Part shown: positions 1 through 64,000 of the stretch, piece after piece
Layout of the letters: each line of letters begins with the position of its first letter
Numbering within the stretch: position 1 is the first letter of the stretch
NCBI RefSeq assembly: GCF_030698125.1
Contig: NZ_JAUYNV010000047.1
Location: 1 to 64,000, forward strand
Direction: 5' to 3'
Origin: Methyloversatilis sp.
Lineage (GTDB): Bacteria; Pseudomonadota; Gammaproteobacteria; Burkholderiales; Rhodocyclaceae
Length of the DNA stretch: 64,000 bases
Position numbers and translations under genes: made by a program
The notes under the pieces: model-generated
What the model was told of the DNA's origin: nothing
The model's input: the letters and a program-made list of their open reading frames with translations, nothing else
Database searches by the model: none

Positions 1-540
1 TCGCCTGCGGGGCAGGCTCCTACGAAAAACAGCGACAGTCTTGCCGTTCGTAGGAGCGGACCCTGTCCGCGATGCGCACGTTGAGCAAGCGATGTCGCGT
101 GTCTGAAGACCGGATCGCCTGCAGGGCAGGCTCCTACGAAAAACTGCGACGGTGTTGCCGTTCGTAGGAGCGGACCCTGTCCGCGATGCGCGCGTTGAGC
201 AAGCAATGTCGCATGTCTGAAGACCGCATCGCCTGCGGGGCAGGCTCCTACGAAAAACTGCGACGGTGTTGCCGTTCGTAGGAGCGGACCCTGTCCGCGA
301 TGCGCACGTTGAGCAAGCAATGTCGCATGTCTGAAGACCGCATCGCCTGCGGGGCAGGCTCCTACGAAAAACAGCGACAGTCTTGCCGTTCGTAGGAGCG
401 GACCCTGTCCGCGATGCGTACGTTGAGCAAGCGATGTCGCGTGTCCGAAGACCGCATCGCCTGCGGGGCAGGCTCCTACGAAAACCTCGACGGCTCCATG
501 ATTGGCGCCGCTTTTTCGCAGGAGCGACCCTGTCCTGCAT
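1..540. repeat. Tandem 114-base REP-pair array (four full units plus a decayed fifth)
   Basis: Four head-to-tail units of 114 bases (1-114, 115-228, 229-342, 343-456) are followed by a diverged fifth (457-540). Each unit holds two REP-like palindromes in opposite orientation, each led by GTAG or its complement. One has core GAGCGGACCCTGTCCGC; the other is GAGCCTGCCCCGCAGGC read on the minus strand. A linker of about 21 bases joins them, so a transcript could fold into one long hairpin (REP doublet, BIME or REPIN-like). Units 1 and 4 share one linker sequence and units 2 and 3 share another, giving an A-B-B-A order. The array lies just downstream of the ppsA 3' end. Bases 541-626 hold nothing I recognise. 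Confidence 0.9.
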
Positions 541-626
541 AGGGAGCTCGGGTCAGCGATGCCGCACTTCAGGCAGCCACGGCCGCCTGCAGCCCCCGCG
601 GGCTCCGCACCATTGAGCTCCTGCGC

Positions 627-2996
<2,370 letters not shown>

Positions 2997-3167
2997 GGGT
3001 ATCCTCTCTTGAACATGGGGCGATCGCTTGTTGCGGCGACCGTGCATTTCTCCGATGCACCGGTTGGGTGCGCGGAAACGCGGTATTTTAATTAATGTCG
3101 GTGGTGCACTGCGGAAAATTTTGCGCCGACTGTGCGGTTTGCGCACCGAACTGGATCAGAACACATC
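2997..3167. promoter_or_regulatory. Divergent ppsA / ppsR promoter region
   Basis: This 171-base gap separates the divergent ppsA and ppsR starts, so promoters for both should lie here. The only strongly AT-rich core is TATTTTAATTAATG around 3083-3096, a plausible -10 region for one or both directions. I could not match a convincing -35/-10 pair with normal spacing, so exact promoter positions are not claimed. Confidence 0.4.
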
Positions 3168-3980
3168 ATGAGAACCGTCTTTTTCATTTCCGACAGCACC
3201 GGCATCACGGCCGAAACGCTGGGCCGCAGCCTGCTTTCGCAGTTCGAGGGCGTGAAGTTCCGGCACACCCGCGTGCCTTTCGTCGATTCGGTCGATAACG
3301 CGCTCGACTGCGTCGAACGCATCACCGAGTCGCAGATGCGCGACGGCGTGCGGCCCATCGTGGTCACGTCCATCGTCAATGCCGAAGTGGCGCGCACCGT
3401 GCGACAGGCCGACGCGCTCTTTCTCGATCTGTTCGAGCACTTCGTCGGGCCGCTGGAAGATGAGCTGGGGCAGGCGGCCAATCACAACGTCGGCCGGCAG
3501 AAGGGCGCGGAAGAAAGCGCCGATTACCAGAATCGCATCGAGGCGATCAATTTTTCGCTGGCGCACGATGACGGCATGTCGCACAAGGAACTGGAAAAGG
3601 CCGACGTGATCCTGGTCGGCGTGTCGCGCTCGGGCAAGACGCCGACCAGCCTGTACATGGCGATGCAGTTCGGCGTGAAGGTCGCCAATTACCCGCTGAT
3701 TCCGGAAGATTTCGAGCGTGGCAAGCTGCCGACCGAACTGGTGAAGTACCGCAGCAAGCTGTTCGGCCTGACCATCGCGCCCGAACGGCTGTCGCAGATC
3801 CGCGAGGAACGGCGGCGCGGCAGCCAGTACGCCTCGCTCGCCAACTGCCGCTACGAAGTCGATGCGGCGCAGAAGTTGATGCGCATGGAAGGCATACGCT
3901 GGCTCGAATCGACCCACAAGTCGATCGAGGAGATTGCCGCCGTGGTGCTGCAGGCGGTGCATGTCGAGGACGACAGCTGA
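3168..3980 (+). CDS. ppsR: PEP synthase regulatory protein (bifunctional kinase/pyrophosphorylase, DUF299)
   Basis: The DUF299/PSRP family inactivates PEP synthase by ADP-dependent phosphorylation of a threonine next to the catalytic histidine and reactivates it by phosphate-dependent pyrophosphorolysis. The 270-residue protein starts [19 protein letters not shown], typical of the family N-terminus, and carries the P-loop [11 protein letters not shown] near residue 150. The ATG at 3168 begins the conserved N-terminus; the upstream in-frame extension from 3132 looks non-coding. Divergent pairing with ppsA matches the family's usual context and supports the substrate assignment. Confidence 0.95.
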
Positions 3981-4045
3981 CGCGCCGATGACGCTGTGTG
4001 TTGCTTTGTGGTGCAATGGCCGCCCGCACGATCCCGCTCCGCCCC

Positions 4046-4477
4046 ATGTTCAATCCCACCCGCGACCAGGCCCGGCAGTTCTTTCTCGACACCTGGGCCA
4101 AGCGCAACAGCGGCCAGCCGCTGACGCAGATGGAAACCATCGCGCTGACGCTGATCGGCCGCCACCCGGAATACCACGCGCTGCTCGACCAGGGCGAGCG
4201 CGCGCTGACGCGCGAATACCCGCCGGAACTGGGTGAGACGAATCCTTTCCTTCACCTGTCGCTGCATCTGGCGATCGAGGAGCAACTGGCCATCGACCAG
4301 CCACCCGGGCTGCGCGCCGCCTTCGAGGCGCAGCGCGCGAAGATGGGTGACGAACACGAGGCGCTGCACCGGGTGCTCGACTGCCTGGGCGAGAGCATCT
4401 GGCGCGCCCAGCGCGATCGCCAGCCGCCCGATGGCGCGGCCTACGTGGCCTGCGTGCGCGCCGGGCTCGATGACTGA
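4046..4477 (+). CDS. DUF1841 family protein
   Basis: A 143-residue protein starting MFNPTRDQARQFFLDTW, followed by a helical body with LTQMETIALTLIGRHPEYH and NPFLHLSLHLAIEEQLAID. This is the DUF1841 pattern, a family common in betaproteobacteria with no assigned function. It has no signal peptide or membrane segment, so it is probably cytosolic. I chose 4046 because it begins the conserved block; an earlier in-frame ATG at 3998 adds 16 residues that look non-conserved. The gene follows ppsR by 65 bases on the same strand and precedes the mutarotase gene by 20 bases, so it is probably co-transcribed with one or both. Confidence 0.82.
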   Translation: MFNPTRDQARQFFLDTWAKRNSGQPLTQMETIALTLIGRHPEYHALLDQGERALTREYPPELGETNPFLHLSLHLAIEEQLAIDQPPGLRAAFEAQRAKMGDEHEALHRVLDCLGESIWRAQRDRQPPDGAAYVACVRAGLDD

Positions 4478-4497
4478 TTTCTTTTTTTGACGACACA

Positions 4498-5355
4498 ATG
4501 ACCGACAAGACCGGACACATCCTTCCCACCGAATTCCACGGCCAGCCTGCGCTGTCGCTCGAAGCGGCCGACGGCGCGCGCTGCGTCGTCAGCCTGTTCG
4601 GCGGTCACATCCTGTCGTGGGTCCCGGCCGGCGGCAAGGAGCGGCTCTACCTGTCGCCCGAGGCGCGCTTCGATGGGCAGGCGGCGATCCGCGGCGGCAT
4701 CCCGGTCGTCTTTCCGCAGTTCGCGGCGCGCGGCGACGGGCCGCGCCACGGTTTCGCGCGCACCCGGGTGTGGCAACTGACCGAACAACGGGCAGCCGCC
4801 GATTTCGTCACCGTGACGCTGACGCTGCAGGATGATGCGGCGACGCGCGCACTGTGGCCGCATGCCTTCCTGCTTGAACTGACGGTCATGCTGAGCGGCA
4901 ACCGGCTCGACCTCGAACTGAGCGCGGAAAACACCGGGGATGCGCCTTTCGTGTTCGCCGCCGCGCTGCACACCTATCTGCGCGTCGGCGAAGTCGAAAA
5001 CTGCCGTGTCGAAGGGCTGCGCGGCAAGCGCTACCTGGATGCGACCGCGGGCGATCGGGCGACGCAGGACAAATTCGATGCGGTGGTGGTCGAGGACGAA
5101 ATCGACCGCGTGTATGTCGGCGCGCCCGACAGCGTCGTGCTGAACGAACCCGGCCGCGCGCTCGGTCTGCAGAGCACCGGCTTTACCGATCTTGTCGTGT
5201 GGAATCCCTGGGAACACAAGGCGCGCGCGCTGACCGACCTGCCGGACCGCGACTTCCGCCATTTTCTGTGCCTCGAACCGGCACTGGCCGACAAGCGGCT
5301 CGAACTGGCGCCCGGCGCGCTGTGGAGCGGCCTGCATACGTTGGTCGCGGCTTGA
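4498..5355 (+). CDS. yeaD: D-hexose-6-phosphate mutarotase (YeaD family)
   Basis: An aldose-1-epimerase-fold protein of 285 residues that interconverts anomers of hexose 6-phosphates such as glucose 6-phosphate. The family fingerprints are GGHILSWVPAGGKERLYLS, GGIPVVFPQF, PRHGFAR with the catalytic His near residue 82, and FLCLEPA with the catalytic Glu near residue 257. VVWNPWEHKA is also typical. There is no signal peptide, consistent with a cytosolic enzyme. It lies 20 bases after the DUF1841 gene and converges on yigZ. The place beside ppsA/ppsR fits a sugar-phosphate role. Confidence 0.88.
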   Translation: MTDKTGHILPTEFHGQPALSLEAADGARCVVSLFGGHILSWVPAGGKERLYLSPEARFDGQAAIRGGIPVVFPQFAARGDGPRHGFARTRVWQLTEQRAAADFVTVTLTLQDDAATRALWPHAFLLELTVMLSGNRLDLELSAENTGDAPFVFAAALHTYLRVGEVENCRVEGLRGKRYLDATAGDRATQDKFDAVVVEDEIDRVYVGAPDSVVLNEPGRALGLQSTGFTDLVVWNPWEHKARALTDLPDRDFRHFLCLEPALADKRLELAPGALWSGLHTLVAA

Positions 5356-5393
5356 GGGCGAGGGGAAAGGGGCTAGGGGATAGGGGGTGACGG

Positions 5394-5990
5394 TCAGCCG
5401 GCGTCCTCGCGGATCCAGCCGATGCGTCCCTGTGTAGCGTCGTTCAGGCGCGTCATGAAGGCTGCGGCTGCGGGTTCGGGCAGGCTGATGCGCATGTCGA
5501 CCAGCGAGTCGTGGCTCACCGCGTCCAGCGTGGCACCGGCGGCGTCGATTTCGCGCCGCACGGTGCCTTCGAGCGCGTAGGGCAGGGTGCAGCGCAGCGC
5601 GATGCGGCGGGTCAGCGGCACCTTGGTCGCCGTCAGCAGCGCCTGCGCCACCGCGTCGGTGTAGGCGCGCACCAGGCCACCCGCGCCGAGATTGATGCCG
5701 CCGTAGTAGCGCACCACGGTTGCCAGCACGCCTTCCAGATCCTGATGGCGCAGCACTTCGAGCATCGGCCGACCGGCCGTGCCGCTGGGCTCACCGTCAT
5801 CGACCGCCGCCGACTGCCCGCCCGCCAGCAGCGCCCAGCACACATGCGTCGCCCCCTGATGCTGCCGCCACAGCTCGATCACCCGCGCCTGCGCCGCCGC
5901 GCGGTCCCGCATCGGCTCGACGCAACCGATGAAGCGGCTCTTCTTGATGAGCAGTTCGCTGTGAACCGCGGCGGCAAGGGTGTTCGACAT
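5394..5990 (-). CDS. yigZ: YigZ/IMPACT family protein
   Basis: A 198-residue member of the YigZ/IMPACT (UPF0029) family. The N-terminal domain contains KKSRFIGCVEPM, DDGEPSGTAGRPML and VVRYYGGINLGAGGLVRAY, the signature region. The C-terminal part resembles the elongation-factor-G-like domain found in these proteins. Homologues are linked to translation or ribosome quality control, but the bacterial biochemical role is unsettled. The start at 5990 gives MSNTLAAAVHSELLIKKSRF, the expected length. It is convergent with the mutarotase gene (38-base gap), and the second REP-pair cluster lies just upstream of it. Confidence 0.9.
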   Translation of the reverse strand: MSNTLAAAVHSELLIKKSRFIGCVEPMRDRAAAQARVIELWRQHQGATHVCWALLAGGQSAAVDDGEPSGTAGRPMLEVLRHQDLEGVLATVVRYYGGINLGAGGLVRAYTDAVAQALLTATKVPLTRRIALRCTLPYALEGTVRREIDAAGATLDAVSHDSLVDMRISLPEPAAAAFMTRLNDATQGRIGWIREDAG

Positions 5991-6068
5991 GGCGGCGCAG
6001 CTTACCGGCAGTGCCTGCCGCGCGATACCCGTCTTCGAACATGCAGCATCACAGAAGCCACGTTCTCA

Positions 6069-6321
6069 TCGCCTGCAGGGCAGGCTCCTACGAAGGGCAA
6101 CACCGTCGCGGTTTTCGCAGGAGCCTGCCCTGCAGGCGATGCCGGTCTCCGATGACGCGACGCCGCGTGATCAACGCTCGGATCGCGGACGGGGTCCGCT
6201 CCTGCGAACGGCAAGACTGTCGCTGTTTTTCGTAGGAGCCTGCCCTGCAGGCGATGCCGGTCTCCGATGACGCGACGCCGCGTGATCAACGCGCGGATCG
6301 CGGACAGGGTCCGCTCCTACG
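6069..6321. repeat. Second REP-pair cluster, same unit in opposite orientation
   Basis: Five palindromes occur at about 6069-6093, 6115-6141, 6182-6207, 6231-6255 and 6297-6321, alternating in orientation. Bases 6182-6255 are nearly identical to the reverse complement of array type A at 1-114, including the linker GCAAGACTGTCGCTG. The first and last linkers carry ACACCGTCGCGG, related to type B. The spacer GATGCCGGTCTCCGATGACG occurs twice about 115 bases apart, so the repeat period matches the first array. The cluster lies in the yigZ/SulP intergenic stretch (5991-6597). I see no gene in the rest of that stretch, which must include the SulP promoter. Confidence 0.88.
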
Positions 6322-6597
6322 CAGGGCGAACACCGTCGCGGCTCTGGTCGGGGCCTTTCGGGGCCGGTTCTGCACACCCGATAACTCCGGTTACAATGCT
6401 GCCATGCAACAAAACCTATCCTTCTGCGGCCTGCGCCCAGCCGGTCCGCCATAGCGTCCTCGCGCTGCCGCTGCCGCTGGCGCTCCGATCGCGAGCGCCG
6501 TGTCCATCCGTTCCCCCGATATTCGTGCCGCCCCGCCTCATGCGGGCGCGTGCTCCCGTCCCGTGCAGGCGGAACGCCCAAGTCTTCAGGATTCAAC

Positions 6598-8079
6598 ATG
6601 TCCATCAAAACCCTGCGCCAGGACTGGCTGTCAAACGTGCGCAACGATCTGCTGGCCGGCCTGGTGGTCGCGCTGGCGCTCATTCCCGAGGCGATCGCCT
6701 TTTCCATCATTGCCGGTGTCGATCCCAAGGTCGGGCTGTATGCCTCCTTCTGCATCGCCACGGTGATTGCCTTCGTCGGCGGCCGGCCGGGCATGATTTC
6801 GGCGGCCACCGGCGCGATGGCATTGGTCATGGTGTTGCTGGTGAAGGACCACGGTTTGCAGTACCTGCTGGCCGCCACGCTGCTCACCGGCGTGCTGCAG
6901 ATCGCGGCCGGCGTGTTCAGGCTGGGAGCCCTGATGCGCTTCGTGTCGCGCTCGGTCATCACCGGCTTCGTCAATGCGCTGGCCATTCTGATCTTCATGG
7001 CGCAGCTGCCCGAACTGACCGGCGTCGGCTGGCAGGTGTATGCGATGACGGCCGCCGGACTGGGCATCATCTACCTGTTCCCGTACGTCACGAAAGCGGT
7101 GCCGTCGCCGCTGGTCACCATCGTCGTGCTGACCGCGGTGGCCATTGCGCTCGATCTGGACATCCGCACCGTGGGCGACATGGGCGAGTTGCCGGACAGC
7201 CTGCCGGTGTTCCTCATTCCCGACATTCCGCTGAATTTCGAAACGCTGCGCATCATCTTTCCGTACGCGTTGACGCTGGCCGTCGTCGGCCTGCTGGAAT
7301 CGATGATGACCGCCTCCATCGTCGACGACCTGACCGATACCGGCAGCAACAAGAACCGCGAATGCGTGGGCCAGGGCGTGGCCAATATCGCCAGCGGCTT
7401 CATCGGCGGCATGGCGGGCTGCGCGATGATCGGCCAGTCGGTGATCAACGTGAAATCCGGCGGCCGCGGCCGGCTGTCGACGCTGACCGCGGGCGTGGTG
7501 CTGCTCATGCTGGTGGTATTCGCCGGCGACTGGGTGGCGCGCATTCCGATGGCCGCGCTGGTGGCGGTGATGATCATGGTGTCCATCGGCACCTTCAGCT
7601 GGAGCTCGCTGCGCAACCTGCGCGAGCACCCGGCCAGTTCCAGCGTCGTCATGCTGGCCACCACGGTCATGACCGTGCTGACGCACGATCTCGCGCAGGG
7701 TGTGCTGGTCGGCGTGCTGCTGTCCGGCTTTTTCTTCGCGCACAAGGTCGGCCGCATCCTGCACGTCACGTCGCAGACCGGCGACGAAGGACGCGAGCGT
7801 ACCTACCGCGTCAGCGGCCAGGTGTTCTTCGCTTCCGCCGACCGCTTCGTCGCCGCCTTCGACTATCGCGAAGTGATCGACTGCGTGCGCATCGACGTCA
7901 GTCGCGCGCACTTCTGGGACATCACCGCGATCAGCGCACTCGACAAGGTGGTGATCAAGTTCCGCCGCGAAGGCACCGAGGTCGAGGTGATCGGCATGAA
8001 CGAAGCCAGCGCCACGCTGGTGGACCGGTTCGCCGTGCATGACAAGGATGGCGCCGACATGCTGATGGGAGGCCACTGA
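6598..8079 (+). CDS. SulP family inorganic anion transporter
   Basis: A 493-residue inner-membrane protein of the SulP/SLC26 family with about 12 hydrophobic segments (residues roughly 20-390) and a C-terminal cytoplasmic STAS domain (about 400-490). The early segment [17 protein letters not shown] is a typical SulP first transmembrane motif. Substrates in the family include sulfate, bicarbonate and dicarboxylates; the sequence does not decide which. The ATG at 6598 begins the conserved N-terminus [10 protein letters not shown]; an upstream in-frame start at 6550 adds 16 unlikely residues. A universal stress protein gene follows after 2 bases, so the two form an operon. Confidence 0.9.
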
Positions 8080-8081
8080 TC

Positions 8082-8945
8082 ATGAATATGGACAACAAGG
8101 TGCTTGCCTGCGTCGACCAGTCGCCCTGGGCCGATCACGTCGCCGACTACGCCGCCTGGGCCGCACAGCGGCTCGACGCGCCGCTCGAATTCCTGCACGT
8201 GATCGACCGCCACCCCGAGCGCGGTTCGGGCAAGGACCACAGCGGCAGCATCGGTGTCGGCGCGCAGGAGGCGTTGCTGACCGAACTGAGCGAACACGAC
8301 GCCGCCTTCGCCCGCACCGCGCGCGAACAGGGACGCGTATTCCTGAACCGGCTGCGCGAGCGCGCCACCGGTGCGGGTGCCGGCTGCATCGACACCCGGC
8401 AACGCTACGGCGAACTGGAAGCCACGCTGGTCGAACAGCAGCAGGACGTGCGCCTGCTGGTGATCGGCCGGCGCGGGGAATCTGCCGCGACAACGCAGCG
8501 CGACCTCGGCCGCAATGTCGAACGTGTGGTGCGTGCACTGACCCGCCCCATCCTCACTGTCACCGACGCCTTCCGTGCGCCGCAGAAGGTGCTCGTGGCG
8601 TACGACGGCGGCGGCATCACGCGGCGCGGCATCGACATGCTGGCTGCCAGTCCGCTGCTGCGCGGCCTAGACGTGCATGTGCTGATGGCCGGCCCCGAGC
8701 GGCTGAGTGCGCCGAAGGACATCGAGCAGGCCTGCGCCACGCTGACCGCCGGTGGTCTGACCGCAAGCGGCCGCATCATCCCGGGCGACCCGGAACAGGT
8801 GATTGCGCAGTACGCTGCCAACGAGGGGATGGACCTGCTGGTGATGGGCGCGTGGAGCCACTCGCCGCTGCGCAGCCTGCTGTTCGGCAGCAAGACGTCC
8901 GACCTGCTGCGCTCGGCGCGCCTGCCGGTGCTGCTGTTGCGCTGA
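8082..8945 (+). CDS. Universal stress protein, tandem UspA domains
   Basis: A 287-residue cytosolic protein with two UspA-type domains. The first starts KVLACVDQSPWADHVADYA; the second starts near residue 166 with QKVLVAYDGGG and ends with MGAWSHSPLRSLLFGSKT, which fits the ATP-binding G-x2-G-x9-G-S/T signature. The first domain's version (RRGESAATTQRDLGRNV) is diverged, so only the second may bind nucleotide. The gene starts 2 bases after the SulP stop codon, indicating translational coupling. Usp-SulP pairs are common in proteobacteria, and the Usp may modulate the transporter, but that is inference. Confidence 0.9.
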   Translation: MNMDNKVLACVDQSPWADHVADYAAWAAQRLDAPLEFLHVIDRHPERGSGKDHSGSIGVGAQEALLTELSEHDAAFARTAREQGRVFLNRLRERATGAGAGCIDTRQRYGELEATLVEQQQDVRLLVIGRRGESAATTQRDLGRNVERVVRALTRPILTVTDAFRAPQKVLVAYDGGGITRRGIDMLAASPLLRGLDVHVLMAGPERLSAPKDIEQACATLTAGGLTASGRIIPGDPEQVIAQYAANEGMDLLVMGAWSHSPLRSLLFGSKTSDLLRSARLPVLLLR

Positions 8946-9248
8946 TCAAGCCGGAGGGGGCGGCCTGTGAGCGGCGGCCTGTGGGAGCGGCAGAGGTTTT
9001 GTGGGAGCGGCGATCCACTGCCGGCCCTGCGAGGCCGGCCGGCTATGCGGGCGGCGAGCAGTGCTCGCCGAAACCCCCGCTCCGCCCCCGCCACGATCTG
9101 CACGCTGCAAAGTGACCATCGCGACACTGATCGCGGCGGGGACGCCGCACAGCCCATCCCACAGCCCTCATCCAACCGGCTCAGCACAACGACACTCTGC
9201 CGACTCCGGCGGCGACGTCCGGATCGCGGCGCGTGTTCCGGCTTGTGC
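8946..9248. other. Gene-free convergent intergenic stretch with hairpins
   Basis: No credible gene. It lies between two convergent genes (usp and the transglutaminase). Short GTGGGAGCGGC fragments at about 8979-9010 resemble REP heads. Two stem-loops could terminate transcription from either side: GCCGGC...GCCGGC around 9020-9040 and the near-perfect GGCGAGC-AGT-GCTCGCC at 9053-9069. Neither has a clear T-tract. Confidence 0.45.
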
Positions 9249-10118
9249 TCAGCGGATACCGTCGGTCGATAGCGCTTCGTGGCAGTGCTGCGGCAGCACC
9301 ATGTTGCGTGACGGATCGTCGATGGCGGTGGCGCGGATGAACGGGGCTTGCGACAGTACGCCGCCGAAAATCGTGGCGAAGGCGACGTCGGCAGCGTCGC
9401 GGCCGGTGCCCAGGCGTACCAGTCCCATCGGGATGGCGGTGCCGGACGGATCGAAGATGTACCAGCGGTCGCCCAGATACACCTCGACGTAGGCATGGAA
9501 GTCCGGCGGGCCGAGTACCGGGTCGGCGCCGTAGTCGGTGCCGGTCACGAAGCGGGCCGGAATGTTGATGGCGCGGCACAGCGCGATCATCAGGTGGGCG
9601 AAATCGCGGCAGATGCCGGCGCGCTCGATCACGGTGTCGACGGCGGAGGTGCTCGAATTCGAGCTGTTCGACGTGAATGCGACATGGCTCAGCACCCAGT
9701 CGCGGATCGCCTGCACCCGGCTGTGGCCCTGCCACATGTTGCCGAATTCGCGCGTCGCCAGACGGATCAGCCGGTCGGACTGGCAATAGCGGCTGGGGTA
9801 GATGTAGCCCATCACTTCTGGCGGCAGGCGGTGCACCGGCACTTCGGACAGTTGTGCCGGATCGGCCCAGTGATGCACCAGATCGACCGTCGCCTGGTAT
9901 GAAACGGTGAGCGGCCCGGGCTCGGCGCGCAGCCGCATGTAGCGGTTGTCGGTCAGCGGATCGACGTGGATGTGCGGCTCGATCGGCTGACTCAGCGACA
10001 AGACTTCGTTCGACACGGTCTGGCTGGGGGTTTGCGCGACATGGATGTTGAAGACGAAGTCGGCGCCCTGGAAGTCGATCTGGTAATTCAGTTCAATCTG
10101 CAGTTCGATGCGGATCAT
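9249..10118 (-). CDS. Transglutaminase-like cysteine protease family protein
   Basis: A 289-residue protein with an N-terminal beta-rich region (MIRIELQIELNYQ...) and a transglutaminase core. The catalytic triad is visible: Cys170 in AGICRDFAH, His208 in PDFHAYVEV and Asp223 in YIFDPSGTA. No signal peptide is seen, so a cytoplasmic location is likely. Members with this architecture in proteobacteria are assumed to be proteases or amidases, and substrates are unknown. It stands alone on the minus strand between usp and the acetate kinase operon. Confidence 0.88.
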   Translation of the reverse strand: MIRIELQIELNYQIDFQGADFVFNIHVAQTPSQTVSNEVLSLSQPIEPHIHVDPLTDNRYMRLRAEPGPLTVSYQATVDLVHHWADPAQLSEVPVHRLPPEVMGYIYPSRYCQSDRLIRLATREFGNMWQGHSRVQAIRDWVLSHVAFTSNSSNSSTSAVDTVIERAGICRDFAHLMIALCRAINIPARFVTGTDYGADPVLGPPDFHAYVEVYLGDRWYIFDPSGTAIPMGLVRLGTGRDAADVAFATIFGGVLSQAPFIRATAIDDPSRNMVLPQHCHEALSTDGIR

Positions 10119-10470
10119 GGTGCGGGCTCCGCGGGATAAAGGTCGCAGGCGCGACCTCGGAAGTTGTGTGAAAGGGTGGGCGCAACGGACAGGTCAGAGC
10201 AGGCCGTCACAGCACCCACGGGGAGCGAAGCATGACGCGTGCCACTGCAAAATTCCGTGCGCTGTCGAACATACAGTGATCCGCCGCAAGCCCACAGTCG
10301 TCTCTTTGAATGCGACCGTGGCTGCCTTGAGCCGGCTGAAGTCGCGGCCAGCGCCCGCTTCGAGGCAGCGTTCCAGGGTCGCCGGGCCATCTCACTGAAG
10401 GCGCAGCGCCCGCAAGCTATCGGGGCCTGCGCTTTAGTCAGTCTGTTGATCCATTGCATTACGTGTCACC
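10119..10470. other. Intergenic leader region upstream of ackA
   Basis: No supportable gene in these 352 bases; short open frames on both strands lack homology-like features. It separates the divergent transglutaminase and ackA genes and so must contain their promoters. An imperfect stem-loop at about 10395-10443 (arms GCGCAG and CTGCGC, inner GCCC/GGGC) lies 30 bases before the ackA start and could be a leader structure. I could not assign a promoter or a recognised operator. Confidence 0.4.
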
Positions 10471-11661
10471 TTGAAAAAATCCTTGCTGGTCATCAACGCG
10501 GGTTCGTCGAGCATCCGCTTTGCGCAGTTCGAACTTGCCGCGGGCGCGCTGCCCGTTCGCGGCATGCAGGGCCATATCGAAGGTCTGGGTCGCACGCCGC
10601 AACTGGTCGTTCATGACCGGCTGGGTGGTTGCGTGACGCAGCGCGCGCTCGACCCGGGCGGCGATGTGGCGGCCGACCACGCCAGCGCGCTGGCTGCACT
10701 GTTCGATTGCATCGCCGGACCTGACTGGCCCGACGGCCCGTCCGCGGTCGCACATCGCATCGTGCATGGCGGGCCAGCCTTTGTACGCCCGATGCGCGTC
10801 ACGTCCGATGTGCTGGCGCAGCTGCAGGAACTCGTGCCGCTGGCACCGCTGCACCAGCCGCACGGGCTGGCCGCACTGTGCGCTGCAGCGGCCCGCTGGC
10901 CCGAGGTGCCGCAGATCGCCTGCTTCGACACCGCCTTTCATGCCACGCGCTCACCGGTCGAACAGGCGTTCGCACTGCCGCAGCCGCTGCGCGACGCCGG
11001 CATCCGGCGCTACGGGTTTCACGGCCTTTCCTACGAATACATCGCCGGCGTGCTGCCGCTGCATCTGGGGGGACTGGCCGGCGGGCGCGTCGTGGTGGCG
11101 CATCTGGGCAACGGTGCCAGCCTGTGCGCGATGCGTGGCCGCAAGAGCGTGGCAACCACCATGGGCATGACGCCGCTCGACGGCCTGATGATGGGCACGC
11201 GCTGCGGCCGCATCGATCCGGGCGCCGTGCTGCATCTGATCCGCGGGCTCGGCATGACGCCGGACGAAGTCGAAACCCTGCTGTACAGGCACTCGGGGCT
11301 GCTGGGCACCTCCGGCATTTCGGGTGACATGCGCGTGCTTGAAGCCAGCACCGAGCCGGCGGCCGGTTTCGCCATCGACCTGTATGTCCATGCGATCACG
11401 CGCGAACTGGGCGCCATGGTCGCGTTGCTCGGCGGCCTCGACGCACTGGTATTCACCGCCGGCATCGGCGAACACAGCGCACGGATCCGCGAACGCGTGT
11501 GCCGCGACGCCGCCTGGCTCGGGATCGAGCTGTCGGCCGGTGCCAACGACGCGGGTGAAACGCGCATCAGCACGCCGCGCAGCCGCGCTTCGGCCTGGGT
11601 CATTCCGACGCACGAAGCGCGCGTGATCGCGCACCAGGCTGGCGCGCTGCTGGATATCTGA
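10471..11661 (+). CDS. ackA: Acetate kinase
   Basis: Catalyses acetyl-phosphate + ADP to acetate + ATP in the cytoplasm. 396 residues, the family's normal size. Signatures in order: VINAGSSSIRF, ACFDTAFH, YGFHGLSYEYIA, VVAHLGNGASL, TTMGMTPLDGLMMGTRCG and VFTAGIGEH, which cover the ASKHA nucleotide-binding motifs. The start is TTG at 10471, giving MKKSLLVINAG; no ATG fits. It heads a three-gene operon with transaldolase and phosphoketolase, so it probably consumes acetyl-phosphate made by phosphoketolase. No phosphotransacetylase gene is adjacent, which favours ATP-yielding acetate formation. Confidence 0.96.
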   Translation: MKKSLLVINAGSSSIRFAQFELAAGALPVRGMQGHIEGLGRTPQLVVHDRLGGCVTQRALDPGGDVAADHASALAALFDCIAGPDWPDGPSAVAHRIVHGGPAFVRPMRVTSDVLAQLQELVPLAPLHQPHGLAALCAAAARWPEVPQIACFDTAFHATRSPVEQAFALPQPLRDAGIRRYGFHGLSYEYIAGVLPLHLGGLAGGRVVVAHLGNGASLCAMRGRKSVATTMGMTPLDGLMMGTRCGRIDPGAVLHLIRGLGMTPDEVETLLYRHSGLLGTSGISGDMRVLEASTEPAAGFAIDLYVHAITRELGAMVALLGGLDALVFTAGIGEHSARIRERVCRDAAWLGIELSAGANDAGETRISTPRSRASAWVIPTHEARVIAHQAGALLDI

Positions 11662-11669
11662 ACGCCCCA

Positions 11670-11767
11670 CCGCAGCGCATCGCTGCGGGTGCGTCAGCGC
11701 ACAGACCATCCGGCGCAGGCCGCGCAGGCTGCCGCGAACGAGTGCTGCCGGGAAGCCTTGCCCGGCA
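11670..11767 (+). other. Two stem-loops in the ackA-tal gap
   Basis: The 132-base gap between ackA and tal holds two perfect hairpins: CCGCAGCG-CAT-CGCTGCGG (11670-11688) and TGCCGGG...CCCGGCA (11746-11767). Neither has a T-run. They could be processing or attenuation points that set ackA and tal expression apart; function is inferred only from structure. Confidence 0.45.
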
Positions 11768-11793
11768 GGCCGAAGTGATCCACGGGAGCCTGC

Positions 11794-12885
11794 ATGACGC
11801 CTATACAGCACGTGCGCGACGCCGGCCAGAGTCTCTGGCTGGACAGCATCAGCCGCAGCCTGATCGATGACGGTCGGCTGGCGCGCTATATCGACCAGTA
11901 CGCCATCACCGGACTGACGTCGAATCCGGCCATTTTCGACGCCGCACTGGGTGAGGGCGGTGCCTACGACGAAGACATCCGCGTCGCTACGCGCGACGGC
12001 CTGTCGGGCGAAGCGTTGTTTGCCGGACTGGCGCTGGCCGACCTCAGGCGTGCCGCCGCGCTGCTGCGTCCCAGCTTCGACGCCAGCAGTCATGCCGACG
12101 GCTGGGTGTCGATGGAGGTGTCGCCGCTGCTCGCTGCCGACAGTGCTGCAACCGTCGCCGCAGCGCGGCAGATCCATGCCGACGCGGCATGCGCCAATCT
12201 GCTGGTGAAGATTCCGGGTACGCCGGACGGCTTGCCGGCGATCGAACAGACCGTGTTCGCCGGCATTCCGGTCAATGTGACGCTGCTGTTTTCGCGCGAG
12301 CAGTATCTGGCCGCCAACGACGCCTGCCTGCGCGGCATCGAGCGGCGCATTGCGGCCGGGCTCGACCCGAAGGTCGCGACCGTGGCGTCGCTGTTCGTGA
12401 GCCGGTGGGACGTGGCGGCCAACAGCGTGATTTCGGTGTCGCTGCAGAACCGGCTGGGCATTGCCGTCGCCCGTCAGGTTTGGCGCAGCAAGGTCGAAAC
12501 ACAGGCGTCGCCGCGCTGGCAGGCGGTGCTGGCGAGCGGTGCCATGCCCCAGCGCCTGCTGTGGGCCAGCACCGGCAGCAAGGATCCTGCCGTGTCCGAC
12601 ACCCTTTATGTCGATGCGCTGATCGCACCCGGCAGCATCAACACCTTGCCCGAAGCCACCTTGCTGGCATTCGCCGACCACGGCCGGCCGCAACCCGACA
12701 TGCCGGACGACGGCGGCGATTGCGACGCGGTGATCGCGCGCATCGATGCTGCAGGCGTGAAGGTTGCGCTGCTGGCCGACCGGCTGCAGCGCGATGGCGT
12801 GGGGGCGTTCGCCAAGGCGTGGCGGCAATTGCTCAAGCGCATCGAAAGCCGCACCGGCGTCGCACCCCGGGTGGCCGTATCGTGA
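11794..12885 (+). CDS. tal: Transaldolase
   Basis: Transfers a dihydroxyacetone unit between fructose 6-phosphate/sedoheptulose 7-phosphate and aldose phosphates in the pentose phosphate pathway. The 363-residue protein matches the longer bacterial transaldolase type. It shows [13 protein letters not shown] near the N-terminus, [11 protein letters not shown], and [12 protein letters not shown] with the Schiff-base Lys. A later ASTGSKDP segment also fits. The ATG at 11794 has GGGAG upstream. The stop overlaps the phosphoketolase GTG start by four bases, so the two are translationally coupled. Transaldolase would regenerate sugar phosphates for the phosphoketolase. Confidence 0.94.
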
Positions 12886-15302
12886 CCGCCTCGCTGCTGG
12901 AACGCGCGCCGCGCGACGCCTTGCTCGCTCGCATGCATGCGTGGTGGCGCGCCGCCAACTACCTGTCGGTGGGGCAGATCTATCTGCGCGCCAATCCGCT
13001 GCTCGAAACGCCTCTCACGCGCGAACACATCAAGCCGCGCCTGCTCGGCCACTGGGGCACCACACCCGGTCTCAATTTCCTTTACGTACATCTGAACCGG
13101 CTGATCAAGGAGAACGACCTCGACCTGATCAACATCATCGGTCCGGGGCACGGCGGGCCGGCGCTGGTTGCGTCGACCTATATGGAAGGCTCGTACAGCG
13201 AAACCTATCCGGCGATCACGCAGGACCGCGCGGGCATGCAGGCGCTGTTCCGCCAGTTTTCCTGGCCGGGCGGCATTCCGAGCCACGTCGCACCGGAAAC
13301 GCCCGGTTCGATCCACGAGGGCGGCGAGCTGGGTTACTCGCTGGCGCACGCCTATGGCGCAGCCTTCGACAACCCGGGGCTGATCGTCGCCTGCGTCATC
13401 GGCGATGGCGAGGCGGAAACCGGCGCGCTGGCCGCGAGCTGGCACTCCAACAAATTCCTGAATCCGGCGCGCGACGGGGCAGTGCTGCCCATCCTGCACC
13501 TGAATGGCTACAAGATCGCCAATCCGGCGGTACTGGCGCGCATCGGGCGCGATGAACTGGCCGACCTGTTGCGCGGCTACGGTTACGCGCCGCATTTCGT
13601 GTCGGGCGATGATCCGATGACGATGCACCGTGAGCTGGCCGACACGCTGGACGCCATGCTGGCGGACATCCGCGCCATCCAGACCGCCGCGCGGGCAGGC
13701 GATGCGCCGGTGCCGCCGCCGCGCCCGTGCTGGCCGATGCTGGTATTCGAGTCGCCCAAGGGCTGGACCGGCCCGGCCGAGGTTGACGGCCTGCCGTCCG
13801 AAGGCACCTGGCGAGCGCATCAGGTGCCGATCACCGATTTCAGCAAGCCGGAACACGTTCGCCAGCTGGAAGACTGGCTGCTCAGCTACCGGCCGGAAGA
13901 GCTGTTCGATCACGCCGGCGCGCTGTATCGCGAGATTGCGAGCCTCGCGCCGTCGGGCTCGCGTCGCATGGGTGCCAACCCGCACGCCAACGGCGGCCTG
14001 CTGCGGGTGCCGCTGCGCATGCCGCCCTGGCGCGACTTCGCCGTGGCACTGGCTGCGCCCGGCGCGGTCCAGGCCAGCGCGACCAGCGTGCTGGGCAGCT
14101 TTCTCGCCGAGGTGATGACCACGAATCTGTCGGCGCGCAATTTCCGCGTGTTCGGGCCGGATGAAACCGCGTCGAACCGCCTGGGCGCGGTGATCGACGT
14201 GACCGGCAAGGCCTGGATGGCCGAGCGCGAGGCGGTCGATATCGACCTGTCGGCCGATGGCCGGGTGATGGACGTGCTGAGCGAACACCTGTGCGAAGGC
14301 TGGCTGGAAGGCTATCTGCTGACCGGCCGCCACGGCCTTTTCTCGTGCTACGAAGCGTTCATCCACATCATCGATTCGATGTTCAACCAGCACGCCAAGT
14401 GGCTCAAGGTGTGCAACGACATCCCGTGGCGTGCGCCGATCGCGTCCCTCAACTATCTGCTGACCTCGCACGTCTGGCGGCAGGACCACAACGGCTTTTC
14501 GCATCAGGACCCGGGCTTCATCGATCACGTCGCCAACAAGAACCCGGACGTCGTGCGCATCTACCTCGCGCCCGACGCCAACTGCCTGCTGTCGATCGCC
14601 GATCACTGCCTGCGCAGCCGCAACCAGGTCAATCTGATGATTGCCGGCAAGCAGCCGGAATGGCAGTGGCTGGACGCCGAAGCCGCCGCGCTGCACTGCG
14701 CGGTCGGCGCCGGGATCTGGCACTGGGCGGGCACCGGGCACGACGACGAGGCGCTCGAACCCGATGTGGTGATGGCCTGCGCCGGCGACGTGCCGACGCT
14801 GGAAACGCTGGCCGCCGTGATGCTGCTGCGCGAGTACGTGCCCGACATCCGCATCCGCGTCGTCAATGTGGTCGATCTGATGGCGCTGCAGCCGGCGTCC
14901 GAACACCCGCACGGCCTGAGCGATACGGCTTTCGACGCGCTATTCACGTGCGACGCGCCCATCGTGTTCGCCTTCCACGGCTACCCGTGGCTGATCCATC
15001 GCCTGACCTACCGGCGAACCAATCACGACAAGCTGCACGTGCGCGGCTACAAGGAAGAGGGCACGACCACAACGCCGTTCGACATGGTGGTGCTGAACCA
15101 CATGGACCGATATCAGCTCGCGCTCGACGCGATCTGCCGCATTCCGCGGCTGGCCGATCAGGTGGATGAGGCCAGGGCAAGGCATCGCGCCAGCATTGCC
15201 GCCCACAAGGCATGGATCGCCGAATACGGCGAAGACCTGCCGGACATCCGCAACTGGCGCTGGCTGGCCGCGCCGCCCGATGTTCCGCTCAGGTTGCCTT
15301 GA
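12882..15302 (+). CDS. xfp: Xylulose-5-phosphate/fructose-6-phosphate phosphoketolase
   Basis: A thiamine-diphosphate enzyme that splits xylulose 5-phosphate or fructose 6-phosphate with phosphate to acetyl-phosphate plus glyceraldehyde 3-phosphate or erythrose 4-phosphate. 806 residues. Family marks: [19 protein letters not shown] near the N-terminus, [18 protein letters not shown] for ThDP/Mg binding, and a C-terminal domain with [18 protein letters not shown] chose the GTG at 12882 because it overlaps the tal stop (GTGA) and begins [13 protein letters not shown]; the frame is open further 5' only inside tal. Its 3' end overlaps the convergent Crp/Fnr gene by 14 bases. Confidence 0.96.
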
Positions 15303-16017
15303 GGGCCGGCAGCAGCCGGTCGTACTCGGCTTTCACGACGGCGTAGCACTCGCAGGTACGCTTTTCCAGCCCGGCGCGGTCGAGCACCGTGATGTGACCG
15401 CGCCGGTAGCTGATCAGGCCGCACTCCTGCAGCCGGCCGGCGGCTTCGGTCACACCTTCGCGGCGCACGCCGAGCATGTTGGCGATCAGTTCCTGCGTCA
15501 TGACCAGCTCGTTGGTCGGCAGCCGGTCGAGGCTCAGCAGCAGCCAGCGACACAGTTGCTGGTCGAGCGTGTGATGGCGGTTGCACACGGCGGTCTGCGC
15601 CATCTGCGTGATCAGTGCCTGCGTGTAGCGCAGCAGCAGGTGCAGCACCGGTCCGGCGCGGTTGAACTCCACCATCATCAGGTTGGACTTCAATCGATAG
15701 CCTTCGCCGGCGCTCTGCACCACAGCACGGCTGGTGGTCGATTCGCCGCCCATGAACAGCGACACGCCGACCAGGCCTTCATTGCCGACGACGGCAATTT
15801 CGGCCGATGCACCATCTTCCATCACGTAGAGCAGCGACACGATGGCCGTGACCGGAAAGTACACATGGCTGAGTCGGGTACCCGACTCATACAGCACCTT
15901 GCCCAGCGGCATGTCCACCGGTTCCAGGTTCGGAAGCCAGCGTTCCCACTCGGCATCGGGCAGCGCGGCGAGCAGTTCGTTGGTGCGGGCGAAAACAGCA
16001 GGAGGTTTCATGAGCAT
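15289..16017 (-). CDS. Crp/Fnr family transcriptional regulator
   Basis: A 242-residue regulator with an N-terminal cyclic-nucleotide-binding beta-barrel (about residues 20-145) and a C-terminal winged HTH (about 150-225; [19 protein letters not shown]). There is no cysteine cluster typical of Fnr at the N-terminus, so an iron-sulfur oxygen sensor is unlikely. The effector is unknown. The start at 16017 gives MLMKPPAVF; the ATG two codons later is equally possible. It is tail-to-tail with the xfp operon and overlaps it by 14 bases, which makes it a candidate local regulator of that operon. Confidence 0.9.
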
Positions 16018-16042
16018 CTTCAGCGGAGTCCTGTGTGGGCCC

Positions 16043-16059
16043 TGATCGCGTATCGATCA
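16043..16059. promoter_or_regulatory. Palindrome upstream of the Crp/Fnr gene
   Basis: The perfect inverted repeat TGATCG-CGTAT-CGATCA lies 26 bases before the regulator's start codon. Its half-site resembles the TTGAT half of Fnr-type boxes, but the spacing is longer than the usual TTGAT-N4-ATCAA. It could be an autoregulatory operator. This is suggested only by symmetry and position. Confidence 0.35.
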
Positions 16060-16302
16060 AGGCCATCCAAGGTAGGGCAGGGGCCTCTTCAACCAGGGTT
16101 ACGCCGATGAATCGAAGGGCGCTGCAACCTTCAACAACGTGTGGTCGAGGCGCCGAAGTGCGTGAGAAGTATAGACACATCTCATGCCCGCCGCCCGCCG
16201 GGTGCGACACCGTACAGACCCTGCCAGGCCACGTGGTCATGATGCAACGCATTGCTACTGACCCTGTTGCCCCGGCGCACGCCGCGGGGCGACCGACCTG
16301 AC

Positions 16303-16313
16303 GGAGGTGATCC
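16303..16313 (+). promoter_or_regulatory. Eleven-base perfect Shine-Dalgarno sequence
   Basis: GGAGGTGATCC is fully complementary to the 3' end of bacterial 16S rRNA. It sits 8 bases (counted from GGAGG) before the ATG at 16316. This decides the upstream start of the PRC-barrel reading frame over the GTG at 16307. Confidence 0.75.
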
Positions 16314-16315
16314 AG

Positions 16316-16672
16316 ATGCAGCCGAGTCAACTTGTTGCCCTGCATGCCGCTCAGCCGCGCGAAGCGGAGGTGCCGGATTTCGACCCCGACCTGCTTCGCA
16401 GGCACCGCATCAGGGTCCGCCGGCTGATCCGCCGCATCAAGGCGGGCTACGGCGACCCGAAAGACGAGCCCTGCACCGGGCTCGACCACGCAGCACAGCA
16501 GCACCAACCAGAGGAGATGACCATGAGCTACGAGGACAGGGACAAGCACGGCATGTACAAGGGCGAGGGCGCTGCGCCCGGGCCGCTGATGCGCCACGGC
16601 CCCGGGCCGGGCCTGATGGGGGCTGACACACTGATGGGCAACGACGTGTTCAACAAGGACGGCGAAGACTGA
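16316..16672 (+). pseudogene. PRC-barrel protein gene, 5' fragment (interrupted)
   Basis: This frame encodes 118 residues ending ...LMGNDVFNKDGED followed by a TGA that belongs to the inserted palindromic element. In intact family members a sequence of this kind (GPGLMGADTLMGNDV...) is followed directly by the LGDI-EIMLDM stretch of the PRC barrel, which here lies 267 bases downstream in the same frame. Two translation starts are possible: the ATG at 16316 behind a perfect Shine-Dalgarno, and the ATG at 16523 (MSYEDRDKHGMYKG) behind GAGGAG. The second matches the usual family N-terminus. The fragment alone would hold only the first PRC strands and is probably not functional. Confidence 0.75.
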
Positions 16673-16941
16673 GGGTCTTTTGAGACTGAATCGTGGTCCG
16701 CGCGTGAATCCTGTTGCGTTCAGATCAAGACGGGCCGACGCCGGCTGACTGGCCGTCAGATCAGGAGGTCCAACGCAGAGCTGGACGCAACAGGACTCGC
16801 GCCCTCCGGGTTTGCAGCGTGCACGCCACGGACTGCGTTGCGCTCCTTGTCGGGACGGCCAGTCCCGACTTCGTCGCACGCCTTGCCCGTGGCGTGCGCG
16901 CTGCAAACGCGGACCACGATTCAGTCTCAAAAGACCCTCAG
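16669..16941. mobile_element. Palindromic non-coding element with 34-base terminal inverted repeats
   Basis: The ends 16669-16702 and 16908-16941 are perfect 34-base inverted repeats (outer motif CTGAGGGTCTTTTGAGACTG). Inside are nested pairs: 16709-16719 with 16785-16795 (TCCTGTTGCGT), 16810-16831 with 16887-16908 (21 of 22 matching), and 16849-16856 with 16862-16869 (GTCGGGAC, five-base loop). The whole would fold as an outer stem closing two hairpin arms. It has no coding capacity, so it is MITE-like or a structured repeat family member. It sits precisely inside the PRC-barrel gene. No clear target duplication is visible. Confidence 0.85.
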
Positions 16942-17230
16942 CGACATCCAGGAAATCATGCTCGACATGCGCAGCGGCAAGGTCAGTTACGCCGTGATGT
17001 CGTTCGGCGGATTTCTCGGCATCGGCGACAAGCTTTTTGCCGTGCCGTGGAACGCGCTGACGCTCGATACCGAGAACAAGCGCTTCACGCTCGACGTCGC
17101 CAAGGAGCGTCTCGAAGGCGCGCCGGGCTTCAATCAGGACTGCTGGCCCGACATGGCCGACCAGTCGTGGGCGCGGCAGATACACGATTACTACGGCACC
17201 CGTTCGTATTCGGACGATTCGAAGCTCTGA
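16937..17230 (+). pseudogene. PRC-barrel protein gene, 3' fragment
   Basis: From LSDIQEIMLDMRSGKV through FGGFLGIGDKLFAVPW to HDYYGTRSYSDD this is the bulk of a PRC-barrel domain as found in small stress-linked betaproteobacterial proteins. It lacks its own conserved start, because the N-terminal strands lie beyond the inserted element at 16669-16941. The frame is the same as the 5' fragment. An internal ATG at 16958 (MLDMRSG) could give a 90-residue truncated product, but its upstream sequence is a poor ribosome site. Confidence 0.75.
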
Positions 17231-17249
17231 ACGCAGCAGACATTTGACT

Positions 17250-17294
17250 GAAGATGGGGCCGGGGCATGCATCGCATGGCCCGGCCCCATCTTC
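17250..17294. terminator. Bidirectional terminator-like hairpin
   Basis: GAAGATGGGGCCGGG and its exact complement form a 15-base-pair stem with a 15-base loop. It lies between the convergent PRC-barrel fragment and the ferritin-like gene, where a terminator serving both strands is expected. There is no long T-run on either side. Confidence 0.75.
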
Positions 17295-17326
17295 ATCAAG
17301 TTGTGCGGCGGCGGGGGCATCGGCCC

Positions 17327-17866
17327 TTACACCGCCACGCCCTGCAGCAGGTCGGCCAGTTCATCGGCGTGCTGCTCCTCCACGGCCAGTATCGATTCGA
17401 GCATGCGACGCGTGGTCGGGTCCTGTTCACCCAGATAGAGAATGAATTCGCGATAGCTGTCGATGGCGATGCGCTCGGCGACCAGGTTTTCACGAATCAT
17501 TTCGGCCAGGGTGCCGCCTTCGACGTATTCGGCGTGACTGCGCGCGGTCAGCGTATCGGGCGAGAAATCGGGCGAGCCGCCCAACTGCACGATGCGTGCG
17601 GCCAGTTCGTCCGCGTGCCCCTGTTCTTCTTCCGAATGCGTCAGGAACTCGCCGGCGACCGACTGCGAATGGATGCCGCTCGCCATGAAGTGATGGCGGC
17701 GATAACGCAGGACGCAAACGAGTTCAGTCGCCAGCGCTTCGTTCAACAGCCTGAGCACCTGCGCCCGGTCGGCGTCGTAGCCGGCGGTGACGGCGCCATC
17801 TTCGACATGTTTGCGTGCGCGCTCGCGCAGGACGGCAACCTCTGACAGCTGTGATTCGGTGTTCAT
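17327..17866 (-). CDS. Ferritin-like / bacterioferritin-domain protein
   Basis: A 179-residue four-helix ferritin-like protein. Di-iron ligands are recognisable: the helix-A Glu in NEALATELVCVLRY, EEEQGH in helix B, a Glu in helix C (ENLVAERIAIDSY) and EEQHADEL in helix D. It probably stores or oxidises iron or protects against oxidants in the cytoplasm. Family members with this sequence are often annotated bacterioferritin, but no haem-ligand Met is evident to me. I chose the ATG at 17866 (MNTESQLSEV) because GAGGA lies 8 bases upstream; the frame extends 5 codons further. Confidence 0.85.
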   Translation of the reverse strand: MNTESQLSEVAVLRERARKHVEDGAVTAGYDADRAQVLRLLNEALATELVCVLRYRRHHFMASGIHSQSVAGEFLTHSEEEQGHADELAARIVQLGGSPDFSPDTLTARSHAEYVEGGTLAEMIRENLVAERIAIDSYREFILYLGEQDPTTRRMLESILAVEEQHADELADLLQGVAV

Positions 17867-18207
17867 GGTGTTCCTCGGCAAAGGTGTCGAAAAAGCGGGC
17901 GGGTAGAGCCGGCAGGCGCGTAGAACCGGCTGATGGGTGAAACCGGCAGACCGGCCTCGCCTGGCGGGTGGCGACCGGACATCGGTCTACTCTGGTGCGA
18001 TGAAACACGCCGGTCCGTGCGGTGGAACACTTAGCGCGCACACTGCGGTCCACGTTCGCCACCGCACAGACAGTCCCGGCGGCTGAGAGCTCAATAGGCC
18101 TTGTGGCGGGATACCTCGGAAAAGTGAGCCTCGCACCCCGTTTCTTCCCTGGCTTCGCGCTGCAACCCGTCAGAGGCCGGGGGCATCGTCATCGAGGAGG
18201 ATTTGTC

Positions 18208-18372
18208 ATGCTGCATTACGCCGTCGTGTTCTTCGTCATCGCCCTGATTGCCGCGTTGTTCGGTTTCGGCGGCATTGCTGCCAGTGCCGCCGGCATCGCG
18301 AAAATCCTGTTCTTCATCTTCATCGTGCTTGCCGTCGCAAGTTTCGTGTTCGGTCTTGTCCGTCGTGGATGA
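18208..18372 (+). CDS. DUF1328 (YtjA-type) small membrane protein
   Basis: A 54-residue protein with two hydrophobic helices: [20 protein letters not shown], then [19 protein letters not shown]. This is the UPF0391/DUF1328 pattern, a small inner-membrane family often induced by stress, with no known biochemistry. The ATG at 18208 follows GAGGAGG, a strong ribosome site. It is the first of a row of same-strand genes leading to the glucan synthase. Confidence 0.88.
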
Positions 18373-18421
18373 GGCGTTTGCGGGCCGCTGGCCACCCCTG
18401 ATCAGAGAAAGCAGGCACACC

Positions 18422-18826
18422 ATGAATGATCGCAACAGGAATGACCGTCAGGAAGGCTTTGGCGCTGCCGCCGATACCTTTGCCGATGCGCTGGCGCATA
18501 CTGTCGGCGACGCGGTCCGTACTTCGAACCAGATCGCCCACCAGACGCTGGACCAACTGGCTGACCGCGTCGACAGCGCCCGGCTGCAGGCCGGGCCGGT
18601 GTTCGACCGGCTGGCGCACCGCGCCGACGAAATGAAGTACCGCGGTGCAGCGGCGGTGCGCGAGGGCTCGCAGCGATTGCGCTACCAGGCGGTACGGGCC
18701 ACCGACTCGACGCTGGGCTACGTACGCCACAAGCCGGTCCAGTCGCTGCTGTTCGCCGCTGCGCTGGGCGCAGCGGTGACGCTGCTGCTGTCGGTCGTCG
18801 GACGGGCCGGAAAGCCGCGCGACTGA
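18422..18826 (+). CDS. DUF883/ElaB-like membrane-anchored protein
   Basis: A 134-residue protein with a charged, helical N-terminal two thirds (MNDRNRNDRQEGFGAAADTF onward) and one C-terminal membrane helix (VQSLLFAAALGAAVTLLLSVV) followed by a basic tail. This is the layout of ElaB/YqjD/DUF883 proteins, which in enterobacteria bind ribosomes at the inner membrane in stationary phase. The resemblance is in architecture rather than a diagnostic motif. It lies 49 bases after the DUF1328 gene. Confidence 0.6.
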   Translation: MNDRNRNDRQEGFGAAADTFADALAHTVGDAVRTSNQIAHQTLDQLADRVDSARLQAGPVFDRLAHRADEMKYRGAAAVREGSQRLRYQAVRATDSTLGYVRHKPVQSLLFAAALGAAVTLLLSVVGRAGKPRD

Positions 18827-18920
18827 TCGGCCGGTTGCCCGGTCCGGCATCAGCGACCCCGCAGCCGTCCGTGCTGCGCCGGGTCGAACCTTCATATCGC
18901 TTCATGTCCTGGGAGATTCC

Positions 18921-19118
18921 ATGCCTGCCAATACCTTCCATTCCGTCAGCCCGGACCCGACCCGCCTGAATGATCACCTCAGCCAGTGCGTGGTGGCACT
19001 CGGACCGATGCATCGTGTGCGCTGCGCAGCCGAGGCGGTCGACGCCTTCCTGGCGCCGCGCTTTGTCAGCCTGCTGCTGGTGATGTCGACGCTGCTGCTC
19101 GCCGGCCTTTCGCTGTAA
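18921..19118 (+). CDS. Small protein with C-terminal membrane segment, unknown function
   Basis: A 65-residue open frame starting MPANTFHSVSPDPTRLNDHL and ending in a hydrophobic tail (FVSLLLVMSTLLLAGLSL), suggesting a tail-anchored inner-membrane peptide. GGGAG 6 bases before the ATG supports translation. I do not recognise a family. It ends 32 bases before the assigned glucan synthase start, so it may be co-expressed with that gene. Confidence 0.55.
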   Translation: MPANTFHSVSPDPTRLNDHLSQCVVALGPMHRVRCAAEAVDAFLAPRFVSLLLVMSTLLLAGLSL

Positions 19119-19150
19119 GAACGGCCCGGGGCTCCAACGACGATGTCTAC

Positions 19151-22100
19151 ATGACCCGGGCGCGACTGCGCCGGCAGATACCCGACGCAGGCGCCGAGGC
19201 GCTCGCACTGATCGATCCGTCGCGCGGCGTGATCGAGTCACCGATCCGCGGCGAGCTGTTCAGCGCCGAACGTTTCCGGCAACACGGCCGCAGCCTGGGC
19301 GAAGCGCAGACCGCGCGGCTCAAGGCGCCGCGCTCGACGGCGTTTTTCCCGCGCCTGCACGACAACATGAAGGTGCTGCGCGAGGCGCAGCACTACATCG
19401 GGCTGCAGGAGCGGATCGGCCATCACGTCAGCCCGGCGGGTGAATGGCTGCTCGACAACTTCCATCTGGTGGCCGCCCAGATCAAGGCGGTGCATGACGG
19501 GCTGCCGCGGCGCTACTTTCGCGACCTGCCGGTGCTGGTCGGCGATCATCTGGCCGGCCTGCCGCGCGTCTATGGCGTCGCCTGGGCCTTCGTCGCGCAC
19601 ACCGACAGCGCTTTCGACGACGACCTGCTGATCGAATTCCTGAATGCCTACCAGCAGACCAGCGAACTGAACCTCGGCGAACTGTGGGCCCTGCCGACCA
19701 CGCTGCGCGTGGTGCTGATCGAAAACCTGCGCCGCCTGTCCGAGCGCGTGGCGGCCGACAAGGCGGCGCGCGAACTGGCCAATCTGTGGTGCGACGGGCT
19801 GGAACGCGAGGCGAGCGGCCGCACGGGCGGCCACGCCCGCATGATCGACGCCGACGCGATGTTCGGCCTGATGCAGGCGCGCCGTGTCGGCACCGTATTT
19901 GCGCTGCAGGTGATGCAGCGGCTGCATTCCGATTCCGGATCGCGCTCCGCCGCCGGGCTGCGCGGCCGCGAATCGGTGCGCGAAGCGCTGGCGCGCGCAC
20001 TGCCCGACCCGGCCAGCGCGCAGGCAAAGCAGCAGGCCGACGAAGCGGCCGACAACCTGAGCGTCAGCAACGCCATCGGCTCGCTGCGCATGCTGGGCGA
20101 CGCCGACTGGCGTTCGCTGATCGCGCAGACCAGCATGCTGATGCAGCTGATGCTGGCTTCATCGACCTTCCGCGCCGAGCGCGACGACACGCAGGACGCC
20201 ACGCTGCATGCCATCGAGCGGCTGGCGCGCACGAGCGGCCACAGCGAACTGGCGGTGGCGGAGCGGCTGCTCGAGCACATGCGTGTGCCGGTCAGCGATC
20301 CGCAGCTCGACCCGTCGGCGCCGATCGAGTCGCCGAGCTTCTGGCTGCGTGGCGGCGGTGCCGGTGCGATGCGCCGCTCGCTCGGCCTGCGTCCGGCCCT
20401 GCTGTCCGGCTTCGGCGAGCTGCGCAACCGCTGTGCGGTGCCGGTCTATCTCGCCTTGCTGGGCGTCGGCAGTGCGCTGCTCTCGCTGGCGTTCCTGCAG
20501 CACGCGGTGGCACCGTCCGTCACGGCGCCGGTGTGGGCGATGCTGGCGGTGCTGGCGCTGCTGCCGGCGAGCGAAGCGGTGATCGCCGTGCTCAACCGGC
20601 TCATCAGCGAATGGGTGCCGCCGCGCCGCCTGCCCCGGCTGGCGCTGCTCGCCGGCATTCCACCCGCGCTGCGCGTGCTGGTCGTGATACCCGCCATGCT
20701 GTCGTCGGCCACCGCCATCCGCGCGCTGGCGCGCCAGCTCGAACGCCACCATCTGGCGAACTGCGAGCCGTATGCGCAGTTCGCGCTGCTCACCGATTTC
20801 AGCGATGCATCCGTCGCGCACGACGGGCCGGACGCTGCACTGCTGGCCACCGCCGTCACCGAAATCGACCGGCTCGAAGCGCTCTATCCGCCCGATGCCG
20901 TCGACGAGTGCCCACCGCAGCGCCGCTTCCTGCTGCTGCATCGCGACCGGCGCTGGTCCGACACGGAACAGTGCTGGATGGGCTGGGAACGCAAGCGCGG
21001 CAAACTCGAACAGCTGATCGAACTGCTGGCAGGCGGACGGTCGGGCTTCGTCGATCTCGGGTCGCGCTCGAAACCGGCGCCCGATACACCGTTCGTCGTC
21101 ACGCTCGACAGCGACACGCTGCTGCCGCCGGGCGCCTTGCGCGAGCTGGTCGGTGTGGCAGCGCATCCGCTGAACCGTCCGCGGGTCGATGCTGCGCGCG
21201 GCCGCGTAGTGGCCGGCTACGCGGTGCTGCAGCCGCGCATCGTCACGCCGCTGCCGTCGCCGCTGCATGCCACGCCCTTCCACAGCCTGTTCGCCGGGCG
21301 CTGCGGCGTCGACCCGTACAGCGCCGAAACGTCCGAGCTGTATCAGGACCTGTTCGACGAAGGCACGTTCACCGGCAAGGGCTTGTTTCATGTCAAGGCG
21401 ATGCAGGCCGTGCTGTCAGGGCGGCTGCCCGAAGGCCAGGTGCTCAGTCACGACCTGATCGAAGGGTCAATTGCGCGCTGCGGCGGCGTCAGCGACATCA
21501 CGCTGATCGAGGACGCGCCGATGCACGCCGACGTCGCGGCTTCGCGCGTGCACCGCTGGACGCGCGGCGACTGGCAGCTGTGGCCGCTGCTGTGGCGGGC
21601 TCGCCGCTTCGACCTGAATGCCATCAATCGCTGGAAAATGATCGACAACCTGCGTCGTTCGCTGGTGGCGCCGTTTTCGGTCGTGCTGCTGCTGGTCGCC
21701 CTGGGCAGCGATCTGCTGTCGCCGTGGGGCGTACTCGCGCTGATGGGGGCTGCGTTCGGCGGCGGCCCGCTGCTCGGCGCCCTGGCCGGCATGGCGCCGG
21801 CGCGCGATGACCTCGCACTGCGTCACTTCTATCACCAGGGGCTGGTCGACATCGGGCGCGCGCTTGGCGGCATGCTGTGGAATCTGGCGCTGCTGCTGCG
21901 CAACGCGCTGCACCTGGGCGACGCCATCGTGCGCGCGCTGTGGCGCACGGCGATCAGCCGCAGGCGCCTGCTGCAATGGACCACCGCAGCCGATGCGCAG
22001 TCGGCGGCACGGCACAGCCTGACCGGACTGTGGCGCGTGCATTGGCCGGTCAGTGCGCTGGCGGTCGGTGTGCTTGCGCTCCTGTGGTGGCGCGGTACGT

Positions 22101-25100
22101 CGTCGCCATGGCTGGCGCTGTCGGTGTGCGCGCTGTGGGCGGCTACACCGCTGTGGATCGCGCTGGCCAGCCGCGCATCGGCGCACCGGCATCGTTACAG
22201 GCTGGCCGCCGGCGATCGCGCCTACCTGCTCGATGTGGCCCGCCACACCTGGCGCCTGTTCGAGCGCCATGTCGGACCGTCCAGCAATTGGCTGCCGCCG
22301 GACAATGTGCAGACCGTGCCCTACATGATGGTCGCGCAGCGCACCTCGCCGACCAATATCGGCCTCTATCTGCTGTCGACTGCCTGCGCGCGGCGTTTCG
22401 GCTGGATCAGCACGCTCGAACTGCTGACCCGCTGCGAACGCACACTGGCCACACTGGTCATGCTGCCGCGCCATCGCGGCCACTTCCTGAACTGGTACGA
22501 CACGCAGACGCTTGCGCCGCTGGCGCCGGCCTATGTGTCGGTGGTGGACAGCGGCAATCTGTGCGGTCACCTGATTGCGCTGGCGGGTGCCTGCGACGCG
22601 CTGGCGGCGCGCCCGGCGGACGACGCCGACCGCGCATGCAACGCGCCGCTGCGTCTGGTCGCGCTGGCCGCGCAGTGCCGCCGGATGGCGCTCGAAGCGG
22701 AATTCGGCTTCATGTACGACGAGCGCCGGCGCCTGTTCCACATCGGTTATCTGGTCGAGGAACAGACGCTGGACAAGAGCTATTACGACCTGCTCGCGTC
22801 CGAGGCGCGGCTGGCCAGCCTGTGGGCGATCGCCAAGGGCGACGTGCCGGTGAAGCACTGGGCGGCGCTCGGGCGGCCGTTCTTCGCAACCGGCAGCGAA
22901 GCGGGCCTGCGCTCCTGGTCGGGTTCGATGTTCGAATACCTGATGCCGTCGCTGGTGCTCGACGAATTGCCGGGCAGCGCACTGGCCAGCGCCGCGCAGG
23001 CCGCGGTGCGCGAGCACCGGGCGTTCGGACGCACCCACGGCGTACCGTGGGGTCTGTCGGAATCGGCTTATGCCGCGAGCGACCACACGCTGGCTTACCA
23101 GTATTCGCCACAGGGCGTGCCGCGCCTCGCACTGCGCCGCACGCCGACCGACGAAATCGTCGTCGCGCCTTATGCGACCGCGCTGGCAGCCATGTTCGAA
23201 CCGGCCGCCGCACTGGAGAACCTGCGCCGGCTGGAAGGTCTGGACGCGCGGCGCGACATGGGTTTTGCCGAGGCGCTGGACTTCGTGGCCGACCGTCAGA
23301 CCGGCGGCAGCGCGTTCACGGTGGTCAGCACCTTCATGGCGCATCATCAGGGCATGACCATCGTTGCACTTGCCAACCTGCTGCTTGACGGCGCACCCCG
23401 GCGCTGGTGCATGAGCGAGCCGCGCATCGACGCCGTCGCGTCGCTCTTGCAGGAGCGGGTGCCGCGCGAGGTGTCGCGACTGCTCGCGCCGCCGCCCGCG
23501 CCGACGCGCAACGACCGTCGTGATGCCTTGCCCGGCGTCACCCGCCTGGTCACTCCGGGATCGTCGGCGCTGCAGCCGACCCACTTGCTGTCGAACGGTC
23601 GCTATTCAGTTGCGCTGCGTGCCAACGGCGCCGGCTGGAGCCGCTTCGGCACCGCCGACGTGTCGCGCTGGCGCGACGACGCGCTGCGCGATGCCTACGG
23701 CACGTTCTTCTATCTCCGGCGCACGCCGCAGGACGCACCGGTGTCGATCACGCAGCATCCGGCGGCCGACCCGCTGGCCGATTACAGCGCCACCTTCCAC
23801 AGTGACCGCGTCTGTCTCGACGCGCAGTGGACCGACCTGCGTACGCGCTGTACCGTGTGGGTCAGCCCGGAAGACGACGTCGAACTGCGTCGCATCGAGC
23901 TGTGGAACACCTCGTCGGAACCGATGGAGATCGAATTGATGTCGATGTTCGAGGTATCGCTGTCCGATGCCCGGGCCGACGAAATGCATCCGGCTTTCGC
24001 CAAGCTGTTCGTTCAGGCGACCTGGGATGACGCCAGTCGAGCCGTCTACTTTTCGCGCAAGCCGCGGCTGTCGACCGAAACCGGGCTGCACGCGGTGCAT
24101 TTCATCGCGCATGCCGACCTGCACCTGACGTCGGTTGCAGTGCAGACCGATCGCGCACGCTGGCTGGGGCGTCATCGGGACGCCGCGCATCCGCGCGCGG
24201 ACTACGGCGCAACAGACCCGTCGCGGGCGGACTGCGTGACCGGTCTCGATCCGCTCGCGTCGCTGTCGATGCGCCTGAGCCTGCCGGCGCACGGCATGGC
24301 GTCGCTCACCGTCGGCACGGCGGCGGCCGACGCGCGCGACACGCTGCAGGCGCTGGTCGAGCGCTACCGGCAGGACGCCATGGTCGAACGCTCATCGCTG
24401 ATGTCCGGCACGTTTGCCAGCATCCGGCTGCGCGAAATGCGGGTCAATGCCGATGATCGCGCCGCCATCCAGTTGCTGACGACGACACTGGCGCTGCTGA
24501 TGTCGCGCCCGGCACCGCTCGATGCACTGGTCAATGCGCCGCCGGGCGGCGCGCAGCATGACCGGCGTACGCTGTGGCGGCTCGGCATGTCGGGTGACCG
24601 TCCGATCATCGTGGTGTGCGCCAGTGCCGTGCAGGGTGTCCGGATGCTGCGTTCGCTGTTCCAGGCGCTGCGCTGGTGGTCGTGGGGCGGACTGACCTGC
24701 GATCTGGTTGTGCTCAACAGCGAGGCCCACTCCTATCTGATGCCCTTGCAGGCCGAACTGGCCGCACTGCGCGAGCGGTATGCGGCCGAGGTCATCGCGA
24801 CCCCGTCGGCACGGGCCTGCGGCCTGTATCTGTTGCACGCAGACGAGCTGGCGCCGGCCGAGCGCGCCGCGCTGAATGCGCTCGCCCGTGCCAGCCTGCA
24901 TGCCGACGGCCGGCCGCTGTCGCATCATGTGCAGGATCTGGTCGATTGGCATGACAGTGCGCTCGATGTGCGTGCCGAGCAGCCGGGGACGATGCTGCCG
25001 GCCGCGCGTGACGGCGCCGTCGGCCTGCCGCCGAAGGGTGCGTTCGACGCGGCAAGCGGCGATTTCCGCTTTACCGTGACCGACGCGCACCGCACGTTGC

Positions 25101-27505
25101 GGCCGTGGATCAACGTGCTCGCCAATCCTGATTTCGGCAGCCAGGTGTCGGAAGCCGGCACCGGCTACACCTGGGCCGGCAACAGCCGGCTGAACCAGAT
25201 CACCGGTTGGTCGAACGACCCGGTCGGCGATGCGGGCGGTGAAGCCTTTCACCTGCAGGACCTGCGCACCGGCGACATCTGGAGCATCGGCGCCGGCGCG
25301 GCTGCCGCCGACGTGCCGTACCGCATCGAACACGGGCAGGGCCTGACGACGCTGCGCCACCGGCGCGGCGACATCGAGGTGAAGGCGACCTGGTGCGTCG
25401 ATCCGGAGCAATCGGTCAAGCAGGTACGCATCGTGCTGACCAATCGCGGCGCCCGGGCACACTCGTTGCGGCTGATCGGCCTGTTCGAATGGGTGATCGG
25501 CGCGCTGCGCACCGACCGTCAATCGGTACGCACCGAGTTCGCGCGGCTGGCATTGCCCGACGCCTCGGCGCGGCAGATCGATGCGCTGCTGGCCACCCAG
25601 TGCGATGGCCATGCCGGCTTCGGCAACAGCACTGCCTTCGTCATGCTGCAGCGCGAGGGGGCCGACGGCAGACCGGACGTCGCCACGCTGGCCGACTGGA
25701 CCTGCGACCGGCGCGAACTGTTCGCCCCGGATGGCCGACCGATCATTCCGGATCGGCTGGCTGCGCGGGACGCCATCGGCGTCGATCCGTGCGCCGCACT
25801 GTCGGCAACGCTCAGCCTGGCGCCGGATGAGTCGTCCACCCACGTATTTCTGCTCGGTCACGGCGACTCGCCGCGCGCGGCCGGCATGCTGGCATGCGCC
25901 GCCGCGGCGCAGGGCGCCGTACAGCGCGAACAGGCCGTGCGCGCGAAATGGGCCGGGTTGCTCGATGCCGTCACGGTCAGCAGCCCCGACCCGCTGTTCG
26001 ACGTGCTGGTGAATCGCTGGCTGCCTTACCAGACGGTGGCCTGCCGTCTGTGGGCGCGTGCCGGCTTCTACCAGTCGGGCGGTGCGTTCGGCTTTCGCGA
26101 CCAGCTGCAGGACGCGATGGCACTGTGCGTCGCCGCGCCCGCGCTGCTGCGCGCACAGCTGCTGCTGTCGGCGTCGCGCCAGTTTCCCGAAGGCGATGTG
26201 CAGCACTGGTGGCATGCGCCGACCGGCGCGGGCGTACGCACCCGCTGCTCGGATGACCGCCTGTGGCTGCCGTTCGCCGCGGCGCGCTACATCGAGGTCA
26301 CGGGCGATGTCGAGGTGTTCGACGAGCTGGTGCCATTCCTCGAAGGCGACCCGATACCCGAAGGTGCGGAAGACGCCTATTTCGTGCCGCGGGTCGGCAC
26401 GCAGCCGGTGTCGCTGTACGAACACTGCGCACGGGCGATCGACTGCAGTCTTGCGGTCGGCACGCACGGACTGCCGCTGATCGGTACCTGCGACTGGAAC
26501 GACGGCATGAACCGGGTCGGCCATGAAGGACGTGGCGAGTCGGTCTGGCTGGGCTGGTTCCTGTGTCAGGTGGTGGCCCGCTTTTCCGTGCTCGCGCATG
26601 CCGAGGGCGAAACCAGCCGTGCCGAACGCTGGCAGCTGGCCGCCGCCGGCTGGCGCGACGCCTTGCACGGCGAGGCGTGGGACGGCGAATGGTTCGTGCG
26701 TGCGTTCTTCGACGACGGCACGCCGCTGGGCTCACGCCGCAACGAAGAGTGCCGCATCGACCTCATCGCGCAGGCCTGGGGCGTGCTGTCCGGCGTGGCC
26801 ACGCCGGACCAGCAGCAGGCATCGATGGCATCGGTCGGCCGCCTGCTGACCGACGAGGTGAATGGTCTGGTGCGATTGCTCGACCCGCCTTTGCAGCACG
26901 CCCGGCCGGACGCCGGCTACATCCAGGCCTACCCGCCCGGCGTGCGCGAGAACGGCGGCCAGTACGCACATGCCGCGGTGTGGGCACTGATGGCGCAGGC
27001 CGAACTGGGTGATGTCGACGCGGCTTGGCGCACCTTCACCGGGCTCAGTCCGGCCCACCGCTCGGACAACGAGGTGCGTGGCGCCGCCTATGGCATCGAG
27101 CCCTACGTGATGGCGGGCGACATCTACACGCAGCCACCCTATGCCGGACGCGGTGGCTGGAGCTGGTACACCGGTTCGGCCGCATGGATGCACCACGCTG
27201 CCATCGAATCGATATGCGGGCTGCGCGTGCGTCAGGGCCGCCTGTGCGTACTGCCCCGCCTGCCCAGCCACTGGCCGAAGGTGACGCTGACCGTGCTTCG
27301 CGCCGGTCGCCGGCACGAAATCACCGTGTGTGCGGCGGGTGCGCTGGCGGACATCGCCAGCGCGCGCGCCGCCGGGCTGCTGCCGCTGGCCGTCGGTGAA
27401 TGGCTGGATCTGGCCGCTGCCGGTGACCACAGTCGCCATCTGGTGATTGCCGCGGCGAATGTGCCATCGGCCACCAGGTCGCCCGCGCAGGCAGTTACGG
27501 CATGA
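19151..27505 (+). CDS. ndvB: Cyclic beta-1,2-glucan synthase (NdvB/Cgs type)
   Basis: A 2784-residue inner-membrane enzyme that primes, elongates, trims and cyclises beta-1,2-glucan from UDP-glucose for the periplasm. Layout: an N-terminal region; membrane segments near residues 430-475; the GT84 domain with TLDSDTLLPPGALREL near 650 and EGTFTGKGLFHVKAM; more membrane segments near 835-880 and 960-1000; a glycoamylase-like domain near 1030-1450 (FMAHHQGMTIVALANL); and a C-terminal GH94 phosphorylase-like module with TCDWNDGMNRVGHEGRGES near 2446 and ENGGQYAHAAVW. The length matches rhizobial and Brucella NdvB. The start at 19151 is the first ATG before the conserved region, with only a weak ribosome site. 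The stop overlaps the next gene's ATG. Confidence 0.93.
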   Translation: MTRARLRRQIPDAGAEALALIDPSRGVIESPIRGELFSAERFRQHGRSLGEAQTARLKAPRSTAFFPRLHDNMKVLREAQHYIGLQERIGHHVSPAGEWLLDNFHLVAAQIKAVHDGLPRRYFRDLPVLVGDHLAGLPRVYGVAWAFVAHTDSAFDDDLLIEFLNAYQQTSELNLGELWALPTTLRVVLIENLRRLSERVAADKAARELANLWCDGLEREASGRTGGHARMIDADAMFGLMQARRVGTVFALQVMQRLHSDSGSRSAAGLRGRESVREALARALPDPASAQAKQQADEAADNLSVSNAIGSLRMLGDADWRSLIAQTSMLMQLMLASSTFRAERDDTQDATLHAIERLARTSGHSELAVAERLLEHMRVPVSDPQLDPSAPIESPSFWLRGGGAGAMRRSLGLRPALLSGFGELRNRCAVPVYLALLGVGSALLSLAFLQHAVAPSVTAPVWAMLAVLALLPASEAVIAVLNRLISEWVPPRRLPRLALLAGIPPALRVLVVIPAMLSSATAIRALARQLERHHLANCEPYAQFALLTDFSDASVAHDGPDAALLATAVTEIDRLEALYPPDAVDECPPQRRFLLLHRDRRWSDTEQCWMGWERKRGKLEQLIELLAGGRSGFVDLGSRSKPAPDTPFVVTLDSDTLLPPGALRELVGVAAHPLNRPRVDAARGRVVAGYAVLQPRIVTPLPSPLHATPFHSLFAGRCGVDPYSAETSELYQDLFDEGTFTGKGLFHVKAMQAVLSGRLPEGQVLSHDLIEGSIARCGGVSDITLIEDAPMHADVAASRVHRWTRGDWQLWPLLWRARRFDLNAINRWKMIDNLRRSLVAPFSVVLLLVALGSDLLSPWGVLALMGAAFGGGPLLGALAGMAPARDDLALRHFYHQGLVDIGRALGGMLWNLALLLRNALHLGDAIVRALWRTAISRRRLLQWTTAADAQSAARHSLTGLWRVHWPVSALAVGVLALLWWRGTSSPWLALSVCALWAATPLWIALASRASAHRHRYRLAAGDRAYLLDVARHTWRLFERHVGPSSNWLPPDNVQTVPYMMVAQRTSPTNIGLYLLSTACARRFGWISTLELLTRCERTLATLVMLPRHRGHFLNWYDTQTLAPLAPAYVSVVDSGNLCGHLIALAGACDALAARPADDADRACNAPLRLVALAAQCRRMALEAEFGFMYDERRRLFHIGYLVEEQTLDKSYYDLLASEARLASLWAIAKGDVPVKHWAALGRPFFATGSEAGLRSWSGSMFEYLMPSLVLDELPGSALASAAQAAVREHRAFGRTHGVPWGLSESAYAASDHTLAYQYSPQGVPRLALRRTPTDEIVVAPYATALAAMFEPAAALENLRRLEGLDARRDMGFAEALDFVADRQTGGSAFTVVSTFMAHHQGMTIVALANLLLDGAPRRWCMSEPRIDAVASLLQERVPREVSRLLAPPPAPTRNDRRDALPGVTRLVTPGSSALQPTHLLSNGRYSVALRANGAGWSRFGTADVSRWRDDALRDAYGTFFYLRRTPQDAPVSITQHPAADPLADYSATFHSDRVCLDAQWTDLRTRCTVWVSPEDDVELRRIELWNTSSEPMEIELMSMFEVSLSDARADEMHPAFAKLFVQATWDDASRAVYFSRKPRLSTETGLHAVHFIAHADLHLTSVAVQTDRARWLGRHRDAAHPRADYGATDPSRADCVTGLDPLASLSMRLSLPAHGMASLTVGTAAADARDTLQALVERYRQDAMVERSSLMSGTFASIRLREMRVNADDRAAIQLLTTTLALLMSRPAPLDALVNAPPGGAQHDRRTLWRLGMSGDRPIIVVCASAVQGVRMLRSLFQALRWWSWGGLTCDLVVLNSEAHSYLMPLQAELAALRERYAAEVIATPSARACGLYLLHADELAPAERAALNALARASLHADGRPLSHHVQDLVDWHDSALDVRAEQPGTMLPAARDGAVGLPPKGAFDAASGDFRFTVTDAHRTLRPWINVLANPDFGSQVSEAGTGYTWAGNSRLNQITGWSNDPVGDAGGEAFHLQDLRTGDIWSIGAGAAAADVPYRIEHGQGLTTLRHRRGDIEVKATWCVDPEQSVKQVRIVLTNRGARAHSLRLIGLFEWVIGALRTDRQSVRTEFARLALPDASARQIDALLATQCDGHAGFGNSTAFVMLQREGADGRPDVATLADWTCDRRELFAPDGRPIIPDRLAARDAIGVDPCAALSATLSLAPDESSTHVFLLGHGDSPRAAGMLACAAAAQGAVQREQAVRAKWAGLLDAVTVSSPDPLFDVLVNRWLPYQTVACRLWARAGFYQSGGAFGFRDQLQDAMALCVAAPALLRAQLLLSASRQFPEGDVQHWWHAPTGAGVRTRCSDDRLWLPFAAARYIEVTGDVEVFDELVPFLEGDPIPEGAEDAYFVPRVGTQPVSLYEHCARAIDCSLAVGTHGLPLIGTCDWNDGMNRVGHEGRGESVWLGWFLCQVVARFSVLAHAEGETSRAERWQLAAAGWRDALHGEAWDGEWFVRAFFDDGTPLGSRRNEECRIDLIAQAWGVLSGVATPDQQQASMASVGRLLTDEVNGLVRLLDPPLQHARPDAGYIQAYPPGVRENGGQYAHAAVWALMAQAELGDVDAAWRTFTGLSPAHRSDNEVRGAAYGIEPYVMAGDIYTQPPYAGRGGWSWYTGSAAWMHHAAIESICGLRVRQGRLCVLPRLPSHWPKVTLTVLRAGRRHEITVCAAGALADIASARAAGLLPLAVGEWLDLAAAGDHSRHLVIAAANVPSATRSPAQAVTA

Positions 27506-28395
27506 AGCTGCCGCAGCCCCTGGCCGAGGTGTGGCGGATCGCGCTGGCGACCTTGCGCCGCTACGACGACGCGCGCGGCATGACCTATGGCGCGGCGGTC
27601 GCCTTCTACGCGGCCTTCGCGATAGCGCCGCTCATCGTCGTCGTCACCCGCGTCATGTTCTGGGTGCTCGGCGACGAAAGTGCGCAGGTGGCGCTGATCG
27701 ATGCGCTGTCGGGGCTGATCGGTCCGCGCGAGGCCGGCACCGTGTCCGATCTGCTGCAGCGTGCAAGCGAACGTACCAACGGTGACGGCAACGGCTCGTT
27801 GGGGCCCTGGCTGGCACTGGGCGGCACGCTGATCGGTGCCACCGGTGTGTTCATCGAACTGCGCGCCGCACTGCAGGCCATGCTGGGCGAGAAGGCCGTG
27901 CCATTTTCGTGGCTCAGGCTGCTGCAGGTCAGGCTGCTCGCGCTGGGCATCGTGCTCGGCGGCGGTTTTCTGCTTGCAGTGGCGCTGGTCGCGCAGACGG
28001 CCGTGCTGCTGGCGATGAATCACGTGACCGACATCTGGCCGGTACTGCTGCCGATGGTGCTGGTCGTTGAAGCGGTGTTTTCGTTCGGCGTGATTGCGCT
28101 GCTGTTCGCCACCCTGTTGCGCTGGCTGCCGGACCATCGCATGCCCTGGCTGCACGCGGCGGTTGGCGCCTGCTTTGCCGCCATGCTGTTCATGCTGGGC
28201 CGCTACGCCATCGGGCTGTACATCGCGACCACGGCGACGGCATCGGCGCTGGGTGCGGCGGGTTCCTTCGCTGCGTTGCTGATCTGGTTCTACGGCTCGA
28301 GCCAGATCTTCCTGCTCGGTGCCGCGCTGGCCGTGGAAGTCATACCGGCCGCGCCGCCGCGCGCGGGCGGGTCAGCCGCGGCCCGCGGGCACTGA
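27502..28395 (+). CDS. YihY/virulence factor BrkB family membrane protein
   Basis: A 297-residue inner-membrane protein with about six hydrophobic segments and the family opening RYDDARGMTYGAAVAFYAAF. The C-terminal YGSSQIFLLGAALAVEV is typical. YihY proteins were once called RNase BN in error; their transport or envelope role is unresolved. The start codon overlaps the ndvB stop (ATGA), so the two are coupled. It converges on the GGDEF gene with only 6 bases between stops and no visible terminator. Confidence 0.9.
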   Translation: MKLPQPLAEVWRIALATLRRYDDARGMTYGAAVAFYAAFAIAPLIVVVTRVMFWVLGDESAQVALIDALSGLIGPREAGTVSDLLQRASERTNGDGNGSLGPWLALGGTLIGATGVFIELRAALQAMLGEKAVPFSWLRLLQVRLLALGIVLGGGFLLAVALVAQTAVLLAMNHVTDIWPVLLPMVLVVEAVFSFGVIALLFATLLRWLPDHRMPWLHAAVGACFAAMLFMLGRYAIGLYIATTATASALGAAGSFAALLIWFYGSSQIFLLGAALAVEVIPAAPPRAGGSAAARGH

Positions 28396-28401
28396 GCGCC
28401 T

Positions 28402-30030
28402 TCACCCCTTGGGTATGTCGACCGCATGGACATCCTGCAGCAGGCTGATCGTGAACTGGCTGCCGCGTCCGTGTCCGCCACTGGTGGCGAGCAGTGTGCC
28501 GCCCTGTGCTTCGACCAGATCGCGCAGCATGTGCAGGGCCATGCCGCGGCGGCGCGGAGCAGGTACGGTCGACTCCGCGGTCGCAAAGATCGTGGGCAGC
28601 GCGTCGGCTGCAACGCCTGCGCCGTCGTCCGATACGGTGATCCGCACCCATCCATCGACCGCCTCGACCGAAAGGCGTATTTCGCTGCCGTCGGATGAAT
28701 GACTGGAGGCGTTGTCGATCAGCCGCGCGATGACGCCGATCAGCCGCACCGCATGTCCCCGCGCCGGCGGCAGTTCCGTCGGCCAGGACGTGACCAGACG
28801 CTGACGCCTGCCTTCGAGCGTGCGGCGTGCCTGTTCGGACGCTTCACCCAGCACCGTCATCAGGTCAATCGGCCGCCGCTCAAGCATGACATCGGCGCCA
28901 CCGGGCTGGGCCGCCGCGACCAGATCATCGACCAGCCGCGACATGCGGCGCACCTGGCGCTTGATGATGGCCGGCAGCCGGGCGCGCAGCGCCGCGTCCT
29001 GCCGGGCGCGGCTGAACAGTCCGGCCGCCGTACGGATCGGGTGTAGCGGCTTGCGCAGATTCTGGGCCACCATCGACAGGAAGCGGATCTGCCGCCAGCG
29101 CAGCTGATCGGCATGCTCGTCGAGCTCCTGTGCGGCGAGCAGCGCCAGCGTCAGGTTTTCATTGGCTTCACGCAGGTTGCGCACCTGCGTTTCGCGCTCC
29201 GTCAGAACGAACTCGCGGTGCGACGTGGGCAGCGGCTGGACCGGACCGACGCGCGGCAACAGTCCGACAGCCCGCGCGACGTCCTCACGGTGAAAGTCGA
29301 AGCAGCCGCCACCTTCACGTTTGGCGCGATACATCGCGACATCGGCGCGGTCGATCAATGCAGCGGCGTCATTGCCGTCTTCCGGAAACAGGGCGATGCC
29401 GATGCTGGCCGACAGGCGCAGCGTGATGTCTCCGACATGGCAGGGCTCGCCCAGCGACGCCAGCATCTTGGCGGCAATCTGCGCCGCATCGGATGCCTGG
29501 TTCACTTCAGCCAGCAGCACGAGGAATTCGTCGCCGCCGTAGCGGCTGACGGTGTCCGAGTCGCGCACCACGCTTTCGAGGCGCCGCGCGACCTGGCACA
29601 GCACGACGTCGCCGACCGGATGACCGAGCGCGTCGTTGATCGGCTTGAAGTAGTCCAGATCGATGAACAGCAGCGCGATGCACGTACCGCGCCGTCGGGC
29701 CAGCGTGATCGCGCTGTCCAGCCGGTCATTCATCAGGGCGCGGTTGGGCATGCCGGTCAGCGGATCGCGCTGGCTTTCGCGCGACAATTCATCCAGCGTC
29801 AGCGTTGCACCTTCGGCAATCGCTTCAGCCTTCAGTGCGGCGAGCACGAGGTTTTCGTTCGCTTCGAGCAGGTCGGCGGCCTGCGTCGCGCTGAAGGCAT
29901 GCTTCAGATCCTCAAGCTCGCGCTGCAGCCGCGTCAGTTCGCCTTTCAGCGCATGCGTCTGTGCCTCGAAATGCGCAACGGTCGTGCTGGCTGCGCTGGG
30001 CAGTCCTTCGTCCGGCGGCCGGTTGTTCAT
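28402..30030 (-). CDS. GGDEF diguanylate cyclase with degenerate histidine-kinase tail
   Basis: A 542-residue cytosolic protein. Residues 20-85 are coiled-coil-like; the GGDEF domain covers about 86-250 with an intact GGDEF at 165-169 and an RxxD inhibitory site (RDSD, 156-159), so it should make cyclic di-GMP and be product-inhibited. The C-terminal half resembles HisKA plus HATPase, but the H-box reads VAQNLRKPLHPI with Gln323 where the phosphorylated His belongs. The ATPase part keeps the N-box Asn (LIDNASSH) and a DDGAGV G1 box. I chose the ATG at 30030 because upstream codons overlap kaiC. It follows the KaiC-like gene by 25 bases. Confidence 0.88.
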   Translation of the reverse strand: MNNRPPDEGLPSAASTTVAHFEAQTHALKGELTRLQRELEDLKHAFSATQAADLLEANENLVLAALKAEAIAEGATLTLDELSRESQRDPLTGMPNRALMNDRLDSAITLARRRGTCIALLFIDLDYFKPINDALGHPVGDVVLCQVARRLESVVRDSDTVSRYGGDEFLVLLAEVNQASDAAQIAAKMLASLGEPCHVGDITLRLSASIGIALFPEDGNDAAALIDRADVAMYRAKREGGGCFDFHREDVARAVGLLPRVGPVQPLPTSHREFVLTERETQVRNLREANENLTLALLAAQELDEHADQLRWRQIRFLSMVAQNLRKPLHPIRTAAGLFSRARQDAALRARLPAIIKRQVRRMSRLVDDLVAAAQPGGADVMLERRPIDLMTVLGEASEQARRTLEGRRQRLVTSWPTELPPARGHAVRLIGVIARLIDNASSHSSDGSEIRLSVEAVDGWVRITVSDDGAGVAADALPTIFATAESTVPAPRRRGMALHMLRDLVEAQGGTLLATSGGHGRGSQFTISLLQDVHAVDIPKG

Positions 30031-30055
30031 GATGACCTGAACCCGCCGTGGCGAG

Positions 30056-31549
30056 TCAGGTTGCCGAACCGTGCATTGACGCACCGTCCAGTCCGTCCAG
30101 ATCACGCCGCGCCGGTTGCCCGCCGAGCAGTCCTTCGTGGCCGGTGATCCGTTCGCCGATGCAGATACCTTCATCGAGAATGGTGAACTCGCGCAGCTCG
30201 TTCGAGTGCGCGCTGCTACGCACCTTGACCACGGCCATCACCCGCTTGAGCCGGCTGTCGACCTCGACATAGCGCTGCACGATGATGGCGTCGGTCATGA
30301 AGGCGGTGCCATAGGGGCTGAAGCGCAGATCGTTGTAGCGGTCTTCCAGCTCCGACGTCATCAATACGGTGACACCGGTGCTCGCCAGTGCCGACACGAG
30401 GCGGGACAGCGATTCCCGGAAATCGGTGCGGAAGGTCGGCGCCAGCGCCAGTTCGAAGCCGGACAGCGAATCGATGACGACGCGGCTCGCTTTCAGGCGA
30501 TTGATTTCATTGATCAGCAGACGGGCGATCTCGTCGACCGACACACCGGGCGAGCTGCTGTCGACCACGCCGATGCGGTCGGCCCGGATCAGCGGGGCAA
30601 GTGCTGCACCCTGGGCCAGCCTCGGCCGCTGTTCGAAGGCGGCGATGACGGACGTTTCGCCCTGGCGCGCCCCCTCGGACAGAAAGGCCGTGGCGAGCGT
30701 GCTCTTGCCGGAACCCGACGGGCCGGCCACCAGCAGCGAAAAGCCGCGCGGCAGGCCGCCACCCATCATGTCGTCCAGACCGGGTACGCCCATGCCCACC
30801 CGGGCAGCGCCGGCCGCCGTGCGGTCGATGCGCGGTGCGCCGGATACCTGCGGCGGTGCGAACACGTGAATGCCGGAGTTCTTGATGCGGAAGGTGTGCA
30901 GGCCGGGCAGGGAAGGCTGGCCGCGCATCTTCATGATTTCCATCTTGCGCACCATCGAATTGCGTTCGACGCTCTGGCGCAGCCAGATCAGGCCGTCGGC
31001 GACGGTGAAGATCGGGTTCGGGTCGCAATCGCTGAAGTATTCGCCGATCAGGAAGGTGGTCGCCTGCCAGCTCGTCATCAGCACGCCGAGATTCTGGATG
31101 AAGTGCTGCAGCGTGATGAAGGACGTGCCTTCGTTCTGGCTCGCCAGAATGACCGACCGGAAGGAATCGACGAATACCAGCCCCGGTCCGCGCGCTTCCA
31201 CCTCGGCTACGATGTGTTCGAGCACCTTGTCCAGATTGCCGCAAGCGACATCGTCGGCCAGATTCACGAAGCGGATCGAGCGGTTCAGCTTGTCCAGTTC
31301 GAAAAACTCGAACTGCTGCTGATAGCGCAGCATCTTCAGCGGCGGCTCGCCCAGCACGGTGAAATAGATCGCCGGCCGCTCGGGCGTGGCCAGTGCGAAC
31401 ATGATCTGGTGCGCCAGCGTGGTCTTGCCGCAGCCCGGTGGGCCGGCGATCAGATTGCAGGAAAACTCCGGCAGCCCGCCGCCGAGCACTTCGTCCAGCC
31501 CTGGAACACCCGTCTTCAGACGATTGATGCTTGCTTTGCCGGTGGTCAT
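30056..31549 (-). CDS. KaiC-like double RecA-fold ATPase
   Basis: A 497-residue protein with two KaiC-type ATPase domains: Walker A GPPGCGKTT at 36-44 and GPSGSGKST near 276-284, each preceded by GVPGLD and a GGGLP motif. Walker B strands are VFVDSF and VVIDSL. Relative to cyanobacterial KaiC, the phosphorylated Ser431-Thr432 pair aligns with Ala-Phe (GTAFMTD), and the paired catalytic Glu residues appear as LGE and FEQ. It is therefore unlikely to run a KaiC-style phosphorylation clock, and no kaiA or kaiB is nearby. Its ATG overlaps the previous stop (ATGA), and a GGDEF gene follows. Confidence 0.9.
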   Translation of the reverse strand: MTTGKASINRLKTGVPGLDEVLGGGLPEFSCNLIAGPPGCGKTTLAHQIMFALATPERPAIYFTVLGEPPLKMLRYQQQFEFFELDKLNRSIRFVNLADDVACGNLDKVLEHIVAEVEARGPGLVFVDSFRSVILASQNEGTSFITLQHFIQNLGVLMTSWQATTFLIGEYFSDCDPNPIFTVADGLIWLRQSVERNSMVRKMEIMKMRGQPSLPGLHTFRIKNSGIHVFAPPQVSGAPRIDRTAAGAARVGMGVPGLDDMMGGGLPRGFSLLVAGPSGSGKSTLATAFLSEGARQGETSVIAAFEQRPRLAQGAALAPLIRADRIGVVDSSSPGVSVDEIARLLINEINRLKASRVVIDSLSGFELALAPTFRTDFRESLSRLVSALASTGVTVLMTSELEDRYNDLRFSPYGTAFMTDAIIVQRYVEVDSRLKRVMAVVKVRSSAHSNELREFTILDEGICIGERITGHEGLLGGQPARRDLDGLDGASMHGSAT

Positions 31550-31986
31550 TGCGAGGTGTCCTGCGCGGCGGAGCCGCTTGAAGTGTTGTCGAGTACCGGC
31601 CGCAGCAACCTCTCGGTCAGTGATGCACCGATGAGTGTCGACAGCAGATCACGGAAATTGCCGAGCAGCGCACCATGAGCGGCTTCGGCTTCGGCTTCGG
31701 CTTCGGCCTGCAGCAGCAATGCACTGCGCAGCGACACCAGTACATCCTGCCCGGCCGCGGCGTCACACACCGGAGCGAGCCAGGGATGAGTGTCACGCGT
31801 CAGGTAAAGGCTGCGTTTTAGGAGCGCGGTCATGCCGCGCTGGCCGATGAGGGGTGAAAGACTTGCGTGCAGCGTCTGCCATGCGGCTACGGTCGCATCG
31901 ATCCTGGATGAAGCCGGAAGTGGCGGGGTGGCGGCATCCGCCTGGTGAGATCCCGCTTTCCGGACGTCTCGTGAGTCGCTTTGCAT
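31546..31986 (-). CDS. Small helical protein, first gene of the KaiC-like operon
   Basis: A 146-residue protein I do not recognise. The N-terminal 35 residues look disordered; the rest is mostly alpha-helical (SRIDATVAAWQTLHASLSPL, then LLKRSLYLTRDTHPWLAPV). An Ala-Glu run (about residues 95-106) is encoded by repeats of a six-base unit. The start at 31986 (MQSDSRDVRK) is the best-placed ATG; the frame is open further. Its stop overlaps the KaiC-like start, so it is probably made together with that ATPase and could be a partner or regulator of it. Confidence 0.65.
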   Translation of the reverse strand: MQSDSRDVRKAGSHQADAATPPLPASSRIDATVAAWQTLHASLSPLIGQRGMTALLKRSLYLTRDTHPWLAPVCDAAAGQDVLVSLRSALLLQAEAEAEAEAAHGALLGNFRDLLSTLIGASLTERLLRPVLDNTSSGSAAQDTSQ

Positions 31987-32131
31987 CGATGGTCCGGTGA
32001 TGGTTGGCTCGCGGCTGCCTGCCGATGGTACGCCCCGGGACAGTTCTTCCGTCCGGCTTTTCGCGCCGACGCCCCCGGACTGCCTGCGGTGCGGCAGCAG
32101 TCGGGCGGCCGGGCGCGGCATCCCGTGTCGG

Positions 32132-33049
32132 TTAATTGCTTGACACTCCGCTCGGCGGCGGTCCGAAAACGATGTCCACGCGCCGGTTCATCTGGCGACC
32201 GGCGGCCGTGTCGTTGCCGGCCACCGGCTGATCTTCGCCGAATGCGCGGGTGCTCAACCGGTCGGACGCCACACCGAGCGTGACCAGTTCGGCCATCACG
32301 GCATTCGCCCGGCGCCCGGACAGCGCGAGGTTGCTCGCGGCGGAGCCCACGCTGTCGGTGTAGCCCTCGATCGTTGCGCTGCGTTGCGGGTTGCGCTTGA
32401 AGAAATCGGCCAGCCGGATCATGTCGGCCGACCCGCTGGACAGCAGATCCGCCTTGCCGCTGTAGAACAGCACGCCGCCCAGCGTGACGACCATGCCGCG
32501 GTCGGTCTTCTTCGCATTCAGGGCCGTCAGTTCCGCTTCCAGCGTTTCGACGCGCGACCGGCTCTGTTCCATGCTGGCCCGGTCGCGCAGGGCGGACGAT
32601 TCGGCTTCGGCAAGCTGCGTGCTCTTGACCTGGTTGCGTTGCTCGGATGCGATCAGCTCGCGCCGCGTGCTGTCTGCCTCGGCCGTCCGTTCGGCCAGCC
32701 GCATGCGGTCGCGCTCGGCTGCCGCACCGGCGGTCACGGCCTGTGCCGCCCGACCGGCTGCGGTTTCGCGGGCGATCAGGATGCGCTGGTCGGCCAGATA
32801 GGCGAGGTGGTCGACGGTGTCCTTGCGCGTGCCCGCCGTCCAGGCCTGTTCGGCCTTGCTGACGGACGCTTCCGCGTCGCGCAGTTCATCGGCGGCCAGC
32901 GCGCTGACTTGCGGGTCGCTGCGTGCGGCGACGACGCGTTCGCGTGACTGGTCGAGTGCGCTGTTGCGCTCGGGCACGCTGCTGCAGGCGGCCAGCGAGG
33001 CGCCGAACAGGGCGATGCACAATGTGCGGATCTTGGCTTGGGGTGTCAT
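32132..33049 (-). CDS. OmpA-family lipoprotein with DUF4398-like N-terminal region
   Basis: A 305-residue outer-membrane or periplasmic lipoprotein: a signal peptide ending in the lipobox LAAC (Cys22), a long helical DUF4398-like segment, then a C-terminal OmpA peptidoglycan-binding domain with FYSGKADLLSSG, ATIEGYTDSVG and NRRVDIVF. It probably tethers the outer membrane to peptidoglycan. AGGAG precedes the ATG at 33049. It lies 30 bases after the DUF4398 lipoprotein gene, so the two form a small operon upstream of the KaiC-like genes. Confidence 0.9.
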   Translation of the reverse strand: MTPQAKIRTLCIALFGASLAACSSVPERNSALDQSRERVVAARSDPQVSALAADELRDAEASVSKAEQAWTAGTRKDTVDHLAYLADQRILIARETAAGRAAQAVTAGAAAERDRMRLAERTAEADSTRRELIASEQRNQVKSTQLAEAESSALRDRASMEQSRSRVETLEAELTALNAKKTDRGMVVTLGGVLFYSGKADLLSSGSADMIRLADFFKRNPQRSATIEGYTDSVGSAASNLALSGRRANAVMAELVTLGVASDRLSTRAFGEDQPVAGNDTAAGRQMNRRVDIVFGPPPSGVSSN

Positions 33050-33079
33050 CTGGGGCTCCTGATGCGCTGACCGTTCAGG

Positions 33080-33502
33080 TCAGCGAACGATCTTGCGGTT
33101 GATTTCTTCCTGCAGCACGCGGGCGGCGTTCTGCGACTCGGTGGCGCTGCGCTGCGAGCGCACCGACTGGGCGTGCGCTTCGGCAACGTGGGCATCGAGT
33201 TCGGCCTGCTCGGCCAGCTGGCCGGCGCGTTCGTAGTCCTTGTTCACCACCGCCTGGCGGGCACGGGTGAGCTTGCCGATGGCGATCTGCAGTTCGGCCG
33301 GCGCGTTTTCACGGGTGCCGGCGCTGCTGGCCCGCTCGACTGCGGCTTCGGCAACCGCCATCTTTTCCACCGGTGGCGGTGTTGATGCGCAGGCGCCGAG
33401 CAACAGGGCGGCCAGTGCCAGTGCGAGCAGGGGCCAGGTCGTGCGGACCGCATCCGGCAGTGACGACGCGGAGCGGGTGTGCGTGGGGGTGTGCGTGGTC
33501 AT
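33080..33502 (-). CDS. DUF4398 lipoprotein
   Basis: A 140-residue lipoprotein: signal peptide with lipobox LLGAC, then two to three amphipathic helices (MAVAEAAVERASS, AELQIAIGKLTRARQAV, YERAGQLAEQAELDAHVAEA) typical of DUF4398. I chose the ATG at 33502 (MTTHTPTHTRS), with CAGGGA upstream, over the longer frame. It is the partner of the following OmpA-family gene, whose N-terminal part has the same helical type, suggesting that both act on the envelope. Confidence 0.85.
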   Translation of the reverse strand: MTTHTPTHTRSASSLPDAVRTTWPLLALALAALLLGACASTPPPVEKMAVAEAAVERASSAGTRENAPAELQIAIGKLTRARQAVVNKDYERAGQLAEQAELDAHVAEAHAQSVRSQRSATESQNAARVLQEEINRKIVR

Positions 33503-33774
33503 CGTGTTTCCCTGGGCTGTGTATCCATCGGCGATAGCCGGATCGCCGGTTACCGTTTGAAGCTTGAGGCGTACCTTGAACGCAGGCGGATCGGCTGTCT
33601 GTCTGTTGGCGCACATCTGCCCCGGCGAGCGCCTGAGTGCCGGGCGGACGCAGTGCGGCAGCGTACAGACCGCAGCGCGCCTGTCGCGCACAGTCCCGTT
33701 GCACTGGCGCCGGACGCTCGCGCTGCGGCCCTCTGCCGGAGCGGGGCGACTTTTGCGCCGCCTCGGGAGCCGTC

Positions 33775-35070
33775 ATGCAAACAAGTCCACAGATCGAACA
33801 GACCCGGCGACGACGGGTGATCCGGCGTCTGCTGGACGAACTCGCGTCGTGCGATCCGGATGACGACGCCTACGAGCGCAAGCTCGAACTGCTCGGCAGG
33901 CGCATCGCGCGGCGCGTTCCGCCGACTGCGGGCCACACAGCGTCCGCTCGCGCAGGCGGGACAGGGCGCAGGTCGCCCCCGGCGTCTGTCTGGCAACCCT
34001 TCTGGCGTCGGCAGCGTGCCCGACTGGCGAGGCTGGGCGGCGTGTTGCTGAAGATGGTCAGGGTCGCCTCCACGCGCGCAGCGGACAATCCGCACCGTTC
34101 GACGACCGCCCGAACGGACGCACCCGTGGATGACGGTTCCAGTGGTCTGACCGCACCGGACGGCCGGCGGGTCGGTAGGCTGATCGGCCGATTCGGGGCC
34201 GGACAGCCGGTCGCGGGCGCCGACTGCCATTACCTGCTGTACGAACCCGCGTTCCGCACCGCAGGGCCGGCGCCGCTGCTGGTCATGCTTCATGGCTGCA
34301 ATCAGGGGGCAGCCGAGTTTGCCGCCGGCACGCGCATGAACGAGGTGGCAGAAGATTCGGGCGTTGTCGTGCTGTACCCGGAACAGTCGATAGGCGCGCA
34401 TGCGCTGCGCTGCTGGAACTGGTACGCCTTGCAGGACGTGTCGAACAGCGCAGGTGATGCTGCGTTGATTGCCCGTCTGACGCGCCAGGTGATGCAGGAT
34501 CAGGATATCGATCCGGCGCGCGTGTACATCGCCGGCATGTCCGCCGGCGGTGCGATGGCCGCCGTGCTGGCGCGCGACTATCCCGGGTTGTATGCCGCGC
34601 TGGGCGTGCATTCCGGCATTGCAGCCGGGCGCGCGCACGACGCCGTATCGGCGATGCGCATCATGGCGTCGGGACCGGATGCGCTGCCGCCGGACCTGCT
34701 GTCGCCGACCGAGCACGGTGCGCTGCAACTGCCGCGCATCGTGTTCCACGGCGACGCGGACACCACCGTGCATCCGTCGAATGCCGATGCGTTGTACGCC
34801 GCACAGGAACCGTCAGGCGATGGTGCGGCGAGCAGGCACGCTTCGTCCGAAGCCACGCCTGCAAGCGACGGGCAACGCGGCTACACCCGTTCCGCCCTGT
34901 TTGGTACGTCAGGCGTGAGCCAGGGCGAGCGCTGGATCATTCACGGCGCCGGCCACGCTTGGACCGGCGGCGACGGCACGCAGTCTCACACCGATGCCGC
35001 CGGACCGGATGCATCGAGACAGATGATGCGGTTCTTCCTGCAGCATCATCTGAACTCGAAAATTTTGTAG
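33775..35070 (+). CDS. PHB depolymerase-family esterase
   Basis: A 431-residue alpha/beta hydrolase. Motifs: LLVMLHGCNQGAAEFA (oxyanion hole), GMSAGGAMA with the nucleophile Ser near residue 256, HGDADTTVHP for the Asp, and GAGHAWTGG for the His. This is the polyhydroxybutyrate depolymerase-type esterase family. There is no signal peptide; a basic N-terminal region (residues 1-150) precedes the catalytic domain. It may act on intracellular polyhydroxyalkanoate granules or other short esters. The ATG at 33775 follows GGGAG. It is divergent from the DUF4398 gene. Confidence 0.88.
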   Translation: MQTSPQIEQTRRRRVIRRLLDELASCDPDDDAYERKLELLGRRIARRVPPTAGHTASARAGGTGRRSPPASVWQPFWRRQRARLARLGGVLLKMVRVASTRAADNPHRSTTARTDAPVDDGSSGLTAPDGRRVGRLIGRFGAGQPVAGADCHYLLYEPAFRTAGPAPLLVMLHGCNQGAAEFAAGTRMNEVAEDSGVVVLYPEQSIGAHALRCWNWYALQDVSNSAGDAALIARLTRQVMQDQDIDPARVYIAGMSAGGAMAAVLARDYPGLYAALGVHSGIAAGRAHDAVSAMRIMASGPDALPPDLLSPTEHGALQLPRIVFHGDADTTVHPSNADALYAAQEPSGDGAASRHASSEATPASDGQRGYTRSALFGTSGVSQGERWIIHGAGHAWTGGDGTQSHTDAAGPDASRQMMRFFLQHHLNSKIL

Positions 35071-35488
35071 CGGATCCAGCCGACTGCATGCCGCTTCTCA
35101 TTGCCACCGTGCGCCACGTATCGGCGCACGGGCCATCAGCGCCAGCGCGGTGACGACCCATGCGTCACGAGAAGGACGCTGACTGCTGCCAGACGAACAC
35201 CGGAGCCCGGCTGTCGGGAATCATGGTTTTACGGGGCGGGTCGCCGGCAGCGCACCCTGCGCGCCTGGCTGACGCGGTCAGGCCCGGAAATGCCGCATTC
35301 ATTTTGCGGCCGTGGGTGACAGATGACTGCTCGGTGACGCACATGGCTTTTGTGTGTCAGCAGACAGACGGCATCGGGGTGACTGCGTAAGTTGCAATGG
35401 CCGGACTTCAAAGGTCCGGGTCCGTCCATGCAGCGGCCGCTCCGGCCGCGCCTGCGACGTGGCGGCAGATCACGAAAAGAGGACACCC
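35071..35488. other. Intergenic stretch before the small-protein island
   Basis: No convincing gene in these 418 bases. A 76-codon open frame at 35160-35390 has no ribosome site and an unlikely composition. GCCGCA...TGCGGC around 35300-35325 could form a short hairpin. The promoter of the following exported protein gene must lie here. Confidence 0.4.
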
Positions 35489-36100
35489 ATGAACACACTC
35501 CGTACCCATGCGCTGGCGCTTGCCATCGGCCTTGCCTTCAGCACGGGCGTCATCGCCGAAACGATGACCAAGGCCGAGCAGAAGGCTGCCAAGGCGCAGA
35601 TCACGTCCGACTACAAGGCAGCCAGGAAGGCTTGCGATTCGCTGTCCGGCAACGCCGAAGACATCTGCGAGGCAGAGGCGAAGGTCGCCGAAAAGGTCGC
35701 CAAGGCCACGCTGGAGGCGAAACGCGCGCCATCCGCTACGGCGGACTACAACGTGCGCGTGGCGCGTGCCGATGCGGCCTACATGGTCTCCAAGGAACGT
35801 TGCGACGACCTCGCCGGCAACCCGAAGGATGTCTGCGTCGAGGAGGCCAAGGCCGCGCGCACGACCGCCAAGGCCGATGCGACGGCACAGCTCAAGATGT
35901 CGGAAAGCAATACGGCAGCGGGCGAAGCAACGAGTGATGCGCGTGTGAAGGCGGCGGAACAGAACGCCGAGACGCGCAAGGAAGCGAAGGAAGACAAGGT
36001 CGACGCCCGCTATGACGTCGACCAGGAGAAATGCGACAGCCTCGCGGGCGACGCGAAGGACCGTTGCATCGACGCGGCAAAGATGCGCGCCGGCAAGTAA
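35489..36100 (+). CDS. Exported Cys-repeat protein, function unknown
   Basis: A 203-residue protein with a signal peptide (cleaved near FSTGVIAE) and a Lys/Ala/Glu-rich helical body. A unit C-D-[SD]-L-[SA]-G-[ND]-x4-[CIV]-C occurs three times: CDSLSGNAEDIC, CDDLAGNPKDVC and CDSLAGDAKDRC, each giving a closely spaced cysteine pair. In the periplasm these would probably form small disulfide loops. Similar proteins are sometimes labelled TolA-like because of composition only. GAGGACAC precedes the ATG at 35489. It begins a run of small envelope or stress genes. Confidence 0.75.
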   Translation: MNTLRTHALALAIGLAFSTGVIAETMTKAEQKAAKAQITSDYKAARKACDSLSGNAEDICEAEAKVAEKVAKATLEAKRAPSATADYNVRVARADAAYMVSKERCDDLAGNPKDVCVEEAKAARTTAKADATAQLKMSESNTAAGEATSDARVKAAEQNAETRKEAKEDKVDARYDVDQEKCDSLAGDAKDRCIDAAKMRAGK

Positions 36101-36163
36101 GCCAGTCGCGCATGCAGTACCTCGCGGCCACCCGGCCGCGATACCCGGATACGAGGTCACACC

Positions 36164-36379
36164 ATGAATACGAAATCGAATGTTGCAAAGATTGCCATCT
36201 GTGCGGCACTGCTTGTCGGCCTGAGCGCCTGCTCGGGCATGTCGGCGCGTGATCGCAACACCGCCATCGGCGCAGGTGCGGGTGCGGTCGGCGGTGCGGT
36301 GCTGACCGGCGGCAGCGCGGTCGGCACGGTCGGCGGCGCCGCAGTCGGCGGCCTGATCGGCCGCGAAATCAAGAAGTAG
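36164..36379 (+). CDS. Glycine-zipper (OsmB-like) lipoprotein
   Basis: A 71-residue lipoprotein: signal peptide with lipobox LSAC, then a glycine-zipper membrane segment (GAGAGAVGGAVLTGG and GGAAVGGLIGREIKK). OsmB and SlyB-type proteins with this layout sit in the outer membrane and respond to osmotic stress. The exact role here is unknown. It follows the Cys-repeat gene by 63 bases and is followed by a hairpin. Confidence 0.85.
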   Translation: MNTKSNVAKIAICAALLVGLSACSGMSARDRNTAIGAGAGAVGGAVLTGGSAVGTVGGAAVGGLIGREIKK

Positions 36380-36412
36380 TCTGACTATTGAGCGCTGGCG
36401 TGGTGCGGGGGG

Positions 36413-36446
36413 CATGGGGCGCAACCGGAAGCGGTGCCGCCCCATG
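36413..36446. terminator. Hairpin after the glycine-zipper gene
   Basis: CATGGGGCG and CGCCCCATG form a perfect 9-pair stem, extendable to 14 pairs with one mismatch, around a 16-base loop. There is no T-run, so termination strength is uncertain. Confidence 0.5.
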
Positions 36447-36484
36447 ACCCCTGTCAGGTGTGTGGTTGAACGATGGAGTTTTCC

Positions 36485-36712
36485 ATGAACAAGAATGCAC
36501 AAAAGCTGGGTGCGGTGATGGTTGCCGGACTGTTCCTTGCGGTGTTGTCGGGCTGTCAGAAGGAAGGCCCGGCCGAAACTGCCGGAAAGAAACTGGACGC
36601 CGCGGTCGGCAATACTTCGGACGCGATCGGTGACGCGACCGAAAAGGCGGGCGACAAGCTCGAAGAAGCCGGCGACAGCATCAAGGATGCGACGCGGGAC
36701 GACGGGAAGTAA
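36485..36712 (+). CDS. Small lipoprotein with late-embryogenesis-like repeats
   Basis: A 75-residue lipoprotein: signal peptide with lipobox LSGC, then a hydrophilic helical tail of degenerate 11-residue type repeats (AAVGNTSDAIGDATEKAGDK and similar). This composition recalls YtxH/LEA-like stress proteins; no enzymatic role is expected. The ATG at 36485 follows GGAG; an ATG 12 bases earlier is possible. It is part of the small-protein run. Confidence 0.7.
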   Translation: MNKNAQKLGAVMVAGLFLAVLSGCQKEGPAETAGKKLDAAVGNTSDAIGDATEKAGDKLEEAGDSIKDATRDDGK

Positions 36713-36965
36713 CAGGCGTTGCGGCGGGATGCCCGCAGCGCATGCGTTCCGGTCACGTAGTCCCCTCAGTCCGCCGAAGGGCGACGTCGCTGCGGTTGCG
36801 TTCGCTGCCGAACAGACACTGTTTGCCGTGCGGCACACGCTTGTCACCGACGGTGGGACCCAACCAGCAGGATGGTCAGCGCTCGATGGTTCCATCCGAT
36901 CTACAACGCGGCGGGGGCGTCGGGCTGCGCCCACCCGCTGACTGCGCTTTTCCACAGGAGGCAAG

Positions 36966-37298
36966 ATGAATACGGATTTCAACGGTGGTGATACAGGCAT
37001 CCAGGGCAAGAAGGATGTGCTGGTGAGCGATGTGAAAGCGGTGGTCGGCGACGCCGATGCCCTGGTCAAACAGGTGATCGACAGCACGGCGAGCGAAATT
37101 TCTGCGGCGCGCACGAAGATCGAAACGCGTCTGTCCGATGCCCGTGCCGGCCTGGATCGCGCTGCGCATGCGGTGTCGGACAAGGTGCACCGGGCGGCAG
37201 ACAACACGCGGGTGTATGTCAGCGAAAACCCGTGGAAGGCGATCGGCGTGGCCGCTGCGGCCGGACTGCTGGTGGCGCTGCTGATGCGTCGCCGCTGA
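36966..37298 (+). CDS. DUF883 family membrane-anchored protein
   Basis: A 110-residue ElaB/YqjD/DUF883 protein: a helical cytoplasmic part and a C-terminal membrane helix with the conserved entry VSENPWKAIGVAAAAGLLV and an Arg-rich end (LMRRR). In E. coli these proteins tether ribosomes to the inner membrane in stationary phase. AGGAGG lies 8 bases before the ATG. The preceding 250 bases (36713-36965) hold no gene I can support. Confidence 0.88.
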   Translation: MNTDFNGGDTGIQGKKDVLVSDVKAVVGDADALVKQVIDSTASEISAARTKIETRLSDARAGLDRAAHAVSDKVHRAADNTRVYVSENPWKAIGVAAAAGLLVALLMRRR

Positions 37299-37377
37299 AC
37301 ATTGTTGTCATGCACAACGCATGCGGGCGACCTGCCTGCAGCGTTCGGGTTGTAAATGAACATCGAAAGGACACGCA

Positions 37378-37608
37378 ATGAACTGGGATATCGCGGAAGG
37401 CAACTGGAAGCAATTCAAGGGCAAGGTCAAGTCGCAATGGGGCAAGCTGACCGACGATCAGCTCGACGTGATTGGCGGCAAGCGCATCGAACTGGCTGGC
37501 CGGATCCAGGAAGCGTATGGCATCACGAAGGACGAGGCGGAAAGTCAGATCGAACAGTTTGAAAAGTTGAACGAAGACAGCACCCGAACGCCCGACAGGC
37601 TGCCTTGA
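37378..37608 (+). CDS. CsbD family stress protein
   Basis: A 76-residue CsbD-like protein starting MNWDIAEGNWKQFKGKVKSQ, with GKLTDDQLDVIGGKRIELAG and a helical Ile/Glu-rich end. CsbD proteins are induced by general stress in many bacteria; the molecular function is unknown. GAAAGGA precedes the ATG. The stop overlaps the TTG start of the next small gene. Confidence 0.93.
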   Translation: MNWDIAEGNWKQFKGKVKSQWGKLTDDQLDVIGGKRIELAGRIQEAYGITKDEAESQIEQFEKLNEDSTRTPDRLP

Positions 37609-37796
37609 AACATGTTTGCCCGCGCTGCGCGTCGTCGGTCTGCCGCATCCGGCGACGGTTGGTCGACCGCCTGATCAGTCGCTTTGTATCGGTGCAGCGT
37701 TTCCGCTGTGAATCGATTCACTGTGTCTGGGAAGGCAACCTGCGGGTCGCGACAGAACCGTTACGTGGCGATGTATCAGCGAGCCCGGGCGAATGA
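37605..37796 (+). CDS. Small zinc-ribbon-like protein
   Basis: A 63-residue basic protein with C-x2-C near the N-terminus (VCPRCASSVC) and a second pair (RFRCESIHCVWEGNL) separated by a helix (RRLVDRLISRFV). The pattern resembles small zinc-ribbon proteins found in betaproteobacteria. The start is TTG at 37605, overlapping the CsbD stop by four bases (TTGA), which indicates coupling. Function unknown. Confidence 0.65.
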   Translation: MKHVCPRCASSVCRIRRRLVDRLISRFVSVQRFRCESIHCVWEGNLRVATEPLRGDVSASPGE

Positions 37797-37850
37797 GTCC
37801 GGATCGGACTGCTGACCCGCATCGGGCAGGTACACCGCTTTCGCGGAGCG

Positions 37851-38303
37851 ATGATCATGCATGAGATGCGACACACCATCTTGCTGCTCGAACCCGATGC
37901 GGCGCGAGCCGGGCGGATCCGCCTCCTGCTGGCAGGGCCGGCCGCGTCGTGCCTGCGTGTCGAATGGGTCACAACGCTGCCGGATGCACTGCGCTGCCTT
38001 CGCCGGCTCGAAATCGAGGTAGTAATGCTCGGCACCGAGTTATGCGAGGGCGAGGGCATCGATACACTCAGACGGATACGGCATGTGAAGCCGGATGTGC
38101 TGGTCTTGCTGATGTCCGAGCCCGGTGACGACCCCATGCCGGACAGAGCTGGTTTTGGCGACGCTGCGCGCGGATACCCCGGTTCGAGCCGCGACACAGC
38201 GCCCGGGCTTTCGGGTGCGCCCTCGCTGTTGGACACACTGCGCCGTGGCGTCGAGGCGGAAAGACTGCAACGCCTGAACGCCGGCGCGGCGCTGACATCC
38301 TGA
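37851..38303 (+). CDS. Degenerate response-regulator receiver-like protein
   Basis: A 150-residue protein whose first 110 residues resemble a CheY-type receiver: an acidic start (ILLLEPDAARAGRIRLLL), DALRCLRRLEIEVVML, then IDTLRRIRHVKPDVLVLLM. The phosphorylated Asp expected at the end of strand 3 is replaced by Gly61 (VVMLGTEL), so classical phosphotransfer is unlikely. The C-terminal part (PGSSRDTAPG...) looks disordered. GCGGAG precedes the ATG at 37851. It could be an atypical receiver used for protein binding. Confidence 0.6.
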   Translation: MIMHEMRHTILLLEPDAARAGRIRLLLAGPAASCLRVEWVTTLPDALRCLRRLEIEVVMLGTELCEGEGIDTLRRIRHVKPDVLVLLMSEPGDDPMPDRAGFGDAARGYPGSSRDTAPGLSGAPSLLDTLRRGVEAERLQRLNAGAALTS

Positions 38304-38498
38304 TTCTGTACGCCAGCGCACCGACGCACAACTATGGCACGCGCATGCTGATCATGTTCCGGTCGGCGCCCTCGCATGGCCGGACTTTTCCTGACAGACA
38401 GGGTCGCCAAGCGCTGGTTTCGTTCATCGAACGCGAGCGCGCGACGCCTTGCCGAGCGACGTCAGGCGCCCGTACAGCCGTTTTTCAAGGAGTATTTC

Positions 38499-38813
38499 AT
38501 GCATGACATCAAACGATATCTGTCGGCCGCCTTTCTGGCCGTTGCACTTGCCGGCGCCGTAGGCTGCGCTGCAACCCCCACGCAATCGGGCACCGGCGGC
38601 TACGTGGACGACACGGTCATCACGACCAAGGTCAAGGCCGCCATCCTGAACGAAGAGACGCTCAAGGTCGCCGAGATCAACGTCGAAACCTTCAAGGGCG
38701 TCGTCCAGCTCAGCGGCTTTGTCAACTCGGCCGCCGACATCACCAAAGCGGTCGAAGTGGCGCGCAGCGTGGGTGGCGTCAAGTCGGTCAAGAACGACAT
38801 GCGCCTGAAGTAA
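38499..38813 (+). CDS. BON-domain envelope protein
   Basis: A 104-residue exported protein: signal peptide with a possible lipobox (VGCAATP), then one BON domain (DDTVITTKVKAAILNEE...INVETFKGVVQLSGFVNSAA...VGGVKSVKNDMRLK). BON proteins such as OsmY or DolP bind phospholipid and protect the envelope during osmotic or other stress. AAGGAG precedes the ATG at 38499; the frame is open further 5' without signal features. Confidence 0.9.
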   Translation: MHDIKRYLSAAFLAVALAGAVGCAATPTQSGTGGYVDDTVITTKVKAAILNEETLKVAEINVETFKGVVQLSGFVNSAADITKAVEVARSVGGVKSVKNDMRLK

Positions 38814-38836
38814 GGCGCAGCGGTCTGCAGCAGATC

Positions 38837-38869
38837 AAGGCCCTTGCGGACATGGTTCGCAAGGGCCTT
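38837..38869. terminator. Bidirectional terminator
   Basis: AAGGCCCTTGCG and its exact complement give a 12-pair stem with a 9-base loop between the convergent BON gene and the following minus-strand gene. Position and symmetry suit termination from both sides. Confidence 0.75.
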
Positions 38870-38891
38870 GTCACGTGCGCAGCCCGAAGCG

Positions 38892-39503
38892 TCAGATGCG
38901 GATTGCGCCGCGTGTCCCCACCCTGCCGGTCGCCTTGTCGAGCAGCGCCTTCACCTCTTCCAGGGTCGGCAGCAGCGCCTTGAATTCGGGTGCCTGGAAG
39001 TACAGATTGACACGATGGTTGCCAGATGGCTCGAGCGCGTCGCAGGAAACGAAGTGCTGCGTGCCTTCGCGCGCTTCGGTGCGCTCGTCGATGAGGTCGA
39101 ATTCGCCGGTTTCGCAGTTGGCGTCGCCGACCCGGGTTGATGAATAGTAAGCCGGGTCGTCCTTCATGATGAGGGCGGTCCAGGCGCTGAGCTGCGCGGG
39201 TGTGACCCGTTCGCCGAACGTTTCTATCGTCAGCTGCAACCCCATGCGGTCACCGCTGCGCCCGGCGAGGAACGTGCAGATTTCGGTGTGGGTATCGACC
39301 GGCGCGTCGGCCTGGCCCTTGTAAAGATCCAGCACGTCGGTGGCCGGCAGACGCACGATTCCGAAACCCATTTCAGCCAGATCTGCGGTATCCACGAGGT
39401 CACACGGTGTCTGATCCGCTTCGCCGGCCGACGCGGTATGGCAGCAAGCAATCGCAATCACCGCCAGGCCGTAGCGGCGTACCGACGTCACATTCACAGT
39501 CAT
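38892..39503 (-). CDS. Exported protein of unknown function
   Basis: A 203-residue protein with an N-terminal signal peptide (RRYGLAVIAIACCHTASAGE). The mature part shows DLVDTADLAEMGFGI and CTFLAGRSGDRMGLQLTIE, and ends VKALLDKATGRVGTRGAIRI. Several cysteines may form disulfides. I do not recognise the family; the segment order recalls small DUF3558-like ligand-binding lipoproteins, but this is only an impression. GGGAGGA before the ATG at 39503 fixes the start. Confidence 0.55.
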   Translation of the reverse strand: MTVNVTSVRRYGLAVIAIACCHTASAGEADQTPCDLVDTADLAEMGFGIVRLPATDVLDLYKGQADAPVDTHTEICTFLAGRSGDRMGLQLTIETFGERVTPAQLSAWTALIMKDDPAYYSSTRVGDANCETGEFDLIDERTEAREGTQHFVSCDALEPSGNHRVNLYFQAPEFKALLPTLEEVKALLDKATGRVGTRGAIRI

Positions 39504-39653
39504 GTTCCGTCCTCCCGGGGCAGCAGGGTGGGGCGATGCGGATGTCCGTCTGCATGAAGTGTCGCGCTGCCGTCGCACGCCCGCGAAAACGCAGGCAACG
39601 CCACACCATCGTACATCCATTGCGCGCAGGGCTGCGCGCCCGGTACCTGAGGT

Positions 39654-40640
39654 TCAGTCGAGCGCCAGCACGATGTTGCCGACCACCTGGCCCTGTTCGA
39701 CCCGGGCGTGCGCGTCGGCGATCTGCGCCAGAGGCAGGCGCTCCGCGATGCGGTGGATCACACGGCCGGTCGCCAGCAGCCGGGTCAGGGTGTCGATCAC
39801 GGCGCGGCGCTCGGCCTCGTCCAGCGTGTAGACGAGGATCACGCGCAGCGTGATGTTGCGCGCTGCCAGTGCGAAAAAGGGCAGTGCAAACTGCGGCGTT
39901 CCACTGCCATAGACGATCCATTCGCCGCCCGGGCGCAGCAGTCCGATGTCCATGACGGCGTTGGCGGCCACATCGACTTCGACGATGCGGTCGACGCCCC
40001 GGCCGCCGGTTGCGGCGGCCACCTGCGCGGCGACATCTTCGGTGCGGTAGTCGATGATCCGGTCGGCACCGGCGTCGCGGGCAAGTCCGGCCTTGGCCGC
40101 GTTGCTGACGGTCGTGATGACCTGCCGTGCGCCGAGCAGCTTTGCAAACTGCACGGCGTAGTGACCGACCGCGCCCGCGCCGCCCGCCACCAGTACCGAT
40201 TTGCCTGCCACGCCGCCGTGCGTCAACAGGGCGTGCAGCGCGGTCGTCGCCGGTATGCCGAGGCAGGCGCCCGCTTCGCCGCTGATCGGGTCAGCCAGTG
40301 CGACGGCGTGTGCCTGCGGCAGCGTGATGAACTGCGCCGCGGTGCCGCAGGCGCGACCCCATGCCGCGTTCCACAGCCACACCCGCTCGCCGATGCGCGA
40401 CGCACTGACGCCCGGCCCGACCGCGTCGACGATGCCCATGCCGTCGCTGTGCGGAATGATGCGCGGGAAGGGCATGCCGCCCGCCCTCAGGCCGGCGCGC
40501 GCCTTGACGTCGGACGGGTTGACGCCGGACCACTGCAGCCTTACCCGCAGCTCGCCCGTGCCCGGGACCGGGTCGGGCAGCTCGGCCACCTGCAGCACCT
40601 GGTGGGCCGGGCCGGTCTGGTCGTAGAAGGCTGCGCGCAT
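39654..40640 (-). CDS. NADPH:quinone oxidoreductase-like zinc-free MDR protein
   Basis: A 328-residue medium-chain dehydrogenase/reductase of the quinone reductase (zeta-crystallin) type. It shows LQWSGVNPSDVKARAG, the Rossmann motif VLVAGGAGAVGHYAVQFAKLLG and DRIIDYRTED. There is no structural zinc cysteine set. It probably reduces quinones or alkenals with NADPH. It lies 28 bases downstream of the D-amino acid dehydrogenase gene on the same strand and may share its transcript. Confidence 0.85.
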   Translation of the reverse strand: MRAAFYDQTGPAHQVLQVAELPDPVPGTGELRVRLQWSGVNPSDVKARAGLRAGGMPFPRIIPHSDGMGIVDAVGPGVSASRIGERVWLWNAAWGRACGTAAQFITLPQAHAVALADPISGEAGACLGIPATTALHALLTHGGVAGKSVLVAGGAGAVGHYAVQFAKLLGARQVITTVSNAAKAGLARDAGADRIIDYRTEDVAAQVAAATGGRGVDRIVEVDVAANAVMDIGLLRPGGEWIVYGSGTPQFALPFFALAARNITLRVILVYTLDEAERRAVIDTLTRLLATGRVIHRIAERLPLAQIADAHARVEQGQVVGNIVLALD

Positions 40641-40668
40641 GGGAAATGTCCGGTCGGGTGCCGGCGCG

Positions 40669-41928
40669 TCAGTGACGCTTGCCGGTCAGGTGGGGGAATT
40701 CGATGTCCGAGCTGCCGCCGTCGACGAGATCGGCGAGCAGGCGGGCCGAGCCGCAGGCCAGCGTCCAGCCGAGCGAGCCGTGGCCGGTGTTGTACCAGAG
40801 ACCCGGTATGCGGCTGCGGCCGATCAGCGGCACATTGCCCGGCGTGCACGGGCGCAGTCCGGCCCACGCCTGCGCTGCGTCGATATCGCCGGCATCCGGG
40901 CACAGCGTGCGGGTCAGTCCGGTCAGCAGACGCACCCTTTCTTCGTCCACGGTGACCGTGTGACCGCCCAGCTCGGCCAGACCGGCCACGCGGATGGTGT
41001 CGCCGAGGCGTGACATCACGATGCGGTGCTCCTCATCGGTGATGCTCACGCGTGGCCCATTCGGACCAGCGGGAAAAGTGATCGAATAGCCCTTGATCGG
41101 ATACAGCGCCGGGCGCGGCCCGTGCTGTTCAACCAGCGCGCGGGTATGCGTGCCCAGCGAACACACGATCTGGTCGGCGCACAGCAGCCCGCGTACGCCG
41201 CGCGCGTCGCGGACCGCCACGCCGCGCACCCTGCCTTCGTGCATGTCGAGGCTGTCTGCCGTGGTTTCGTAATGGAAGGCGACGCCGGCGTCGGCACAGC
41301 GCTGCGCCAATGCACGGGTGAAGGCGCAGGCGTCGCCCGATTCGTCGTTCGGCGCGAACAGGCCGCCGATCAGGTTGCGCGTGCTCGATGCGAGCGCGGG
41401 CTCGATGTCGATGCAGCGCGCGGCATCGCAGACGTCGATCCGGATGCCGTGCCGGTGCAGGATGCGCGCGCGCTGCTGCGCCCGGGCCAGTTCCTTGCGG
41501 TTGAAGAACACATGCAGGATGCCGCTTTCGGTGTGCGCATAGTCCAGCTGCAGGGTGCGCCGCAGCAGACCGAGCTCGACCTGGCTGCGGATGGCCAGCT
41601 GCGCCAGCGCGTCCGTGTTGGCCCGCACGCGCCCCGGGCGGCATTGCAGCAGGAACGCGGCCATCCAGCGCCACTGGCGATGGTTGACGGTCGGCGAGAA
41701 GCGCACCGGTGCAGTCGAGCGACCCATGCCGCGCAGCCCGATGCCGGGCGCCTGCGGGGTGGCCCAGGGACCGGCGTGGCTGACCGAAATCTGGCCACCA
41801 TTGGCGAAGCTGGTTTCCATGGCCGGCTGGCTCTGACGGTCGACCACGGTGACGGAATGACCCGCCTGGCGCAGATACCAGGCGGTGGTGATGCCGACGA
41901 CGCCGGCACCTAGAACAAGTATATGCAT
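40669..41928 (-). CDS. dadA: D-amino acid dehydrogenase small subunit-type flavoprotein
   Basis: A 419-residue FAD-dependent enzyme that oxidises D-amino acids to 2-oxo acids, feeding electrons to the membrane quinone pool. The N-terminal FAD motif is [19 protein letters not shown], followed by [18 protein letters not shown], typical of DadA. Near the C-terminus [16 protein letters not shown] and [17 protein letters not shown] complete the family pattern. No alanine racemase (dadX) is adjacent. It is divergent from fbp. Confidence 0.92.
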
Positions 41929-42104
41929 GCGGATCCGGTTTTCGAGGACACCTTCAGGACTGCCGTAGCACGCTGCAGGTTCCTTGTGAGCACCGTCGCG
42001 GGGCCGGAAATACGATCGAAACCGCAGTCGGCGTGAAATCGTGCGAGGCGTTTCATGGTGCTGTGCACGATAATCGATTTTCTGACCCTACGGAGCCGTA
42101 CCCC

Positions 42105-43118
42105 ATGTCCCGCATCACCCTCAGCCAGTTCCTGATCCAGCAACAGCGCGACGGCGAGCGCATCAGCGCCGAGTTGCGCTTTCTGGTCGAGGTGGTGGCG
42201 CGCGCCGTCAAGGCGATCGGCAACGCGGTGGGCAAGGGCGGACTGACCAATTCGCTCGGTGAAGCGGGCGGCGAGAATGTGCAGGGCGAGGTACAGAAGA
42301 AGCTCGACGTGATCGCCAATGAAATCCTGCTCGAAGCGAACGAGTGGGGCGGTCACCTGGCAGCGATGGCGTCGGAGGAAATGGACGCGCCGCACCAGAT
42401 CCCGAACCGCTACCCGAAAGGTGAGTACCTGCTGCTGTTCGATCCGCTCGATGGTTCGTCGAACATCGATGTGAACATTTCGACCGGCACCATCTTTTCG
42501 GTGCTGCGCTGCCCGGATTTCGCCAATGGCGGCGCCGCACCCGTGGATGAAAGCGCCTTCCTGCAGCCCGGTACGCGCCAATTGGTGGCCGGCTACGCGG
42601 TGTACGGGTCGGCGACCCAGCTGGTGCTGACGCTGGGCGAGGGCGTGCATGCCTTCACGCTGGATCGCGAAACCGGCAGTTTCGTCAGGACCACGGCCAG
42701 CATGCGCATTCCGGATGACACGAAGGAGTATGCGATCAACGCGTCGAATGCGCGGTCGTGGGAGGCGCCGGTCAAACGCTACATCGACGAACTGATCGCC
42801 GGCAAGACCGGCCCGCTCGGCAAGGACTACAACATGCGCTGGGTCGGGTCGATGGTGGCCGACGTGCATCGCATCCTGACCCGCGGTGGCATTTTCCTGT
42901 ACCCGAAGGACACGAAAGACCCGACCAAGCCCGGCAAGCTGCGCCTGATGTACGAAGCGAACCCGATGGCCATGCTGATCGAGCAGGCCGGCGGCGCGGC
43001 GACGACCGGCTATCAGCGCATCCTCGACGTGCAGCCGGAAAAGCTGCATCAGCGGGTGCCGGTCATCCTGGGGTCCAAGAACGAGGTCGAGCGCGTGCTG
43101 GGTTATCACTCGGCCTGA
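42105..43118 (+). CDS. fbp: Fructose-1,6-bisphosphatase, class I
   Basis: Hydrolyses fructose 1,6-bisphosphate to fructose 6-phosphate, the committed step of gluconeogenesis or sugar-phosphate recycling. 337 residues starting [17 protein letters not shown]. The metal site appears in [16 protein letters not shown] (about 106-121), with RYPKGEYLL before it and [17 protein letters not shown] near the C-terminus. I chose the ATG at 42105, with CGGAG upstream, over a longer open frame. The 3' end overlaps the convergent flavoprotein gene by 13 bases. With ppsA and xfp in the same window, hexose-phosphate supply is well represented. Confidence 0.96.
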
Positions 43119-44389
43119 AATGCGGCCTGAATGGCAGCCTGGCCTTGCCCGGCGGCCAGCCGCCTGAGCATGCCGGCGGCCGCGACGCGGCCGCTCGCCA
43201 TGCCGGCGGTGAGCAGATAGCCGCCGGTCGGCGCTTCCCAGTCGAGCATTTCGCCGGCACAGAACACTCCGGGCAGCGCCTTGCACATGAGGTCGGCATC
43301 GAGCGACTCCAGCGTCACGCCACCGGCGGTACTGATGGCTTCGGCCACCGGCCGGGTGGCAGTCAGGCGCAGCGGCAGGGCTTTGAGGGTGGCCGCGATG
43401 CGCGCCGGATCGCTCAGTGCCGCCTTGTCGAGTACCTCGAACAACAATCCGGCTTTCGCGCCGTTGATGCCCAGTCGTCCGGCCAGATGCGACGACAGTG
43501 AGCGCGCGCCGCGCGGGTGGGCGGCTTCGGCGAGCACCCGCGCCGACTCGTGCGCCGGCAGCAGATCGAGTGCAATATCGACAAAGCCGTCGGCCTCCAG
43601 CCGCTCGCGCAGCGCGGCAGACAGCGCATAGATCAGGCTGCCTTCCAGGCCGCTGGCGCTGACCAGGCATTCCCCGCTGCGCGAGATCGACCGGCCATTC
43701 ATGTCGGTGAAGCCGATACGCACATTCTTCAGCGGCACGCCCGCGTGCCGCTGCGCAAAATGGTTGCTCCATGCGACGTCGAAGCCGCAGTTCGCTGCGC
43801 GCAGCGGCGACACCGCGACGCCACGGCTTTCGAGCAACGTCGTCCAGCTGCCATCGGAACCCAGTTGCGGCCAGCTGGCGCCACCGAGTGCCAGCAGCGT
43901 GACAGCGGCCGGTCGGACGACATCGCCGTCCGGCGTGCGAAAACACAGCTGGCCGTCGGCGTCCCAGCCGGTCCAGCGGTGGTGCATGTGGAAGCGCACG
44001 CCCGCCGCACGCAGACGTGTCAGCCAGGCGCGCAGCAGCGGCGCGGCCTTGAGGTCGCTCGGAAAGACACGGCCGGATGAGCCGATGAAGGTGTCAATGC
44101 CCAGCCCGTGCGACCAGGCGCGCAGGGCGTCGGCGTCAAAGCCGGCCAGCCAGCGCGCGACGTCGTCGCTGCGCTCGCGGAAGCGTTCGATGAAATGTGG
44201 CGCGGCTTCACTGTGCGTGAGGTTGAGCCCGCCCTTGCCGGCCAGCAGGAACTTGCGACCGACCGAAGCCTTGCCGTCGAACAGATCGACCCGGATGCCG
44301 GCGGACGAAAGGACCTCGGCGGCCATCAGGCCGGCCGGACCGCCACCGACGATGGCGACATCCAGCGCGGGCGGCAGACTGGCGTGCAT
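43106..44389 (-). CDS. TIGR03862/HI0933-like flavoprotein
   Basis: A 427-residue NAD(P)/FAD-dependent oxidoreductase-like protein (BaiN/HI0933 group). The N-terminal FAD site is [37 protein letters not shown] and [17 protein letters not shown] are family marks. The C-terminal segment [20 protein letters not shown] binds FAD. Substrate unknown. The start overlaps the upstream lytic transglycosylase stop (TGATG), so it is translated as part of that operon. Confidence 0.88.
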
Positions 44390-45036
44390 CAGTTGGCGGA
44401 CTGGATGAGGCGCATCTCGTTGCTGTCGGCACGCAGCTTGTACGGGCTGGGCGGCACGACCGGTTCGGGCGGTGCAGCGAGGCGCTTGAGCGCTTCGTAG
44501 CGGTCGCTCACGCGTGGCACGTAGGCACGCGTTTCCGCGTAGGGCGGCATGCCGCCGTGCCGGCGGACCGCGCCGGCACCGGCGTTGTAGGCAGACAGTG
44601 CCAGTTCGACGTCGCCGAAGTCATCAAGCAGGTCGCGCAGGTGGCGTGCGCTGGCACGCAGGTTGTCGACCGGTTTCAGGGCGTCGGTCACGCCATAGGC
44701 CCGTGCCGTCGCCGGCATCATCTGCGCCAGACCGAGCGCGCCCTTGGGTGACACGGCGCGCGGGTTGTAGGCGGATTCCGCCTGCACGACGGCATGCAGC
44801 AGTTCCGGGTCGATGCCGCCCGCCACCGCCGCCTGTTCGATCTGTGCGGCGAATGGCAGCCCGCTCAATGCCTGCCGCCTGGCTTCCCGCTGTTCCACTT
44901 CGCTGACCCGCAACAGTTCCGGCTGAAGCAGGCGGTAGGTCGTGCCATCGCCCAGCCTGAGCTGGTATTCCGAGCCATTTGCATGCGCCAGCAAGGGCAG
45001 GCCGGCAAGCAGCAGCACGAACATCCGGCGCATCAT
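44389..45036 (-). CDS. Lytic transglycosylase (SLT domain)
   Basis: A 215-residue exported muramidase-type enzyme that cleaves peptidoglycan with 1,6-anhydro product formation. It has a signal peptide (MRRMFVLLLAGLPLLAHA), a short linker, then the SLT core: LLHAVVQAESAYNPRAVSP with the catalytic Glu, GALGLAQMMPATARAYG and ELALSAYNAGAGAVRRHGG. The start at 45036 overlaps the VanZ-like stop. It sits in a tight operon with wcaJ and vanZ-like genes, which links wall remodelling with surface polysaccharide. Confidence 0.9.
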   Translation of the reverse strand: MMRRMFVLLLAGLPLLAHANGSEYQLRLGDGTTYRLLQPELLRVSEVEQREARRQALSGLPFAAQIEQAAVAGGIDPELLHAVVQAESAYNPRAVSPKGALGLAQMMPATARAYGVTDALKPVDNLRASARHLRDLLDDFGDVELALSAYNAGAGAVRRHGGMPPYAETRAYVPRVSDRYEALKRLAAPPEPVVPPSPYKLRADSNEMRLIQSAN

Positions 45037-45407
45037 GACCGGATGCCTCGGGCCGCAATGTAGCGTGCAAGCAGTACGGCGAGAACGATGCCGATGCCGT
45101 TCGCAAGCAGGTCCGCCAGCTCGGCTTCGCGGCCGGGCAGTGCCAGTTGGCGCCATTCGTCGTACAGCGCGATCGCGAATGCGAAGACGGCGCAGCTGTA
45201 GAGCCAGCGCTGGCCGAGTGCGAGCCAGAGTGAAAATGCGATGGTGCCGAAGGTGGCCATGTGGGCGAGTTTGTCCCACGGGCCGGGAATCAACCCGACC
45301 GCGAGTTCGGTCTCGCCCAGTCTGATCAGACTGGCAATCATCAGCGTGGCGACCGCCATCGCAAGCCACTGGATGACCGGCGGGCGCTTCACGGCTTCAG
45401 TACGCAT
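45033..45407 (-). CDS. VanZ-like family membrane protein
   Basis: A 124-residue protein with about four hydrophobic segments and the VanZ-like pattern PGPWDKLAHMATFGTIAFSLWLAL...ALYDEWRQLALPGREAELADLLANGIG. Function of this family outside VanZ is unknown. I chose the ATG at 45407 (MRTEAVKRPP), which overlaps the wcaJ end by 11 bases; the frame extends upstream inside wcaJ. Its stop overlaps the lytic transglycosylase start. Confidence 0.85.
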   Translation of the reverse strand: MRTEAVKRPPVIQWLAMAVATLMIASLIRLGETELAVGLIPGPWDKLAHMATFGTIAFSLWLALGQRWLYSCAVFAFAIALYDEWRQLALPGREAELADLLANGIGIVLAVLLARYIAARGIRS

Positions 45408-46791
45408 TGCGGTCCTTGAACACCACCGCGACGGTTTTGACGATGATCCACAGGTCAAGGCCGATCGACCAGTTGCGCAGGTATTCCAGGTCGTATTCGA
45501 TGCGCTTCTGCATCTTGTCGACCGTTTCGGTTTCGCCCCGGTAGCCGTTCACCTGCGCCCAGCCGGTGATGCCCGGCTTGACCTTGTGGCGGACCATGTA
45601 GCCCTTGATCAGCTTGCGATAGGTTTCGTTGTGCGCCACGGCGTGCGGTCGCGGACCGACGATGCTCATCCGCCCCTGCACCACATTGATGAACTGAGGC
45701 AGTTCGTCGAGCGAGGTGCGGCGCAGGAAACCGCCGAATTGCGTGATGCGCTGATCGTTTCGCGTCGCCTGCTTCACCACTGCGCCGTCGTCCTGCACCG
45801 TCATCGAGCGAAACTTGTAGACCACGATTTCACGGCCGTCGAGACCGTAGCGGCGCTGCCGGAACAGGACCGGGCCGGGTGAAGTCATTTTCACGCCGAT
45901 GGCAATGCCCAGCAGCAGAGGCGAAATGAGCAGCAGGATCAGGCAGGACAGCACCATGTCGCTGCTGCGCTTGACCAGGCCATTGATGCCGGTGAATGGT
46001 GTGTCGCACACCGCCACCACCGGCACGCCGGCAACGTAGTCCATGCGGCCCTGGATCAGGTCGGTCAGGAAAATGTCCGGTGCGAAGAACACGCTGGCCG
46101 TGGTGTCCTTCAGATCGTCGAGCAACGCGAGGATGCGCGGCTGGCTGGCCATGGGCAACGCGAGATAGATCTGGTCGATGCGCTGGGTCTTCACATAGGC
46201 GGCGAGTTCGCTGAGCCGCCCGAGCAGCGGGTGACCGTTGAGCTGGGTGATCCGCTCCGGCGAACGGTCATCGAAATAGCCCAGGCAATGAATGCCGAGG
46301 AAGGGGTTGAAGGCAAACTGTTCAGCCAGTTGCACGCCGATGTCGTTGCAGCCGACGATGATGACCCGCGTCTGGTTTTCCACCTGCGCGGCAGACCGTT
46401 TCAGATAGGCCCGTGCGGTGAAGTGGGCCACCAGCTGGGTCGCCGGCGCGGCCACGAGCCACGCGCCCACGACGTCGATCGGAAAATTTTCGATGTACTG
46501 GCTCGCGTAACCGAAGAACAGCAGGATGAACGCGATCAGCATCCAGTTGATGACGCACTGCCGGAGCACACGACGCGGCCGCATGCTGAGCAGCGACGAG
46601 CCCGGAAAGGACAGCGAAAACACCACCAGCGACAGCACGACATAGCGTGCGTCGACCGTATCGCCGAAGTACAGGGCGCACGCAATCAGCGAAAGGATGA
46701 GCGACAGCGGGTCGAGGAACATCTCGACCATTCCGGGAAGACTTAGCGGTGCCCGCAATACGGAAGTGTTACGCTCAAACTTGGCGAGCAT
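45397..46791 (-). CDS. wcaJ: Undecaprenyl-phosphate glucose phosphotransferase
   Basis: Starts exopolysaccharide repeat synthesis by moving glucose 1-phosphate from UDP-glucose onto undecaprenyl phosphate. The 464-residue inner-membrane protein has N-terminal membrane segments, a Rossmann-like middle domain (VIIVGCNDIGVQLAEQF) and a C-terminal sugar-transferase domain with VVYKFRSMTVQDDG, LRRTSLDELPQFINV, GPRPHAVAHN and PGITGWAQVNGYRGET. The start is uncertain: I prefer the ATG at 46791 (MLAKFERNTS); a TTG at 46872 would add 27 residues. It is divergent from epsL. Confidence 0.93.
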   Translation of the reverse strand: MLAKFERNTSVLRAPLSLPGMVEMFLDPLSLILSLIACALYFGDTVDARYVVLSLVVFSLSFPGSSLLSMRPRRVLRQCVINWMLIAFILLFFGYASQYIENFPIDVVGAWLVAAPATQLVAHFTARAYLKRSAAQVENQTRVIIVGCNDIGVQLAEQFAFNPFLGIHCLGYFDDRSPERITQLNGHPLLGRLSELAAYVKTQRIDQIYLALPMASQPRILALLDDLKDTTASVFFAPDIFLTDLIQGRMDYVAGVPVVAVCDTPFTGINGLVKRSSDMVLSCLILLLISPLLLGIAIGVKMTSPGPVLFRQRRYGLDGREIVVYKFRSMTVQDDGAVVKQATRNDQRITQFGGFLRRTSLDELPQFINVVQGRMSIVGPRPHAVAHNETYRKLIKGYMVRHKVKPGITGWAQVNGYRGETETVDKMQKRIEYDLEYLRNWSIGLDLWIIVKTVAVVFKDRNAY

Positions 46792-46935
46792 TGAGATTGA
46801 AACCGATGTGTTCAAGCTGGGAGGGTCTTCGGGAAATGCGTCGCCGTAGAATAACGGACTGCAGTTGTTCAATTTTTACGATTTGTGCGTCGGCAAGGAA
46901 AGCGTCACAGTCTGCAGCCATACTATTTTAGTGCA

Positions 46936-48159
46936 ATGAATAAAAACCTTTCGCTTCTTCCGCGCTCGCTGCAGTGCCTGCTGATGTTGACCTTCCCGCT
47001 GTGTGCGTTCGCCGGGGAGGGCGATGTATTCAGCCTCGTGACGTCCGGTGCCTGGCAGTACCAGGACAACGTGTTCTATCTGCCCGACGGATTCGAGCCG
47101 ACGTCTTTCGGTCCGAACACGCCGCGCGGCGATCACAGCTGGACGGCCACCCTCGGTTTCACCGCCGACAAGATGGTGGGACGTCAGCGCCTGACTGCGA
47201 GCGCCTCGCAATCAGCCGTGCGCTACAACGATCTGACGCTGCTCGACTACGAAGGCCAGAACATTGCCGCCGGCTGGCAGATGCAGGTCGGCAGTGATTT
47301 CTCGGGCAATCTTCGCTACACCAACCGCAAATCCCTCGGCGGATTCGGCGATTTCCGGTCGACCGTGTTGGCCAAGAACATCATCGATGCGGAAAGCCTG
47401 CGTTTCGACGGTGCATACAAGATAGACGCCTACTGGTCGCTGTTCGGCGGTGTGAGCAAGGACACCTGGCGCAACAGCACGGAAATCCGGCGCCGCAATG
47501 ATCTGGACATCGAGCGTCTCGAGGCCGGCGTACGCTACACCACGCGCGGCGGCACGCAGTTCGAACTGCTCGGGCGGCGCAGCGATGGCGATTATCCGCA
47601 GCGTCTGCCTGTCCTCAACCAGACCAACTCCTACAAGCAGAAGGACATCGAGGCGCGCGTGCGCTGGCAGCCGGTCGGCCACTCGCGATTGTCGGGCGCC
47701 ATCGGCCAGTCGAAGCGCGAGCACGAAAATGTGCCGCAGCGCGATTACGACGATGTCTATGGCCGGGTCGGCTGGGAATGGCAGCCGACCGGACATACGG
47801 CCGTGAATTTCCAGGCCGAACGGCAGATTTCATCGCTGGACGACAACTTTTCCAGCTATTTCCGCACCACCACCTACACCATTGCACCGGTCTGGCAGGC
47901 CACCGGCAAGATCCGCGTCGATGGTCGGGCGCAATGGGTCGCGCGCGATGGCGAGGGCGATACCTTCTTTACCGCGCTTGGCGTTGTGGGGCCGTCGCGC
48001 GAGGAAGATCTGACCACCTACAGTCTTGGCGCAACGTGGGCGATCGAGCGCAACCTGTCGGCCAATGTCGAGGTGCGCCGCGACGAGCGTGAATCGAACA
48101 ATCAGTTCTTCCAGTACCGCGTGCGCAGCGTGTCCGCTTCTCTGCAGTACGTTTTCTGA
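46936..48159 (+). CDS. epsL: EpsL-type outer-membrane beta-barrel protein
   Basis: A 407-residue exported protein: signal peptide (LLMLTFPLCAFAGEGD), then alternating strands throughout, for example DNVFYLPDG, YTNRKSLGGFGDF and YTTRGGTQFELLGRR, ending in FQYRVRSVSASLQYVF with a C-terminal aromatic suited to barrel assembly. It matches the exopolysaccharide operon protein EpsL (putative beta-barrel porin). It probably serves polysaccharide passage across the outer membrane. The ATG at 46936 precedes the signal peptide directly. Convergent with apt. Confidence 0.88.
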   Translation: MNKNLSLLPRSLQCLLMLTFPLCAFAGEGDVFSLVTSGAWQYQDNVFYLPDGFEPTSFGPNTPRGDHSWTATLGFTADKMVGRQRLTASASQSAVRYNDLTLLDYEGQNIAAGWQMQVGSDFSGNLRYTNRKSLGGFGDFRSTVLAKNIIDAESLRFDGAYKIDAYWSLFGGVSKDTWRNSTEIRRRNDLDIERLEAGVRYTTRGGTQFELLGRRSDGDYPQRLPVLNQTNSYKQKDIEARVRWQPVGHSRLSGAIGQSKREHENVPQRDYDDVYGRVGWEWQPTGHTAVNFQAERQISSLDDNFSSYFRTTTYTIAPVWQATGKIRVDGRAQWVARDGEGDTFFTALGVVGPSREEDLTTYSLGATWAIERNLSANVEVRRDERESNNQFFQYRVRSVSASLQYVF

Positions 48160-48166
48160 CCGCCTT

Positions 48167-48703
48167 TCAGTAGCGCAGCAGCGCGCGGGCGTCCCAGCCC
48201 CGCGCGGCGAGTCGCGCCGTGCCACCGAGATCGGGCAGGTCGATCAGGAAGCGGAAGCCGGCGACTACGCCGCCCGCCAGGGCAATCAATTCACCGCAGG
48301 CCAGCGCCGTACCGCCGGTGGCGATCAGGTCGTCGATCACCAGCACCCGGGCGCCCGGCTGCACCGCCCCGACCTGCATTTCCAGCCGGTCGCTGCCATA
48401 TTCCAGCGCGTAATCGATGCCATGGTTCGGGCCGGGAAGCTTTCCCGGTTTGCGCACCGGCAGCAGGCCGCAACCGAGCCGTTGCGCCACGGCGCCGCCA
48501 AGCAGGAATCCTCGCGCTTCAATGGCGGCGACCAGATCGATGCTGTGCGGTGCGATGTCTTCGGCCAGCGCTTCGATCGCCCGCGCGAAGCCGTGCGCGT
48601 CAGCCAGCAGCGGCATCACGTCCCGGAACTGTATGCCGGGCGACGGGAAGTCCGGAATGGTCCGGATCAGCGCCTGCAGGTGGCGTGCGTCGGCGGTGTT
48701 CAT
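48167..48703 (-). CDS. apt: Adenine phosphoribosyltransferase
   Basis: Salvages adenine with PRPP to AMP in the cytoplasm. 178 residues, the usual size. The start resembles IRTIPDFPSPGIQFRDVMPLL; the PRPP-binding loop is VLVIDDLIATGGTA (about 120-133). AIEARGFLLGGAVA and the adenine-loop RKPGKLPG are also present. The start overlaps the preceding aminopeptidase stop by four bases (ATGA). It converges on epsL with an 7-base gap. Confidence 0.94.
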   Translation of the reverse strand: MNTADARHLQALIRTIPDFPSPGIQFRDVMPLLADAHGFARAIEALAEDIAPHSIDLVAAIEARGFLLGGAVAQRLGCGLLPVRKPGKLPGPNHGIDYALEYGSDRLEMQVGAVQPGARVLVIDDLIATGGTALACGELIALAGGVVAGFRFLIDLPDLGGTARLAARGWDARALLRY

Positions 48704-49788
48704 CGGATCGGGTCCTTTGCCGGTGGCAGATCGAGGCGGGCGCGGCGTTCGTCGCGCGGCAACGCGGCAAGCTCTCGCAGGGTTGCCCAGACGGCAGGCA
48801 GGTCGGGAGACGCGTCGATCAGCCGCGTGAAGGCAGGCCTGGCCGCGCTGTACAGGCCGATCGACGCCAGGGTGGCGTTGTTGATGTCCTGCGCGAACCA
48901 GCGGTCGTAGCCACGAAAGCCACCCCAGTCACGGTCGCGTATGCGGACGTATTCATCGCCGAGTGCGCTGATCAGGCGTGCCTTTTCCTGCCGTTTTTCA
49001 GCCTCGCTCGACGACGACCGGTAGGCCTCGTCCAGTGCATCACGGTACTTCAGCACCAGCGCGGCGAAATCGGCGCGGATGCGCTGGTTGCGTTCGAACC
49101 CCGCGCGCAGGGCGTCCTTGCCCGGCCGCATCAGCCAGCGCCGCACGCCTTCTTCTTCCACTGCGCTGGCAAAGGATTCGTTGAATTCGGTGTCGTCGCG
49201 CACATAGACGATCTGGTGCGACAACTCGTGCACGATCAGCCGCACCAGTTCGATTTCCGGGTAGTGCATGAAGGTGTTCAGCAGCGGATCGTCGAACCAG
49301 CCGAGTGTCGAGTAGGCCGGCACGCCGCCGACATGCACATCGAGTCCTTCAGCGCGGCGTGCTTCGGCGTAGGCCCGCGCGTCGGCTTCGCTGAAGAAGC
49401 CGCGGTAGCTGACGCAGCCCGCGATGGGGAAGCAGGACTGGGCCGGCTGCACCGACAGTGGATCGGCGGAAAACACGTTCCACACGACGTAGGGCCGGCC
49501 CAGATCGGCGTAACGACGGTAGCTGCCGTTGTCCGGCAGTGCCATTTCGCGGCTGGCCCAGTCGCGGATCTCGACCGCCAGCGCCAGCCTTTCGCGCAAG
49601 GTGTGCGGCGTCGCAGGGTCGGCACCGACCTGTCCGACCGGTCTGGCCAGTCGCCACAGTTCGAACTGTCCGCTGGCCGCCTGCCAGTAGTAATGCGGCG
49701 AAAAGCTGCCGTTGCAGCCGACGATCAGCGGCGTCAGGCACAACAGGAACAGGCGCCGCAATGTTGACTCAGCCCGCGTCACGGTCAC
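48700..49788 (-). CDS. Putative zinc aminopeptidase lipoprotein (COG4324)
   Basis: A 362-residue protein with a lipobox-like signal peptide (LFLLCLTPLIVGC) and a zinc site HELSHQ near residue 187, with a distal Glu in FNESFASAVEEEG. It matches the DUF2265/COG4324 aminopeptidase family. YWQAASGQFELW near the N-terminus is also typical. The start is GTG at 49788 (or GTG two codons later), overlapping the pabB stop by about 20 bases. Substrate unknown. It probably faces the periplasm. Confidence 0.85.
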   Translation of the reverse strand: MTVTRAESTLRRLFLLCLTPLIVGCNGSFSPHYYWQAASGQFELWRLARPVGQVGADPATPHTLRERLALAVEIRDWASREMALPDNGSYRRYADLGRPYVVWNVFSADPLSVQPAQSCFPIAGCVSYRGFFSEADARAYAEARRAEGLDVHVGGVPAYSTLGWFDDPLLNTFMHYPEIELVRLIVHELSHQIVYVRDDTEFNESFASAVEEEGVRRWLMRPGKDALRAGFERNQRIRADFAALVLKYRDALDEAYRSSSSEAEKRQEKARLISALGDEYVRIRDRDWGGFRGYDRWFAQDINNATLASIGLYSAARPAFTRLIDASPDLPAVWATLRELAALPRDERRARLDLPPAKDPIR

Positions 49789-51571
49789 CGGCGAACGGGT
49801 CTGCGTAGGCGGGCACCGGCACCGGTGTGGTGTCGGCCGGGCTCACGTCGAGATTGACGGGGATCCAGCCGCGTACGCTGTTGATGAACCATATCTGTTG
49901 CGCCCGGGGAAGATCATCGCGCGTCAGTACCTGTTCGCGCAGCACGCCGCTGTCCACCAGATCGCGCCTCAAGGTGCCATCGAGCAGGCCGCTGGATACG
50001 GGGGGCGTCAGTTGTTCGCCGTCGATGTCGAGCACCAGGTTGCCGCGTGTGAACTCGGTCAGCTCGCCGGCGTCGTTCCACAGCAGCACATCGAAAGCGG
50101 AGCCGGCACAGTGCGAGAAGTGGGCGTCATAGACCGAGCGACGGGTCGTCTTGTGATACAGGAAAGGTTCGGCGCGCGACACCGGTTCGACCGCCAGGCG
50201 CACGCTGCAGACACGCGTGTCGGCGCTGCCGGCGACCGTGCTGTCGAGCCGCACCGTGCCATCGGCGCCGTACAGCAGACGCACGCGGAAGCGGCCTGTC
50301 GGGTGGCGCAGCGCGTGGGCTTCGAGTGCTGCGCGGGCCGCATCCGGGGCGTCGAAGCCGAAGAAGCGCGCCGACGAGGCAAGCCGCGACAGGTGTCGTT
50401 CCAGCAACGCGTACTGGCCATCTTCAAGCAGCAGGGTTTCGAGCAGCTCGAAATCCCGCGCGGCCCGGGACAGGAAGCGGCTCTTGGTGCGCACCTCCTC
50501 GTACTCGTCGGCTGCCACCGAATCCCATGTGATGCCGCCGCCCAGACCGCAGCGCATCTGTCCGCTGGCCACGTCCAGCGTGACGGTGCGGATCGCGACG
50601 TTGAACCGGGCTGCGCCGCCCGGCGCGATATGGCCGATCGCGCCGCAATAGACTTCGCGCGGCGTGGTTTCCAGATCCGAAATGATGTCCATCGCCTTGA
50701 GCTTGGGCGCGCCGGTGATCGAACCGCACGGAAACAGCGCGGCGAACACATCCTCGATCGTCACTTCAGGGCGCGTGCGTGCGGTGATGGTGGACGTCAT
50801 CTGCAGTACGGTCGGATAGTTCTCGATCGAGAACAGGTGCGGCACCTGCACGCCGCCTGGCATCGACAGCCGCGACAAGTCGTTGCGCAGCAGGTCCACG
50901 ATCATCAGGTTTTCGGCGCGGTTCTTTTCCGAGTCACGCAGCCAGCGCGCTAGTTCAGCATCCTCGCGCGGCAACTGGCCGCGGCGTGCCGTGCCTTTCA
51001 TCGGCCGTGTCGTGAGCACGCCGTCCTGCCAGGAAAAGAACAGTTCGGGCGAGGCGGACAGGATGCGATGGCTGCCGATGTCGGCGTAGGCGCAGAAATC
51101 GGCCTGCTGGGCGACCCGCAGGCGCTCGTAGAAAGCCCGCGCATCGCCTTCGAACGACGCCAGCGCGCGGATGGTGTAGTTCATCTGGTAGGCGTCACCG
51201 CGCCGGATCGCGGCATGGATGGCCTCGATGCACTGTTCGTAGCGTTCGCGCGGGGTGTCCAGCGTCCACCCGGACACCGAAAAGGCGGCTGGCGCATGGG
51301 GCGGGGCGTCGAGCGGCGCCTCGTGCAGGCCGAACCACACCAGCGGCAAGGCATTGCCCGGCAGAACGCGGGCGGCGCGGTCGAATGCCGGGGCGGCCTC
51401 GTACGCCACGAAACCCGTCGCATGCAGACCGTCGCGCGCAGCCCGCGCCACGCGCTGCAGTGCCGGCCTGACGGCAGCGGGCGTTTCGGCTCGCACGATT
51501 TCCACCGGCTGGCCGAACACCAGACGCCGGGGCAGCCGGCTGGGCGACGCGAAATCCAGTATGAAAGTCAT
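49769..51571 (-). CDS. pabB: Aminodeoxychorismate synthase component I fused to aminodeoxychorismate lyase
   Basis: A 600-residue fusion for p-aminobenzoate synthesis in the folate pathway. Residues 1-370 are the chorismate-binding PabB part (PMKGTARRG, DLLRNDLSR, GSITGAPKLKAMDII, GGITWDS). Residues 375-600 are a PLP-dependent PabC/BCAT-IV part (ETLLLEDGQYALLERHLSRL, KTTRRSVYDAHF, ELTEFTRGNLV). The Lys in PMKGT matches the PabB rather than TrpE type. The glutamine amidotransferase PabA is not in the window. It lies in a minus-strand run with DUF3301 and MazG-like genes. Confidence 0.93.
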   Translation of the reverse strand: MTFILDFASPSRLPRRLVFGQPVEIVRAETPAAVRPALQRVARAARDGLHATGFVAYEAAPAFDRAARVLPGNALPLVWFGLHEAPLDAPPHAPAAFSVSGWTLDTPRERYEQCIEAIHAAIRRGDAYQMNYTIRALASFEGDARAFYERLRVAQQADFCAYADIGSHRILSASPELFFSWQDGVLTTRPMKGTARRGQLPREDAELARWLRDSEKNRAENLMIVDLLRNDLSRLSMPGGVQVPHLFSIENYPTVLQMTSTITARTRPEVTIEDVFAALFPCGSITGAPKLKAMDIISDLETTPREVYCGAIGHIAPGGAARFNVAIRTVTLDVASGQMRCGLGGGITWDSVAADEYEEVRTKSRFLSRAARDFELLETLLLEDGQYALLERHLSRLASSARFFGFDAPDAARAALEAHALRHPTGRFRVRLLYGADGTVRLDSTVAGSADTRVCSVRLAVEPVSRAEPFLYHKTTRRSVYDAHFSHCAGSAFDVLLWNDAGELTEFTRGNLVLDIDGEQLTPPVSSGLLDGTLRRDLVDSGVLREQVLTRDDLPRAQQIWFINSVRGWIPVNLDVSPADTTPVPVPAYADPFAGDRDAG

Positions 51572-51611
51572 GGGCAGGCGGCTGTGCTCGGGCGGTTCAA
51601 GGTCGGACGTG

Positions 51612-51923
51612 TCAGATGATGTGGGGTGCGATGTACAGCGCGACCACCCGCTTGCCGATCAAGGTGACCGAACCCTGCCGGCGCCGTGTGCCGTCATCGC
51701 TGTATTCGAAGCCATAGGTGCGCTGGATGCGCATCTGTCCGTAGTCGTCGCGTGCCAGCCAGGCCTTGCGGATGGCAACGGTGTCGTCGAGCAGCTGCAC
51801 GCCGTCGGCATGACAGGCTGCCCGGCTCGCTTCCATGCCGATTTCGCGGGCGCTGAGGCTGTCCAGCCACAACCATATCAGGCCTCCGATAAGCAGCAAT
51901 GCACTGAGTTCAAATACAGGCAT
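51612..51923 (-). CDS. DUF3301 family protein
   Basis: A 103-residue protein with one N-terminal membrane helix (LSALLLIGGLIWLWLDSL) and a small C-terminal domain (IQRTYGFEYSDDGTRRRQG, IGKRVVALYI). This is the DUF3301 pattern of gamma- and betaproteobacteria, function unknown. It lies 40 bases upstream of pabB and 6 bases downstream of the MazG-like gene, so it is part of one minus-strand transcript. Confidence 0.88.
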   Translation of the reverse strand: MPVFELSALLLIGGLIWLWLDSLSAREIGMEASRAACHADGVQLLDDTVAIRKAWLARDDYGQMRIQRTYGFEYSDDGTRRRQGSVTLIGKRVVALYIAPHII

Positions 51924-51929
51924 GGTTGC

Positions 51930-52259
51930 TCAGGCCCGCAGTGCGGGCTGGCGCGCGACGTAGCGCGCGAGTTTGTGGTCGGCCTGCTGCGACAGCCGGG
52001 CGGCCAGCTGTTCGGGTGTCAGTCCCGGGTAAAGCCGGCTCAGAACCAGCAACATGCACAACAGCACGTCGGCCGCTTCAGCAATGGCGGCTTCCGGTTC
52101 CAGCGTCTTGTGCGGCTTGAAACCGCGCTCGACCAGCACGGCCTCGGCCAGTTCGCCGCATTCTTCGGTAAGTTTGCACAGCAGCATCAGCGGATCCATG
52201 CGTTCATGGGCCGCGAAAACCTGCAGGGCGCTGAGAAAGGAATCGGCTGGAATGGACAT
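51930..52259 (-). CDS. MazG-like nucleotide pyrophosphohydrolase
   Basis: A 109-residue all-alpha protein with the EExxE...ExxD metal site (KLTEECGELAEAV and IAEAADVLL), typical of MazG-like NTP pyrophosphatases, which hydrolyse non-canonical or signalling nucleotides. I chose the ATG at 52259 (MSIPADSFLSAL); the longer open frame adds 63 Cys-rich residues without homology. It is divergent from epsD with a 279-base gap. Confidence 0.82.
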   Translation of the reverse strand: MSIPADSFLSALQVFAAHERMDPLMLLCKLTEECGELAEAVLVERGFKPHKTLEPEAAIAEAADVLLCMLLVLSRLYPGLTPEQLAARLSQQADHKLARYVARQPALRA

Positions 52260-52377
52260 GGTGAAACCGGATGCAGGATCAGCGCCGATTCTAGCCTGTG
52301 CCGCCATACCCGCCACACCTGCCTGATCGCTCACGCCCGGGACCGTATGGCAGCAGGCGCGCGCGCGGCTGAACTTG

Positions 52378-52434
52378 AAACATTGTGCAAACACACATCC
52401 GGAGTCCGCTCCATTACGGAAACATTTCACGCAA
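52378..52434. promoter_or_regulatory. Paired direct repeats upstream of epsD
   Basis: GAAACATTGTGCA (52378-52390) and GAAACATTTCACGCA (52420-52434) are related direct repeats 42 bases apart, about four helical turns. They lie in the 279-base gap between the MazG-like gene and epsD, in its AT-richer part. They could be a regulator's binding sites for the eps operon. No matching factor is identified. Confidence 0.3.
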
Positions 52435-52538
52435 TGGCGCCGTAACACTGCGCGGGTACTGTTAATGCTTGAGGACTTGGGCTATCTTCGCAATCGACCT
52501 AAGTGTCACAAATTCGCAACAAATTTTTCGGGGACAAC

Positions 52539-53489
52539 ATGTCACACCACGCAGGTCGAGCACTCGTTCTTTCCATTCTGGCGACGGCAATGCTGACGGC
52601 GTGCGGCGGAGAGAGCGGTGACAAGAAGGTCGCGACACAGGTCGCAGCGAAGGTCAACGGCGGCGAAGTGTCGGTGCATCAGATCAATCAGGTCATGCAG
52701 CGCACCAATGTGAGCAGTCCCGAACAGGCGAAGGCTGCGAGCCGTCAGGTGCTGGAACGACTGATCGACCAGGAACTGCTTGTCCAGCAGGCGATCGACA
52801 AGAAGCTCGACCGCGACCCGAAAACCCTGCAGGCGATCGAAGCGGCCAAGCGCGAGGTGCTTTCCCGTGCCTACCTCGAACAGGTTTCCGCGGTGGCGCC
52901 CAAGCCGACCGAGGCCGAAATCAGCGCGTACTATGCCGAACACCCAGAGCTGTTCTCCGAACGGCGCATCTTCAGCCTGCGCGAACTTGCGATCCAGGCT
53001 GGCGCGGAATTCATGCCGAAGCTGCAGGGGTACATGGCGGAACCGCGCAACATGCAGCAGGTTGCCGAGTGGCTGCGGTCGGAGAATGTGCGCTTCACGG
53101 CCAACGCAGTGACCAAGCCGGCGGAGCAGCTGCCGCTGGAAATGGTCAAGAACATTCACAAGCTCAACGATGGCCAGGTCGGCATCGTTCGCTCCGGCAA
53201 CACGATACTGCTGCTTGAAGTGGCGGCGTCGCGCAGCGTGCCGGTCGACGAGAAGGCCGCTCAGCCGGTGATCGAACAGTTCCTGTTCAATCAGCGCAAG
53301 ACCGAACTGGCGAAGGCCGAGGTCAAGAAGCTGCGTGACACGGGCAAGATCGAGTACCTCGGTGAATTCAGCGCGCCAGTCGATGAGCCGGCGGCACCTG
53401 CTGCGCCGGTATCGGCGGCGGAAACGCCTCCGGCAGCGTCGCCTGATGCGGGTACTGCGGTGGACAAGGGCTTGTCGGGTCTCAAGTAA
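52539..53489 (+). CDS. epsD: EpsD-family peptidyl-prolyl cis-trans isomerase
   Basis: A 316-residue lipoprotein: signal peptide with lipobox MLTAC, a SurA-like helical N-terminal part (VLERLIDQELLVQQAIDKK), a parvulin-like segment (EPRNMQQVAEWLRS...HKLNDGQVGIVRSGNTILLLEV), and a Pro/Ala-rich tail. The EpsD family sits in exopolysaccharide loci with exosortase and probably helps outer-membrane export proteins fold in the periplasm. The ATG at 52539 places the signal peptide correctly. First gene of the eps operon. Confidence 0.9.
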   Translation: MSHHAGRALVLSILATAMLTACGGESGDKKVATQVAAKVNGGEVSVHQINQVMQRTNVSSPEQAKAASRQVLERLIDQELLVQQAIDKKLDRDPKTLQAIEAAKREVLSRAYLEQVSAVAPKPTEAEISAYYAEHPELFSERRIFSLRELAIQAGAEFMPKLQGYMAEPRNMQQVAEWLRSENVRFTANAVTKPAEQLPLEMVKNIHKLNDGQVGIVRSGNTILLLEVAASRSVPVDEKAAQPVIEQFLFNQRKTELAKAEVKKLRDTGKIEYLGEFSAPVDEPAAPAAPVSAAETPPAASPDAGTAVDKGLSGLK

Positions 53490-53510
53490 GGGCTCCGGCG
53501 GCACTTTCCG

Positions 53511-53527
53511 GCCCTCTTCCAGAGGGC
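53511..53527 (+). other. Short hairpin between epsD and epsE
   Basis: GCCCTC-TTCCA-GAGGGC, a perfect 6-pair stem in the 71-base epsD-epsE gap. It may be a weak attenuator or processing site. No T-run follows. Confidence 0.35.
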
Positions 53528-53560
53528 TTCAATCACCTTCATCACCTGGATGGTTCCACC

Positions 53561-54364
53561 ATGACGAAGTTTTTGCGCCTGCTGTGTGCATTCTGGTTCA
53601 GCGTACTCCTGCTGCCGATGGCCCATGCGGTCGATGCCCGTGAATATGCGCTGGGTTCCGGCGACGTGGTCCGCGTGACCGTATTCCAGAATCCCGATCT
53701 CACCGTTGAAACGCGGGTGACCGAAAACGGCAGCATTACCTATCCGCTGATCGGGGCGGTCAATGTCGGTGGCCTCACGCTGCCGGCGACCGAAAAACTG
53801 ATCGCCGACAAGCTGCGTGAAGGCGGCTTCGTGCTGAAGCCACAGGTCAATGTGCTGGTACTGCAGATCCGCGGCAACCAGGTTTCGGTGCTCGGGCAGG
53901 TGAATCGCCCGGGGCGTTACCCGATCGAGATTGCCGGCACTACGGTGACCGACATCCTGGCCATTGCCGGGGGGGCGTCGGTCAATGGTGCTGACGTGGT
54001 GACGCTGGTCGGCACGCGCAACGGCGAGCCGTTCCGCATGGAAGTCGACGTGCCTTCGCTGTTCCAGCCGGACGGCATGAAATCGGACATCGCAGTGCAG
54101 GGCGGCGACATGGTTTACGTCCATCGCGCCCCGGTGTTCTACATTTATGGCGAGGTCAATCGCCCGGGGGCCTATCGCCTGGAGCGCGGCATGTCGGTCA
54201 TGCAGGCGCTCGCCCAGGGTGGCGGCATCACATTGCGCGGCACCGACAAGCGGATCCGGCTGCATCGCCGCAACGCGTCGGGTCAGGTTGATACGATGGA
54301 ACCCGAAATGGCGTTGCCACTGCAAAGTGATGATGTCGTGTATGTGCGCGAAAGCCTTTTCTGA
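53561..54364 (+). CDS. epsE: Polysaccharide export protein EpsE
   Basis: A 267-residue periplasmic/outer-membrane export protein of the Wza family. After a signal peptide (VLLLPMAHAVDA) comes the polysaccharide export domain (YALGSGDVVRVTVFQNPDL, ENGSITYPLIGAVNVGGLTL) and two SLBB domains (VSVLGQVNRPGRYPI, FYIYGEVNRPGAYRLERGMSV). No lipobox Cys is seen, unlike Wza. It probably forms the outer-membrane exit with EpsL and EpsF. Confidence 0.92.
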   Translation: MTKFLRLLCAFWFSVLLLPMAHAVDAREYALGSGDVVRVTVFQNPDLTVETRVTENGSITYPLIGAVNVGGLTLPATEKLIADKLREGGFVLKPQVNVLVLQIRGNQVSVLGQVNRPGRYPIEIAGTTVTDILAIAGGASVNGADVVTLVGTRNGEPFRMEVDVPSLFQPDGMKSDIAVQGGDMVYVHRAPVFYIYGEVNRPGAYRLERGMSVMQALAQGGGITLRGTDKRIRLHRRNASGQVDTMEPEMALPLQSDDVVYVRESLF

Positions 54365-54376
54365 TCGGATGAATTC

Positions 54377-55765
54377 ATGACTTTCCAGCAGTTTCTTCTG
54401 ATTCTTCGCGCACGCTGGCTGGTCGGGCTCGCCGTGCTTTTCGTGGTTGTTGCAACGACCGTGGCGGTGAGCCTCGTTCTGCCCAAGCAATACGAATCGG
54501 CTGCGTCGGTGCTGATCGATGTCAAGTCGCCGGATCCGATTCTTGGCGTCACGCTGCCGGGCCTGGTGTCGCCGGGTTACATGGCGACGCAGATCGACAT
54601 CGTGACGTCGGATCGCGTTGCACAGCGCGTCGTGCGGATGCTTGGTTTCGAAAAGAGTGCGCAGGCGGTCGAGCAGTGGCGCGAGGCGACCGACGGCAGG
54701 GGCTCGATCGATGCCTACTTCGCCGAGTTGCTGAAAAAGAAACTCGATGTGCGCCCGTCGCGTGAGTCCAACGTGCTGGCAATCGCGTTTTCCGGCCAGG
54801 ATCCGGCGTTTTCCGCCGCTGTGGCCAATGCCTTTGCCCAGGCCTACATCGACACCAATCTCGAACTGAAGATCGAGCCGGCCAAGCAATACGCTGCGTG
54901 GTTCTCGACTCAGTCAAAGTCGCTGCGCGAAGCGCTTGAACAGGCGCAGACCAAGTTGTCCGAATTCCAGCAGGAAACCGGCATCGTGAACACGGACGAG
55001 CGCCTCGACATCGAAAGTGCCCGTCTGGCCGAGCTGTCGAGCCAGTACACCGCGATCCAGGCGCAGCGCAGCGACAGCGCGTCGCGTCAGGCACAGGTCA
55101 GCCAGTCGCAGATCGAAACGCTGCCGGAAGTGCAGCAGAATTCGCTCATCATCGGACTCAAGTCCGAGCTTGCACGCGGCGAGGCGCGCATGACCGACGC
55201 CAGCCAGCGCTTCGGGCGCAATCATCCGGAGTACCAGCGCGCGCAGGGCGAAGTGGATTCGCTGCGCGCCAAGCTCGAAGCGGAAATGAAGAAGGTCGCC
55301 AGCACGCTGGGCACCAGCAACCGGGTCAATGTGCAGCGGGAAGCCGAGGTCAAGGCATCGCTGGCGGCGCAGAAAGACAAGGTTCTGGAACTGAAGAAGC
55401 AGCGTGACGATCTGGCGGTGCTCCAGCGCGAGGTCGAAAGTGCGCAGCGTGCCTACGACGCGGTCGCTCAGCGCTTCACGCAGACCACCCTGGAAAGTCA
55501 GACCACGCAGACCAATATCGTTGTGCTGACGCCGGCCACGCCGCCGCTGGAACATTCCAGTCCGAACCTGCTGCTGAATACGCTGGTTGCCGTGTTCCTC
55601 GGCGTGTTGCTGGCCGTGGGTACCGTGTTGCTGCTTGAACTGCTCGACCAGCGCATCCGCGGTGACGATGACCTGCAGCAGCTTCTCGGGGTGCCCGTAC
55701 TGGGTCTGATTTCGACCGCCAAATTCGGCAAGGGCGCCAAGCGTGCCCGCGCAGCCGCAGCCTGA
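54377..55765 (+). CDS. epsF: Chain-length determinant protein EpsF
   Basis: A 462-residue Wzz/GumC-type inner-membrane protein: a first membrane helix (WLVGLAVLFVVVATTVAVSL), a long periplasmic coiled-coil part (about residues 160-380), and a second helix (LLLNTLVAVFLGVLLAVG), with a short cytoplasmic tail. It controls polymer length and couples to the tyrosine kinase EpsG next door. It follows epsE by 12 bases. Confidence 0.93.
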   Translation: MTFQQFLLILRARWLVGLAVLFVVVATTVAVSLVLPKQYESAASVLIDVKSPDPILGVTLPGLVSPGYMATQIDIVTSDRVAQRVVRMLGFEKSAQAVEQWREATDGRGSIDAYFAELLKKKLDVRPSRESNVLAIAFSGQDPAFSAAVANAFAQAYIDTNLELKIEPAKQYAAWFSTQSKSLREALEQAQTKLSEFQQETGIVNTDERLDIESARLAELSSQYTAIQAQRSDSASRQAQVSQSQIETLPEVQQNSLIIGLKSELARGEARMTDASQRFGRNHPEYQRAQGEVDSLRAKLEAEMKKVASTLGTSNRVNVQREAEVKASLAAQKDKVLELKKQRDDLAVLQREVESAQRAYDAVAQRFTQTTLESQTTQTNIVVLTPATPPLEHSSPNLLLNTLVAVFLGVLLAVGTVLLLELLDQRIRGDDDLQQLLGVPVLGLISTAKFGKGAKRARAAAA

Positions 55766-55778
55766 AGGACACTCTGGA

Positions 55779-56642
55779 ATGAATGCATCCACTTCGCTCG
55801 ACACCGGCTCCGGCCGGGCCATCGGCGCCATCCTGATCGACGCCGGCCGGCTCAGCCCGGACGGTGCCGAACGCATCCTGCGCGCGCAGCGCGACGGTGG
55901 CCTGCGTTTTGGCGACGCGGCGATCTCGCTCGGTCTGCTGAAGGAATCGGACATCCAGTTCGCGCTGTCGCGCCAGTTCGACTATCCCTTCCTGCAACCT
56001 GGCGAAAGCAGTGTCAGCGACGAGGTTGTCGCGGCTTATCGTCCCTTCACGCACCAGGTGGAAGAATTGCGCGCGCTGCGCAGCCAGCTGATGTTGCGCT
56101 GGTTCGATGCCGAAGCCGAACGCAAGACGCTGGCCATCGTCAGCCCGGAACGTGGCGAAGGGCGCAGCTTCATCGCTGCCAATCTGGCGGTGGTTTTTTC
56201 GCAGCTCGGCGAGCGCACGCTGCTGATCGATGCCGACATGCGCAATCCGCGCCAGCACACGATGTTTTCCGTCAGCAACCGGCTCGGACTGTCGGAAACG
56301 CTGGCCGGACGCGGTGGCCCGGAAGCCGTGCAACGCGTCCCGGCGCTGCTTGACCTGTGCGTCATGCCGGCGGGCGCAGTGCCGCCGAATCCGCAGGAAT
56401 TGCTGTCGCGGCCGATGTTCAGTCAGCTGCTTGCCCAGCTGGCGAAGGATTTCGACGTGATCCTGATCGATACGCCGGCGGGCGCCGAATACGCCGACGC
56501 ACAGACCATCGCCGTGCGCGCCAGTGGCGCGCTGATGGTGGCGCGCAAGAACGTGAGCCGTGCATCGCGCCTGCATCGCCTGGCCGACGAACTGGTCACC
56601 GCGAGCGCCACCGTGGTCGGCTCGGTGATGAACGAGCCCTGA
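55779..56642 (+). CDS. epsG: Chain-length tyrosine kinase-like protein EpsG
   Basis: A 287-residue cytosolic BY-kinase-type ATPase that partners EpsF. Motifs: the modified Walker [17 protein letters not shown] with Arg129 in the place of Lys, Walker A' [13 protein letters not shown] (about 148-160), and Walker [10 protein letters not shown]. There is no C-terminal tyrosine cluster, so autophosphorylation may be reduced or absent. The N-terminal region ([21 protein letters not shown]) resembles a GspE-N-like domain. I chose the ATG at 55779; an earlier ATG at 55743 overlaps epsF. Confidence 0.9.
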
Positions 56643-56670
56643 TGTTCCCGGTCCAAGGGGTTTCCCGCTC

Positions 56671-57573
56671 GTGAATCTTCCGTCCATGTCTTCCCAGTCT
56701 TCGATGCGGCTCGGCCTGCATGCACTGTCCGCCGGTTGGGCGCCGTTCTGGATCGTCATCGCCGGCATGGCGGCGATGTACGGGCCGAGCTTCCACGACC
56801 TGTTCAACGGTATCTGGGCCACCGACGAAAACGCGCACGGCCCGATCGTGCTCGCGGTTTCGCTGTGGCTGCTGTACACCAAGTGGAACGAAATCGCCGA
56901 CAGCATCGAGTACTCCCCGGCGCCTGCGCTGGGCTGGCCGGTACTGGTGTTTGCGCTGCTGCTGTACGCGCTCGGGCGCTCGCAGGACATCCTGATCTTC
57001 GAAATCGGCTCGCTGATTCCGCTGCTGGCCGGCCTGCTGCTGGTGTTCTTCGGCAAGTCGACGCTGCTCAGGCTGTGGTTTCCGCTGTTTTTCATGCTGT
57101 TCATGATTCCGTTGCCCGGTGTGCTGGTCGACACCATCACCCAGCCGATGAAGATGGGCGTGTCGTGGGCGGCCGAACATCTGCTGTACGCCCTGGGTTA
57201 CCCGATCGCACGCACTGGCGTCATCCTCGTTATCGGCCAGTACCAGCTGCTGGTGGCGGACGCCTGCGCCGGCCTGCATTCGCTGTTCACGCTCGAAGCG
57301 CTCGGCCTGCTCTATCTCAATCTGGTGAAGCACGATTCGCTGAGCCGCAACATCACGCTGGCCATCCTGATCGTGCCGATCTCGTTCTGCGCCAACGTCA
57401 TCCGGGTCATCGTGCTGACGCTGATCACTTACCACTTCGGCGACGAGGCGGGCCAGGGCTTCCTGCATGGCTTTGCCGGCATGGTGCTGTTCATCAGCGC
57501 GCTCATCCTCATCATCGGCGTTGATTCGATGCTGCGCTTCGGCGTGCGGGTGGCCGAACCACGCCCCAGCTGA
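56671..57573 (+). CDS. xrtB: Exosortase (XrtB type)
   Basis: A 300-residue polytopic inner-membrane cysteine peptidase that in this family processes or sorts PEP-CTERM-type proteins, or serves polysaccharide export. Catalytic residues: Cys199 in [12 protein letters not shown], Arg245 in CANVIRVIV and His266 in GFLHGFAG. I prefer GTG at 56671, with AAGGGG nearby; an ATG at 56686 is possible. No EpsI-type partner follows, and I found no PEP-CTERM protein in the window. The assignment to XrtB rests on its eps neighbours. Confidence 0.88.
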
Positions 57574-58067
<494 letters not shown>

Positions 58068-58068
<1 letters not shown>

Positions 58069-58547
58069 TGCGCCTGGCGCTCGACATTCCCACCCAGTGG
58101 ATGCAGCTGTACGACGATCGTGATGTGCTGATCCGTCGCTACCGTGTATCCACCGCGCGCAACGGCAGCGGTGAGCAGCGCGGCAGCTACTGCACGCCGC
58201 GCGGACGCCATGTGATTCGGGCGCGCATCGGCGCCGGCATGCCGGCCAACACGGTGTTCGTGCGCCGCCGCCCGACCGGCGAATGCTGGTCGCCCGAGCT
58301 CGCGGCCAGTCACCCCGGCCGGGACTGGATACTGACCCGCATCCTCTGGCTGTCCGGTTGCGAGCCGGGCTTCAACCGCCTGGGCGAGGTCGACACGATG
58401 CGCCGCTTCATCTACCTGCACGGCAGTCCGGACACGGCCGAGATGGGGGTACCCGGGTCGATAGGTTGCGTGCGCATGCGCAACCGCGACATCATCGAAC
58501 TGTTCGATCTGGTGCCGGCCGGCACGCCGGTGGATATCCGCGATTGA
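58068..58547 (+). CDS. L,D-transpeptidase (YkuD family)
   Basis: A 159-residue YkuD-domain protein with His118 (YLHGSPDT) and Cys134-x-Arg136 (SIGCVRM), the expected catalytic set for peptidoglycan cross-linking or lipoprotein attachment. No signal peptide is visible at its start MRLALDIPTQWMQLYDD, and the TGATG overlap with tadA argues against a longer N-terminus. Such single-domain, signal-less versions exist in proteobacteria but their location is unclear. Confidence 0.88.
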
Positions 58548-58972
58548 GCGCGCTGACTGTCGTTGTCGGGGACTGGGCATCGCTCGAACCGGCGCTGAGG
58601 ACGGTGCGCGAGGCGGTATTCATCGTCGAACAGGGCATTCCGGCCGAGCTGGAGTGGGATGCCGACGACGCAATCAGCCGGCATGCACTGGCGTGCATCG
58701 AGGGCGCGCCGGTGGCCTGCGGACGCCTGCTGCCGGACGGACACATAGGGCGCATGGCGGTACGGGCGGCCTGGCGCGGGCAGGGAATCGGCCGCGCCAT
58801 TCTCGATGCGCTGATCGACTCGGCGCAACAGGGCGGCCTGCCCTTGCTGCAGTTGCACGCCCAGATACACGCCACCGGTTTCTACGAAAAGGCCGGATTC
58901 GCCGCCGAGGGGCCGACGTTCGACGAAGTCGGCATCGAGCATCAGCGGATGGTGCGCACCCTCGCCAGCTGA
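58544..58972 (+). CDS. GNAT family N-acetyltransferase
   Basis: A 142-residue acetyltransferase (ElaA-like subgroup) with the acetyl-CoA loop RMAVRAAWRGQGIGRAIL and the start FIVEQGIPAELEWD, then FYEKAGFAAEG near the end. The substrate is unknown. The start is TTG at 58544, overlapping the transpeptidase stop (TTGA). The 3' end overlaps the convergent response regulator by 31 bases. Confidence 0.85.
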   Translation: MSALTVVVGDWASLEPALRTVREAVFIVEQGIPAELEWDADDAISRHALACIEGAPVACGRLLPDGHIGRMAVRAAWRGQGIGRAILDALIDSAQQGGLPLLQLHAQIHATGFYEKAGFAAEGPTFDEVGIEHQRMVRTLAS

Positions 58973-59346
58973 GGCAGCGTTTCGTTCTCCAGGGGCTTGA
59001 CGATGAAATCCGCGACCCGCGGATAACCCATCGCGCGTTCGCGTTCGTGGTCGAGCGGTGATGAGCTGAGCATGCAGATGCGCGCGTCGCCCTTGTGCTC
59101 CTCGGGCAGCAGATGAAAGCGGTCGAGAAATTCGAAGCCGTCCATGCGTGGCATGTTGATGTCGAGCAGCACGAGATCGACATCGTGGCATGGGTTGTCG
59201 GCAAACCACGCGAGCGCCTTCTCCGCCCATTCGAATACCTTCAGGCGCAACGCCAGCCCGGAACGTTCCAGCAGCAGGCCGTGGAAGAAATTGTCGGCTT
59301 CGCTGTCGTCGATCAGCATGATGGTGCGCAGCAAGGGCGTGGTCAT
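58942..59346 (-). CDS. Response regulator, receiver-only (Rcp1-like)
   Basis: A 134-residue single receiver domain with DD at 13-14, phosphoacceptor Asp62 (LVLLDINMP), Ser in MLSSSP and Lys117 (FIVKPLE). The layout matches the Rcp1-type partners of phytochrome-like kinases. Its ATG overlaps the kinase stop (ATGA), so kinase and regulator form a pair. No DNA-binding domain is present; output must be by protein contact. Confidence 0.92.
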   Translation of the reverse strand: MTTPLLRTIMLIDDSEADNFFHGLLLERSGLALRLKVFEWAEKALAWFADNPCHDVDLVLLDINMPRMDGFEFLDRFHLLPEEHKGDARICMLSSSPLDHERERAMGYPRVADFIVKPLENETLPQLARVRTIR

Positions 59347-61067
59347 GCGGCGACCATCCGTGGCGGTGCGGTCGGCAGGCAGGCCGACAGTGGCAACGCG
59401 AGCACGAAACAGCTGCCGCGGCCTTCTTCCGACTCCACGTAAAGCCGCGCACCGTGCATGTCCGCAATGCGCCGGCACAACGCAAGGCCAAGACCGGTGC
59501 CTTCATATTCCGAGCGCGAGTGGAGACGCTGGAACACGCCGAAAATCTTCTCGTGAAAGCCGTCCGCGATGCCGATGCCGTTGTCGATCACCTGGATGCG
59601 CAGCTCGTGTTCATCCGATTCGGCCCGGATGCGGATGACCGGCGCCTCGTCGGACCGCTTGAACTTCAGCGCATTGCTGACCAGATTCTGCAGCAGCAGG
59701 CCGAGCAGGGTGCGGTCGCCCCGCACCGCCGGCAGCGGGGCCACGTGCAGCGTGGCGCCGGCCTTTTCGATCGCGTCGGACAGTATCTGCCGGGTGTCTT
59801 CGAGGCTTTCATTCAGGTCCACGCGGTCAAGCCGCGCTTCGCTGTTGTCGATGCGCACGAAGGAAAGCAGGTCATTGACCAGCGTGCGCAGGCGCTCTCC
59901 GCCGCGCAGGATGAAATCGATGTAGCGGTCGATGCGCTCGCTGTCCGCCTCATGCCGGTCGCGCGCCAGCAGCTTGGCGAAGTTGAGGATGGAGTTGATC
60001 GGCTCGCGCAGGTCGTGCGAGGCGACATGCACGAACTGCTGCAGCCCCATGTTGCTGCGCTCCAGTTCGTCCAGCGTCCGGCGCAGGTGTTCTTCGGCTT
60101 CGAGCCGGGCCGTGATGTCTTCACCCATGCCGAGCAGACCAATGCCGATGCCGCGTTCATCGACCAGGCGCGTGGTGTGCCATGCCACCGTGCGGAATCG
60201 TCCGTCCGATGTCATCACCCGACCGTGGAAACGACGCGAACTGTCACTTCCGGCGCCGATCAGGCCGGTGAAGAATGCTCGGGCTTCTGCGCGTTCCTGC
60301 GCCGGGAAGCACAGGTCGAACCAGTCCTCGCCGCGCAGCGACCCGCTTGGACGGCACAAAACCTCATCCGTGCGGCGGTTGGCGCGTTCGATCCGGCCTG
60401 TCACATCGGTGACCACCATCATGTTGCCGGCGACATCAAAATACAGTTCCGCCTGGTCGCGCGCCTGCTGCAGTTCGCGCGTGCGCAGTGCAACCAGCGC
60501 CAGCATTTCCTCGTTGAAGCGCTGCAGCTGCTGCTCGAACAGCGACTGGCGTGCGGTGGCTTCCTGCAGCGCAATCACCTTGTCGCGCAACCTGATCTGC
60601 GCGACCACCTGACGCGCCAGTGCAGCCAGCGCCTCGCGCTGGGCGTCATCGAGTTGGCGCGGCACGACGTCCAGCACGCACAGTGCGCCGATGCGCTCGC
60701 CCGTGCCGATGTCGAGCGGCGCGCCGGCGTAGAAGCGCAAACCCATGGGGCCGGTCACCAGCGGATTATCGTGAAAACGCGCGTCGTGCTGTGCGTCGCC
60801 CACCGTCATCACGTCGGGTTGCAGGATGGTGTGGGCGCAGAAGGCGATGTCGCGGGGCGTTTCCGGCACATCGACCCCGATGCGCGACTTGAACCATTGC
60901 CGGTCCTGGTCCACCAGGCTGATCGCAGCCATCGGCGTACCGCAAATCATCGATGCCAGACGTGTCAGGTCGTCGAACGACACCTCGGCAGGCGTGTCGA
61001 GCAGCGTCGTACCGTGCAGTGCGGCAAGTCGTTGCGTTTCTCCGGAAGGCAGCGGTGCGGCGATCAT
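59343..61067 (-). CDS. GAF-PAS sensor histidine kinase
   Basis: A 574-residue soluble kinase: an N-terminal GAF domain (about residues 20-165; AFCAHTILQPDVM, GALCVLD), a PAS domain (about 200-320), HisKA with VASHDLREPINS (His near residue 346), and HATPase with N-box QNLVSNALKFK, DNGIGI and GTGLGLALC. No membrane segment is visible. It pairs with the overlapping receiver-only regulator. The signal it senses is unknown. The start is the ATG at 61067. Confidence 0.92.
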   Translation of the reverse strand: MIAAPLPSGETQRLAALHGTTLLDTPAEVSFDDLTRLASMICGTPMAAISLVDQDRQWFKSRIGVDVPETPRDIAFCAHTILQPDVMTVGDAQHDARFHDNPLVTGPMGLRFYAGAPLDIGTGERIGALCVLDVVPRQLDDAQREALAALARQVVAQIRLRDKVIALQEATARQSLFEQQLQRFNEEMLALVALRTRELQQARDQAELYFDVAGNMMVVTDVTGRIERANRRTDEVLCRPSGSLRGEDWFDLCFPAQERAEARAFFTGLIGAGSDSSRRFHGRVMTSDGRFRTVAWHTTRLVDERGIGIGLLGMGEDITARLEAEEHLRRTLDELERSNMGLQQFVHVASHDLREPINSILNFAKLLARDRHEADSERIDRYIDFILRGGERLRTLVNDLLSFVRIDNSEARLDRVDLNESLEDTRQILSDAIEKAGATLHVAPLPAVRGDRTLLGLLLQNLVSNALKFKRSDEAPVIRIRAESDEHELRIQVIDNGIGIADGFHEKIFGVFQRLHSRSEYEGTGLGLALCRRIADMHGARLYVESEEGRGSCFVLALPLSACLPTAPPRMVAA

Positions 61068-61171
61068 TGGACGGGGGGTGTAAGCGGGGACGCGGCCGCG
61101 ACAATCTGCTTTTTCGACATATTAGAGACGAAACTTGATCGCATACGTGCAAAAAAGGGGTTCGTCGGCCT

Positions 61172-61963
61172 TCAATGCTGAAGACTGAATCGCGATGCGC
61201 CCTGGTATCGGCCTGCGCGGCCGTAGCGACGCTCTTCGACACACAGGTAGCTGTCGGTCAGCTGCAGCAAGGTGCCTGATCGGGTGCCGTACTCCTCGCC
61301 GCTGATGAAAACCGGCGACAGCCGGCGTTCCGACTCGATACCGACGCCGGTGTCAGGCAGGTCGGCGTCGTCCGCTGGCGTGTCGTCGGCGAGCACCGCG
61401 AAGGCCGGGCCGGTGAGCGTGTCGAAGGCCGGTGCCTCGTCAGCCTCCGGCTTGCCCAGCATTCGCGCAACGCCGTCGAGCGCCCGTAACAGCTTGGGCC
61501 ACGGCGTGCCCGGCAGGTGGTTGGATACGGCGTGCAGGCCCGGTTCGAGCGTGTGCACGTCGACCTTGCCGTCGCCCGGGTGACCGATCCATATCAGCGA
61601 GCTGCCGTCGCACAGCAGCAGATTGAAGCCGTTGTAGTCGCCACCGTTGCGACGCAGCGTGTCCGCGTAATCCGGCCCGCTTGCGTGGCCGGTCAGGAAA
61701 CCGGATACCAGCAGGCCGCGCGAGCGGGCGTCCGGGCGCTGCGCGGACGGATCGCGGAAATTGGTCAGCGCAGCAAAGCGGCCTTCGCGGGTGACGCCCA
61801 TCCAGGTGCCGCCGGATTGCAGGTCGCGCCCGGCCAGCACGGTCGGCGCGTCCGGCCAGAAAGCCAGCGGTGCGGTCGGGCGGCGATGAAATTCGTCGCG
61901 ATTGGCGATGACCAGCAGCGGCATGTCGGGCCGCACCCGCCAGCCGAGGGCGATCAGGCACAT
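61172..61963 (-). CDS. NRDE/TANGO2 family protein
   Basis: A 263-residue NRDE (TANGO2-like) protein starting MCLIALGWR with Cys2, the expected nucleophile-like residue of this Ntn-fold family, followed by VIANRDEFHRRPTAPLAFW and GGTWMGVTREGRFAALTNFR. Eukaryotic TANGO2 is linked to haem or lipid handling; the bacterial role is not settled. It lies in a minus-strand run after DUF4936 and ygfZ. Confidence 0.9.
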   Translation of the reverse strand: MCLIALGWRVRPDMPLLVIANRDEFHRRPTAPLAFWPDAPTVLAGRDLQSGGTWMGVTREGRFAALTNFRDPSAQRPDARSRGLLVSGFLTGHASGPDYADTLRRNGGDYNGFNLLLCDGSSLIWIGHPGDGKVDVHTLEPGLHAVSNHLPGTPWPKLLRALDGVARMLGKPEADEAPAFDTLTGPAFAVLADDTPADDADLPDTGVGIESERRLSPVFISGEEYGTRSGTLLQLTDSYLCVEERRYGRAGRYQGASRFSLQH

Positions 61964-61982
61964 GACGGAGCTGTCCGGTCAC

Positions 61983-62276
61983 TCATCCGGGCGCGCGGAA
62001 ACGTTCCATGTGGCGCCGGCTGCCTTCGGCCAGCAGTTCGTACAGACCATGGCGGAACGCGTGACTGCCCAGCTCGATCTCGAATTCGTACTGGTCGCTG
62101 ACGCCTTCGTAGCTTTCCATCCAGGTCGACGGGTCGTCGAGCCGGCGCCGCACCCGGCCGGCGATGCCGGTCGCCGCGTGCAGCGAGGCCTGCATGGTGG
62201 CCAGCGCCGCCAGCAGCTCGGCTTCGCGCCCGGCATCGATGCGGTAATAGACGAAGTAGTCGATCCGCACGGCCAT
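61983..62276 (-). CDS. DUF4936 family protein
   Basis: A 97-residue betaproteobacterial DUF4936 protein (RIDYFVYYRIDAGREAELLA, TWMESYEGV, RRHMERFRA), function unknown. The ATG at 62276 overlaps the ygfZ stop (TGATG), so translation is coupled. A GTG one codon earlier is less likely. Confidence 0.82.
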   Translation of the reverse strand: MAVRIDYFVYYRIDAGREAELLAALATMQASLHAATGIAGRVRRRLDDPSTWMESYEGVSDQYEFEIELGSHAFRHGLYELLAEGSRRHMERFRAPG

Positions 62277-63298
62277 CACTCACCCAGCGAGTAGGGCAGC
62301 GGCAGCAGCGTCAGCGCGGCGCCATCCGGGCCGGCCAGTTTCACAGGGCCGGCTGTCGTGCTCGACATCTGGATCACGGTCAGCAATTCACAGCCGCCAT
62401 CCGGATGGACGACCGCATCGACCACTTCGCCGCAGGCCTGATCGTTCGTGTCGGCGCCATACACCGGTGTTCCGGCCGGCGGGGGCGGGCAGTCGGCCTG
62501 CGCGCGGTACATGCGCCGCTTGAGTTTGCCCAGATACTGGGTGCGGGCGACGATTTCCTGTCCCGGATAGCAGCCCTTCTTGAAATTGACGCCGCCGGTC
62601 AGTTCGAGATTGACCATCTGCGGCACGAAGGACTCCTGCGTTTCAGGCCATATGCTGACCAGTCCGTCGCGGATGTCGAAGCGCCGCCAGACCGGGGTGC
62701 CGGCGGGCGTTGCGTGCGCCGACAGTGCGTTCCACAGCGGCACCAGGCGTTCCGCCGGCAGCACGATTTCAAATCGTTCTTCGGCCAGCTTCAGCACCGT
62801 CACGCCGTCGGTGCTTGTAGTGGCCATCACCGCCGCTGGCACGGTCAGCCCGGCTGAATCCAGCGCAGCGACGGCGTTGCCGCCCGCCAGCCCCAGCGCC
62901 GGGCGCGCCGCACTGCTGTCGGAAAGCGTCACTTTCGAGCGCAGCACATACATCGACAGCTTCTTGCGCATCGGTTCGGCCAGCGCTGTCGGCAACTGCA
63001 CGACCACGGCGCTGCCCTCGCGCCAGATCGTGAACGCGGCCAGCAGACGTCCCTTCGCACTGCAGAAGCCGGCGAGCCGCGCGGTGTCGGCCGGCAGGCC
63101 CTTGACGTCCTGCGTCAGCAGGTTGTGCAGGAAAGCCGAGGCGTCCTCGCCGTCGGCATGCAGGCGTGACAGGTGACTCAGCGGCACGAGCACGGTCGCG
63201 TCATGCGCTGCGCGCATTTCGGCGGCGGCATCCTGCATGGCCGGAAACTGGCCATCGTTGGCCACTGTGCCGGCCGGGAGAAGATCGGTGAAGGTCAT
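62276..63298 (-). CDS. ygfZ: Folate-binding protein YgfZ
   Basis: A 340-residue YgfZ/GcvT-like protein that helps maintain iron-sulfur enzymes. The diagnostic motif KGCYPGQEIVART is present near residue 240, with LHNLLTQDV near the N-terminus and AGFCSAKGRLLAAF. The start is the ATG at 63298. It is divergent from mltG with a 111-base gap and coupled to the DUF4936 gene downstream. Confidence 0.94.
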   Translation of the reverse strand: MTFTDLLPAGTVANDGQFPAMQDAAAEMRAAHDATVLVPLSHLSRLHADGEDASAFLHNLLTQDVKGLPADTARLAGFCSAKGRLLAAFTIWREGSAVVVQLPTALAEPMRKKLSMYVLRSKVTLSDSSAARPALGLAGGNAVAALDSAGLTVPAAVMATTSTDGVTVLKLAEERFEIVLPAERLVPLWNALSAHATPAGTPVWRRFDIRDGLVSIWPETQESFVPQMVNLELTGGVNFKKGCYPGQEIVARTQYLGKLKRRMYRAQADCPPPPAGTPVYGADTNDQACGEVVDAVVHPDGGCELLTVIQMSSTTAGPVKLAGPDGAALTLLPLPYSLGE

Positions 63299-63409
63299 GG
63301 TAGGCGGAAACGGAAGTCAGGCGGTTGATGCAGACGGTCGGCGACCACGTGGGAGAGGTTAACATATGCGACCCGGCGTGCTGCGCCGCCCGTCCCCCGC
63401 CTTTTCTGC

Positions 63410-64000
63410 ATGATCCGTGTTCTCGTCCGTCTCATCCTGGCCGCGCTGTTCGCTGCGCTTGCTGCCGCCGCTGCGCTGGCCTGGTATGCCCAGCGTCCGC
63501 TGGTCTGGGAGGGCGAAGCGGTCGAATTCACGTTGCGCCCCGGAACGGCCCTGCGCCAGGCGACGCGTCAGATTGCCGCAGCCGGTGTGCCGGTCGAGCC
63601 GGCACTGATGGGGCTGATCGGGCGGGTTGCCGTTGACGGTACGAAACTGCAGGCCGGCAGCTATGCCTTCCGCAGCGGGCTGACGCCGGTCGAGCTGCTC
63701 GAAATGATGACGCGCGGCGACGTGACGCTGCGCGAAGTGCGGCTGATCGAAGGCTGGACCTGGCGCCAGGCCCGCGCGGCGCTGGCGGCGCATCCGGATC
63801 TGCTGCAGGAAGCCGCTGCGCTGGATGATGCGCAACTGCTTGCGCGCATCGGCAGCGATGCGACATTCGCCGAAGGCTGGTTTTTCCCCGACACCTATCT
63901 GTTCGCCACGGGCGACAGCGATATTGCGGTGCTCAGACGCGCGCATCACGCGATGCAGGCCCAGCTTGCGCAGGCGTGGGAAAAGCGCCCGGCCGATCTG
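63410..64000 (+). CDS. mltG: Endolytic transglycosylase MltG, 5' part
   Basis: The first 197 codons of an open frame that runs off the window. An N-terminal membrane anchor (LVRLILAALFAALAAAAALAW) is followed by a LysM-like region and the YceG/MltG start of the catalytic domain with EGWTWRQ and the active-site block AEGWFFPDTYLF. MltG cuts nascent glycan strands at the inner membrane and sets chain length. It is divergent from ygfZ. The 3' end is outside the window. Confidence 0.93.
   Translation, partial: MIRVLVRLILAALFAALAAAAALAWYAQRPLVWEGEAVEFTLRPGTALRQATRQIAAAGVPVEPALMGLIGRVAVDGTKLQAGSYAFRSGLTPVELLEMMTRGDVTLREVRLIEGWTWRQARAALAAHPDLLQEAAALDDAQLLARIGSDATFAEGWFFPDTYLFATGDSDIAVLRRAHHAMQAQLAQAWEKRPADL

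Follow-up and report, generated by a model that had tools for sequence, protein, structure and literature searches.

ERIC, Correia/NEMIS and similar MITEs are short, non-coding, TA-flanked elements with a strong hairpin fold in their transcripts. Integron attC sites carry R''/R' core boxes and are recognised by structure. According to the available text of PMC3189936, MITEPsy1 of Pseudomonas syringae is a non-coding, IS5-family-linked element of 100 bases with 18-base terminal repeats (GGAAGGTCTG..), which inserts at CTAG or YTAA with a 4-base duplication and has been seen to transpose. The TIMEs of Pseudomonas are described in the accessible part of PMC4133298 as Tn3-derived, non-coding elements of 262 bases with long inverted repeats and 38-base Tn3-type ends. 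MITEAba12 from Acinetobacter and relatives is an IS-derived MITE of 111-114 bases with 9-base duplications and a weak predicted fold (PMC6382973, available text). Rickettsia palindromic elements lie in frame inside genes, and about half of them keep the fused frame (PMC10969869, available text). The repeat R178 of Pseudomonas fluorescens is a 101-base intergenic repeat of three strains (PMC2718517, available text).

Here we describe an element of 265 bases (positions 16673 to 16937) in a 64,000-nucleotide stretch of DNA from Methyloversatilis sp., referred to as the window. It is very probably a MITE that was moved by an IS5-family transposase, carries a two-hairpin cassette in its interior and has inserted into, and truncated, a PRC-barrel gene. 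A MITE within a gene is in itself an ordinary finding, but the MITE involved is of an unusual kind. Its length is below the limit of about 500 bases for MITEs, and it lacks a transposase gene, as judged from the list of reading frames rather than from protein comparison. Measured against the available text on MITEPsy1, the window element is likewise non-coding, with terminal repeats and a link to the IS5 family, but it has another end sequence and a two-hairpin interior, none being described there for MITEPsy1 (PMC3189936). The TIMEs resemble it in size and in their long inverted repeats and differ by Tn3-type ends and 5-6-base duplications (PMC4133298, accessible part), whereas MITEAba12 shares the nature of an IS-derived MITE and differs in size, duplication and fold (PMC6382973, available text). 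ERIC and Correia/NEMIS have other sequences and sizes, and a head-to-head pair of ~100-base hairpins behind many types of ends is not mentioned for such MITEs in the available text of PMC10969869. The Rickettsia palindromic elements, compared by their description in that text, are like the window element palindromic and in frame within a gene; unlike the open host frame of the Rickettsia type, the window insertion, although in frame, has a TGA at the junction, in both species that carry it. R178 is about the size of one arm of our element and, likened by length and not by sequence, could be an earlier partial sighting of one arm (PMC2718517, available text). A full-text literature search of partial coverage, without supplements or ISfinder, returned no description of the two-hairpin family.

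The edges of the element were set by alignment with other copies, which end in GGG..CCC, often beside TA. Its outer stem is formed by terminal inverted repeats at 16673-16701 and 16909-16937 (both plus strand), which are exact inverted repeats of each other; the terminal bases are common to other copies. Arm 1, a ~100-base hairpin in sense orientation (16702-16802, plus strand), and arm 2, the same design inverted (16810-16908, minus strand), are separated by the linker CCTCCGG, a mini-hairpin at 16803-16809. The covariance model R1 scores arm 1 with 59.9 bits (E 5.2e-11, own genome) and arm 2 with 59.1 bits (E 8.1e-11), both arms being members of its training set of 60 arms. A first-pass annotation of the window had reported perfect 34-base inverted repeats at 16669-16702 and 16908-16941 enclosing two further stems. 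The places are right, the mutual match is 100%, and fold and covariance model agree on long inner hairpins at 16702-16802 and 16810-16908. The RNA fold of 16650-16960 has an energy of -199.5 kcal/mol; shuffles average -119.2 (SD 5.2, z -15.3), and 0 of 100 are equally stable. The left flank CTGA (16669-16672, plus strand) contains the stop and would be the place of an altered TA duplication; the right flank TCAG (16938-16941, plus strand) is complementary to it. Given the edges from the family alignment, the outer four bases of both 34-base arms belong to the target or flank, as does the TGA. The element proper therefore does not begin with a stop codon, as had been stated; the TGA (16670-16672) precedes it but does stand at the junction. 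Similarly, the description of the element as devoid of an ORF holds only in part, since beyond this TGA the element can be read in the PRC frame to its end without a stop. Such openness carries little weight, because frames without a stop are frequent in the family, with 77 among the 582 frames of 97 copies. The longest start-to-stop frame wholly inside the element encodes 53 amino acids (16756-16917, minus strand, from the open-reading-frame list).

The interior consists of two head-to-head copies of one ~100-base hairpin, arm 2 being the inverted homologue of arm 1; owing to the opposed orientation of the arms, each strand of the element contains one sense hairpin. Named genomes were scanned with a pattern of both ends that allowed a body of 252-281 bases, which yielded at least 120 stretches, by title mostly from gamma- and beta-proteobacteria. 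Eighty of these were analysed, with body lengths of 263-268 in 65 loci and 277-280 in 15. With 17 chosen earlier matches (L124 left out) they make up 97 copies at 95 distinct places, two places being doubled by coordinates (L146 = L022, L184 = L121). An outer stem with two big arms is the fold of 94 of the 97 copies; this architecture appeared in 0 of 120 whole shuffles (40 elements) and in 12 of 120 interior-only shuffles with the ends kept. Two arms were obtained from 93 copies, among which the linker reads CCGAAGG in 23, CCTTCGG in 22 and CCTCCGG in 4. For the arm alignment 34 loci were chosen as a diverse set; a length of 90-106 bases applied to 62 of the 68 arms, and removal of the misaligned first arms of L177 and L126 left 60 arms from 33 loci. 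Paired cells amount to 86.8% in these arms, compared with 51.5% in shuffles and 37.0-42.8% with slid partners, and the covariation score is 0.870 versus 0.232 and 0.133-0.223, respectively. Two-sided changes occur at 33 of 33 consensus pairs, which is weak evidence because shuffles reach a mean of 30.3. Conservation is highest in the columns that form CAAGGC on one side, AAC plus a G opposite, and the apical G-C pair; the conserved internal-loop bases read CAAGGC/AACGCAG, and the stems are free in sequence but covary. The hairpin is not a known RNA family: Rfam 15 has no family over gathering score in the window, a search of 411 bases with E up to 10 gave three sub-threshold matches (best MIR1151, 32.6 of 90 bits), and the single match in 18 further loci was a SAH riboswitch away from the element.

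Among hairpin pairs, G-U combinations outnumber A-C mismatches by 118 to 35, beside 226 other mismatches. Counted by element, 29 have more G-U and 2 have more A-C (27 versus 5 without one very G-U-rich pair); the arms are related to each other, and sign tests on them are not fully independent. RNAalifold accepts G-U and not A-C in choosing pairs; once the positions that it skipped are included, the ratio becomes 121:56 and the elements divide 26 versus 2. The outer stems show 82:82, which is expected as the elements are not oriented, and they are thus no real control. Upkeep of a DNA palindrome alone should be strand-neutral, so that the G-U bias would imply selection on one folded strand. Such a strand, RNA or single-stranded DNA, seems to be selected, and we lean slightly towards RNA in read-through transcripts over single-stranded DNA. 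The hairpins may have been kept since the folded single strand matters to the element.

A rather doubtful but still conceivable alternative is that the hairpins are functionless and owe their perfect, covarying stems to repeated hairpin template switching and shared ancestry. Between the window element and a shortened form that occupies this site in a second species (G012), the outer arms show no difference in spite of a flanking dS of 0.22-0.28, and arms therefore seem to be homogenised; the kinship among arms, which weakens the sign tests, points the same way. However, bases of the internal loops are more conserved than paired bases (mean majority fraction 0.598 versus 0.489), the excess of G-U over A-C in 29 of 31 differing elements is something that a strand-neutral process would presumably not produce, and the layout persists with many different ends.

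The cassette is widespread. The arm covariance model matches 10 of 13 Methyloversatilis genomes at E ≤ 0.001 and all 14 genomes reached via the pattern loci, with 12 to 121 arms each among the matches listed at E ≤ 1e-4; Stutzerimonas nitrititolerans, a genome rich in copies, has 78. At E ≤ 1e-6 the hits comprise 82 of 229 genomes in a sample of the class and 64 of 200 in one of the phylum; the two samples overlap, and both include the own genome. The 80 pattern loci hold 170 arm matches at E ≤ 0.01, mostly head-to-head pairs by eye. Being trained on GGGTCTG-type elements, the model may miss distant cassettes, and stricter filters were used in scans of more than 40 genomes. Several draft contigs start within ~20 bases of an arm (G311 C43/C45/C74, G517 C4/C14, G129 C6/C45/C53 and similar), as if near-identical copies had broken the assemblies, so that copy numbers from drafts may be underestimates.

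Ends were surveyed in 39 two-arm copies from other contexts, namely 25 of 30 class loci, 11 loci from relatives and three extra places in pattern loci. Their outer stem usually has ~30 bases and 34 of the 39 are 261-282 bases long; L027 has 239, L298 287 and L320 325, and L303 and L309 run off their contigs. At least ten types of ends were distinguished by eye, including GGGTCTGTT/GGGCCTGTT/GGGGCTGTT, GGGAA.C.CTG, GGAACCTCTGATTAA and AGAGCCTATCC.TGAATAAATC, as well as AGGTCGTCCGAAT, AGGAGTGTCTGAATG, GAGCTCATCTCAAAAATAC, GAACCTATCTCAGAATCC, TAGTACTCTTTCAAGG and TAGTGTACTGCGCC; some of them are possibly distantly related. Elements with the ends CCTGAAAACCTCAGTTGATCG have one arm hairpin each and 235-246 bases (6 measured). 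These are L278, L281, L282 and L284-L288 of Methyloversatilis, and in L286 the element lies between two TTGAA, a hint that its duplication is a different one, of 5 bases. Cassette copies with ends like GAGGGACTCGTGACACGGATTC adjoin what is apparently the same gene (ATGAGCATCCAGGTAC..) in three species (L276 in G008, L277 in G010, L283 in G012), and some copies hence seem to be old and kept in place.

The proposal that the window element is a MITE-like insertion is supported by further copies, uninterrupted genes, flanking TA and an IS5-family insertion sequence with matching ends. Its own genome (G000; 4.2 Mb, 58 contigs) contains a second full copy with 86% identity (C24:5656-5922), a half copy (C40:110323-110470) and a further two-arm copy with a shortened first arm at about C25:18930-19100. 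The search for further copies in 101 genomes gave matches in 14: the own genome, 9 of the 12 others of Methyloversatilis, three of the family and one of the order. In plasmids and phages, blastn for distant matches returned none to the element. Of the 11 full-length copies in Methyloversatilis, 6 are flanked by TA at either end (L009-L012, L022, L032) and L021 and L061 at one end; TA is missing from both flanks of L002, L008 and the window copy (L007), where, as noted in the first pass, no target duplication is visible. In G022 and G084, TA flanks 6 of 7 full copies at either end, but most of these copies were retrieved with a pattern whose first two letters are TA. A single family end (TAGGG.CT.TTG.CA.TGAATCGCCC) is located directly before an ATG (ATGAGCC..) in three species, at position 1501 of L042 (G011) and L039 (G007) and at 533 of L097 (G012). 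The three positions look like one orthologous site, and this end is possibly a remnant serving as leader.

The family ends, GGGTCTGTTG.C.TTGAATCGC and its reverse complement, match in the form TA|GGGTCTGTTG.. the ends of an 855-base IS5-family insertion sequence. The window copy reads GGGTCTTTTGAG at its end and differs from the family in both arms alike (GGGTCTTTTGAGACTGAATCG). The insertion sequence is found on the Aeromonas veronii plasmid AP021941.1 with the ends TA|GGGTCTGTTGCCATTTCGCG..AAAACGGCAACAGACCC|TA, and its transposase is above the cut-offs of PF13340 and PF01609. Three plasmid copies of a related transposase were examined: the A. veronii copy has both ends and an annotated transposase, the second both ends without an annotated transposase, and the third one end only. 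Further hits in plasmids carry IS5-family annotations, in one case ISPa67-like. This insertion sequence is the likely source of transposase for elements of the window type. In the own genome, two adjoining pieces of an IS5-like transposase with 43-48% identity to the Aeromonas protein, apparently in different frames, are located at G000:C15:101155-101900; no other genome of the genus reached E 1e-20 in the search for a close IS5 transposase. A locus of G080 with a matching end encodes a 71-residue transposase fragment under the Pfam cut-offs. In the accessible part of PMC12457610, deletion primers for lpg2920-21 contain TAGGGTCTGTTGAC, and an end of the family may thus lie beside this locus.

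The host gene is a PRC-barrel gene. Its upstream part (16523-16672, plus strand; by frame and alignment with G011 and G003) comprises 49 codons followed by the TGA at 16670-16672, with ATG 16523 as the chosen start and a same-frame GTG at 16307 as a possible one. The downstream part (16943-17230, plus strand) has 95 codons and a stop and matches PF05239 PRC (E 1e-09, 38.7 bits, Pfam cut-off 21.2). The element had been placed between two halves of a PRC-barrel gene, and both halves do align with intact orthologues, but the upstream half has no Pfam PRC match. A search of 41 genomes with the downstream half found close orthologues (93-97%) in G003, G011 and G012, the identity to G011 and G003 being 97%. 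In these two species the site is empty, as the insertion hypothesis had led one to look for: the genes are uninterrupted, with GAC CTC GGC in G011 and GAC CTT GGC in G003, the sites reading GACCTCGGC and GACCTTGGC. The net insertion of 267 bases agrees with the reading that deletion rejoins the gene; the relatives, however, read GED-LG-DIQEIM and the window GED..LS-DIQEIM. The third species, G012, has a 49-base palindrome at exactly the same site, which equals the window element minus 216 interior bases, with GG at both ends of the missing segment. It shares the left flank and the TGA with the window, and its right flank is TCTG instead of TCAG. Both inserts, 267 and 51 bases, are divisible by three, and the downstream frame is open in both species. 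In the 300 bases that follow downstream, the sequence of G000 shows 24 differences from that of G012, 22 from that of G011 and 20 from that of G003. There, the interrupted genes are thus not mutual closest relatives, which leaves a single old insertion, retained only by these two lineages, unsupported, and the insertion has possibly spread by recombination.

We infer the movement of the element from its sequence. It would most likely be a non-autonomous DNA transposon whose terminal inverted repeats of ~30 bases are cut and joined in trans by an IS5-family transposase, an enzyme that would duplicate TA at CTAG-like sites. Entry into the PRC-barrel gene may have taken place at a site resembling CCTAGG. 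In the relatives the site reads CCTCGG or CCTTGG, and a target CCTAGG (codons CTA GGC) would fit their third-position variation; the net length of 267 equals 265 + 2, which fits a TA duplication. In the window the flanks CTGA|GGG..CCC|TCAG are fully complementary. Each of the two pairs beside the TA step would have been altered in both of its members, an effect to be expected of hairpin template switching; this process may have made the arms and adjoining flanks complementary, hidden the TA duplication and created the TGA stop. The two hairpins would then have been deleted in G012. That several changes have to be assumed for the flanks and that no duplication is visible speaks against this otherwise best explanation, as does the outcome of the transposase search in the genus, which yielded no close relative.

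The G012 locus also lends itself to a reverse order of events, to which we assign a low probability: a short palindrome came first and the cassette, a second mobile unit that targets palindromes, was later inserted in its centre. Palindromes of 49-62 bases do occur at a number of loci in Methyloversatilis, the cassette sits in outer stems of many different sequences, and at the PRC site G012 has nothing but the palindrome. On the other hand, the GG at both ends of the 216 bases missing from G012 is what a deletion would leave, and other short forms (L036, L046) keep pieces of an arm or inner stem at their centre by eye.

The intact frame downstream of the TGA raises the question of a full-length PRC protein that is still made because the element is removed or bypassed at the RNA or translation level. 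The first-pass annotation had mentioned removal or bypass at the RNA level as a distant alternative, and we consider removal or bypass very improbable. It would agree with insert lengths divisible by three, with the junction TGA as sole stop before a frame open beyond it in both species, and with dN/dS values well below 1 between the interrupted genes of G000 and G012, 0.132 downstream (8 nonsynonymous, 14 synonymous) and 0.119 upstream (3 nonsynonymous, 6 synonymous). Yet these values are 3 to 5 times as high as those between G011 and G003, whose genes are uninterrupted (0.028 and 0.041), frames without a stop are frequent throughout the family, and the insert of G012 differs in size with the same stop. 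No Rfam intron or other family exceeds its gathering score, and the best tRNA-Sec candidate in the own genome has 45.3 bits with a cut-off of 47, in a search that gave sub-cut-off matches in 14 of 14 control genomes and matches over cut-off in 5. Removal or bypass is therefore without support, as is selenocysteine readthrough of the TGA. A resident regulatory RNA that belongs to the PRC-barrel locus and controls the gene, to which the very stable fold, the shortened form at the same site in G012 and the constraint on the downstream half (dN/dS 0.132) might point, is rejected as hardly credible, because two species have an intact gene without the element, copies are dispersed over the own and other genomes and the ends match a transposable element. 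The PRC-barrel gene is probably truncated and recently broken; its barrel half is possibly expressed on its own.

For the preferred reading, a MITE moved by an IS5-family transposase, the interior calls for an explanation of its own. The same design behind many element ends suggests that the hairpins do something for the element. In the simplest account of these sequences, the folded strand would help the element to persist, via transposition, tolerated transcripts or a bound host factor. We give an even chance to the more specific view that the hairpin pair is a functional structured nucleic acid which binds a host factor and is carried across the Pseudomonadota by mobile elements of many transposases. 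The cassette would then have been kept across this phylum while the surrounding terminal repeats changed. It would work on one hairpin strand, as RNA or single-stranded DNA, and would probably bind a widespread host factor through its CAAGGC/AACGCAG internal loops, with the head-to-head duplication giving independence of orientation.

A frequent view takes MITEs for what deletion has left of a single transposon, with an interior that shows little conservation. In the two-hairpin family the inside is the conserved part and the ends are variable. The PRC-barrel locus offers a natural comparison within one genus, with a long form, a hairpin-less form and an empty site. Should the hairpins bind a host factor, then a structured element able to alter transcripts wherever it has landed would be present in about a third of the sampled proteobacterial genomes, and the family would be a test case for the success of such elements.
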